Assembly: GCA_022360445.1 (NCBI GenBank)
Contig: JAKSCV010000056.1
Location: forward strand, 1-36,899
From: Gammaproteobacteria bacterium
GTDB lineage: Bacteria; Pseudomonadota; Gammaproteobacteria; UBA5861
Direction: 5' to 3'
Length of the DNA: 36,899 nt
Both the position numbers and the translations under genes were made by a program. Shown piece by piece: positions 1 to 36,899 of the stretch; the first letter of the stretch is position 1; the number at the start of each line of letters is the position of its first letter. Under the pieces are notes generated by a model that was given only the letters and a program-made list of their open reading frames with translations, ran no database searches and was not told the origin of the DNA.

Positions 1-1658
1 CTGGACTGCTGTTCAATGGCATTCAGCACTTCATCAGCTCGCTCTTGACTCAGTAACACGTTCATTTTTTCTCCGCCCACTTGGTCACTGTGGCCACGTA
101 CCTGTATTGACAAAACGCGCCCCAACTCTGCCGCCAGTTGATGAAGTGACTCGATAATATTCACAACGGTGATGATCTCGGGCAAGTCATCCTCTGATAA
201 GCGTGATTCACCACGGGGAAAATACAACTGCTGCAAGCGTAAAGTGCGAACCAGTTGTCTTAGTTTTTGTTCAGGTTCTTGCTCTATTAACAATTGGCGG
301 CTATTCAGCGACTCAACACCCGGGATATGCGCGAGGGAAGTACGCATCGCATCAAACCGACTTTGTTCTATCCTACCGCTCAGAGAAAGTATCCCTGTGC
401 CGTCTAAATCCCATGAAACACTGGTTGGCCATATCATGCTTTGCAAGCGTTTTTCTGCAATTTCAGGCTCAGAGGACACAAACGGTGACCAGTGCCATTG
501 CACAGGTAATGCCAAGGCAGGTTCCGATAAAAAGGTCGTTGGGTCTCGTGCATAAACGTCTTTTAACCCAGACAATCGATACGCAGAACCTTCAAAACCC
601 GCTTCAACGACCACAAGCCCAGGTTCTTTTGTAATTGACGAGACCACTTCTTGCCACAGCCGCTGCTGCTGCTGACTCTGGCGATAATCGGTAAAGATCC
701 AATAGCCTGCCAGCGCCAGCAATAGCAGGATGACCAACCAAGCTTTCCAACGTGACTTTTTTTTGGGCGTTGCATACTGGCTTTGAAGACATGCCTCCAA
801 ATAGGGTGTTGTGGCTTCAAACGCAGACTCATTTCCCCGGAAGTGCTTTAACTGCTTGCCATAAAAACGGTGAATATCTTCTAGTGCCTCCTGCTGCCTA
901 ATACTCAAAGTATCTGACGGTGACCCTCTAACCACCAATACCACCATGGCATAAGGCCCCACCGCGACTTTAACCTCCATGTCTTGCAAACGAAACGTGT
1001 TAACTTTCTGCTGGATGTTAAAGGCATCGGAGACAAAGTCATTAATCGCCGTCAACATGCCTGAGACAATATGCGGGTCTTTAATGTCTTCTCCCCCGTC
1101 ACTCAGGTGGTTCAGTAAAAAGCCGGTTTCTGTATGAATCAAAAAAACCTGTTCAACTTTATAAACCAGCGTTTTTAACAAAACGTACTCAGCATACGAG
1201 ACACCCGAGCGCCAGGCCTGAAAGCGCCACTGAAAAGCGCGAAATGACAAGCCAAGTTCCAGCATACGATTCAATGAGTCCAGCATGCCATCTAACGTTT
1301 CTCGGATAGACTTCCGGACGGCCGGACCAATGACTGGGAAAATGGCATCAACAATAGGGCTGGGATCTTTTTCGATCGACTTTTGTAATGAACGGTCAAT
1401 GGTTTCGGACAAGGAAACCGCCAACGAGTCATCCTTCTGAGTACGCTCGCGAACAGCCTCCGAAAGGATTTCCGACACCAGGTGTGTGCGCTCAGCAGGG
1501 TTTTGCAACTGCCGACTAATATCCTGAAGTTGTTGAAAGTCGCGCCCCAGAATAATCGATTGGAGTGATTGAAACTCGGTTTTGCCTGCAGTCGCCTTTA
1601 CTGATTTACTTTGAGCAGACTCGTTTCCACTATTGGCACGAGGCAGAGTGGGATTCAT
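1..1658 (-). CDS. OmpA-domain inner-membrane protein, C-terminus cut by window edge
   Basis: The reading frame is open from an ATG at 1658 to the left edge (about 552 codons seen, no stop), so the end is missing. A soluble N-terminal part of about 300 residues contains no motif I can name. One membrane segment lies near residues 303-325 (WLVILLLLALAGYWIF). A BON-like stretch follows near 415-450 (LSLSGRIEQ...HIPGVESLNSR). An OmpA-type peptidoglycan-binding domain begins near 476 and shows GHSDQVGGEKMN followed by LSQERADEVL, with the Asp and Arg positions of that family. The topology suggests a cytoplasmic head, one TM helix and a periplasmic peptidoglycan anchor. Its ATG overlaps the upstream stop codon (ATGA), so translation is probably coupled to the coiled-coil gene. 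Cell-envelope or motility-linked scaffolding is an inference from domains only. Confidence 0.8.
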   Translation of the reverse strand, partial: MNPTLPRANSGNESAQSKSVKATAGKTEFQSLQSIILGRDFQQLQDISRQLQNPAERTHLVSEILSEAVRERTQKDDSLAVSLSETIDRSLQKSIEKDPSPIVDAIFPVIGPAVRKSIRETLDGMLDSLNRMLELGLSFRAFQWRFQAWRSGVSYAEYVLLKTLVYKVEQVFLIHTETGFLLNHLSDGGEDIKDPHIVSGMLTAINDFVSDAFNIQQKVNTFRLQDMEVKVAVGPYAMVVLVVRGSPSDTLSIRQQEALEDIHRFYGKQLKHFRGNESAFEATTPYLEACLQSQYATPKKKSRWKAWLVILLLLALAGYWIFTDYRQSQQQQRLWQEVVSSITKEPGLVVVEAGFEGSAYRLSGLKDVYARDPTTFLSEPALALPVQWHWSPFVSSEPEIAEKRLQSMIWPTSVSWDLDGTGILSLSGRIEQSRFDAMRTSLAHIPGVESLNSRQLLIEQEPEQKLRQLVRTLRLQQLYFPRGESRLSEDDLPEIITVVNIIESLHQLAAELGRVLSIQVRGHSDQVGGEKMNVLLSQERADEVLNAIEQQS

Positions 1659-2239
1659 GCCGTCTCACTATCCACCTGCGCTTGCTCAATTTCATCCGCC
1701 ATTGTTTGTAACAACTTAGCCAACATCGTACGGTCTGTTTTGGTTTCGGACAAATTATTCTGAACGGACTCCAGTTTTTGCAACAGGCTTTGATGCCGTG
1801 ATGCCGAGGACGTTTCCAGTTGACCCAGTTGGGTTGAGAAGTGTTTGTTCAGTTCATTTCGAGCGTGCTCACTTTCCTGCTGAACCGAGTCAATCGAATT
1901 ACGAGCCTGATTAAGCGAACTATTGAGTTTTTCAACATCACTCAATCGCTCTCGGCTTTCAGCCGACAACGCGTCCTGAAATTTGTCCTGAACCTGATTT
2001 AATGTCTCAGACAGTTCACCAAACTTGGACTCCATATTCTGGTAAAGCTTTGTAAAGCGCTGATCCAAAAGTGACTCAAGCTTTGAAAGTTTTGCTTGGA
2101 AATCCCGGCTCTGCTGGCCGAAAAGAAGTTCCCGCACTTGGGCCATTGAATCCTGAGAACTCTCGGAGCCCTGTTTTTTAGCCGGGCCACTTTCTGATTG
2201 TGAAACGACTGTATCTTTTTTCTGAGTATTATCTTGCAC
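1655..2239 (-). CDS. coiled-coil protein, function unknown
   Basis: This encodes 194 residues, highly charged and rich in Gln, Ser, Glu and Leu. After a disordered N-terminus (about residues 1-30), heptad-like Leu/Ile spacing runs from about residue 35 to 185, as expected for a long coiled coil. There is no signal peptide or membrane segment, so it is probably cytoplasmic. A short conserved-looking segment, VRELLFGQQSRDFQAKLSKL, opens the coiled coil. The stop overlaps the start of the OmpA-domain gene by ATGA, so the two products are likely made together and may interact. I do not recognise the family by name. Confidence 0.75.
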   Translation of the reverse strand: MQDNTQKKDTVVSQSESGPAKKQGSESSQDSMAQVRELLFGQQSRDFQAKLSKLESLLDQRFTKLYQNMESKFGELSETLNQVQDKFQDALSAESRERLSDVEKLNSSLNQARNSIDSVQQESEHARNELNKHFSTQLGQLETSSASRHQSLLQKLESVQNNLSETKTDRTMLAKLLQTMADEIEQAQVDSETA

Positions 2240-2367
2240 GATCGAACTCCTTCTCTAGCCAAAACCGTACTACACCACCATCCTAAAAACCAATCACCCA
2301 TCAAATTCCATCTTGAGTGAATATTCTTTTATAAGCGATTAAGAGATAAAAAGAAAGATTTAAACCA

Positions 2368-2401
2368 CTTAAATAAGCATATTCAATCATATTTAAGTCA
2401 A
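2368..2401 (-). promoter_or_regulatory. candidate promoter with inverted repeat upstream of the coiled-coil/OmpA pair
   Basis: On the minus strand TTGACT (2401-2396) is followed, after 17 bases, by GCTTAT (2378-2373). Perfect 8-base arms CTTAAATA (2368-2375) and TATTTAAG (2390-2397) with a 14-base spacer cover the same interval, so a repressor could sit over the promoter. The -10 is weak. It lies about 135 bases upstream of the start at 2239. Confidence 0.35.
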
Positions 2402-2556
2402 GAAACCCTCTTTTTACACAAGCAAGATAACAAGCTCATACGCACAAGTGACTGCAATTAAAACGCAATAGATAGCGTCTCTATAAGGATTTCACGAGCC
2501 ACCTTCGGGGGATAGCAAGAAACGGGCTGGCTCTTCTCAACACCTTTTTAGCTTCT

Positions 2557-2586
2557 AAATTCAGCAATTGAAGGCCTGAATTTTTT
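2557..2586 (+). terminator. terminator-like hairpin in the 2.24-2.70 kb intergenic region
   Basis: AAATTCAG and CTGAATTT form an 8-bp stem around an 11-base loop, followed by more T residues on the plus strand. No plus-strand gene was found upstream of it. A second hairpin (GAGCCA 2496-2501 with TGGCTC 2528-2533, enclosing a CCTTCGGG tetraloop-like motif) lies just before it. The rest of 2240-2696 shows no convincing coding sequence. Confidence 0.3.
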
Positions 2587-2696
2587 AATACCTTAATTAA
2601 AGCCTATAAATTTTATGGGTCGATTGTCCCTGTTGGTTACAAAACTGCAAGACAGAAAACTAACGATCGAAGAAAAACTGAGCATTAAGCAATGGT

Positions 2697-2988
2697 TCAA
2701 AAAAACATATCGACATTGCCACGCTTTTTCATATCTTTGTCGGTCACATACACTTCGTGGACAATCGTGTCGTTTCGTGTAATGGCTAATAATTTACCAA
2801 GAGCACTCAGGTCGTTACAAGCCCCCTCATACTCGCGCCTAAGCTGAGTATTTCCTCCATTGCACCACTGCAACAACAAGTTATGCTTCTGTTACACCAA
2901 GCATGGATGCCAGTTTTCGAGTTGTGACTTTTGGTTGCGCCTCTCGATACTTTAGTGACTTTGCATATAGATCCTCAGACTGATGCAT
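2697..2988 (-). pseudogene. hmuS: 5' remnant of a HmuS/HemS hemin-degrading factor gene
   Basis: The frame starts at ATG 2988, with a GAGGG ribosome site upstream, 60 bases after hmuV. It reads REAQPKVTTRKLASMLGVTEA and then hits TAA at 2883-2881. The next frame continues directly with LLLQWCNGGNTQLRREYEGA, DLSALGKLLAITRNDTIVHE and ends at 2697. This matches the N-terminal pattern of HmuS/ChuS-type proteins (a DIA-xLGVSEAEL start, then LGxVxxxTRNxxxVHE). One extra base near 2880 explains the frameshift. Family members are about 340 residues; only about 95 remain, and no further similarity is visible past 2697, so the gene is both frameshifted and truncated. Its place at the end of the heme operon supports the call. 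Confidence 0.7.
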
Positions 2989-3047
2989 CTGCTTTTACCC
3001 TCTTAAAATATCTGCATAAAAAACACCTGGCATAACAACGCAGCCGT

Positions 3048-3902
3048 CTAAGCACTTTTATTTATACCTTGTAATACAGATTTCTTGTCTGCTTTGATTA
3101 ACTGGCTTTCTGTTTGATCAGTCCAAATCACTAGCGGAGAGCGCTCTCGCTCAGGATGCCTGATCACCTTAACAATGGCACCGAAAGCATGATAAATCGT
3201 TGCGGGCGTAAGGACATGAAAAGGCTCCCCCTGACACAACATTTTGCCGTTGCGGAGAATAGCGACCCGATCAGCATAGTAAGCCGCTAAGTTCAAATCA
3301 TGGAGTACAGCTAGAACCCCCACATGTGCTTCATGGGCAAATTTTTTGGCAACTGCCAACACCGAATGCTGGTGAATCAAATCAAGGGCTGATGTCGGTT
3401 CATCCAGCAACAAATAACGTGCCTGGTTATCTTCAGACGGCTGCCATATCTGGGCCAGTACACGTGCAAGATGCACCCGCTGCTGCTCGCCACCCGACAA
3501 GGTGGTAAAAACACGCTCACTCAAATGTGCCGTGCCAGTCGCTTTCAATGCATCGTATACAACTTCAGCAGACGCCTTATAACGTTCTCCGCGGTACGGA
3601 CTTCGCCCCATCATGGCAACCTGCAGCACCTTAAATGGAAAATTCAGGCGACTTTTTTGTGGTAGAACAGCCCGTTGTTTTGCCAATCGATTCGTCGACA
3701 ATGCCTGTAAAGGCTGCCCTGAAAGCGTCACTGCTCCCGAAGCGGGTTGGCACTCGCCAGATAAAACCTTCAGTAGAGTTGACTTCCCCGCCCCATTTTG
3801 ACCAAGCAATGCCAACATTTCTCCTGGCTGAATACAAAGCGAAATACTGTCGAGCAGCCACTTTTCGCCAACCTGATAACTCACCTGCGACATTTCAAGC
3901 AT
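3048..3902 (-). CDS. hmuV: heme ABC transporter ATP-binding protein HmuV
   Basis: This 284-residue cytoplasmic ATPase powers heme import through HmuU. I chose ATG 3902 (protein begins MLEMSQVSYQVGEKW) because AGGAGA lies a few bases upstream and it falls after the hmuU stop; a longer in-frame start at 3968 would overlap hmuU. Walker A GQNGAGKST is at about 34-42, signature LSGGEQQRVHLARVL at about 135, Walker B YLLLDEPTSALD at about 163, and the H-loop region VLHDLNLAA follows. These are typical of FecE/BtuD-like heme/siderophore ATPases. It is the fifth gene after the receptor in the leftward operon and is followed by the hmuS remnant. Confidence 0.93.
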   Translation of the reverse strand: MLEMSQVSYQVGEKWLLDSISLCIQPGEMLALLGQNGAGKSTLLKVLSGECQPASGAVTLSGQPLQALSTNRLAKQRAVLPQKSRLNFPFKVLQVAMMGRSPYRGERYKASAEVVYDALKATGTAHLSERVFTTLSGGEQQRVHLARVLAQIWQPSEDNQARYLLLDEPTSALDLIHQHSVLAVAKKFAHEAHVGVLAVLHDLNLAAYYADRVAILRNGKMLCQGEPFHVLTPATIYHAFGAIVKVIRHPERERSPLVIWTDQTESQLIKADKKSVLQGINKSA

Positions 3903-3925
3903 CACCTTTCTCCTGCAGATACGCT

Positions 3926-5041
3926 CTACCAGCTTTCGCCTCGCCGACGCTGTCGAAGCAACAACCATAGAAAAAATGGACCTCCCACTAGCGAAGTAAT
4001 GATGCCGATTGGCAACTCAGCTGGTGCAACAAGCGTTCGTGCGAGCAGGTCTGAAGCCAACAAAAGGCTTGCTCCCAAGAGTGCAGAAAAAGGCAATAAA
4101 AAGCGATGGTCCGGGCCAATCGACAACCGCAACAAGTGAGGCGTTATCAGTCCAATAAAGCCAATGATCCCGGCAAAAGAGACAGAAACACCCACGCACA
4201 GGGCAACTAACACAATGAGTCCTCTCTTGACCCATTCCAGGTTATAACCCAGATGCAAGGCTTCAGATTCACCAAGCAAAAGTGCATTGAGTGCATTCGC
4301 CCGCAGCGGTATCAGCACAATTGACAACAGCAGTATTGGTGCAGCCACACGCAGCTCACCCCAGCTTGCTCCCCCCAAGCTGCCCATACTCCAAAATGTC
4401 AACGTGCGCAGCTGCTCATCATTCGCCAGATATGTCAGCAAGCCGGTTACTGCAATGGTCAATGCATTTATCGCAATACCTGCCAACAACATCGTTGAAA
4501 CACTTGTTCGACTATTGAAATTAGAAAACTGATACACCAAGAAGGTTGTAACCAAGCCCCCTACAAAAGCGGCCAAGGGGAGCGCATAAATACCCCAAAA
4601 GGCTGTATACCCGCTTAAAAAAGTTGTTCCGAACACAATAACAGCAACGGCTGCCAGGGCCGCCCCACTGGATATTCCAATCAAGGCCGGGTCCGCAAGC
4701 GGGTTTCGAAAAAGCCCTTGCATGGCCGCACCTGAAATAGCCAGCCCAGCCCCAACAAGCACGGCCATGGCAACCCGTGGAAAACGAATCGACATAATAA
4801 TTTGCTGATAAGCAGGGTCTAACGAGCCGGCTAGAGAAAAACCAAGCGAGTCCACAAGTATGGAAATAATTTCTCTAGGGTTAATTGACACGGCACCTAC
4901 CCCAAGCGCCGTAACAGACACGGTGATCAGTAACACGAATAGACCTATGCAGAGGCTCCAACGGGGACTACCCACAGCATGAGCAACCGAGGATGCCGCA
5001 TCAACATTTTCGGAGCGGTGAGTGGCCGTTATTTCTCTCAT
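3926..5041 (-). CDS. hmuU: heme ABC transporter permease HmuU (FecCD/BtuC family)
   Basis: This is an inner-membrane permease of 371 residues from ATG 5041 (MREITATHRSE). The frame is open to 5131, but that longer form would overlap hmuT by more than 70 bases; an ATG at 5095 is also possible. About nine to ten hydrophobic helices are visible. Family-type segments include IRFPRVAMAVLVGAGLAISG, MQGLFRNPLADPALIGISSG, and GIIGFIGLITPHLLRL, the last around the coupling region that contacts the ATPase. It would pass heme from HmuT to the cytoplasm together with HmuV. The gap to hmuT (stop at 5058) is 16 bases. Confidence 0.92.
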   Translation of the reverse strand: MREITATHRSENVDAASSVAHAVGSPRWSLCIGLFVLLITVSVTALGVGAVSINPREIISILVDSLGFSLAGSLDPAYQQIIMSIRFPRVAMAVLVGAGLAISGAAMQGLFRNPLADPALIGISSGAALAAVAVIVFGTTFLSGYTAFWGIYALPLAAFVGGLVTTFLVYQFSNFNSRTSVSTMLLAGIAINALTIAVTGLLTYLANDEQLRTLTFWSMGSLGGASWGELRVAAPILLLSIVLIPLRANALNALLLGESEALHLGYNLEWVKRGLIVLVALCVGVSVSFAGIIGFIGLITPHLLRLSIGPDHRFLLPFSALLGASLLLASDLLARTLVAPAELPIGIITSLVGGPFFLWLLLRQRRRGESW

Positions 5042-5057
5042 TGCTTCACAGCTCTGT

Positions 5058-5996
5058 CTACCGGGTGAACTGTGCGGCTGGGTAGAGGTAAGCATGGAAG
5101 TCCTGAAGTGCCTCCCCTGCCCTTGGACCAAAACCTAAAAACCGTAAACCGTCGACCACCCTGATCTGTTTTTGTTGACCTGCTGGCGTCACGCCGACCG
5201 CCGGAATATCGCGCACTTTGTCTACCATGCGTACATTATTTTTCTCTGCGCCATGGCTGACAATGAGAATGGCATCTGGTGCTGCAGCTGCCAAGACTTC
5301 TGGATTGACCGGTTTATACCCCTCAAAATCTGTAAAGATATTCAGCCCCCCTGCCAGCTCAATCATCGCATTTGCCGCTGTCTTTTTACCTGCCGCCAAG
5401 GGAGAGCCCGACCCAATTGCCAAAACGAAGAGGACTTTTTTAACCCCCTTTTTTAGTTCTTGAGAGTAACCGGAAACCGTTGCTCCATTTGTATTTTCGA
5501 GCCCCTGGTGAGACATCTTTTGAATACTGTTTTCTACCTCTGAAAATTGTTTTTTGAGTTTTTCAACAAGTACCTGTCCTTTTTCTTCTTGTCCCACCAA
5601 TTGAGCAACCATTTGAATACGCTCAATAATGCTGCCGAGGTCATACCGTTCTTCGAACTGGACCAGCTCCACGCCACTGTTTCTCAATTGACGAACGACA
5701 GCAGGTGGCCCTGCACTTGTCGTCGCCAGGATATGTGTTGGTTTTAGAGACAAAATCCCCTCAATCGACAAATTCCGCTGGTAACCCACTTGCCTCAGTT
5801 TGAGGGCTGACGCCGGATACTGACTGGTGGTATCCACTCCAACTAACGCTTGCTCAGCGCCGAGTGCATAAATTATTTCGGTGACACTGCCATTGACAGA
5901 AACAATCCGCACAGCCTGAGCCTGGGCTGTAACCGCACTAGATAATAAGATCCAAGAAAAACTCAAAACAATAGAGCACTTAAGCCGGGGCATCAT
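5058..5996 (-). CDS. hmuT: periplasmic heme-binding protein HmuT
   Basis: This 312-residue protein has a Sec signal peptide (hydrophobic stretch 8-22, probable cleavage after an AQA near 25-28). It is a class III solute-binding protein that carries heme from the outer-membrane receptor to HmuU. VNGSVTEIIYALGAE near 34-48 and DTTSQYPA near 55-62 are family-type blocks. VGYQRNLSIEGILSLKPTH follows, with Tyr72 at the position proposed to ligate heme in PhuT-like proteins. The start overlaps the upstream hutZ stop (ATGATG, TGA at 5995-5993), so the genes are coupled. A Gly/Ser/Asn-rich insertion near 165-180 is somewhat unusual. Confidence 0.9.
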   Translation of the reverse strand: MMPRLKCSIVLSFSWILLSSAVTAQAQAVRIVSVNGSVTEIIYALGAEQALVGVDTTSQYPASALKLRQVGYQRNLSIEGILSLKPTHILATTSAGPPAVVRQLRNSGVELVQFEERYDLGSIIERIQMVAQLVGQEEKGQVLVEKLKKQFSEVENSIQKMSHQGLENTNGATVSGYSQELKKGVKKVLFVLAIGSGSPLAAGKKTAANAMIELAGGLNIFTDFEGYKPVNPEVLAAAAPDAILIVSHGAEKNNVRMVDKVRDIPAVGVTPAGQQKQIRVVDGLRFLGFGPRAGEALQDFHAYLYPAAQFTR

Positions 5997-6550
5997 GATG
6001 AAGGTGCCTGAAGTGGCAGGGATCTGGATGACGTTTTTCTCTCCGCTCGATGCCCTTCATTAAGATGTTTAACCATCTCCAGCGACTCACCCCCAAATGC
6101 ATACGCCTGGCCAAACCCTCTTACATACACACCTTTTTGGGGTGTGATTTTAAATAAATGAAAGTCATTAAAGGACTTCAAGACATTCAGAAATTGACCA
6201 AATTTCCCTGTAAATTGGTCCATAATGAGGTCAAAGTGGCGACACCACCTGAAAACTTCCTCAACTTCACAGGCTAAGGTAACGCGCCGACGGGCAAACA
6301 AGTGCTGGCACTCACTTTCGCTTTCAATAAACAACAAACTGGCTTTACCTGTATCGCGGAGATTTTGTGTATGTTTAGAAAGCTCACTCACGTAGACATA
6401 ATAATGTTTATCGTGTGCCAGGTAGGCCGCATAGCTGGCGTCTGGCAGCCCATCTGAAGAGACTGTGCCAATCAATACTGATTCGAAATCAGCAGGGAAG
6501 TTGATGTACTCAGAACGTACTGTACTTAAGTCAACCGGTTGTTTGTTCAT
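5993..6550 (-). CDS. hutZ: HugZ/HutZ family heme-degrading protein
   Basis: This 185-residue protein has the split-barrel (PNPOx-like) fold of heme utilisation proteins that bind and degrade heme in the cytoplasm. It closely follows the HutZ pattern: a PDASYAAYL segment near 36-44, LFARRRVTL at 84-92, LFKITPQKGVYVRGFGQAY near 132-150, and the C-terminal HLNEGHR with His167 at the place of the HutZ heme ligand. A GGGAG ribosome site precedes ATG 6550. It sits between the lipoprotein and hmuT genes in one direction. With hmuS broken, it is the only visible candidate for freeing iron from imported heme in this operon. Confidence 0.88.
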   Translation of the reverse strand: MNKQPVDLSTVRSEYINFPADFESVLIGTVSSDGLPDASYAAYLAHDKHYYVYVSELSKHTQNLRDTGKASLLFIESESECQHLFARRRVTLACEVEEVFRWCRHFDLIMDQFTGKFGQFLNVLKSFNDFHLFKITPQKGVYVRGFGQAYAFGGESLEMVKHLNEGHRAERKTSSRSLPLQAPSS

Positions 6551-6646
6551 TAGATGAAACTCCCATATATTTAAAACGCTGTGCGGCTAGGCCACACAGA
6601 AAGCCTCACTTTTTACTCAAAAAGAACCACCACTTCGCCTGTACTC

Positions 6647-7816
6647 TTACAGCGCTTTAAAACGGATCGTCAGATTCCCGCTTTCCCCGGTTTCATCGTA
6701 GTAGCTGAGGAATTGGAGCTTGTAGATAGCAATATCAGTCCCAACCGCAAAAACCCGGTAGTTAGGCCAGAGCTTGTGATTACCCGCAAGATTGTAGGCA
6801 TACCAACTGTTTTCAATAAAAACACCGGTGGGAGCATCCGCTTCGAGATACCGCTCAGGAAAGAGCTCTGGACCATCCCCAACACCGATATAGTTAAAGT
6901 CAGTACTCTGGATTGCTCCATAAGAACCACCTTCTTGACCGCTCCCTCGGATTCCGCCATTCGTCCACATATTCCACTCGTAACCGCTCGTGCTCACTTC
7001 GACCATGACATCCCAGCCAGCAGACTCTGTGGTGCAATCCACCTCAGACTCACTTTCAAAGTCAAAGCACCGTGAACCACCTCCTTGGCCAATCGAAGCC
7101 GTCCATTCTGTAGCAGTGGCATCGAAGACAACTTCGCCGTCTTGTTGGATAAACATTTCCAGCGTGATATCACGAGAAGCTTGAATAATATTGGTAACAT
7201 GCAGCTTGGCGAAGGCCTTTCCGTCTGCCGATTTGACGATATTCCAAGCATCGGGTTGTGCCGAAATGCTGTGGCTAACCGAGTCATATAAGGCCCAGGT
7301 CTCGTCACCTTGCAACGATCCATCTATTCTTGGCTTATCTTCATCAGCAACGAAATTTAGTGTGGAAGCATCCGTAAAGCCATCAAATGCGGCCTCCTCA
7401 GATTCTGCAGTCGCATTCATGAAAACGTTATTATCCGGATCACCTGCCGCATCATAAAAATCATCCTGTTCATCCGCCAAGGCCGCTGTGACAGAACCAG
7501 GGCCAGATGCGCCACCGTTGATTTTGGTTTTTGTTCGCTTAAAGGCAATATCCCAAACCGTATCAAGCGCGGCTTCTGCATCTGTCAGCTCGACTACGCG
7601 ACCCGTATCCAGATCAAAATACGTGTACTTGTTCAGCGGGTCAGTTGGTGAAGCACTCACGCCTCCTGCTGACGCATCAATTTGTACCGTGTTGCTGGGT
7701 GTCTCGCCATTGGGTGGCGTGTCGTCGTCACGCTCATCACTTGAGTCGCTGCACCCTGCAAACAAAAACGACAGGCATGCTGCGGTCAAAATGTATTTAA
7801 GATTTCTTCTTTCCAT
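6647..7816 (-). CDS. HmuY-like heme-binding lipoprotein
   Basis: This encodes 389 residues. The N-terminus has a lipoprotein signal with lipobox LFAGC (lipidated Cys22), then an acidic Asp/Pro/Asn linker. The body carries TYFDLDTGRVVEL and ALDTVWDIAFKRTKTKINGG, the opening pattern of HmuY-family proteins (hemophore-like lipoproteins first known from Bacteroidetes that pass heme to a TonB receptor), and a matching block around CFDFESESEVDCTTESAGWDV. It starts 26 bases after the receptor stop with GGAGA upstream, so it is cotranscribed with the receptor. Outer-membrane or surface location is inferred. Which residues bind heme cannot be read with confidence. Confidence 0.8.
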   Translation of the reverse strand: MERRNLKYILTAACLSFLFAGCSDSSDERDDDTPPNGETPSNTVQIDASAGGVSASPTDPLNKYTYFDLDTGRVVELTDAEAALDTVWDIAFKRTKTKINGGASGPGSVTAALADEQDDFYDAAGDPDNNVFMNATAESEEAAFDGFTDASTLNFVADEDKPRIDGSLQGDETWALYDSVSHSISAQPDAWNIVKSADGKAFAKLHVTNIIQASRDITLEMFIQQDGEVVFDATATEWTASIGQGGGSRCFDFESESEVDCTTESAGWDVMVEVSTSGYEWNMWTNGGIRGSGQEGGSYGAIQSTDFNYIGVGDGPELFPERYLEADAPTGVFIENSWYAYNLAGNHKLWPNYRVFAVGTDIAIYKLQFLSYYDETGESGNLTIRFKAL

Positions 7817-7842
7817 TTAATGTCTCCAGATTTTCTCTTGAT

Positions 7843-9900
7843 TTACCCTTGGAACTTGACGCCCGCATAGATAAACCGTCCTTCTTCAGGTCGACGGTCC
7901 CGTTCTGCTTCAGAGGGGTCTTTATGTTCGTCGGTCAGATTGTCGATACCAGCGAATAGCGTCAGTCGACTGCTGTATTGGTAGTTATATTTGAGGTCAA
8001 TGGCGTGCCAGGATGGTGAAACATTGGTATTTTCACTGCCGGTGAATTCCTCACTTTGCCATGTTGTCCGGACAAGGAATTCAGACTTCCAGCGCGGTAC
8101 AGCAATATCAAACCCGGCCTGGATTTGGTGTTCTGGCCTTTTCGGCAGCACTTTGTCAGTCAGTTCATTAATGGCATCCAAATAGCTGTAGCTAAAATCG
8201 AAGCCGAGCATTGTTGACAGCTGTGTTTGATAGGTCAGGTCAAACCCCTGGGTTCGGGCTTGTTCGATATTGGCATACCGGTAAACGCTATAATTAAGGT
8301 CCTGAACCTCATCGCCGTTGTAGCGTTCCGCTTCAATAAGGTTTTTGATTTCGTTGTAGTAGAAAGACAGATCTAAACGGTATGCTGCTTCTTGTAGTAT
8401 TTCGATGCCAAACTGCACACTGAAGGACTCTTCAGGGTCCAGGACCTTGGCCCCGGATAAATCGATCACTCCTTGCGCGTCATCTTCCCACTGGTTGACT
8501 TCGCTCCCCAGAACGATGTAGCCAATTGAACTGTGATTAAAAACATACCCTCTTTCTTTCAAATCAGGCACACGGTATCCCTGCCCAATACCCATACGAA
8601 TACTGGTCTCTGCGCGCCGAAACCACGCAGGACTGTACATGGCATTTAATTTGACTACAGTATGCGATCCAAAGTCGCTGTCATCCTGGAATCTGACACC
8701 GGGCAGCACTTCCCAACTGTCGCCAATAAAAATATCATCCTGAAAAAACAGCTCGATGTTGTCATGGGACAGATCGGGTAAGGTCTCTGAGCGCCCATCT
8801 TTAGTCTGATCAAGTTCATTATGGAAGAACACAGCACCGCTGGTGAGTAAATGATTTTCACCGAGCGGTTGATCGTACTGGATTTCGGCTTTATGAAAAC
8901 TCAGCTTGGCATGTCGCTGGTCTTCAACTACATCTTTCGTCGCATCGACGTCTCGCGCCGTTTTATCATCAAAATTTTCAGAGACCAAGTAACCCGACAG
9001 CTGTGCATCACCCGATAAATTTTGCCGATACAGTAAGGCGTGACTATATTTACTGACCTTCTCGACTTTCTTTTTCCTGACGAAACCAGTCCCAGGGAGA
9101 AAAACACCGGTATTTTTTACCAGATCTTCGTGGTAATAAGCGGGCTTATAGGTGAATTGAATGGCTTCATGCGGAGAAAAGCCCAACTCTGCGTCCACAT
9201 GAATTTTTTCTCCTTGATCCCCATTAGTTGTATACGTATCGGGATCAAGATCAAAGCCATCGCTGCTATTCACATTAAATGAAAGTGCACTTTCCCAAAC
9301 AGGGCCTTTATAAGAGACATTAGCCAGCAGATGCTTATTGGCCAGATCCCATGCATCACCCAGGTTTTTATCCCCCCAGGAACCTGCATCGGCAGTAACC
9401 CCATAGGCAAACCCACGTTCAGCCTTTCGAGTAATTACGTTGACCACCCCCCCCATGGCCGAACTGCCATAGAGGGCAGAAACAGCTCCTTTGATAATCT
9501 CGATATGATCAACGTCACCCACGCCAAGTTGGCTTAAATCTACCGACGAACCGGTTGACGGTGTTACAGGCTTGCCATCAATTAAGACGAGAACCCTGTC
9601 GGCACTGACGCCTTGCAAAACGATTTCATAACCACTTTTTCCATGGATTTTTTGCAGTAAGATGCCTGGTTGATAACGCAGAGCTTCAACCAAGTTTCGT
9701 GCATGTGTTTTTTCCAGCTGAGCTTTCGTAACCACCTCAGTGCGCACGGGAACATCTCTGAGCTTTCTTTCGGTACGCGTACCGGTCACAACAACGGTGT
9801 CAAGCTCAACAGCAAGTTGGGCATGCACACTTGCAGCAGGCATCACTAGGCTAGTCGCCAGTAAAGAGAGAACCATAATTTCTTTTACAGAGTCCCGCAT
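7843..9900 (-). CDS. hmuR: TonB-dependent heme/hemoprotein outer-membrane receptor
   Basis: This 685-residue receptor has a signal peptide ending near SVHA (25-28), a TonB-box-like DTVVVTGT (34-41), a plug domain (VRTEVVTKAQLEKTHARNL; VLVLIDGKPV; IEIIKGAVSALYGSSAMGG; VVNVITRK) and a full-length beta-barrel ending YAGVKFQG. A GYRVPDLKERGYVFNHSS stretch resembles the FRAP-region and following His of heme receptors, and LDPEES resembles the NPNL region. Its genomic position heading heme transport genes and a Fur-type promoter supports heme as substrate over a siderophore. The final residue is not aromatic, which is less common for barrel proteins. Ribosome-site match is weak. Confidence 0.9.
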   Translation of the reverse strand: MRDSVKEIMVLSLLATSLVMPAASVHAQLAVELDTVVVTGTRTERKLRDVPVRTEVVTKAQLEKTHARNLVEALRYQPGILLQKIHGKSGYEIVLQGVSADRVLVLIDGKPVTPSTGSSVDLSQLGVGDVDHIEIIKGAVSALYGSSAMGGVVNVITRKAERGFAYGVTADAGSWGDKNLGDAWDLANKHLLANVSYKGPVWESALSFNVNSSDGFDLDPDTYTTNGDQGEKIHVDAELGFSPHEAIQFTYKPAYYHEDLVKNTGVFLPGTGFVRKKKVEKVSKYSHALLYRQNLSGDAQLSGYLVSENFDDKTARDVDATKDVVEDQRHAKLSFHKAEIQYDQPLGENHLLTSGAVFFHNELDQTKDGRSETLPDLSHDNIELFFQDDIFIGDSWEVLPGVRFQDDSDFGSHTVVKLNAMYSPAWFRRAETSIRMGIGQGYRVPDLKERGYVFNHSSIGYIVLGSEVNQWEDDAQGVIDLSGAKVLDPEESFSVQFGIEILQEAAYRLDLSFYYNEIKNLIEAERYNGDEVQDLNYSVYRYANIEQARTQGFDLTYQTQLSTMLGFDFSYSYLDAINELTDKVLPKRPEHQIQAGFDIAVPRWKSEFLVRTTWQSEEFTGSENTNVSPSWHAIDLKYNYQYSSRLTLFAGIDNLTDEHKDPSEAERDRRPEEGRFIYAGVKFQG

Positions 9901-10068
9901 AAAGTCATACTCAACCTTAAAATTTAAGCTGACTTCATACCCCGGCCAGGGGATACGGCTGGCTGTTGATGTGCACGAGCAGATTACCGATAACTCAAAA
10001 CCTATCTACTGCGCAAAAACATTCTTAACCTTCTGACGACTGATAGCTTCGAGCGATATGAGCCGCTA

Positions 10069-10110
10069 ATAATAGAAAAAAGATAATGCAAATGCAAATG
10101 ATTTTTATTT
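10069..10110 (-). promoter_or_regulatory. promoter with overlapping Fur box for the heme operon
   Basis: On the minus strand TTGCAT (10097-10092), a 17-base spacer and TATTAT (10074-10069) make a good sigma-70 promoter. The plus strand across 10082-10110 reads GATAATGCAAATGCAAATGA followed by an AT-rich run. This contains hexamer steps close to the Fur consensus (GATAATGATAATCATTATC) and covers the -35. Iron-replete repression of the operon follows from Fur knowledge. The leader to ATG 9900 is about 160 bases. The rest of 9901-10336 holds nothing else I can support. Confidence 0.7.
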
Positions 10111-10336
10111 AAATTCCTAAGTTACCCTTATCGCACCAAGCTTATGCGCTGAGCTGTAAAGCCAGTGCCAAGCAATCAAGCCCACTATAAGAAATTGATA
10201 GGACAATCACATACAAAAAGCGAAGCTTTCTAATATGTCCGAAAAGATCAAGTTACCAAGAAGTGTAACGCTATGGGTGAACACAACGTACGAAAAGGGA
10301 GGACAATTCAGAGGGAAGTGTAAGTCACGTGCGCAA

Positions 10337-10426
10337 TGGCGGAGAGGCAGGGATTCGAACCCTGGGACGGGGTAAACCGTCGCCGGTTTTCAAGACCGGT
10401 GCTTTCGACCACTCAGCCACCTCTCC
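10337..10426 (-). tRNA. tRNA-Ser, anticodon UGA
   Basis: Read on the minus strand it begins GGAGAGGTGGCTGAGTGGTC and ends with CTCTCC, discriminator G and an encoded CCA. The acceptor stem GGAGAG/CTCTCC pairs fully. The anticodon arm CCGGTCTTGAAAACCGG shows TGA in the loop. A long variable arm and the T-arm GGGTTCGAATCCC are present, as required for a class II serine tRNA. Confidence 0.97.
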
Positions 10427-10487
10427 AAAAGAGGGAATCATACCCAAAACCGCGCCAAAAACCAACGTCATCTTGATTTTTTGTCAT

Positions 10488-10516
10488 TTGACTTTATCTT
10501 TGAATATGACAAGATT
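10488..10516 (+). promoter_or_regulatory. candidate promoter of yccA
   Basis: TTGACT (10488-10493) is followed by a 17-base spacer and AAGATT (10511-10516), about 90 bases before ATG 10606. The -10 is imperfect. Confidence 0.35.
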
Positions 10517-10605
10517 AGATCTAAAAAACTCGGGTGAACTTTCATCGAGACAGAGTTGTCTTAGAAACTAAATTAATAAACCGGTTATCACTAGGAGAGT
10601 ACTTG

Positions 10606-11265
10606 ATGCAAACCCAAAGCCTTCAACAAACGCAGATACTTGCGACTAATAAGGTTATTCGCAACACCTATTCACTTCTCGCATTAACACTGCTATTCAG
10701 CGCAGCGACCGCAGGCATTGCCATTCTGACCAACATGGCCCCGCTGAATCCTATTATTACATTGGTTGGTTATTTTGGTTTATTGTTCGCCACCTCACGT
10801 TTTAGCAATAGCGGCCTAGGACTACTCTTCGTATTTTTACTGACAGGCTTTATGGGCTTAACACTTGGGCCCATCATTAACCTTTATTTGAGCATTCCAA
10901 ACGGCGACCAGACTGTGATGATGGCACTGGGCGGGACAGGCGCGATTTTTCTTGGCCTGTCCGGCTACGCACTGACAAGCCGCAAAAATTTCAGCTTTAT
11001 GGGCGGCTTTATTATGGCGGGCGTTTTGGTCGCCTTTCTCGCTGGCCTTGCAGCTATGTTTTTCTCTATCCCAGCCTTATCACTCGGTGTTTCGGCCATG
11101 TTTGTATTGCTGATGAGCGCTATGATTTTATGGCAAACCAGCGAAATGATTCACGGCGGGGAGACAAATTATATTCTGGCAACTGTCAATTTGTACGTAT
11201 CTATTTATAACTTGTTCCTGAGCTTGCTCCACCTCTTGGGTGCACTCGGCGGCAGTGATGACTAA
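10606..11265 (+). CDS. yccA: Bax inhibitor-1/YccA family membrane protein
   Basis: This 219-residue protein has seven predicted membrane helices (first around NTYSLLALTLLFSAATAG). The YccA/BI-1 pattern includes GPIINLY after helix three, an ALTSRKNFSFMGGF loop, and a C-terminal helix with NLYVSIYNLFLSLLHLLG, the block that holds family carboxylates and helix breaks. In E. coli YccA interacts with the FtsH protease; this is family knowledge. ATG 10606 was chosen because TAGGAGAG lies just upstream. The frame also opens at 10534 but has no ribosome site there. A hairpin terminator follows. Confidence 0.93.
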   Translation: MQTQSLQQTQILATNKVIRNTYSLLALTLLFSAATAGIAILTNMAPLNPIITLVGYFGLLFATSRFSNSGLGLLFVFLLTGFMGLTLGPIINLYLSIPNGDQTVMMALGGTGAIFLGLSGYALTSRKNFSFMGGFIMAGVLVAFLAGLAAMFFSIPALSLGVSAMFVLLMSAMILWQTSEMIHGGETNYILATVNLYVSIYNLFLSLLHLLGALGGSDD

Positions 11266-11285
11266 TCACTAAAGCTATTTGCTTG

Positions 11286-11312
11286 AAAAGCCTCGCACTG
11301 CGGGGCTTTTTT
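11286..11312 (+). terminator. rho-independent terminator of yccA
   Basis: AAGCCTCGC-ACT-GCGGGGCTT forms a 9-bp stem (one T-G pair) with a three-base loop, followed by a TTTT tract. It starts about 20 bases after the yccA stop. Confidence 0.8.
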
Positions 11313-11338
11313 ATTTCTGTCATTAGGAGGCTTATATT

Positions 11339-11527
11339 GTGGAAACGTGGGAAAAAATTGTTATTGCGATATTGGTCGGTGGGTTGATGTTCCTTTTTAT
11401 CCCTGCCACATCGCGCGCGCTGAAGAACTCACCCAAGGGCTCCGCCAGCGACTGGTTGTCTGCGGCAAAACCCATTGGTCTGGTTGTCGCTTTTGTCGTG
11501 ATACTGATTATTATCGCGCGTAATTAA
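11339..11527 (+). CDS. small two-TM membrane protein, GTG start
   Basis: This encodes 62 residues from GTG 11339 with a perfect AGGAGG eight bases upstream. Two hydrophobic helices (about 6-23, IVIAILVGGLMFLFIPA, and about 44-60, PIGLVVAFVVILIIIAR) flank a short polar loop with SPKGSASDW. No signal cleavage site is visible, so it is probably an inner-membrane hairpin. The stop overlaps the end of tsaB on the other strand (both use the TTAATTAA region), so the two genes converge without a spacer. Its role is unknown. Confidence 0.75.
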   Translation: METWEKIVIAILVGGLMFLFIPATSRALKNSPKGSASDWLSAAKPIGLVVAFVVILIIIARN

Positions 11528-12237
11528 GGAGTCCCTGGTGAGTGCGTACGCGATAATCGCTTCGGTTTCTCTGCGACCTTATCACGCAAATAAACCGGCA
11601 CCGCCTGCTCGGCCGGCACCACGAGGTTCTGATCAAACAAAGCTTGACCAATGACTGCGATGTCGTAGGCCGTTGGTAGTAAAAAACCATTATTCTGCCT
11701 GAGCTTACTACCTACCTGCTGTTCCAGCGTTTCTGCATAAGTGCTCCAACCACTCCCGGCACCGATCCAGTCATCTGTTTTGGGAGTCATGACTTTTTCA
11801 GGCGCACAAACCATTTCTTCATGTTGCAAAGTCATGATCTTATCCCTGTTCAAGCAATACATTCCCCAATAAACTTCTTGCATACGGGCATCAATTGCAG
11901 CGAGCACCTGTTCCGCTCCTGTCTCGCGATAGCAGCGCTGAGCGATCGCGGCCAAAGTAGAAACAGGGGCCACCGGTAAATCCAAAGCAAAAGCGATTCC
12001 TTGGGCCACACCCGCGCCAATTCGTAGCCCGACAAAGCTGCCTGGCCCTCGCCCAAAAGCTACGCCGTCGAGTTGTTGGCGACTCATGCCGGCTTCTTTC
12101 AGTAGCTCGTCGATCATGGGCAAAATCATTTTGGAATGCTCTCGTGGCGTTTCTTGATAGCGCTCATACAAAACGCCGTCCACCAGCAAGGCCACAGAAC
12201 AGGCCTCTGTTGCCGTATCAAATGCGAGTAAATTCAA
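11524..12237 (-). CDS. tsaB: tRNA N6-threonylcarbamoyladenosine synthesis protein TsaB
   Basis: This 237-residue protein opens with NLLAFDTATEACSVAL, the phosphate-1 motif of the ASKHA fold, and has REHSKMILPMIDELL and GRGPGSFVGLRIGAGVAQG, all hallmarks of TsaB (YeaZ). TsaB partners with TsaD and TsaE to make t6A37 on ANN-decoding tRNAs and is essential in many bacteria. TsaB has a structural rather than catalytic role. Its ATG overlaps the upstream yoaA stop by four bases (ATGA), a pairing often seen in gammaproteobacteria. Confidence 0.95.
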   Translation of the reverse strand: MNLLAFDTATEACSVALLVDGVLYERYQETPREHSKMILPMIDELLKEAGMSRQQLDGVAFGRGPGSFVGLRIGAGVAQGIAFALDLPVAPVSTLAAIAQRCYRETGAEQVLAAIDARMQEVYWGMYCLNRDKIMTLQHEEMVCAPEKVMTPKTDDWIGAGSGWSTYAETLEQQVGSKLRQNNGFLLPTAYDIAVIGQALFDQNLVVPAEQAVPVYLRDKVAEKPKRLSRTHSPGTP

Positions 12238-14180
12238 GCGTGTTTTCCCTGACTGAAAAATTGTTCAACATCACGCTGTTCGACTGTTTGACGCATAGGT
12301 GGCAAGCTCCGAAAAAATATCCGCCCATAGGACTTGGTTCGCAAGCGAGGGTCGCACAGCATCAAAACCCCTCTGTCCTGCATATCCCGAATCAAACGCC
12401 CAACCCCTTGTTTCAACATGATAGCTGCCTGTGGCAATTGGTAGTCCATGAAAGGGTTGCCGCCTCGTTTCCTCAGCGCTTCAATCCGCGCCTGAATAAC
12501 CGGGTCACCGGGCGAAGCAAAGGGAAGCTTGTCGATGACCACGCAAGACAATGCCTCCCCTCGCACATCGACGCCCTCCCAAAAACTTGCGGTTCCCAGC
12601 AAGACAGCATTACCCAGTGTTACAAACTCTGTCATTAATTCTTGTTTTGGCATATCACCCTGCACAAGCAAGGGGAACGCGCAGCGATCAACTAACCAGT
12701 CGGCCGCTTCATTCATCGCCCGGTAACTGGTAAACAACAAGAATGAACGCCCTTCTGCCGCGTTCATTACAGGCAAGGCCGCCTCAAGGACCTCGACGGT
12801 GTAATGCGGATCTCTCGGATCAGGCAACCTTGGCGGCAGATAAATTAATGCGTTATTCGTGTAATCAAATGGACTATCCAAGCGGCACTCGTCGACATTC
12901 TGATTTTCGAGCCCCAGACTCTCCCGAAAGTGTGCAAAAGAGCCATCAACCGATAATGTTGCCGACGTAAAAACCCAGGCAGCTTTGTGGGCGGACATAC
13001 TGCGTTGAAAAGAGTCTGCCACTGTTAAAGGCGTGACGTACAAACTGAACTGTGTGCGGTAGGTTTCAAACCAGTAGACTTTTTCCTGATCAACTTCCAG
13101 GCTGAACAGCGAAAGCAGCCCTATTTGTGCTTCGCAACGCCGTAAACAACTCTCCAGACTTTTGCCGCGTACAGAAGCGACTTCAAGTAACACAAGCAGT
13201 GATTTGTAAGCCTTATCCAAAGCGCCTAAGCCTTTTTGGACAGGTGCACTGTGTTCAATACTGGACCACGGCTCGCGCCTGACCGAACGCCCCATGGCCA
13301 GGCGCATATCTCGCGAGGCTTGCTCCAATTGCCTCGCAGCCTCACGTATTTCAGCCATATCCGGTGCTTCTGCCAACTGAGCACTTTGCGCATCGCGAAC
13401 AAGTTCCTCAAGCTGTCGACTGCTAAAGCGCTGGCTAAAAAACTGGCTGGCAACTTCTGGGATTTGATGGGCTTCATCCAGAATAAAGGCATTGGCGCTG
13501 GGTAAAACTTCTCCGTAGCCTTCATCTTTAAGAGCAAGATCTGCAAAAAAAAGATGATGATTGATCACCACAATATCCGCCTCTTGAGCGGCACGGCGGG
13601 CATGGTGGACAAAACAGTCCTCAAGCTCATGATGTTCATGAGCTGAGCAAAAATCCGGCGTGGAGGTGACATGCGCCCAAACCGGCGCATCTTCTGGGAC
13701 TTCCTTCACTTCCGCCACATCGCCCGAACGGGTTTGGAGGGACCATTTATGAATCACCTCCAACTGACGTAACGTTTCAGGGTCTTGAATTAAAAGTGCA
13801 TTGCCACGCGCCTGGGCCAGGCGGTGCTTGCACAAATAATTCGCGCGCCCTTTCAAAATAGCCGGCAAGACATCAACTCCCAGAATCTCTCTGACTCGTG
13901 GAATATCCTTGGAAAAGAGCTGATCCTGGAGGTGCCGCGTTCCCGTAGAAACAATCACCCGCAAGCCTGAGAGCATCGCAGGCACAAGATAGGCAAACGT
14001 TTTACCGACGCCGGTTCCGGCCTCACCGATCAAGACTCGATCATTGGCAAGGGCTACTTCAATCGCATCCGCTAATTCGCGCTGCTGCTCACGCACGGTA
14101 AAGCCAGGCAACACATCGGCAAAAGGGCCCTCAGGGCCTAAAATTTCTGCCGCCCGGTCAGTAAAATCCAGAAACGACAT
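12234..14180 (-). CDS. yoaA: ATP-dependent DNA helicase YoaA (DinG/XPD family)
   Basis: This 648-residue superfamily 2 helicase has Walker A GEAGTGVGKT at 52-61, DEAH at 235-238, INHHLFFADLAL just before it, and C-terminal motifs SATLSVDG, LLFTSYRAM, GTASFWEGVDVRGE and QGVGRLIRD. XPD-like helicases carry a 4Fe-4S cluster bound by four cysteines between motifs I and II. Here Cys117, Cys178 and Cys189 fit that spacing, but the third expected position (five residues after Cys178) is His183. E. coli YoaA works with the DNA polymerase III chi subunit in repair of blocked forks. The next gene, tsaB, overlaps by ATGA, and the lipoprotein gene upstream ends two bases before this start. Confidence 0.93.
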   Translation of the reverse strand: MSFLDFTDRAAEILGPEGPFADVLPGFTVREQQRELADAIEVALANDRVLIGEAGTGVGKTFAYLVPAMLSGLRVIVSTGTRHLQDQLFSKDIPRVREILGVDVLPAILKGRANYLCKHRLAQARGNALLIQDPETLRQLEVIHKWSLQTRSGDVAEVKEVPEDAPVWAHVTSTPDFCSAHEHHELEDCFVHHARRAAQEADIVVINHHLFFADLALKDEGYGEVLPSANAFILDEAHQIPEVASQFFSQRFSSRQLEELVRDAQSAQLAEAPDMAEIREAARQLEQASRDMRLAMGRSVRREPWSSIEHSAPVQKGLGALDKAYKSLLVLLEVASVRGKSLESCLRRCEAQIGLLSLFSLEVDQEKVYWFETYRTQFSLYVTPLTVADSFQRSMSAHKAAWVFTSATLSVDGSFAHFRESLGLENQNVDECRLDSPFDYTNNALIYLPPRLPDPRDPHYTVEVLEAALPVMNAAEGRSFLLFTSYRAMNEAADWLVDRCAFPLLVQGDMPKQELMTEFVTLGNAVLLGTASFWEGVDVRGEALSCVVIDKLPFASPGDPVIQARIEALRKRGGNPFMDYQLPQAAIMLKQGVGRLIRDMQDRGVLMLCDPRLRTKSYGRIFFRSLPPMRQTVEQRDVEQFFSQGKHA

Positions 14181-14181
14181 T

Positions 14182-14670
14182 CTAGCGGGGGTAGCGGTAT
14201 TCAGCCGCTCTCATCTCGGCTTTACGCGCGCCCACCGAGTCGCCGCGCTTGTCACGGGCGTGATAAATGATGAGCCAATTACGGTATTTCAACGCGGTAT
14301 TGTCTTTGGTGAATGCATTAGACTTTGCAGCGTAATTCTCCGCCAATACATCCTGGTCGGTTCGCAGCATCAGTTCCGCTAAACGGCTCCAAAGCGCCGC
14401 ATCTTCAGGGGCTTGTTGCAGTGCTGATTTTAATAAATCCGCAGCTTTTTCATACTCGCCTACTGAACGCGCTTCTTCCGCAGCATTCCAGATTTCCGCC
14501 ACCTCCCGGCTTTGCAAAGAGTGACGAATGCGCTCACCTTTCGCTGAGACAGGCACGGATGACTGAACCGGAACCGGCGTAGGTTTTGCCTTCTCGACTG
14601 GCGTGCCCCCGCAACCGGTAAAGCCTACCGCGACTAAAAGCATCAATCCTGTTAAATAGAGAAACCGCAT
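14182..14670 (-). CDS. TPR-containing lipoprotein
   Basis: This encodes 162 residues. The lipoprotein signal MRFLYLTGLMLLVAVGFTGC gives Cys20 as the lipidated residue, then a Pro/Lys/Val-rich linker to about 48. Two TPR-like helix pairs follow (AEEARSVGEYEKAADLLKSA; DAALWSRLAELMLRTDQDVL), then a basic C-terminus. It lies one base before yoaA on the same strand, so the two are probably cotranscribed with tsaB. A periplasmic scaffold role is a guess. Confidence 0.82.
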   Translation of the reverse strand: MRFLYLTGLMLLVAVGFTGCGGTPVEKAKPTPVPVQSSVPVSAKGERIRHSLQSREVAEIWNAAEEARSVGEYEKAADLLKSALQQAPEDAALWSRLAELMLRTDQDVLAENYAAKSNAFTKDNTALKYRNWLIIYHARDKRGDSVGARKAEMRAAEYRYPR

Positions 14671-14961
14671 AGGCTCTGCTCTTCAATAAAATCTATTCAA
14701 AATGATAAGCGTGGCATTATTCCTACTCTCTCAACAATATGTAGGTTTTTCTTTTAAACTCCATGAAGATATTTTTTTCATTTAGCCAATTTTATAAAAA
14801 TATCATGCTCAGAGTTTTTCCCTATCTCTTTCACTCAACGCCACATTCTACATCGCGGCGGCAAGCGATAAAACCTTCGCCACTTCCAGAAGGAGGCTAA
14901 AATCCTAGATAGACAACATCAAAGCCATTACCTTCGGAGAGCTACTGACTTCCACTTTTAG
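14671..14961. other. intergenic region with AT-rich inverted repeat
   Basis: No gene was found. GATATTTTT (14768-14776) and AAAAATATC (14796-14804) form a 9-base inverted repeat with a 19-base spacer. It may mark the end of the GNAT transcript or an upstream element of the lipoprotein gene. Confidence 0.3.
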
Positions 14962-15489
14962 TCACCGCTTATGATCCGAAGCCAGAAGCAGTTCCATCGC
15001 AACCCGCTCTTTCAAACCCCGACGCCCTTCGTTTGCCAGTTTGGAGGCAAACTCCGGGGTTAATTCATCAGTAGCAATTTTTTTAAACCCAAGTCGTTGA
15101 TAAAAAGGGGCATTCCAGCGGACTTTACTAAATGTTGTCAATGTCACGCGAGACAAACCTTCTGTGTGCGCCCATTTCCCAACACGTTGGATCAGAGCTC
15201 GGCCCAACCCCCTACCTTGATAATGAGGTAGCACATCTACTTCGACAATAAACCCTACCCCGTCCTCAAGCGCTGCCATAATAAATCCGACAGGTTCCTG
15301 CTGCGGTGTCAACGCAACCCAAAGGCAGCCCTGAAGCCTTGCCTCAATCAGCAGCTCCAGCGGAACGACGCTAGCCCGCGCTTCAGGCGAAATTACATCA
15401 TCAGGAAATAGTGCAGCGGCGGCACGCTCGATAGACGCCAGCTTACTGATGTCTTCTTCACGCGCAGGTTCAATCGTGTACTGACTCAT
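14962..15489 (-). CDS. GNAT family N-acetyltransferase
   Basis: This 175-residue enzyme starts at ATG 15489 (an upstream in-frame TTG at 15492 adds one residue). It shows the GNAT order: a beta strand with YTIEPAREEDISKLASIE, a core VGFIVEVDVLPHYQGRGLGRALI with the acetyl-CoA pyrophosphate loop (Q/RxxGxG/A form, here QGRGLG), and a C-terminal FYQRLGFKKI motif. The substrate cannot be told. It stands alone on the minus strand. Members of this subfamily act on small amines or protein N-termini. Confidence 0.85.
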   Translation of the reverse strand: MSQYTIEPAREEDISKLASIERAAAALFPDDVISPEARASVVPLELLIEARLQGCLWVALTPQQEPVGFIMAALEDGVGFIVEVDVLPHYQGRGLGRALIQRVGKWAHTEGLSRVTLTTFSKVRWNAPFYQRLGFKKIATDELTPEFASKLANEGRRGLKERVAMELLLASDHKR

Positions 15490-15621
15490 CAAATGTGATC
15501 GCCTTTGATTTGTCTCCTTTCACACCGGATTAGACATCAACTTATCCTCCTCAGGGCCATTAATCAGTAGCGCGAGCGTTGATTCTTCAAATATTTAGCA
15601 TCCTGAAACACGTCCACATCA

Positions 15622-16417
15622 TTAAAGATGTTTACCTTCCCCAACAGGTAATAGAGCGGGATAAATCAGCCAGTCAGCAAGGCCAGCTGAATATCTGTCA
15701 GGCGGAGCATTCACTCGGCATACCAACAAGGTCCACATCTCACGTCGTTCCTTACTTGCCAGTTTCAAACTCAGCGCAGAATTCTCATTCCGTAAAAACT
15801 CATACAACCGAGTTGGATAATCTGACGTAACAGCCCTTCGCACCGACTTCCGTGCAGCCAGATGCTGTCGCCATGCAAGCACCTTTGGGCAGTGCTCGAA
15901 AAAACCGAAATTCTCGATCTGCTCAAACACATCGAAGTAGCGAAAAACCGGGCCAAAGAATGCATCCACCATGGAAAATCTTTCACCGGAGAAATATGGT
16001 GCGATAGATAATTCACTTTCCAGGCGTTGGAATTGTACCGCCAACGCATCTCGTTTCAGGCCCAGCGCTTCACTTTCACTTGCCGAATAAAATCCCGCTA
16101 TATTGTTGAAAATAATGGAACTAAACTCCATCCAGGATCGATGATCCTGCCCGCTCCAATGATTCTCCCGGGGGAGAGCACGAGGAAAGCTTTCTTCCAG
16201 ATATTCACCAATCACTGCGGACTCAAACAATGCCTGCCCACGAACATCCAGGACCGGTGTTTTGCCCAACGGGGAAAATAGCCAAAAACCATTGCGGCTT
16301 GCTGGCCAGATCAACATCACGGCGTCGATACGCTATACCTTTCTCTGACATGACTATCGCCGCCCGTTGGACATAGGGGCACAACCTGTGGCTGACTAGA
16401 GTCAACTGATTATCCAT
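15622..16417 (-). pseudogene. glutathione S-transferase gene broken by a single-base frameshift
   Basis: The gene starts at ATG 16417 with AAGGAG upstream and reads MDNQLTLVSHRLCPYVQRAA, a thioredoxin-fold start with an omega-like CPY motif (Cys13). It continues to KPQWFLAI and then leaves frame. The other frame picks up with SPLGKTPVLDVRGQALFESA and runs to 15622 with an all-alpha C-domain containing FSMVDAFFGPVFRYFD. Removing one base of the run at 16275-16278 (AAAA on the plus strand) restores AISPLGKTPVL, the usual GST active-site loop. So it is one GST of about 265 residues with a frameshift. A sequencing error cannot be excluded. The last about 40 residues extend past the usual GST end. 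Confidence 0.8.
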
Positions 16418-16563
16418 TGATAGCTCCTTCGCTTTTCGTGCCTTTTTTGTATCCAGTCTTAACAAGGCATCTCAAAACTGGTTCGGAGCGCCACAGCATT
16501 TTCTCTAGGGAACGTTGCTTGTTAGAAGGCTCCAGCGTTAAATAAGCCCTTGTAGACCACTCT

Positions 16564-17130
16564 TTATCTCAACGTGGGATACCCTTCTATAAACACCCAA
16601 TCCTTTTCCTTTGCCGGGGTGTGACAACCCTGGCATAAAGGCACAACCCCCTTGGAAACATTTTTCTGTGGTAGCACTTCCGCGGTGACATTCACATTGA
16701 CTCCATTGTCTTCAAACAATGCCACCCCCAGCCGTTTGCCCAATTCGGATTTCCGTTAAAACGACCTTTACTGTCTTTTACTATTACAAACCAGATCTTG
16801 ATACCACCTGCCCATTGAGCTTGGTCTGTAGCTTTAGGGCCATGTTCAATTTTTCTTACTTTCTTAACAATCACTACACCGTTGAGAAACTGGCCAGTAT
16901 TGCGGTAGTGACTCACAGCTCCTGGTTGCATATACACATCGTGAAACCCGTGACCAAGGGCTTTGGTATCAGCCATCCGCCAATGTATGTCCATTGGCTA
17001 CGATAATTGTCTGGCAAGCTAATGCCACCGAATTGATCGACGATTGTTGGTAAACGACAGGTTCGAACTCACTCGCAACAGCAATGCCGGAAAAGGAAAA
17101 CAAAATTAACAGGATGTATTGAATCAACAT
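16564..17130 (-). pseudogene. cytochrome P460 family gene, multiple frameshifts
   Basis: From ATG 17130 (GGAG upstream) a signal peptide is readable (MLIQYILLILFSFSGIAVAS). Then successive frames give GGISLPDNYRSQWTYIGGW, GHGFHDVYMQPGAVSHYRNT, FLNGVVIVKKVRK, NPNWANGWGW, and a final frame with CQGCH (16621-16635), TPAKEKDWVF and stop at 16564. These blocks follow the cytochrome P460 order, including the c-type heme CxxCH near the C-terminus. At least three frame changes are needed, so the gene is dead. P460 proteins are periplasmic heme enzymes that oxidise hydroxylamine or NO-related substrates. It lies directly downstream of the AhpD-like gene. Confidence 0.78.
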
Positions 17131-17205
17131 AATAAATCTCCACGCTGGGCGACTGTTAACCGACTACCCGGTTAACAGTAACTTTGATATGACAATCAGA
17201 TAGCT

Positions 17206-17757
17206 CTATGTCGCAACTCCAGTTTCCACATTCACGACAGGAAAATCGATCTCGGTATCTGCTAGATGGTTGATGTAGTTGGTGAACAGGTTCAGGGCAA
17301 CATTGGCGACAATTTCTGTCATCAGTGCCGGCGTTAAACCCTGCCCTGCATAGCCATTGAAAGCATCGTCCGAAATCACACCCCGGGATTCGGTCACGTC
17401 GCGGGCAAACGCTGCAATTGTATGGTTGAGTGCACCGTTGGCACCGCCATTTCTGGCCTTAACGATGTCATCGTCTGTCAGTCCGGCACCCTTACCCATC
17501 AGATTATGGGCACTCAAGCAATACTGGCACTGGTTGTACTGGGCAACGGCAAGAGCGATAATTTCCCGTTGCTTCGCGGTCAACACACCTTTACTCAAGT
17601 GATCGTTGAATCCCAGATAACTATTTAAAACAAGCGGCGCATTGGCAAGCGTGGCAAACAAATTGGGCACCATGCCCAGTTTTTTGCCTACAGTATCGAG
17701 TGTTGTCGCTGTGGCAGAATCAGGTTCATCTTTTTCAACAGGGTTAATACGTGGCAT
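17206..17757 (-). CDS. carboxymuconolactone decarboxylase/AhpD-like peroxidase-related protein
   Basis: This 183-residue all-helical protein has the AhpD redox pattern: Glu65, then eleven residues to CQYCLSAH (Cys77, Cys80, His84). Such proteins reduce peroxides through the CxxC pair. AAGGAG lies just before ATG 17757. The family subtype (PNLFATLANAPLVLNSYLGF start) is commonly annotated as peroxidase-related. It is divergent from an AraC regulator gene at 17874 and upstream of the decayed P460 gene, so the regulator is a natural candidate to control it. Confidence 0.88.
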   Translation of the reverse strand: MPRINPVEKDEPDSATATTLDTVGKKLGMVPNLFATLANAPLVLNSYLGFNDHLSKGVLTAKQREIIALAVAQYNQCQYCLSAHNLMGKGAGLTDDDIVKARNGGANGALNHTIAAFARDVTESRGVISDDAFNGYAGQGLTPALMTEIVANVALNLFTNYINHLADTEIDFPVVNVETGVAT

Positions 17758-17873
17758 TGACTATCTCCTTACAATGGTTGTTGGGTAAGCAAGGAAATGT
17801 TATCCATTCCATATAGACTTTATGTTGCATTTTATCTATAAGAATTACCATTTCGTACAAACAAGGGCGCTTT

Positions 17874-18737
17874 ATGACAACCTGTGCTTTAGATAGCCTA
17901 GCCAGTATTTTCGAGCGCTTCTCTCTGCGCGCTCATGTATTCAATACCGGACCGCTGTGCCAAGCATCCAGATACTCCCATGAGGCGAGATGCGGGCACA
18001 TCCATGTATTGAAACAGGGGGCTATGCGGGTTGAAACCCCGACCAAATCTGCCGAAATTATTCGCGCACCTTACTTGCTGTTTTATATGAAGCCGGTAAC
18101 TCACCGGCTGGTTCCATTGACGGAAGAAGGAGACGCGATCACAGTTTGTGGTGAAATTGATTTTGGCGATGGATTGGAGAACCCAGTCACCCAGGTGATG
18201 CCGGGGCTGATCCCGATTGAACTGGACAGTAATCCGCACCTTTCAACCATTCTCGACTTGTTATTTGAAGAGGCGTTTAACCTGGCCTGTGGTCGCCAGG
18301 CGGCATTGGATAGAATCTGCGAATTACTGGTGATACAACTACTGCGCATCAGCATAGAAGACGATAGCAGCGATTTTGGCTTGTTGGCAGGCCTGTCGGA
18401 TCAGCGCCTGGCAAAGGCATTGACCTGTATTCACAAGGAACCTGAAAAGGCGTGGACACTAGAGAAACTTGCCAGCGAAGCAGGCATGTCCCGCGCCAGC
18501 TTTGCAGTAAAATTCCGCGATACACTGGGCATGACAGCAGGTGATTACCTGGCCCATTGGCGGCTGGGTGTGGCAAAGAGCCTACTTAAAAAAGGTCGGC
18601 CCATATCTTTGGTTGCCGATGAAGTAGGCTATAGCAGCCCCGCTGCGTTCAGCCGTGCTTTTGCCGGGCGTTTTGGCCAGACACCCAGCATATGGTTGAA
18701 ACAGGCCTGGCAGATGAAACCAGCCACCGCACGCTAA
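17874..18737 (+). CDS. AraC family transcriptional regulator (cupin_6 type N-domain)
   Basis: This encodes 287 residues. The N-terminal cupin-like sensor region (1-170) contains CGHIHVLKQGAMRV and the IRAPYLLFYMKPVTHRL segment. The two C-terminal helix-turn-helix units (about 190-285) show WTLEKLASEAGMSRASFAVK and ISLVADEVGYSSPAAFSRAF with GQTPSIWL at the end. It is divergent from the AhpD-like gene, and the 116-base gap between them probably holds both promoters. The effector is unknown. Confidence 0.9.
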   Translation: MTTCALDSLASIFERFSLRAHVFNTGPLCQASRYSHEARCGHIHVLKQGAMRVETPTKSAEIIRAPYLLFYMKPVTHRLVPLTEEGDAITVCGEIDFGDGLENPVTQVMPGLIPIELDSNPHLSTILDLLFEEAFNLACGRQAALDRICELLVIQLLRISIEDDSSDFGLLAGLSDQRLAKALTCIHKEPEKAWTLEKLASEAGMSRASFAVKFRDTLGMTAGDYLAHWRLGVAKSLLKKGRPISLVADEVGYSSPAAFSRAFAGRFGQTPSIWLKQAWQMKPATAR

Positions 18738-18830
18738 CCCTCCTGCCCAACCACAAAGATACCGGTTTGTCCCAGAACAAAATATTCCATACACGGGTAG
18801 CCCAGTGAAAGGATTCATTAAGAGTCTAAG

Positions 18831-18860
18831 AAGAACGCCACCCATCAGAGTGGCTTTCTT
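18831..18860. terminator. bidirectional hairpin terminator between convergent genes
   Basis: GCCAC (18837-18841) and GTGGC (18850-18854) form a stem with an 8-base loop, flanked by AAGAA on the left and TTTCTT on the right. It lies between the AraC gene and the VOC gene that converge here. Confidence 0.65.
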
Positions 18861-18875
18861 CACCTGCCGCGTGGT

Positions 18876-19265
18876 TCAGGCGGAAAAGCCATTGAAGATG
18901 GCTTCCAGCTTGTTGCCGAAGGGATCTCGCACAAAAGCTGCGTAGACATCAGTCTTGGGATAGGCGGGGCGATTATCAGGCTTCCCCACACAGCGACCGC
19001 CACGGTTACAGGCCTGTTGATGAAAACTCTCCACCGCTTGCGCTGACTGTGCAGCAAAGGCAATGTGCACGCCATTGCCAGCGCTGAATAGCCTGCCATC
19101 GTAAGGCGTCATTAACAAGAACTGTGGCGCACCTTTACCGTAGGCAGCGAAACCATCAGTGGCCACGATCAGATCATAACCCAACGTTGCCATTACCTCA
19201 TTGTAAAATGCAGTGCCCTCAGCCACTGAGGACACGCCAACACTCAAATGATCGATAATATTCAT
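18876..19265 (-). CDS. VOC family (glyoxalase/bleomycin resistance-like) protein
   Basis: This 129-residue protein is a single VOC unit pair: IDHLSVGVSSVAEGTAFYNEV with the first metal-ligand position His6, GVHIAFAAQSAQAV in the middle, and AAFVRDPFGNKLEAIF at the end with the C-terminal Glu of the metal site. This subtype (YDLIVATDGFAAYGKG, RPAYPKTDVYAAFV) is widespread and uncharacterised. AAGGAA precedes the ATG. Substrate unknown. Confidence 0.88.
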   Translation of the reverse strand: MNIIDHLSVGVSSVAEGTAFYNEVMATLGYDLIVATDGFAAYGKGAPQFLLMTPYDGRLFSAGNGVHIAFAAQSAQAVESFHQQACNRGGRCVGKPDNRPAYPKTDVYAAFVRDPFGNKLEAIFNGFSA

Positions 19266-19303
19266 CTTAAAATTCCTTGGGTTCTGAAAAAAAGGAATGG
19301 AAA

Positions 19304-19795
19304 CTAGAGTTCCGCCGCTGCTGTGTGGCGAATTTTTTTCCAGCTTTTCTCAGCCTTGCGAATGGTTCCCTTGCGATCTTTCAAGTATTCCCTGTAAATG
19401 TCCTCATTCAAGAACACGTACAGCTTGTCATCAACGATATCAGCATATTGAGGGTTACCATCGAACTTCTTACCGACTGAAACCCCAAAAGTACAGAAGC
19501 CACCGTTTTGTGGTTGGTAGCGGGAAGGGCTCTTCTTGAACTTATCAACGTTTTCCTGGGATGAAAAATAGTAGGCAACACCATCATGCACGGCTGTGTA
19601 TTTCGCGCTACCGCTGATGCGGTTTTCGATATCAACAAAGGCCACCGGGTCAACGCCGTGGAAGGCCAGGGGCGCACCGGCGGCTGTAAGCCCTGTTGCA
19701 GCGTTGTATTCATCAACTGCAAAAGTTGCCTGGGAAACACCAAGCACAATCAAGGTGGCTGAAATCGAAGCGACTAACTTGGGTTGTTTTAACAT
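19304..19795 (-). CDS. exported YHS-domain protein
   Basis: This 163-residue protein begins at ATG 19795 with GAGGA upstream (a longer open frame to 19936 has no ribosome site). It has a signal peptide (KLVASISATLIVLGVSQATFA). The YHS domain follows: AFHGVDPVAFVDIENRISGS, then YYFSSQENVDKFKKSPSRYQPQ and NGGFCTFGVSVGKKFDGNPQ. YHS domains are often linked to metal handling; here the conserved Cys in GGFCTFG remains. Similar exported proteins are frequent in gammaproteobacteria and have no proven function. It sits between the VOC gene and an AraC regulator, all on the minus strand. Confidence 0.85.
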   Translation of the reverse strand: MLKQPKLVASISATLIVLGVSQATFAVDEYNAATGLTAAGAPLAFHGVDPVAFVDIENRISGSAKYTAVHDGVAYYFSSQENVDKFKKSPSRYQPQNGGFCTFGVSVGKKFDGNPQYADIVDDKLYVFLNEDIYREYLKDRKGTIRKAEKSWKKIRHTAAAEL

Positions 19796-19969
19796 GATAA
19801 AAATCCTCATACTTTGGGTTAGATAGGCCCCAGCACAAGAGCGCTGGTGCAAAGGATTTTTGCGCATTGCCATCATATCAACAACATCAAGGAACGATAT
19901 TGGAACCCTGAGCAAACAGATTAGTACGCGCTGCAAAATTAAACCATTTATGGCCTCAGGAGATTCACA

Positions 19970-20899
19970 CTAAACCGGTTTCTGCGCTCGATACGCCCTG
20001 GGCGAAACGCCAAATTTACCCTGAAAAGCACGGCTAAACGCCGCCGGTGATTGATAGCCTGTTTCAACAGCCACCTGCTGAATAGGCCGCCGGGTATCGC
20101 CGAGTAACTCCAATGATTTCTGTAATCGCCATTCGGACAAATAGGTCATGGGGGTTTCCCCAACCAGTCTCCTAAACCGCTCGGAAAAACGGCTTCGCGA
20201 CATGGCTACCTCACAAGCCAAAGAGCCCACTGTCCAGGGTTTATCCGGGTTCCGATGAATCAACTGTAGTGATTTGGCAATTCTGGTATCCCGAAGGGCT
20301 TCTAACATAAATGACTGCCGGTCACCAGCACCCATTACCGACTGCAGGATTTCCATAAAAACAATTTCAGACAGGCGAGTCACCGCTGCGGTGGACCCCA
20401 AACGTTCAGTAAAAACCCGCTCCGCAATCAGCCGTAAGGACTCATCAAGCAAAGGGAGTTTTTTCCTGCCAGCAGCCGTGACGGTAATAAAATCCGGTAG
20501 ATTTCGCAGGATAGGGTGATCGGCACCGGGCCGGAAAGAAAAATGTCCACATACCATTTGTGTTTCCAGCCCCGCCGACTTAGAGCCATAAACCAATAGA
20601 CCATCCCCCTTATAACCGGACTGGCTGATGATTTTTTCCAGCGGTGGTACCGTTTTTTGTGGCGCGTCCGAGAGGATATGAGAACGTCCCTTCGGCACTA
20701 GGATAATATCACCGGGCGACAGAGCCTGATATTGATCTTCACCAACCCTAACGTGACAGCACCCTTTAACTAGCAAGTGAAACCGAGCTGCTTCCGCTAG
20801 AGTGGGTACAGTTACTGCCCATTTACCACTGAACTCAGTGCGAAAATACAGCGTTCCTTTCAAGTTAAGAGTACGGAGAATATCGTTAAGCAAATCCAC
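19970..20899 (-). CDS. AraC family transcriptional regulator (cupin_6 sensor)
   Basis: About 309 residues. No ATG fits; GTG 20899 gives a typical MDLLNDILRTL start, while a TTG two codons earlier (20905) is also possible. The N-terminal cupin sensor shows FHLLVKGCCHVRVG, LSPGDIILVPKGRSHILSD and MVCGHFSF. The C-terminal double HTH shows WTVGSLACEVAMSRSRFSER and IQQVAVETGYQSPAAFSRAF with GVSPRAYRAQ. The likely target is the YHS-VOC gene set downstream on the same strand, which is inference. Confidence 0.9.
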   Translation of the reverse strand: MDLLNDILRTLNLKGTLYFRTEFSGKWAVTVPTLAEAARFHLLVKGCCHVRVGEDQYQALSPGDIILVPKGRSHILSDAPQKTVPPLEKIISQSGYKGDGLLVYGSKSAGLETQMVCGHFSFRPGADHPILRNLPDFITVTAAGRKKLPLLDESLRLIAERVFTERLGSTAAVTRLSEIVFMEILQSVMGAGDRQSFMLEALRDTRIAKSLQLIHRNPDKPWTVGSLACEVAMSRSRFSERFRRLVGETPMTYLSEWRLQKSLELLGDTRRPIQQVAVETGYQSPAAFSRAFQGKFGVSPRAYRAQKPV

Positions 20900-21033
20900 T
20901 TTCAAAATCCATGAAAATGAACAAGATTACGCCTCTTTCTGCGTATCAGTTGATTCAAAGTCTATGCATTTTATCCTTCCGTATTAACGCAGAGATTCGC
21001 TTCAAACAAATTTTCAGTGTTAACGATCCCTAC

Positions 21034-21591
21034 TTACCTTTGACACAGCATTTGGGCCGCCAGTTTTTTGGCAAGCTGTGCAGCATCACGATCACCGCGG
21101 GTATGCGCACGCACAATAGCGCCATCAACCAGAAGCGAAAACTGTTTCGCCATTAACTGCCTCTGCCGTCTGTTAGGAATTTCGACTAGACCATGTTCAA
21201 TTAAGTCCTGCATCGCGGCTTTATGTTCAGCAGCCAACCTGTGTATTGCATTTCCTTCTTCAGCATATTCAGCGCTGGCATTAATAAAATTACAACCAAA
21301 AAAATGGTCACCCCGAAACCACTCGTCCAGTACATCAAAGATTGCCAATCCCGGTGACCGCCCGCTCTCGCGGGCTTGTTCAACTGCCTTGCCAATAGCC
21401 TGTATCAATTGCTCATGCCGTTGCCGTAACACCGCAATGACCAGATCGTCTTTGGAACGAAAGTGTTTGTACAAGGTCGCTTTTGAAACTCCGGATTCCG
21501 CCAGTATTCGGTCAATACCAGTGGCATGGTAACCATGTTCATTAAAAAGCCGGTAGGCAGTGTCCACGAGGTGCTGTTTACGGATCTGCAT
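21034..21591 (-). CDS. TetR family transcriptional repressor
   Basis: This 185-residue protein starts at ATG 21591 (a TTG at 21621 in the same frame lacks a ribosome site). The N-terminal HTH is canonical: HLVDTAYRLFNEHGYHATGI then ILAESGVSKATLYKHFRSKD. The ligand domain has GCNFINASAEYAEEGNAIHR, typical of a subgroup that senses small electrophiles or aromatic compounds. It is divergent from the VOC-PPOX pair and separated by two palindromes that are its likely operators. Confidence 0.92.
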   Translation of the reverse strand: MQIRKQHLVDTAYRLFNEHGYHATGIDRILAESGVSKATLYKHFRSKDDLVIAVLRQRHEQLIQAIGKAVEQARESGRSPGLAIFDVLDEWFRGDHFFGCNFINASAEYAEEGNAIHRLAAEHKAAMQDLIEHGLVEIPNRRQRQLMAKQFSLLVDGAIVRAHTRGDRDAAQLAKKLAAQMLCQR

Positions 21592-21642
21592 AGTTGCTGT
21601 TTCCCTGGCTGGTAAAGTCAACGAGAGGATACAGAAAAAGGC

Positions 21643-21702
21643 TTGACGTGAACAGATCTGTTCACTTAACCTATCTCAAAAGGTGAACAGATCTGTTTAC
21701 CT
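21643..21702 (+). promoter_or_regulatory. two near-identical palindromic operators in the TetR/VOC divergent promoter
   Basis: Operator 1 (21648-21665) is a perfect 18-base palindrome, GTGAACAGATCTGTTCAC. Operator 2 (21681-21702) is a 22-base palindrome with one mismatched pair and the same core, GAACAGATCTGTT. Their centres are 35 bases apart. TTGACG (21643-21648) is a plus-strand -35, and operator 1 fills the spacer before TAACCT at about 21667-21672. This is the layout of a TetR repressor blocking its own and the neighbouring promoter. Confidence 0.75.
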
Positions 21703-21728
21703 CTATACAATTTATTGGAGAGATACCC

Positions 21729-22130
21729 ATGCACCCATGTACTCAAGGCATTCACCACCTGGGGTTAACGGTAAAAAACATTCACGAAACATCCCGGTTC
21801 TTTTGCGATCACCTAGGCTTTGAAGTCGTCGGCGAAAAGCCGGATTACCCAGCCATTTTTGTTAGCGATGGCACGATCATGTTAACTCTCTGGCAGGTCA
21901 AGGGCGGCGGCTCAACAGTGTCTTTTGACCGCCACCACAACATTGGGCTGCATCACTTTGCGCTCAAAGTTGTCGATCGTGAAACACTTGAGGCGCTATG
22001 CGAAAAACTAGAAGACCATAGCGACGTTAATATTGAATTCAAGCCCGAGCCTCTTGGGAAAACCAGTGCGCTTCATATGATGTGTACCCTACCGGGGGGC
22101 ATCAGGGCCGAATTCATTGCGGCCGAGTGA
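21729..22130 (+). CDS. VOC family protein (glyoxalase-like)
   Basis: This 133-residue protein has TQGIHHLGLTVKNIHETSRF with the first metal His, NIGLHHFALKVVDRETLEAL with the middle His, and a C-terminal GGIRAEFIAAE that ends with the Glu ligand. It is therefore a plausible metal-dependent VOC enzyme rather than a binding protein. TTGGAGAG precedes the ATG. It is the first gene of a two-gene set with the PPOX protein (9-base gap) downstream of the TetR operators. Confidence 0.9.
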   Translation: MHPCTQGIHHLGLTVKNIHETSRFFCDHLGFEVVGEKPDYPAIFVSDGTIMLTLWQVKGGGSTVSFDRHHNIGLHHFALKVVDRETLEALCEKLEDHSDVNIEFKPEPLGKTSALHMMCTLPGGIRAEFIAAE

Positions 22131-22139
22131 GGTGTCATC

Positions 22140-23045
22140 ATGAATACGACTCAAGAGGTCTGGCACGCTGGCGAGCTAGCCGCACAGGCTCGGGCAGGTG
22201 TTAAGAAAAAAATGAGCAGCATCGGTCCACGGGTGATCCGGAATTACATGCCCACTGAGCACCGGGAATTTTTCACCAGCCAGTCTCTGGTAATCGTAGG
22301 CAGTGAAGATAAAAAAGGCGATTTGTGGGCCAGCCCAATATTCGGTCACCCAGGTTTTATCCAGTCCCCCACCGCCAAATTACTCGCCATCGATACCTCA
22401 GCATTCTATTCACATCTGGTTTTCCCCCAACTCAACATCGGCCATCAGGTGGGGTTGCTCGGTATTGACTTTGAAACTCGCCGGCGCAATCGCTTAAACG
22501 GGGTCGTAACCGAGAAAAACAAGCACCATATTTCCATCAAAGTTCAACAGAGCTTCGGTAATTGCCCCCAATACATTCAGCAACGCCGGATAGAGATTCA
22601 ACCACAGCGTGGTCAAATCACGCGCACGTTCCTGAGCAGCTGGAGCAGCCGCCTACGAGAATTCATTGCTCGGGCCGACACCTGCTTTATCGCCAGTGCC
22701 TATGCGGTACCTCATGCGGATGAAAGCGCAGGAATGGATGTTTCCCATCGCGGAGGCCAGCCTGGATTCATTGGATTCGACGAACACGATCGACTGACGA
22801 TCCCTGATTATCGAGGCAACTTTTTTTTCAATACCGTTGGCAACCTGACAGAAGACCCCCGGGCGGGTTTGCTCTTTCTGGATTTTTCCGAAGGACTCAT
22901 CATCACCTTGACCATGACCGCCGAGGTCATCTGGAAAACCGAAAATCCAATACTCTGCGGAGGGTACGAGAGAGTCATTCGGTTATCGCTGAAAGGCGGA
23001 TATCTTATTCGCAATGCCCTTCCTCTCATTGGGAATAGCGGATGA
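22140..23045 (+). CDS. pyridoxamine 5'-phosphate oxidase-like flavin-binding protein
   Basis: This 301-residue protein has two split-barrel halves. The first includes REFFTSQSLVIVGSEDKKGD, LWASPIFGHPGFIQSP and LNIGHQVGLLGIDFETRRRN. The second includes ADTCFIASAYAVPHADESAG, MDVSHRGGQPGFI, RLTIPDYRGNFFFNTVGNLT and RAGLLFLDFSEG. These blocks match the PPOX class annotated as flavin-nucleotide-binding proteins; some have a fused ferredoxin reductase, absent here. It is likely FMN-dependent. Together with the VOC protein and TetR it may handle a toxic small molecule, which is inference. Confidence 0.87.
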   Translation: MNTTQEVWHAGELAAQARAGVKKKMSSIGPRVIRNYMPTEHREFFTSQSLVIVGSEDKKGDLWASPIFGHPGFIQSPTAKLLAIDTSAFYSHLVFPQLNIGHQVGLLGIDFETRRRNRLNGVVTEKNKHHISIKVQQSFGNCPQYIQQRRIEIQPQRGQITRTFLSSWSSRLREFIARADTCFIASAYAVPHADESAGMDVSHRGGQPGFIGFDEHDRLTIPDYRGNFFFNTVGNLTEDPRAGLLFLDFSEGLIITLTMTAEVIWKTENPILCGGYERVIRLSLKGGYLIRNALPLIGNSG

Positions 23046-23098
23046 TTCAATTTAGAACATTACTGAAGCAACGCCTCTAAAATAACAAACGAAAGCCA

Positions 23099-23560
23099 AT
23101 GAAAAATATAGAGTACAAAGCACTAAACCAAGTTAACTCCGAACAACTCTTATGCTTGTTAAACAAGGAAAAAATACGCACGCATCTCATGGAACACCAC
23201 CTCTTCGACAGGGAATCTTTACAGGCCTGGCTGAATGAGAAGATGAAAATCGACTCCAAACCAGGGTGTCGCATACGGACGGTCCTCGTCGAAGAGCAAT
23301 GTGTGGGTTGGTGTGGCATTCAAGAGGACAAAGGCAATTTCGAATTTGCAATTATCCTGGATGACTGCCACTGGGGACTGGGACGAAAAATCTTCCGTGA
23401 TCTGATGGTCTGGGCAAAAGAACTAGGGCATCAAACCGTTTCAATTCATTTCCTTCATACCCGGCCGGAGTATCAATTCCTGCGGAAAATGGCAAAAAGC
23501 GTATATAAATCTGAAATACAAGGAAACACATTCACCACTTATACGCTACCGGTGGATTAG
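23099..23560 (+). CDS. GNAT-like acetyltransferase
   Basis: This 153-residue protein fits the GNAT fold of the RimJ/RimL-like type: IRTHLMEHHLFDRESLQAWL, then RIRTVLVEEQCVGWCGIQ, FEFAIILDDCHWGLGRKIFR (acetyl-CoA loop as WGLGRK), and HTRPEYQFLRKMAKSVYKSE near the end. Ribosome site is weak. It is on the plus strand 53 bases after the PPOX gene and could be cotranscribed. Substrate unknown. Confidence 0.75.
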   Translation: MKNIEYKALNQVNSEQLLCLLNKEKIRTHLMEHHLFDRESLQAWLNEKMKIDSKPGCRIRTVLVEEQCVGWCGIQEDKGNFEFAIILDDCHWGLGRKIFRDLMVWAKELGHQTVSIHFLHTRPEYQFLRKMAKSVYKSEIQGNTFTTYTLPVD

Positions 23561-23740
23561 CACTTCATTCTGCTAAACTTCCGGTAAGTTCCTCGACAGT
23601 TGCGACCTCTCAAGGCAATCTTAATTTAATTGTTCCTCAGGCTTCATCTAATGAGGTGCCATCTTGAACCAGCTGATTCTGTGCTACGTGATCGAAGGAT
23701 CAGTCGGGACGGCAACTTTTCAAACGCTGTACAATGAACA

Positions 23741-24631
23741 TCATTCAAGATCTGATAATTGCTTTTCAAGAAAATTAACGAGTGCGCGAACTTTGGGTGC
23801 CACATGTTTGCGCGTTGGATAGACCGCATAGATACCCAATTCAATGGAACGGTACTCGGGAAGGATTTCTACCAGTCTGCCCGCGTCCAGGTCGTCCCCG
23901 ATCACAAAAGTTGGATGTAAAATGATGCCCTGATGTGCCAATGCAACCGCCCGGCACGTATCACCGTTATTCGTCACCATCCACGGGTCAACCTTGACGC
24001 TGACCGGACCCTCAGGGCCATCAAAATCCCAGGTGTCGCCACCCAACCAATAGCTGTATCCAATGATTTTATGCGCAGCCAACGCACTTGGGTCCGAGGG
24101 TTGACCATACATCTCCAGGTATCGGGGTGAGGCACACAGCACAACACGCGTACTGGCCAGTCGCTTACTAATGAGAGACGAATCAGGCAGCGTGGCAATA
24201 CGGATAGCCAAATCGTATCCCTCCTCAATCACGTCCACAACACGATCGAAGAGTTCGACATCGAGCCGGACCCGAGGGTACAGGTCATGGAATGCTCCCC
24301 AAAGGGGCGCGAGAGCCTGGACGCCAAAGGACACCGGTACGTTCACCCGCAGCAGTCCACGTGCTGCACCACTGCGCGAACTGAGTTCAGACTCTGCCTC
24401 TTCAAGACCGGACAGCAATTCACGGCAGCGGGTGTAGAACACGGCCCCCTCCTCCGTGAGAGATAAGCGCCGCGTGGTTCGATGCAACAATCGCACGCCG
24501 AGCCGAGCTTCCATATCCGCCACATGACGAGACACCGCCGGTTTTGATATGTGCAGAAATTCTGCGGCTTTGACAAAACTACCCGCATCCACCACGGCGC
24601 AAAAAGTTTGCATTTCCTGAAATCGATCCAT
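23741..24631 (-). CDS. LysR family transcriptional regulator
   Basis: This 296-residue protein has a standard LysR winged HTH (MDRFQEMQTFCAVVDAGSF, AAEFLHISKPAVSRHVADME, LGVRLLHRTTRRLSLTEEG) and a substrate domain with LRVNVPVSFGVQALAPLW and DLAIRIATLPDSSLISKRLA, of the AaeR/DsdC-like CrgA group often beside detoxification genes. It is divergent from the four-gene set that begins at 24775 and probably activates it in response to a quinone or aromatic signal. Start ATG 24631. Confidence 0.93.
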   Translation of the reverse strand: MDRFQEMQTFCAVVDAGSFVKAAEFLHISKPAVSRHVADMEARLGVRLLHRTTRRLSLTEEGAVFYTRCRELLSGLEEAESELSSRSGAARGLLRVNVPVSFGVQALAPLWGAFHDLYPRVRLDVELFDRVVDVIEEGYDLAIRIATLPDSSLISKRLASTRVVLCASPRYLEMYGQPSDPSALAAHKIIGYSYWLGGDTWDFDGPEGPVSVKVDPWMVTNNGDTCRAVALAHQGIILHPTFVIGDDLDAGRLVEILPEYRSIELGIYAVYPTRKHVAPKVRALVNFLEKQLSDLE

Positions 24632-24774
24632 TGTTCTATTTTCCGGAATAGTTAATTTCTAAATAGCTTATTTATCTCACTTTTCTGAATAAGTAAAGTA
24701 ACACTCGAACTCGGAACACGCCGGTTCCGCCGAAAGGCGACTTTTTAAACACTGTTAAAACCAGGAGATTCACT
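24632..24774. promoter_or_regulatory. divergent regulatory region between LysR and the oxidoreductase operon
   Basis: CTTATT (24667-24672) and AATAAG (24688-24693) form a 6-base inverted repeat with a 15-base spacer, in the form expected for a LysR T-N11-A type site. CCAGGAGATT before ATG 24775 is the ribosome site of the first operon gene. No clean -35/-10 pair was identified. Confidence 0.45.
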
Positions 24775-25407
24775 ATGAAAATTACTGTTATCGGATCCGG
24801 AAATATGGGCTCAGCCTTTGTTAAACAACTGTCCCTTGCGGGCCACCAGGTCACTGTCACTGCCCGCGATATCGCGAAAGCCGAAGCTGTCGCGGCCGTT
24901 CACCCAACCGCAAATGCGGTTAAACCCGAGCTTGCTGCAAGCCAGGCCGAAGTGGTAATCCTCGCTACGGCCTATAACGATGCGGTGAATGCGTTGCGTT
25001 CTGTGGACAACCTTCAGGGTAAGGTCGTTATCGACATCACAAACCCAATGACTCCCGACTATATGGCTCTGACCGTGGGCCATACGACCTCTGCCGCTGA
25101 AGAAATTGCCAAAGCTGTACCTGGTATCGATGTCATCAAGGCCTTCAACACCGTCTTTGCCCAAGTTTTGGCCGAGGGCAGTGACCTCAGTAACGGTCAC
25201 AAAGTCACTACCTTCATTGCCGGCGACAGCGAACAGGGCAAGGACAAGGCTCGTATCGTGGCTGAAAGCATGGGGTTTTCAACGATTGATGCCGGGGGCT
25301 TAAGAAATGCGCGTTATCTGGAGCCGTTGGCCGGTCTGAATATCTATCTCGGATATGGTGCAGGCCTTGGTACACGCATCGCGCCAACCTGGATACAGGA
25401 TGCCTAG
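24775..25407 (+). CDS. F420-reductase-like NADP-dependent oxidoreductase
   Basis: This 210-residue protein has an N-terminal Rossmann fold with ITVIGSGNMGSAFVKQL (GxGxMG, residues 7-12) and TARDIAKAEA after the second strand, the marks of NADP-binding proteins of the NADPH-dependent F420 reductase family (proteins of this type in non-F420 bacteria use other partners). VVIDITNPM, VIKAFNTVFA and AGGLRNARYLEPLAGLNI follow the family order. It heads the operon DoxX, GHR, YgiD-like, so a role in reducing a quinone or aldehyde is plausible. Confidence 0.85.
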   Translation: MKITVIGSGNMGSAFVKQLSLAGHQVTVTARDIAKAEAVAAVHPTANAVKPELAASQAEVVILATAYNDAVNALRSVDNLQGKVVIDITNPMTPDYMALTVGHTTSAAEEIAKAVPGIDVIKAFNTVFAQVLAEGSDLSNGHKVTTFIAGDSEQGKDKARIVAESMGFSTIDAGGLRNARYLEPLAGLNIYLGYGAGLGTRIAPTWIQDA

Positions 25408-25542
25408 ACAAACAAATAGACCGATTGATCAACAAATATCACTTACTGACAACCACTCCAAGTCGGTGCGCTTGCCTTCAATCAACTGAATGAGACTCCG
25501 ACTGAAATCAAATCACTACTGTAAAACTTTAGAGGTGAAATT

Positions 25543-25980
25543 ATGAAAACGTTCGTGAAAAAAATTATCGCAACCGAAAACCATTTGAACCCAATGGCTC
25601 TACGTATCCCGGTGGGCATCATTTTTGTCGCCCACGGCGCACAAAAATTGTTTGGTTGGTTTGGCGGGTACGGTCTGGAAGGTACTGCTCAATGGATGGC
25701 CTCGATTAGCCTTAACCCCGGCTATCTGATGGCATTACTCGCCGGCAGCGCAGAGTTTTTTGGCGGTCTAGCCCTCATTCTGGGGCTGTTGGTTCGCCCT
25801 GCAGCCGCAGTGCTCGCCTTTACGATGATCGTCGCTATCCTTGCCGTGCATATCGGTAACGGCTTGTTCATGAGTAATAACGGCTACGAATTTGGTTTGG
25901 CATTACTGGCTGCATCGGTTGCCCTTGTTATCAGTGGTGCAGGTCGAGGTTCGCTTGATGCCATGTTATCCAAAGTCTGA
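25543..25980 (+). CDS. DoxX family membrane protein
   Basis: This 145-residue protein has four hydrophobic helices and the DoxX pattern: ALRIPVGIIFVAHGAQKLFG, then GLEGTAQWMASISLNPGYLM, GSAEFFGGLALILGLLVRPA and ALLAASVALVISGAGRGSLD. GAGGTG lies just before ATG 25543. DoxX proteins are linked with redox stress or quinone metabolism; here it lies between an NADP oxidoreductase and a glutathionyl-hydroquinone reductase, consistent with quinone cycling at the membrane. Confidence 0.9.
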   Translation: MKTFVKKIIATENHLNPMALRIPVGIIFVAHGAQKLFGWFGGYGLEGTAQWMASISLNPGYLMALLAGSAEFFGGLALILGLLVRPAAAVLAFTMIVAILAVHIGNGLFMSNNGYEFGLALLAASVALVISGAGRGSLDAMLSKV

Positions 25981-26000
25981 GTTTATATGTATCGGTTCGA

Positions 26001-26029
26001 TTAAGCCGGGAGCCTTCGTCCCGGCTTAA
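26001..26029. repeat. inverted repeat in the DoxX-GHR gap
   Basis: TTAAGCCGGGA and TCCCGGCTTAA form a perfect 11-base stem with loop GCCTTCG. No T tract follows on either strand, so it may protect mRNA ends or act as a weak processing or attenuation point between the two genes. Confidence 0.6.
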
Positions 26030-26061
26030 CTTGAGAAAAAAATAGTGTAAGGAGATTTAAA

Positions 26062-27027
26062 ATGTTAATTAACGGCCAATGGGCGAAAGATTTTCATCCT
26101 GTGCAGGGAACCGATGATGAAGGGGGGTTTGTCAGAGAGCAGTCCCAATTTCGCAACTGGATCACGATTGATGGTCACCCAGGACCTACCGGTCAAGGTG
26201 GATTCGTCGCACAACCCGACCGCTACCACTTATATGTTGCACTGATTTGCCCCTGGGCCTCGCGCACCTTAATGACTCGCAAACTTAAGGGTTTGGAAGA
26301 CGTTATTTCGGTTACTGTGCTGGATCCCCGCCCGACTGAGAAGGTCTGGCGCTTTGGAGACGAGAACAGTGTCCTTCCTGGGATCCAGTCAGATCCACTG
26401 TACGGCGCTGAATATCTTTACCAGATTTACCTGCGCGCCAAGTCCGATTACACCGGTCAGATCACAGTCCCTGTGCTTTGGGACAAGCATCAAGAGACCA
26501 TCGTCAACAATGAATCATCCGACATCATTCGTATGCTCAATGACGGATTTGGTCGTCTGGCCCAGGAGAACATCGATCTCTACCCGATGGAACTGCGCTC
26601 GGAAATCGACAAGGTCAATGATCGTCTTTACGACAGTTTCAACAATGGCGTCTACCGTGCCGGTTTTGCCACAACCCAAATAGCCTATGAACGGGCTGTT
26701 CACGAGGTATTTGATAGTCTGGATTGGATGAATCGGCGACTCGACAATCACCGCTACCTAGTTGGCGAGCGTCTTACCGAGGCAGATGTCCGAGCATTCG
26801 TCACCCTGATCCGTTTTGATCTTGCATATCATGGCCTTTTTAAGACCAATCTTCGCCCGCTTCGCGACTATGGGAATCTCACTGCCTATCTTAAACGTAT
26901 CTATGGCCTGCCGGGCATTGCGGAAACAGTCTCACCGGAGCACATTAAAACGGGGTACTACTCTATTCAAGCACTGAATCCTTCCGGTATCGTCCCAGTC
27001 GGCCCGCAGGAATTGTGGTCAGACTGA
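26062..27027 (+). CDS. yqjG: S-glutathionyl-(chloro)hydroquinone reductase (Xi-class GST)
   Basis: This 321-residue protein matches the YqjG/GHR class: LINGQWAKDFHPVQG, then FVREQSQFRNWITIDG, ADxxYHLYVALICPWASRTL with the catalytic Cys63 in the CPWA motif, VTVLDPRP, YQIYLRAKSDYTGQITVPVL, NNESSDIIRMLN, and GERLTEADVRAFVTLIRFDL. Family members strip glutathione from glutathionyl-hydroquinones using GSH. Full length, with AAGGAG upstream. Its presence points to quinone detoxification as the theme of this operon. Confidence 0.93.
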   Translation: MLINGQWAKDFHPVQGTDDEGGFVREQSQFRNWITIDGHPGPTGQGGFVAQPDRYHLYVALICPWASRTLMTRKLKGLEDVISVTVLDPRPTEKVWRFGDENSVLPGIQSDPLYGAEYLYQIYLRAKSDYTGQITVPVLWDKHQETIVNNESSDIIRMLNDGFGRLAQENIDLYPMELRSEIDKVNDRLYDSFNNGVYRAGFATTQIAYERAVHEVFDSLDWMNRRLDNHRYLVGERLTEADVRAFVTLIRFDLAYHGLFKTNLRPLRDYGNLTAYLKRIYGLPGIAETVSPEHIKTGYYSIQALNPSGIVPVGPQELWSD

Positions 27028-27085
27028 CCGCTCGTTTGGCAGCAGCATTGATATGAAGAACGGATTTACCTGACAGGAGCCAAAG

Positions 27086-27895
27086 ATGATCGAAAAAGAA
27101 TACAACTCGTCCGCTGATCGAATGCCGGTAGTTTTTGTTGGTCACGGCACGCCCATGAATGCCGCCCAAGACAACCAATGGAGCCGCGGCTTTGTCACCC
27201 TCCGGGACTACGTACCAAAGCCTGCGGCTATTTTGGCCATATCGGCACACTGGTACGTCAGCGGCACTTATCTGACGTCACACCTTCAGCCACCGACCCT
27301 GCATGATTTTGGTGGCTTCCCACAGCCGCTTTATGAACTTGAGTATCCCGCACCGGGGCACGCTGGACTTACCGAGTCGGTACGTGAGCTCCTCGGTAAA
27401 GAACACGTACAGCTTAGTGAAGACTGGGGGTTAGATCACGGTATCTGGTCGGTTTTGCGCTGGATGTATCCAGAAGCAGATGTCCCAGTTGTGCAGCTTA
27501 GTATCAACCGCAACCTTAATATTGTTCAGCACTATGAAATTGGACAATCACTCGCCAAATTGCGGGATCAGAATGTTCTTATTTTCGCCAGCGGGAATAT
27601 TGTTCACAATCTTCGAGATGCTATCACACAGATGCGGTTCGATACCGCTGTCACGCCTGATTGGGCCAGTCGTTTTGACGAAGCCGTTAAGCAAGCCATA
27701 CTCGCACATGATATCGAAGCACTTTTATCGATCTACCCGCATACGGCTGACGCGCAGCGTGCTCACCCCACGCCAGAGCACTGGTTACCACTGATTTACG
27801 CAGCGGGGGCTGCACATGAAAAGGATCACATTAGGTTTCCAACCGAGGGATTCGATTCAGGCTCACTCTCAATGAGAAATATTATTTTCGGATGA
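27086..27895 (+). CDS. ygiD: YgiD-type extradiol dioxygenase (4,5-DOPA dioxygenase family)
   Basis: This 269-residue protein is of the class III extradiol dioxygenase LigB family. Metal-ligand-like His residues appear as VGHGTP (His20), SAHW (His55) and EHWLPL (His232). His174 in the GNIVHNLRD segment and His118 in LDHGIWSVL are the usual catalytic neighbours. E. coli YgiD opens DOPA at 4,5 and binds zinc in some structures. CAGGAG lies just upstream of ATG 27086. It is the last gene of the LysR-divergent set. A catechol ring-opening role is family knowledge; the actual substrate is not known. Confidence 0.92.
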   Translation: MIEKEYNSSADRMPVVFVGHGTPMNAAQDNQWSRGFVTLRDYVPKPAAILAISAHWYVSGTYLTSHLQPPTLHDFGGFPQPLYELEYPAPGHAGLTESVRELLGKEHVQLSEDWGLDHGIWSVLRWMYPEADVPVVQLSINRNLNIVQHYEIGQSLAKLRDQNVLIFASGNIVHNLRDAITQMRFDTAVTPDWASRFDEAVKQAILAHDIEALLSIYPHTADAQRAHPTPEHWLPLIYAAGAAHEKDHIRFPTEGFDSGSLSMRNIIFG

Positions 27896-28379
27896 TATCA
27901 GTTCCGCGGATGTCTAGCTGTCCAGCACACCAGCCTCGGCGAACCAAATAGAGGAGGATCTACTTGAGCCGGCAACACTGGAAACGGCTGACATTTCGCG
28001 GAATCTTGAACTTCAAGCAAAACATCAGGCATTCCCATCCAATGCGGCTCACGCCCGCCCGATGGTAAATCAGTCATTTTTATATTTATATTCGACCGCA
28101 TATTTTCCTGCCAATAGCTAGCCCCATGAAAACACCATGTTCAGAAAATGATACCAATCGCTCTGTCAATGCCGGTTAATGTTCAGCCCCTACAATGCCT
28201 CCTTACGTGCGATTAGCTAGCGTTTGGTCTTGAGTGCGCGTTGAATTCCCAAGCATTGATAAAAAAAGACTTTGACCTAAATTAAATTAGCCGCTTTCTC
28301 TTTTGTTCCATTGTTCTTGCACAATCCTGCGATAAGCTCTTTTTCAATCAACAGATAAACATCAAAGGATGTTTAAGAG
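27896..28379. other. intergenic stretch without recognised gene
   Basis: I see no convincing gene here. A 67-codon minus-strand frame (27898-28101) has no similarity that I recognise and no good ribosome site. Confidence 0.4.
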
Positions 28380-28484
28380 ATGAAGGCGGTTTTTGTGTCC
28401 GTTTTAGTTGGACTAGCTCACCCAGCTTTTGCTAAACCCGAGAAGGGTAAGGGACGCCATAAAGGCCTGCGATGGGAAGAGTGA
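28380..28484 (+). CDS. putative 34-residue exported peptide
   Basis: The frame is M-K-A-V-F then a hydrophobic core (VSVLVGLAHPAFA), a good signal peptide with cleavage after AFA, followed by a basic 16-residue tail (KPEKGKGRHKGLRWEE). AAAGGATG lies about ten bases before the ATG. It could be a small secreted basic peptide or the 5' stub of a lost gene; both are guesses. Nothing recognised follows up to 28630. Confidence 0.35.
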   Translation: MKAVFVSVLVGLAHPAFAKPEKGKGRHKGLRWEE

Positions 28485-28633
28485 GGGTGGTCGAGTATCA
28501 TTTCAAACTAAGCGTGGGCATACCTTGGAAGGGGGCTGTGCATTGAAACACGATCAACTTATTGCAATTCCTGATTATCACAAGCAGCGTTCGAAGTCTC
28601 GATAGGAGCGGGAGGAGTACTGACTCTTCAGCT

Positions 28634-29308
28634 TTAGTCGATTTGACGCACATGCAATATAGTTGATCGGGTTTGCGTAATGGTTTTGGTGGTCTTTCGG
28701 ATCACAAATTCAGCGCCACCAATACTAATGACCCAGGCCAGGCTCATTAGTATGTCTCTGGCCAGTCCAATTGGCTCGTTATTCGAAAGGATCCAAGGCA
28801 ACGATATCACTGCTTGAGTACCAGCTCCTTGAGCCAAAGCATAGGCTCGAATTATCCAAGCACGATGCTGTTCTGTTCTTTGATAAATAATCGCCAAAAC
28901 ACCTAGACCGATAGATACCACCATGGCTATCGAGACAAACAACCTAACTGTGTAAAGTAAGTCACCTTGAAGCGCTTCGGGAAAGGGGTAGTAGTGAGTC
29001 ATCCATAGACCAGATAGCGCACAGAGTAATCCCGCGACAACGAGCACTCGACCAAGATAACGGTGAAAGTCTGGCTTGGCTCTCCAATTACCATTGGTTA
29101 GTTGCCAGGCACCTAGAAGGCAAAAAATCACTGAACTAAGAATGTGAATGATGGCTGGAACCGGCATCAGTTCAATTCGAGTGTTGGTTGGCAATATATC
29201 CGAGCCGAAGCCTAGTTCGTATAAACGAAATAGACCTGCGACACAAGGGATCAAGCTCAGGAATAATAGGCCAATACAACTCAGCTTCGAGGCATTTACC
29301 GGGTGCAT
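28634..29308 (-). CDS. DUF2306 family membrane protein
   Basis: This 224-residue protein starts at ATG 29308 (an upstream TTG at 29314 is in frame). It has seven or so hydrophobic segments (IGLLFLSLIPCVAGLF first) with the DUF2306 pattern: PAIIHILSSVIFCLLGAWQL, KPDFHRYLGRVLVVAGLLCA, and EQHRAWIIRAYALAQGAGTQ. The conserved His in HILSS, FHRYLG and QHRAW are features of that family. The start overlaps the preceding lipoprotein stop by 13 bases, so they are coupled. Function unknown. Confidence 0.82.
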   Translation of the reverse strand: MHPVNASKLSCIGLLFLSLIPCVAGLFRLYELGFGSDILPTNTRIELMPVPAIIHILSSVIFCLLGAWQLTNGNWRAKPDFHRYLGRVLVVAGLLCALSGLWMTHYYPFPEALQGDLLYTVRLFVSIAMVVSIGLGVLAIIYQRTEQHRAWIIRAYALAQGAGTQAVISLPWILSNNEPIGLARDILMSLAWVISIGGAEFVIRKTTKTITQTRSTILHVRQID

Positions 29309-29511
29309 TGGCAAGAAGCCCTCATTCCACCCATAAACATTAGGGGCATTCCTGCGCCCGCCCCGCTAGTTACTTTTTCAATATTAGGGTGGTCAGCGCA
29401 TACTTGGCTGCATGCTTGTGCCGCGTCGAAGAGCAATTGCTCTTTGGGTTGGTGAGAGCTACATGCGCTCATTAAAAGCGCACTGAACGTAATCAGCATG
29501 ATTTTCTTCAT
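29296..29511 (-). CDS. small lipoprotein
   Basis: This 71-residue protein has a lipoprotein signal, MKKIMLITFSALLMSAC, with Cys17 lipidated. The mature part is about 55 residues with several cysteines (Cys34, Cys38, and a CQCT end) that could form disulfides. GAGGA lies before the ATG. Its end overlaps the DUF2306 gene. No family recognised. Confidence 0.7.
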   Translation of the reverse strand: MKKIMLITFSALLMSACSSHQPKEQLLFDAAQACSQVCADHPNIEKVTSGAGAGMPLMFMGGMRASCQCTR

Positions 29512-29612
29512 TCTTTCGTCCTCTAGATTTATTGAGTGTGCATGTGTTTCGTCGAAGGGATTTCACACGTCAGCATTCTAGGGAGGAGAGAAGTGGACGA
29601 CTTCAGTCAAAA

Positions 29613-29631
29613 GAATGATTTTCGATCATTC
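29613..29631. terminator. short perfect hairpin, possible terminator
   Basis: GAATGAT (29613-29619), loop TTTCG and ATCATTC (29625-29631) pair fully and are flanked by A and T runs (CAAAA and CAAAAG, read as CTTTTG on the minus strand). It lies in a region without a recognised gene (29512-29793). Confidence 0.4.
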
Positions 29632-29793
29632 AAAAGTAGGGTTTTAATGAATAAGAGTATAAGGAAAATAACCACTAACACCCATGTATATCACAGCAGA
29701 AAACTTGAGCCTGAATATGCCTGAAATATTCGCCCTTTCTGCCTCTTTCTATTCAATCCCCTGGATTTCTGGCTGAATCCACCCGCTTCCACC

Positions 29794-29824
29794 GCCTTCT
29801 TGGCCTTCTTGGCCTTCTTGGCCT
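29794..29824. repeat. 9-base tandem repeat, three full copies
   Basis: GCCTTCTTG is repeated three times in a row at 29794-29820 and followed by a partial GCCT. Read on the minus strand it codes for KKA units. It lies just past the end of the IS91-type fragment. Confidence 0.75.
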
Positions 29825-29827
29825 CGT

Positions 29828-30124
29828 TCAGGCAACCCTTCCTTCTGTTGCTGTGCCATGTAGATAAGTGTGAAAACCCAGCGCTATGCAAACCAGCCTG
29901 TATCTGGTGAGGGTCGGCAGCAACTCGGGTGGTGGCGGTAATGCGCCTTTCTTCATGAGGTGAGCCAGTATCTTGTTGATGACCGCCTGATCCTCAATAC
30001 AGGCAATCACCCCGGAGTCACCTCCGCACGTCGGGCACACCGAGACATCGATGTTGAATACCCGTTTCAGCCGTTGTGCCCAGGTCATGGCCTGGTGGCG
30101 CTGTTCAGGTTGCAGTTCGATCAA
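29828..30124 (-). pseudogene. C-terminal fragment of an IS91-type transposase
   Basis: The fragment reads MIELQPEQRHQAMTWAQRLK then RVFNIDVSVCPTCGGDSGVI and ACIEDQAVINKILAHL. This is the closing pattern of IS91-type (rolling-circle Y2) transposases: MTWAQRLKRVFNID, CxxCGG, VIACIEDxxVIxKIL. The catalytic Y2 region is absent, so only the last 98 codons remain. The frame is open upstream without other similarity. Confidence 0.8.
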
Positions 30125-30314
30125 GATATGAGTCGCCCCTCTATTACGGCCAAGTCAAAGCCGAGACACCCCAATGCCCGAACAATAGCTCCACTTCCAG
30201 AGTATATTAATAACATCGGTGTCAGCACCAACGGGTAAACTGGCTGCACTGACGTACAGATAGCGGTGGGGAGATCTGCCGTTCACCGAGGAGAACAGAG
30301 TTCAGGGTATCTAA

Positions 30315-30629
30315 CAACTTAGTGCAGCCGAATTCCCAGGTTTGGCCGAGAATAAAGGACTCAACCCACCCTTCGTCAATATAGAGACATTAGGCAAGGA
30401 TTCGCGCTTGGTATTATCAGTCAAGGGCGAAGTCAACGGAAAGTACTAACGTAGCCTCAATACAGCTATCGTCCAGCAGCTGTACGAATCCGCTGCAACT
30501 GAAATCACTACTGTAGGTGCAATCCAGGGAGATCGTGGCCACCCGACTGAAGAGTTCCGCAGCCAGATCCTGACTGCTCCCACTATGCAGGTGGCACGCA
30601 TCGTGTTCACAGCCAAAAATGAACAGTAG
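30315..30629 (+). pseudogene. unidentified gene fragment with one in-frame stop
   Basis: One plus-strand frame reads SAAEFPGLAENKGLNPPFVN, IETLGKDSRLVLSVKGEV, NGKY, then TAA at 30447-30449, and continues in the same frame with SLNTAIVQQLYESAATEITT, VGAIQGDRGHPTEEFRSQIL and stops at 30629. Composition and unbroken logic on both sides of the stop look protein-like. I do not recognise the family. The stop could be a nonsense mutation of CAA or similar. There is no start codon with a good ribosome site. Confidence 0.45.
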
Positions 30630-30647
30630 GAGGGTCGATAATAGGAG

Positions 30648-30788
30648 CTATTGTACATCGCGCAGCAAATCTGCTGCGTCTTCACCAAACAAGATCGTAC
30701 CTCCCCGTTTGATCGTCAGCAGACCAAAACCGACGGCAATCAGTGGAATCATCCAGAACCGAGGGTCGCGCTTTTTGTCCCCTATCAT
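30648..30788 (-). pseudogene. small membrane protein remnant
   Basis: A 46-codon frame from ATG 30788 reads MIGDKKRDPRFWMIPLIAVG, then FGLLTIKRGGTILFGEDAAD and ends abruptly at TAG 30648. It has one hydrophobic helix. From memory, similar sequences occur as longer membrane proteins beside MacB-like ABC genes, so this may be a truncated 5' end. It lies 45 bases after the ABC pseudogene on the same strand, supporting a former operon. Confidence 0.45.
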
Positions 30789-30833
30789 AGTTAACCCTGT
30801 CCGAAAGGCATTCTGTCGTGTTGAGTTTCGAAC

Positions 30834-31270
30834 TTAATCAAAACGCCTTCCTTTGCCCTCTTCCTCATGGATCACGCCATTGCGGATGTGATAAGTACGC
30901 TTGAAAGTTGTCATGATTTTCTCGTCATGGTTGATGACGATGATAGCCGTTTCGAAATTCATTGCCATGTCATTGAGAAAGCGAAAAACCAACATGACAC
31001 ATTCGAAATCCAGCACTGCATGAGCTCATCGTCCAGATTCACCGGCGGACGATTGGCCAGACCGCGCTCGATGGCCACACTCTGTTGTTCGTCACCCGAG
31101 AGCTGCGAAGGCATAGGCTGGACCCGATTCTGGACACCGAGGGCCATTAGTCGATCAGCACCCCCAGAGCTTTGAGCAAGGGACTCTTGCCCGAACCTGA
31201 CAGCCCGATCAGACCAACCACTTCATCAGGCTCTACCTACATATCCACTTTCTTCAGTGCATCGACGAAG
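30834..31270 (-). pseudogene. MacB-like ABC transporter ATP-binding protein, decayed
   Basis: Pieces in the correct order but different frames: FVDALKKVDM, then VEPDEVVGLIGLSGSGKSPL (Walker A with Thr changed to Pro), an internal stop, then MPSQLSGDEQQSVAIERGLA (signature with Gly to Asp and Arg changes), NRPPVNLDDELM (Walker B and D-loop region, altered), and FETAIIVINHDEKIMTTFKR (H-loop). Between Walker A and the signature about 80 residues are missing. Multiple frameshifts and lost residues make it nonfunctional. Confidence 0.8.
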
Positions 31271-31396
31271 ATCTATTTGATGTTTTCACTGGGACAGCGG
31301 GATATTCTCCCCGCTGACGATCTGGCTTTGCAAATGGCTTTGATGAAACTCAAATTATTAGAAGATCGGCCCACACCCAAGCAGGCCATGGAATGA
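31268..31396 (+). pseudogene. C-terminal region fragment of AlkA-like DNA-3-methyladenine glycosylase
   Basis: The piece reads KIYLMFSLGQRDILPADDLA then LQMALMKLKLLEDRPTPKQA and stops with ME. This matches the end of the HhH-GPD region in AlkA-type glycosylases (YLLFALGxPDVFPAxDLAL) including the catalytic Asp position in PADDLAL. The family's following WRPYRS...LW end is missing. It abuts the ABC pseudogene head to head near 31268, so the junction is probably recombinational. Confidence 0.6.
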
Positions 31397-31483
31397 ACCC
31401 AGTCTTAGTTGCCACGGCGCAGCGTGGGTGCGATCTTTCTGTGGCACTATTGTCATCATCCACCCAATCAGTCTTTTTTGTGC

Positions 31484-31513
31484 TTGATCAAACTACCTAC
31501 CGTTAGGTAGAAT
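31484..31513 (+). promoter_or_regulatory. promoter with palindromic operator for MAPEG-TetR
   Basis: TTGATC (31484-31489), 18 bases, then TAGAAT (31508-31513). Within the spacer, CTACCTA (31493-31499) and TAGGTAG (31504-31510) form a perfect 7-base inverted repeat with a 4-base centre. A TetR protein is encoded two genes downstream, so autoregulation is the simple reading. Confidence 0.6.
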
Positions 31514-31578
31514 ACACTTCGTGAGTACAGTTATGCCTCACATCATCCACAAACATTAAACGGAGCTATCGAGTAAAA

Positions 31579-31992
31579 ATGAACGAGATATCGATGAGTA
31601 ACGAGCTTTACTGGCTGACATTAACGGCACTTTTCACTGGCCTTTGCTGGTTCCCCTATATAGCAAATCGGTTGCTAGAGATTGGTATTGGAGGTGCTGC
31701 GTTGGACCCCAATCCCAACCTGAAACCGAAAGCACCTTGGGCCCAGCGGATGAAAGCAGCTCACGCTAACGGGGTGGAGAACTTAGTGGTGTTCGCGCCG
31801 CTAGTCCTGATAGTGCACATCACCGATACGGGCTCAGCGTTTACTGCAATAGCGGTAATGGTGTACTTTTTTGCTCGGATAGTTCATTACCTGGTGTACA
31901 CCTTTGGCGTACCCGGGATTCGCACTCTCGCGTTCTCAGTGAGCGTAGTTTGTCAGCTGATTTTGGCTTTGGCTGCTCTGGGTTTGGTGTAG
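31579..31992 (+). CDS. MAPEG family membrane protein
   Basis: This 137-residue protein has four hydrophobic helices. The MAPEG signature (membrane-associated proteins in eicosanoid and glutathione metabolism) appears as RMKAAHANGVENLVVFAPLV (the ExxxNxxxxR-like head changed to AHANGVENL) and ARIVHYLVYTFGVPGIRTLA near the end. Such proteins often use glutathione. It is followed by a TetR gene on the same strand. Start ATG 31579 was used; a second ATG at 31594 is possible. Confidence 0.88.
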   Translation: MNEISMSNELYWLTLTALFTGLCWFPYIANRLLEIGIGGAALDPNPNLKPKAPWAQRMKAAHANGVENLVVFAPLVLIVHITDTGSAFTAIAVMVYFFARIVHYLVYTFGVPGIRTLAFSVSVVCQLILALAALGLV

Positions 31993-32080
31993 TGGTATGG
32001 CGTTGCCGCTATACAAAGTCCCATGGAAGCTTTATCTTAGGCCCCATTGAACTTCCACTTATAGCCGTAGCGACATTCCG

Positions 32081-32653
32081 TTGACCAGTACTGCCGATCG
32101 AATCCTGGATGTGACCCAGGAGCTTATTCAAACTCAAGGCTTCAATGCCATAAGCTTTAACCACATTGCCGATCAGGTTGGTATTCGTAAACCCAGTATC
32201 GTGCACCATTTTCCCACTAAGGCGGCTTTGGGTAGTGCTGTAGTCAAACGCTATCGGGAACATATGAACTCGATGGCAGAACAGTTTTTTGCCAGCGGTG
32301 CTAAAACTTCGCGACAAGCGTTTGATTTCTATTGTCTGCCCTTTATGGAGTTTGCGGCAACAGAAAGCAAGATTTGTTTGTGCGGCGCTTTGGGTGGGGA
32401 GTTTTTCGCGCTACCGGAAGAAATGCAGCAGGAAGTACGGGCATTTTTTGATCACCATCAACAGATGCTTGCCCAGGTTTTTCAACAAGGTCAACAACAA
32501 GGCGAAATCAAAAAGCAGGATGGTCCGGTGGCGTTGGCTCAGTTAGTCGTATCTGCATTACAAGGTGCGCTGATCACTCAGCGCGCCACCGGCGCGCCAG
32601 ATCAGGTGGCCAATGTGGTGAACGCGTTGAGGTCATCAATTTTCACTGGCTAG
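32081..32653 (+). CDS. TetR family transcriptional regulator, TTG start
   Basis: This 190-residue protein begins at TTG 32081 (MTSTADRILDVTQELIQTQG), with an HTH: FNAISFNHIADQVGIRKPSI then VHHFPTKAALG. The ligand domain contains ICLCGALGGEFFALPEEMQQ. There is no good ribosome site upstream. It follows the MAPEG gene by 88 bases and probably represses the shared promoter at 31484-31513. Confidence 0.88.
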   Translation: MTSTADRILDVTQELIQTQGFNAISFNHIADQVGIRKPSIVHHFPTKAALGSAVVKRYREHMNSMAEQFFASGAKTSRQAFDFYCLPFMEFAATESKICLCGALGGEFFALPEEMQQEVRAFFDHHQQMLAQVFQQGQQQGEIKKQDGPVALAQLVVSALQGALITQRATGAPDQVANVVNALRSSIFTG

Positions 32654-32796
32654 TTTGAGTGGGGTTGATTCGCTATTTTGTTTTTAGACAAACACTGTCC
32701 ATGCTTCGTTTCTCGGGCGCATACTGATTTACCGAATGTTCCTCCGGATCAACAATAGAAAGGCCGCAAATAAATGTGTGCTCTTGTCCACTTTGA

Positions 32797-33078
32797 ATCG
32801 GCGTACCGGCGTCTGAAAAGAAAATAGGGCACCCAGCCTTTGATGGCTTGCTCATTTTTAAGGTACTGATCCAACAAAGCTTATACGCTGTCAGCAATGA
32901 TGAAATTGAATTCCAAATTCGGGATCGATACAGTTACAATTTCTGCTGTTTTTCGTTTGATACCTGAGGACCGTGTGCCAGACGCAAAAACGATAAAGCT
33001 GTTCCGGGAGCCGCTTACCAATGCATGGATTTTTAAAGAGTTGTTCTATGAGTTTGGTGTGCAGCTACAGCTTAAATT
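32797..33078 (+). pseudogene. N-terminal fragment of an IS5-type transposase
   Basis: One frame reads KKIGHPAFDGLLIFKVLIQQ then SLYAVSNDEIEFQIRDRYSY. The other frame continues FRLIPEDRVPDAKTIKLFRE and PLTNAWIFKELFYEFGVQLQ. Together they follow IS5-family proteins: GRPAFDxxLMFKxLVLQxLYNLSDxxxEFQIRDRLSF, then LEDRVPDAKTIWLFREAL. One frameshift lies near 32950. The DDE catalytic part is missing. The right edge at about 33078 meets a DUF3450 fragment. Confidence 0.72.
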
Positions 33079-33245
33079 GTGTTTTGATCGTCGATTTGTG
33101 GCTTCAGCTGAGCGTTGTAGATTTTTAACCCTTCCAAGTCTTTGCCAAGCTTCTGGATTTGGTCGAAAACCTTATCGGCTTGATACGCAACGCCATCTAT
33201 TTTTGCCTGGCATGTTTTTGCAGTATGGAGTGTTTTCTGCTCTTT
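33079..33245 (-). pseudogene. DUF3450-like protein fragment
   Basis: The minus frame after an upstream stop reads KEQKTLHTAKTCQAKIDGVA, then YQADKVFDQIQKLGKDLEGL and KIYNAQLKPQIDDQN. DUF3450 proteins, found with ExbB/ExbD/TonB genes, have QSQxKIDxLADxTxxLLxEYR, then LKxYNxQLxxQxxSQ at this place. Only this middle part is present and it stops at the IS5 fragment. Neither end is intact. Confidence 0.5.
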
Positions 33246-33714
33246 TCAGTGGATATCGTCCATGTCAGTCGCGTATTGACGAGCACAGCTCCTAGCATCA
33301 AATAATGACCTTCATGCACGTAATTGCATTCTGGCTTAAAAGTTGTTTTAAAACGTTTTTGTGAATGCTTCTATTTCTCATTTATCTTTATATCAGGTTA
33401 CTCGAACGCACATACAATGCTTTCTTCGATGAGTATTGCCGCGGAACTTTTAAGCCATCTTTCAGCGTGTTCAAAGCGAACCACTATCCCCGAAGCGAGA
33501 CTGTCGCGTAAATAACGACAACCTTGATATTCAAAACTCACCTGTCCGTAAAGAATGCCAGTGGCTTCGATCGACTGAGTTTCGCTAAATTCTAAATGTC
33601 GTTGTTGTCCTGAAAATGGATGTTGCGGTCTCATGAAGTGAGGGAGTTTTTTTAACACCGCCCCATTCTAGGGTCGGCGGTATCAGAACGTCACCTGGCC
33701 ATGCCCACCATGGA
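33246..33714. other. intergenic debris without recognised gene
   Basis: An 86-codon minus frame (33398-33658) reads as protein-like in part (GQVSFEYQGCRYLRDSLA) but I cannot name it and see no ribosome site. The remaining sequence shows nothing I can support. Confidence 0.3.
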
Positions 33715-33780
33715 AAGATTCGTTACCGGCTCAAGATGCCCTCTCGGGATGGGACAACCCATGTGATCTTCGTATCCTGA
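33715..33780 (+). pseudogene. short IS91-type transposase fragment
   Basis: KIRYRLKMPSRDGTTHVIFV follows the IS91-type block (VRYRLKTPYRDGTTHVIFEPLDF) and ends at TGA 33778-33780. This block lies upstream of the MTWAQRLK end in intact transposases. Here it is on the plus strand, opposite to the 29828-30124 piece. Confidence 0.65.
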
Positions 33781-33869
33781 ACGACAGTTGCTGCCAACAA
33801 CTGGCAGGCAAAGTGACGGCCTAGAGGCCTAGATAAAATACTCGCAGAAAATTGCGGTCTTCTTACATC

Positions 33870-34478
33870 TTAAGTCGCTATCGTGCGGAAGGTCAGGTTA
33901 ACCCGAGGGGTGTGAACGGTTTTTGTTGGCGGCAGACGATGCAGCCAGTGGGTTTGGGTGGTTCCTTTCATAATAAGCAGGCTGCCATGGGCCAAAATTT
34001 GCGAAACCGTTTCTTTGGTTTTCTTATGCTTGAATGAAAACTGACGCGGTGCGCCTAAACTCAGCGAACCTATGGCCCCATTACGTTTTAGATCTTTTTC
34101 CCCATCACTGTGCCAGGCCATGCCTTCGCTGCCATCGTGATACAGATTAAGCAGGCAGGCGTTATAGGTTTCTCCGCTTTCAGATTGCACAATCTCTTTT
34201 AATTTCGACAACACTGGCACCCAAGGCAGGGCGGTTTTGGTGGTTTTGGAATAGGTATAAGAAAAGGGCTGATCGGCATACCAGGCGACTTTGCGCTGGG
34301 TGATGATTTTTTTGCCAAAGATAATGGCCTCGTCATGTTGCCAAGGGATTTCACGCATTAAAACGTTAAAGTACTGATCCGCCTCCAGCTGCGCCATAAC
34401 GGGTCCGTAATAGTGCACCACACCATCACCGGGCAGTAAATTACGCGGTTTGCCGTCTATTTGTTCAATGAGATCCAT
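33870..34478 (-). CDS. alkB: AlkB family DNA repair dioxygenase
   Basis: This 202-residue 2OG-Fe(II) oxygenase removes methyl groups from 1-meA and 3-meC in DNA by oxidation. The iron site reads HSD at 123-125 (His123, Asp125), with the distal His as His180 in QTHWLHRLPP. NACLLNLYHDGSEGMAWHSD precedes it, and PRVNLTFR (Arg192, Arg198) at the end binds 2-oxoglutarate and is the diagnostic ABH2/3-like motif. Length and motif order are complete. The start at ATG 34478 lies 22 bases inside the previous gene, so translation may be coupled. Confidence 0.93.
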   Translation of the reverse strand: MDLIEQIDGKPRNLLPGDGVVHYYGPVMAQLEADQYFNVLMREIPWQHDEAIIFGKKIITQRKVAWYADQPFSYTYSKTTKTALPWVPVLSKLKEIVQSESGETYNACLLNLYHDGSEGMAWHSDGEKDLKRNGAIGSLSLGAPRQFSFKHKKTKETVSQILAHGSLLIMKGTTQTHWLHRLPPTKTVHTPRVNLTFRTIAT

Positions 34479-34702
34479 TGTTGATAATTATCCCGCATAC
34501 AGTGGCCGCACGGTCGAAATCCTTTTTCTAGTGCCTCTTTTTCTAAGCCAAAGAAAACCCGGTTTTCACGCTTCATTCGTTTTCCGGATGTGCAATCCAA
34601 GGTTCCATAGATTTTGAGTCCAATATGCCCGCCAAATTGAATAGAGCGATCTTTTATATGTTGTCTGAGCGTATCATTATCAATGTCACTATGCCGGATC
34701 AT
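34457..34702 (-). CDS. stand-alone Ada-type metal-binding domain protein
   Basis: This 81-residue protein starts at ATG 34702, just after the 2OG oxygenase stop (a longer frame to 34777 overlaps that gene). It reads GGHIGLKIYGTLDCTSGKRM, then KRENRVFFGLEKEALEKGFR and PCGHCMRDNYQQWISLNK. The layout is that of the Ada N-terminal zinc domain (IYGxxDCxxxK...RVFF...GFRPCxxC). In E. coli Ada, Cys38, Cys42, Cys69 and Cys72 bind zinc, and Cys38 takes the methyl group. Here Cys37, Cys65 and Cys68 correspond to three of them, and the Cys42 place is Lys41. So zinc binding may use another residue or be lost. Confidence 0.8.
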   Translation of the reverse strand: MIRHSDIDNDTLRQHIKDRSIQFGGHIGLKIYGTLDCTSGKRMKRENRVFFGLEKEALEKGFRPCGHCMRDNYQQWISLNK

Positions 34703-34706
34703 AGGA

Positions 34707-35420
34707 TTAGCTCTGCGCATCATGAAAAATAATGCCCATTGTATAGCGCTCACCGCGATGGAGTTCGCTAACGCCATGGCGCATATGGGCTCGATAATAG
34801 CCGCGCGTGCCTTTGACCGGCCTAAAATTCGTGGTGAAGATAATCATATCTCCGCGCTTCGGCTTTAACACACTGGCTTTTGATTGCGCTCTGGGCACTT
34901 GTTCGGTCAGTACGAATTCCCCGCCTGTGTAATCCTTATCGGGTTCATTGAGAAAGCAGGCCGCTTGCAGCGGGAAATAGAGGTCGCCATATAAGTCCTG
35001 ATGCAGGGTGTTAAAACCGCCTGCGCTATATTTTAAGATCAAGGGGGTCGGCTTTTTCTGTCCCGCCCCATGGCAGGCCTTTAGCAGCTCTTGGTATGAC
35101 CCTGGAAAACGCTCAGTGATGCGCAGTAGATGCATCCATAAATTGGCTATCGGAACCAGCTTCGGATAGAGGTTTTCCCGTAAGTCCTGCACCAGATCCG
35201 GCAACGGGTAATCCCAGTACTTGTAACACCCCAGACCGAAACGGTAACGCTCCATCATCACCGTTTTGCGAAAGCCGGCTTGATGATCAAACAGGTCAAT
35301 CAGGCTGTCACACTGCGCGGTATTGAGAAACCCTGGTATCAGTGCATAACCTGCACGGTTCAGTTTATCGTTCACGCTTTGCCAAACTATGGACTCGATC
35401 TGGTTGACCACATCAGTCAT
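34707..35420 (-). CDS. 2OG-Fe(II) oxygenase in the alkylation-repair operon
   Basis: This 237-residue protein starts at ATG 35420 (MTDVVNQIESI). The frame is open to 35519, but that would lie inside ada. The iron-binding HxD motif is present in ILKYSAGGFNTLHQDLYGDL, and the distal His with 2OG Arg follow in RHGVSELHRGERYTMGIIFH. GYALIPGFLNTAQCDSLIDL and the CYKYWDYPLPDLVQDLRENL segment belong to a prolyl-4-hydroxylase-like class without a set function. It is between ada and the Ada zinc-domain gene with only short gaps, so a part in alkylation repair or damage response is likely, but what it oxidises is unknown. Confidence 0.85.
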   Translation of the reverse strand: MTDVVNQIESIVWQSVNDKLNRAGYALIPGFLNTAQCDSLIDLFDHQAGFRKTVMMERYRFGLGCYKYWDYPLPDLVQDLRENLYPKLVPIANLWMHLLRITERFPGSYQELLKACHGAGQKKPTPLILKYSAGGFNTLHQDLYGDLYFPLQAACFLNEPDKDYTGGEFVLTEQVPRAQSKASVLKPKRGDMIIFTTNFRPVKGTRGYYRAHMRHGVSELHRGERYTMGIIFHDAQS

Positions 35421-36261
35421 TATGCCCGTCCGTTCTGGCGGCTTCCCAGCCGATGATGGCGGTCTTTTTGTTTGGTCCCCACATATAACCGCCCACCTTA
35501 CCGCTGCTTTGAATGACACGGTGACAGGGAATTAGAAAAGCCACAGGATTGCTGCCAATCGCCGAGCCGACCGCGCGGGAGGCTTTTGCATTGCCGATGT
35601 CCTGGGCGATTTTGCCATAGGTGGATACGGTGCCCATGGGGATTTTTAACAGGCTTTCCCAGACTTTCAGTTGAAATGGTGTTCCGGCGAGATGCAGCTT
35701 GATTTGATCAAGCTGTCGCCAGTCCTGCTGAAAAATGAACAGAGCATCCTGTTGGAATTGATCCGCAATCTGATGGAACAATGCAGCCGGAAACCGCGCC
35801 TGCAAATCATGGAGGGCTTTTTGCTCATCTTCTTCAAAATGCATATGGCACACCCCCTTATGAGTGGAGGCGACAATGATTTTTCCGAAGGGGCTTGCAG
35901 CAAAACAGTAATTGATTTTGAGATCCGCGCCGCCATTTTTAAACTCACCGGGGGTCATGCCTTCTATAGAAACAAACAAATCATGCAGACGGCTCGGTCT
36001 CGACAACCCGGTTTCATAGGCCGCATCCATCAAGGTCATGTTGTTTTTCAGCAACGCTCTAGCATAATCGAGGCTGATATATTGCATGAACTTCTTGGGA
36101 CTGACACCAGCCCATTCACTGAACATTTTTTGAAAATGAAATGGGCTGACATGCACGGCTTGCGCAATTTCATCCAAAGAGGGTTGCGCTTTGAAATGTT
36201 CACGAATGAAATGTATCGCTTTTTCTATGCGGTGATAATCGATCTGTTTTTGGTTGGCCAT
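35413..36261 (-). CDS. ada: Ada-like AraC-HTH/O6-methylguanine methyltransferase
   Basis: This 282-residue protein fuses an AraC-type HTH (about 8-110: IEKAIHFIREHFKAQPSLDE, IAQAVHVSPFHFQKMFSEWA, GLSRPSRLHDLFVSIEGMTP) to a methyltransferase domain with GTPFQLKVWESLLKIPMGTV, STYGKIAQDIGNAKASRAVG and the active site PCHRVI (Cys246), followed by GKVGGYMWGPNKK. It lacks the N-terminal zinc/phosphotriester domain of E. coli Ada, which is encoded separately two genes downstream. The next gene starts 8 bases inside its end. It lies 10 bases after the SDR stop, so one operon with SDR upstream is possible. Confidence 0.92.
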   Translation of the reverse strand: MANQKQIDYHRIEKAIHFIREHFKAQPSLDEIAQAVHVSPFHFQKMFSEWAGVSPKKFMQYISLDYARALLKNNMTLMDAAYETGLSRPSRLHDLFVSIEGMTPGEFKNGGADLKINYCFAASPFGKIIVASTHKGVCHMHFEEDEQKALHDLQARFPAALFHQIADQFQQDALFIFQQDWRQLDQIKLHLAGTPFQLKVWESLLKIPMGTVSTYGKIAQDIGNAKASRAVGSAIGSNPVAFLIPCHRVIQSSGKVGGYMWGPNKKTAIIGWEAARTDGHND

Positions 36262-36271
36262 GCATCGTGCC

Positions 36272-36899
36272 CTAAGTTTTATTCACTGAGACGCCGCCAT
36301 CAACCAGCATCGCCGTCCCGGTGGTGAAGCTGGATAAATCAGAAGCCAGATAAAGCGCAGAGCGTGCTTGTTCCGCTGGCTGGGCAATGCGTTTCAGCGC
36401 ATGAATGCTTTTCACAAATTCTTGCGTTTCCGCACTGTCGCCAAACTCCTTAGCCATGTCCGTATCCGTGCCGCCCGGCAACAACGCATTCACGCGAATG
36501 CCTTGCGGCCCATATTCACTGGCCAGGGATTTAGTCAGTCCGATCAGCCCTGCTTTGCTAGCGGCATAGGCAGCCTGCTGGGGGAAACCAACGCTATAGC
36601 CCACAAAAGAGGCGGTGAAAATAATAGAGCCACCATTGTCCTGCATGGCCGGAACTTGATATTTCGCCGCTAGATATCCGCTGGTGAGGTTTGTTTGAAT
36701 CGTCACATTCCAATCTCGCAAAGATAAATCAGGCAAAGACCCAGAATTGCCTAATGTGCCGGCATTGTTAAAAGCAATATCTAACTTGCCGAATTCCGAT
36801 AAGGCCAAATCAACCAGGCCTTGGTGGTAATTCTGGTCTGTGACATCGCCGGCCAGGACCCTGATCTCACCGCCGCTCTCTTCAATCTCCCGTGCGAGA
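36272..36899 (-). CDS. short-chain dehydrogenase/reductase, N-terminus cut by window edge
   Basis: The frame is open from the right edge to a stop at 36272 (about 208 residues seen). It has NNAGTLGNSG after the missing Rossmann start, the catalytic YAASK (from FPQQAAYAASKAGLIGLTKS), EYGPQGIRVNALLPGG, and the C-terminal GTAMLVDGGVSVNKT. These are classical SDR marks. It is upstream of ada on the same strand. The GxxxGIG cofactor loop and start lie outside the window. Substrate unknown. Confidence 0.92.
   Translation of the reverse strand, partial: LAREIEESGGEIRVLAGDVTDQNYHQGLVDLALSEFGKLDIAFNNAGTLGNSGSLPDLSLRDWNVTIQTNLTSGYLAAKYQVPAMQDNGGSIIFTASFVGYSVGFPQQAAYAASKAGLIGLTKSLASEYGPQGIRVNALLPGGTDTDMAKEFGDSAETQEFVKSIHALKRIAQPAEQARSALYLASDLSSFTTGTAMLVDGGVSVNKT

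What the first reader, a model, noticed from the sequence alone, without database searches (positions are those of the whole stretch)
21034..23045. TetR with two matched palindromic operators driving a VOC-PPOX pair
One perfect 18-base palindrome and one near-perfect 22-base palindrome with the same GAACAGATCTGTT core lie 35 bases apart, one filling the -35/-10 spacer. The regulated pair, a metal-type VOC protein and a flavin-binding PPOX protein, has no known pathway, so the effector and substrate are open questions.
Basis: partly seen in the sequence, partly recalled or inferred. Interest (0 to 1): 0.5.

Follow-up and report, generated by a model that had tools for sequence, protein, structure and literature searches.

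The report
TetR-operator switch for VOC-PPOX enzymes
A small repressor gene and two matching DNA sites that its protein most likely binds sit at the promoter of a pair of probable detoxification enzymes, and the same arrangement recurs in distant bacteria, so the switch is very probably real although what it detoxifies is unknown.

Summary
O1 (21648-21665) is a perfect 18-base palindrome and O2 (21681-21702) a 22-base palindrome with one broken pair; they share GAACAGATCTGTT, 35 bases apart, between divergent tetR and VOC-PPOX genes. The exact core occurs nowhere else in the assembly. The strongest evidence is comparative: of 57 loci with a related VOC gene, 18 carry a related TetR; 17 of these 18 have sites like GTNNACAGNNCTGTNNAC (16 two, one one), from Gammaproteobacteria to Chloroflexota, and none of the other 39 has one before VOC. 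In nine compared loci TTGAC(A/G) abuts O1, which fills the promoter spacer. I read it as a local repressor switch working like E. coli nemR-nemA-gloA: same repressor superfamily, an invariant cysteine aligned with NemR Cys106, an operator in the core promoter, a VOC enzyme and an FMN-type flavoprotein. It is not a NemR ortholog, and the VOC lacks one glyoxalase I ligand. A GNAT gene is probably a third member. Most VOC and PPOX relatives lack this TetR. Inducer and substrate are unknown; electrophile sensing is inference. A new variant of a known kind.

The parts
21034..21591 (-). tetR-family regulator, 185 aa from the ATG at 21591 (a TTG at 21621 would give 195 aa); Cys100 in FFGCNF
   Evidence: TetR_N PF00440 E 1.1e-18; no NCBIfam equivalog reaches its cut-off; Cys invariant in 19 of 19 aligned rows incl. 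E. coli NemR
21643..21648 (+). -35 hexamer TTGACG of the VOC-PPOX promoter; its last G is the first base of O1
   Evidence: TTGAC(A/G) directly before O1 in nine of nine compared loci
21648..21665 (.). operator O1, perfect 18-base palindrome filling the promoter spacer
21667..21672 (+). weak -10 TAACCT after an 18-base spacer; five relatives have TATAGT at the same place
   Evidence: inference from alignment
21681..21702 (.). operator O2, 22-base palindrome with one broken pair; would lie just after the transcription start
   Evidence: start site is inferred
21729..22130 (+). VOC-family metal-type enzyme, 133 aa; H10, H76, E128 aligned with three E. coli GloA ligands
   Evidence: PF00903 E 3.8e-13; AF2 model pLDDT 91 with VOC-fold matches
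22140..23045 (+). PPOX-type flavin-binding protein, 301 aa; Pfam recognises only residues 172-267
   Evidence: PF01243 E 1.4e-8; AF2 model pLDDT 84; PDB matches to FMN-binding split barrels over about 120 columns with weak E-values
23099..23560 (+). GNAT-like acetyltransferase, probable third gene of the operon
   Evidence: PF13302 E 1.7e-4, below gathering score; same order in L030 and L031 (88% and 64% identity); overlaps the PPOX gene end in L031

Best explanation
A local TetR-type repressor binds O1 and O2 as dimers. O1 covers the spacer of the VOC-PPOX promoter and blocks RNA polymerase; O2 lies just past the inferred start and blocks initiation further; binding in the shared region may also limit tetR itself. 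A thiol-reactive electrophile or oxidant modifies Cys100 in the ligand domain, the repressor lets go, and VOC, PPOX and probably GNAT are made to remove the compound: PPOX as a flavin oxidoreductase and VOC as a three-ligand metal enzyme. Shown by sequence: gene layout, two palindromes, promoter overlap, conservation, co-occurrence with this TetR. Inferred: binding, repression, the inducer class, the cysteine's role and the chemistry.
For: Of 57 VOC loci, 18 have a related TetR: two sites in 16, one site in 1. Of the 39 others, 17 of 17 have no site within 3 mismatches in the 400 bases before VOC and 22 of 22 none within 2 mismatches before VOC. Pattern TTGACNTNNACAGNNCTGTNNAC in 369 class genomes: 4 matches, 3 at TetR-VOC loci; reversed control 0. 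TTGAC(A/G)-O1 layout in nine of nine. The residue after SK/TK in the recognition helix goes with the fourth operator base: Ala loci (8) 29 of 32 half-sites A; Thr loci (7) 0 of 28. Cys aligned with NemR Cys106. E. coli nemR has a palindrome between -35- and -10-like hexamers, read by eye. A related TetR in Acaryochloris is divergent from FAD oxidoreductase, glutaredoxin, GST and PPOX genes.
Against: No binding, expression or induction data. The cysteine is also in three related TetRs with other neighbours (L084-L086), so it is no proof of thiol sensing. The helix-operator correlation may rest on one or two evolutionary changes, and L092 (Thr with GTGAAC) breaks it. L063 (Enterobacter plasmid) has TetR, VOC and PPOX but another palindrome. 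Four of the 18 TetR-VOC loci show no PPOX gene in the stretch held (L054, L056, L057, L092), and among 24 VOC loci of the class and phylum samples only one has PPOX, so the pair is not fixed. TetR identity to NemR is 24% over 108 residues. The -10 in the window is weak.
Confidence: 0.6

Rival explanations
1. Same repressor-operator switch, but the TetR senses a specific non-covalent ligand (for example an aromatic or lipid-derived substrate) and VOC-PPOX is a catabolic or modifying pathway, not electrophile defence.
For: Many TetR regulators bind ligands in a pocket (general knowledge); the cysteine is common in the wider subfamily; VOC NCBIfam matches below cut-off include extradiol dioxygenases; a 4,5-DOPA-type dioxygenase lies at 27086-27895.
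Against: None of the 14 proteins between 17206 and 27895 run matched a transporter or a known catabolic pathway set (by-eye judgement of the tables); several neighbours are redox or detoxification types; glutaredoxin and GST in the Acaryochloris cluster.
Confidence: 0.31
2. The palindromes serve only tetR autoregulation and VOC-PPOX is expressed from another promoter or constitutively.
For: The sites lie in a shared divergent region; a second promoter-like match overlaps O2.
Against: O1 sits between -35 and -10 of a promoter that points to VOC in nine of nine loci; in three Pectobacterium loci, where tetR and VOC run the same way, the two sites lie before tetR, which precedes VOC.
Confidence: 0.06
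3. The palindromes are chance or belong to another regulator, such as the AraC-type gene next door.
For: Perfect 18-base palindromes are expected about 13 times per 3.46 Mb by chance (my arithmetic).
Against:: conserved with TetR presence over large distances and absent without it; Psychromonas L032 shows no AraC-like gene among its ORFs of 110 aa or more (by eye) yet keeps both sites.
Confidence: 0.02

Closest known systems
E. coli nemR-nemA-gloA (NemR, TetR family)
   Same: TetR repressor with a cysteine at the aligned place; palindrome between -35- and -10-like hexamers (by eye); controls an FMN-type flavoprotein and, by readthrough, a VOC enzyme (passages of PMC3739934)
   Different: 24% identity over 108 residues; half-sites TAGACC/GGTCTA in place of GTGAAC/GTTCAC; flavoprotein is an old yellow enzyme (recalled), not PPOX; GloA has a fourth metal ligand (E56) that is M51 here; nemR, nemA and gloA run the same way
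AltR of Pantoea ananatis (thiosulfinate-responsive TetR)
   Same: TetR with an essential Cys100, inverted repeat with N6 centre, local detoxification cluster (abstract and passages of PMC13178969)
   Different: inverted repeat CAATCTAC-N6-GTAGATTG; other target genes; AltR sequence not compared here
DitR of Stenotrophomonas maltophilia
   Same: TetR with cysteine-dependent diamide response, several boxes, one between -35 and -10 (passages of PMC9342713)
   Different: inverted repeat CATAC-N5-GTATG; controls MFS transporters; two cysteines needed
PPOX-reductase fusion proteins in relatives
   Same: N-terminal part homologous to the window PPOX protein; fusions lie beside VOC in L038, L041, L044 and L063
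   Different: the window protein is the PPOX part alone and would need another electron donor

Membership tests
TetR/AcrR regulators | N-terminal TetR_N helix-turn-helix domain | tested here: met
   PF00440 67.1 bits, cut-off 24
TetR/AcrR regulators | binds a palindromic operator near its own gene | not testable with these tools
   palindromes present and conserved, binding untested
NemR orthologs | sequence close to NemR | tested here: not met
   24% over 108 residues; no NemR model among the 24 NCBIfam hits
NemR orthologs | NemR-type operator TAGACC-N4-GGTCTA (name recalled; letters seen upstream of nemR) | tested here: not met
   window sites GTGAACAGATCTGTTCAC; nemR upstream TAGACCGACTGGTCTA
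NemR orthologs | cysteine aligned with Cys106 | tested here: met
NemR orthologs | release from DNA by electrophiles or HOCl | not testable with these tools
   needs purified protein
Glyoxalase I (GloA) | four metal ligands H5, E56, H74, E122 (assignment recalled; residues seen) | tested here: not met
   H10, H76, E128 match; E56 aligns with M51
VOC superfamily | glyoxalase/dioxygenase fold | tested here: met
   PF00903; AF2 model and PDB matches, best E 5.1e-9
PPOX/FMN split-barrel proteins | PNPOx_N domain and FMN-binding split barrel | tested here: met
   PF01243 35.6 bits, cut-off 28.1; best PDB match E 1.8e-4 over 122 columns; flavin binding itself untested
PPOX TIGR04025 subfamily | score above curated cut-off 170 | tested here: not met
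   61.1 bits

The most novel reading that the evidence does not exclude
VOC and PPOX form one undescribed two-enzyme detoxification unit in which a flavin protein (in relatives fused to its own NAD-linked, mostly 2Fe-2S, reductase) works with a three-ligand 2-His-1-Glu metal enzyme on the same reactive compound, under a cysteine-sensing TetR family with its own operator code GTNNAC-AGNNCT-GTNNAC.
Probability: 0.28. Interest if true: 0.62.

Novelty: new variant of a known kind. Interest (0 to 1): 0.42.

Why it matters
It gives a defined repressor, two defined candidate operators and a short target list, found from Gammaproteobacteria to Chloroflexota, for enzymes whose substrate is unknown. The inducer of the repressor can be screened directly with a reporter and would point to the substrate of the VOC and PPOX proteins and of the PPOX-reductase fusions.

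Tried and rejected
A genome-contig scan with the PPOX protein found no relative; the VOC alignment found 29 loci. Paper searches: the 10-base centre of the operators, ACAGATCTGT, gave 39 papers, 20 listed, none about such a regulator by title. Searches for a TetR/VOC/PPOX system gave nothing on point in their listings (15 of 36 listed; 15 of 626; 10 of 10; 2 of 2; 3 of 3; 1 of 1). From I opened PMC9736018 (PA3973): in the passages seen its motif is SAAGRNMTGAACG and a VOC gene appears once in a table of ChIP peaks; not this system. PMC12274486 (GloA2 glyoxal response) was seen in passages and gave no TetR-VOC-PPOX link there. No paper was read whole. Anti-phage role: no PADLOC match for the four proteins. 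FosA-like fosfomycin resistance: the fold matches FosA entries among many VOC proteins; FosA residues were not tested. A relation of the PPOX protein to the HutZ/HugZ-like gene at 5993-6550 was not supported (hhalign probability 0.93%). The promoter of tetR itself was not resolved. The idea that the Ala/Thr change proves a cognate pair was weakened: L087 fits, L092 does not.

Rows left out of the 18-locus count: L008 and L018 (same loci as L030 and L045), L059 (TetR and PPOX, no VOC; three sites with 2 mismatches each), L061 (TetR without VOC or PPOX; no site). L039 and L062 have TetRs of another type near VOC (E 6.7e-7 and 5.1e-6; no GC motif by eye), no site, and are among the 39 without. 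Of the 22 loci without TetR, one (L088) has a 2-mismatch place, not before VOC. The site count has limits: in L057 the second site has 3 mismatches.

Full report
Observation. Between a tetR gene on the minus strand (21034-21591) and VOC (21729-22130) and PPOX (22140-23045) genes on the plus strand lie two palindromes. O1 (21648-21665) is perfect over 18 bases. O2 (21681-21702) pairs at 10 of 11 positions. The shared 18-mer starts 35 bases apart. Within the window no other place matches the 18-mer with up to 3 mismatches; shuffles give mean 0.02. The assembly has the exact 13-base core only here. The window is a whole contig of a draft genome. The order has one other held genome, whose contig has the length and gene content of L030, a Halothiobacillaceae bacterium (UBA5861) metagenome assembly.

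Comparison. I searched for PPOX, VOC and TetR relatives in genomes and plasmids. The sister genome keeps gene order and both sites; Zhongshania keeps TetR (77%), VOC (73%), PPOX (66%), GNAT (64%) and both sites; more distant Psychromonas, Psychrosphaera, Cognaticolwellia, a gammaproteobacterium (NORP163), three Chloroflexi assemblies and three Pectobacterium keep TetR, VOC and two sites each. The Pectobacterium loci show no PPOX homolog in the stretch held. From a sample of 398 genomes of the phylum came L087 (TetR, VOC, PPOX, two sites) and L092, from another class (TetR, VOC, no PPOX seen, one site). A recount over all 57 VOC loci held gives 18 with a related TetR at E below 1e-10; 17 of the 18 have the sites. 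The exception is an Enterobacter plasmid (L063) with a different 22-base palindrome. In L040 and L063 a gene lies between TetR and VOC. Start-to-start spacing in the 15 loci is 26 to 37. Shuffled copies of those 15 stretches reach two sites (up to 3 mismatches) in 0 to 8 of 1000. Of the 39 VOC loci without this TetR none has a site before VOC (17, 400 bases, up to 3 mismatches; 22, up to 2 mismatches). These loci are related, so they are not 18 independent events.

How common. The switch is a minority arrangement. Of 369 class genomes, 21 have a PPOX relative; this TetR was found at the window, the sister and G257 among the 23 places (L014 has only a weak, short TetR hit). Of the 29 VOC loci, 18 have a full or partly held PPOX relative, 7 a short weak one, 4 none; of 24 VOC loci of the class and phylum samples one has PPOX. 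So the VOC-PPOX pair is frequent among the closest VOC relatives and rare further out.

Promoter. Aligning nine divergent loci, TTGACA or TTGACG abuts O1 in all nine; an 18-base spacer leads to TATAGT in five and TAACCT in two; in the other two TACCCT or TACCTT follows a 17-base spacer. A search of 369 genomes of the class with TTGACNTNNACAGNNCTGTNNAC found four places; three are TetR-VOC loci and the fourth lies beside phosphate-uptake-like and porin-like genes, named by eye. O2 would lie just after the start point; this is inferred.

TetR. It carries TetR_N and matches no NCBIfam equivalog above cut-off. Cys100 is invariant in 19 of 19 aligned rows, where E. coli NemR has Cys106. One study gives Cys106 for bleach sensing by NemR, another Cys21 and Cys116 for electrophiles (passages of PMC3739934). 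AltR needs its Cys100 (abstract and passages of PMC13178969); DitR needs Cys92 and Cys127 (passages of PMC9342713). Because three related TetRs with other neighbours have the same GC motif, thiol sensing is plausible, not shown. The helix residue Ala or Thr tracks the fourth operator base in 15 loci (29 of 32 half-sites A with Ala, 0 of 28 with Thr); of two later loci one fits and one does not.

Enzymes. The VOC protein has H10, H76 and E128 invariant in 30 of 30 rows; they align with three GloA ligands while GloA E56 aligns with M51, so it is not a classical glyoxalase I. The AF2 model is confident (pLDDT 91) and matches VOC structures. The PPOX protein is 301 aa; its AF2 model (pLDDT 84) shows two strand-rich halves. 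It matches FMN-binding split barrels over about 120 columns with weak E-values; the call does not say which half. Five of five long relatives scanned carry an NAD-binding reductase domain after the PPOX part, four of them also 2Fe-2S (a sixth protein scanned was a short PPOX protein). So PPOX probably works as a flavin oxidoreductase module. GNAT follows in the window, the sister and Zhongshania, overlapping PPOX in the last.

Setting. Neighbours include an AhpD-like protein, a second VOC, a YHS protein, two AraC-type regulators with below-cut-off RclR similarity, and a YgiD-type dioxygenase. This suits a stress or detoxification island but does not name a compound.

Judgement. A real, conserved repressor-operator switch, most like nemR-nemA-gloA in how it would work, with a different repressor branch, operator sequence and flavoprotein. 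The regulatory layer I hold at about 0.9; the electrophile and cysteine step at about 0.5 to 0.6. After the recount of PPOX linkage I lowered the joint odds slightly (0.62 to 0.60; novel reading 0.30 to 0.28).

Noticed in passing
L063 (Enterobacter cloacae plasmid OW849001.1) 1379-6173: A TetR annotated NemR, a VOC gene and a 670-aa PPOX-FAD-NAD-2Fe-2S fusion annotated 'flavohemoprotein'; a perfect 22-base palindrome AGGTAGAACGATCGTTCTACCT begins 34 bases beyond the tetR start.
   Followed up: partly
L059 (Acaryochloris marina plasmid pREC1) 1542-5404: Related TetR divergent from FAD oxidoreductase, glutaredoxin, GST and PPOX genes, with three operator-like sites of 2 mismatches each.
   Followed up: partly
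window 3048-9900: Probable hemin uptake cluster, named by eye: ABC ATPase, permease, binding protein, TonB-type receptor; the gene 5993-6550 is HutZ/HugZ-like below cut-off.
   Followed up: no
window 33870-36261: Alkylation-repair-like genes: an AlkB-like protein by eye (no NCBIfam match at 1e-10) and an AraC-Ogt fusion (ogt above cut-off, Ada below).
   Followed up: no
window 17874-18737 and 19970-20905: Two AraC-type regulators, both with below-cut-off similarity to RclR; the second has a Cupin_6 domain.
   Followed up: partly
L040 2706-3285, L062 2379-2843: A small protein gene (annotated DUF1348 in L062; by eye SnoaL-like in L040) sits between TetR and VOC.
   Followed up: no
L046, L047, L050, L052, L053, L058, L060, about 500 bases before VOC: Alphaproteobacterial VOC relatives are preceded by a short PPOX-type protein (about 190 aa) in place of the long one.
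   Followed up: no
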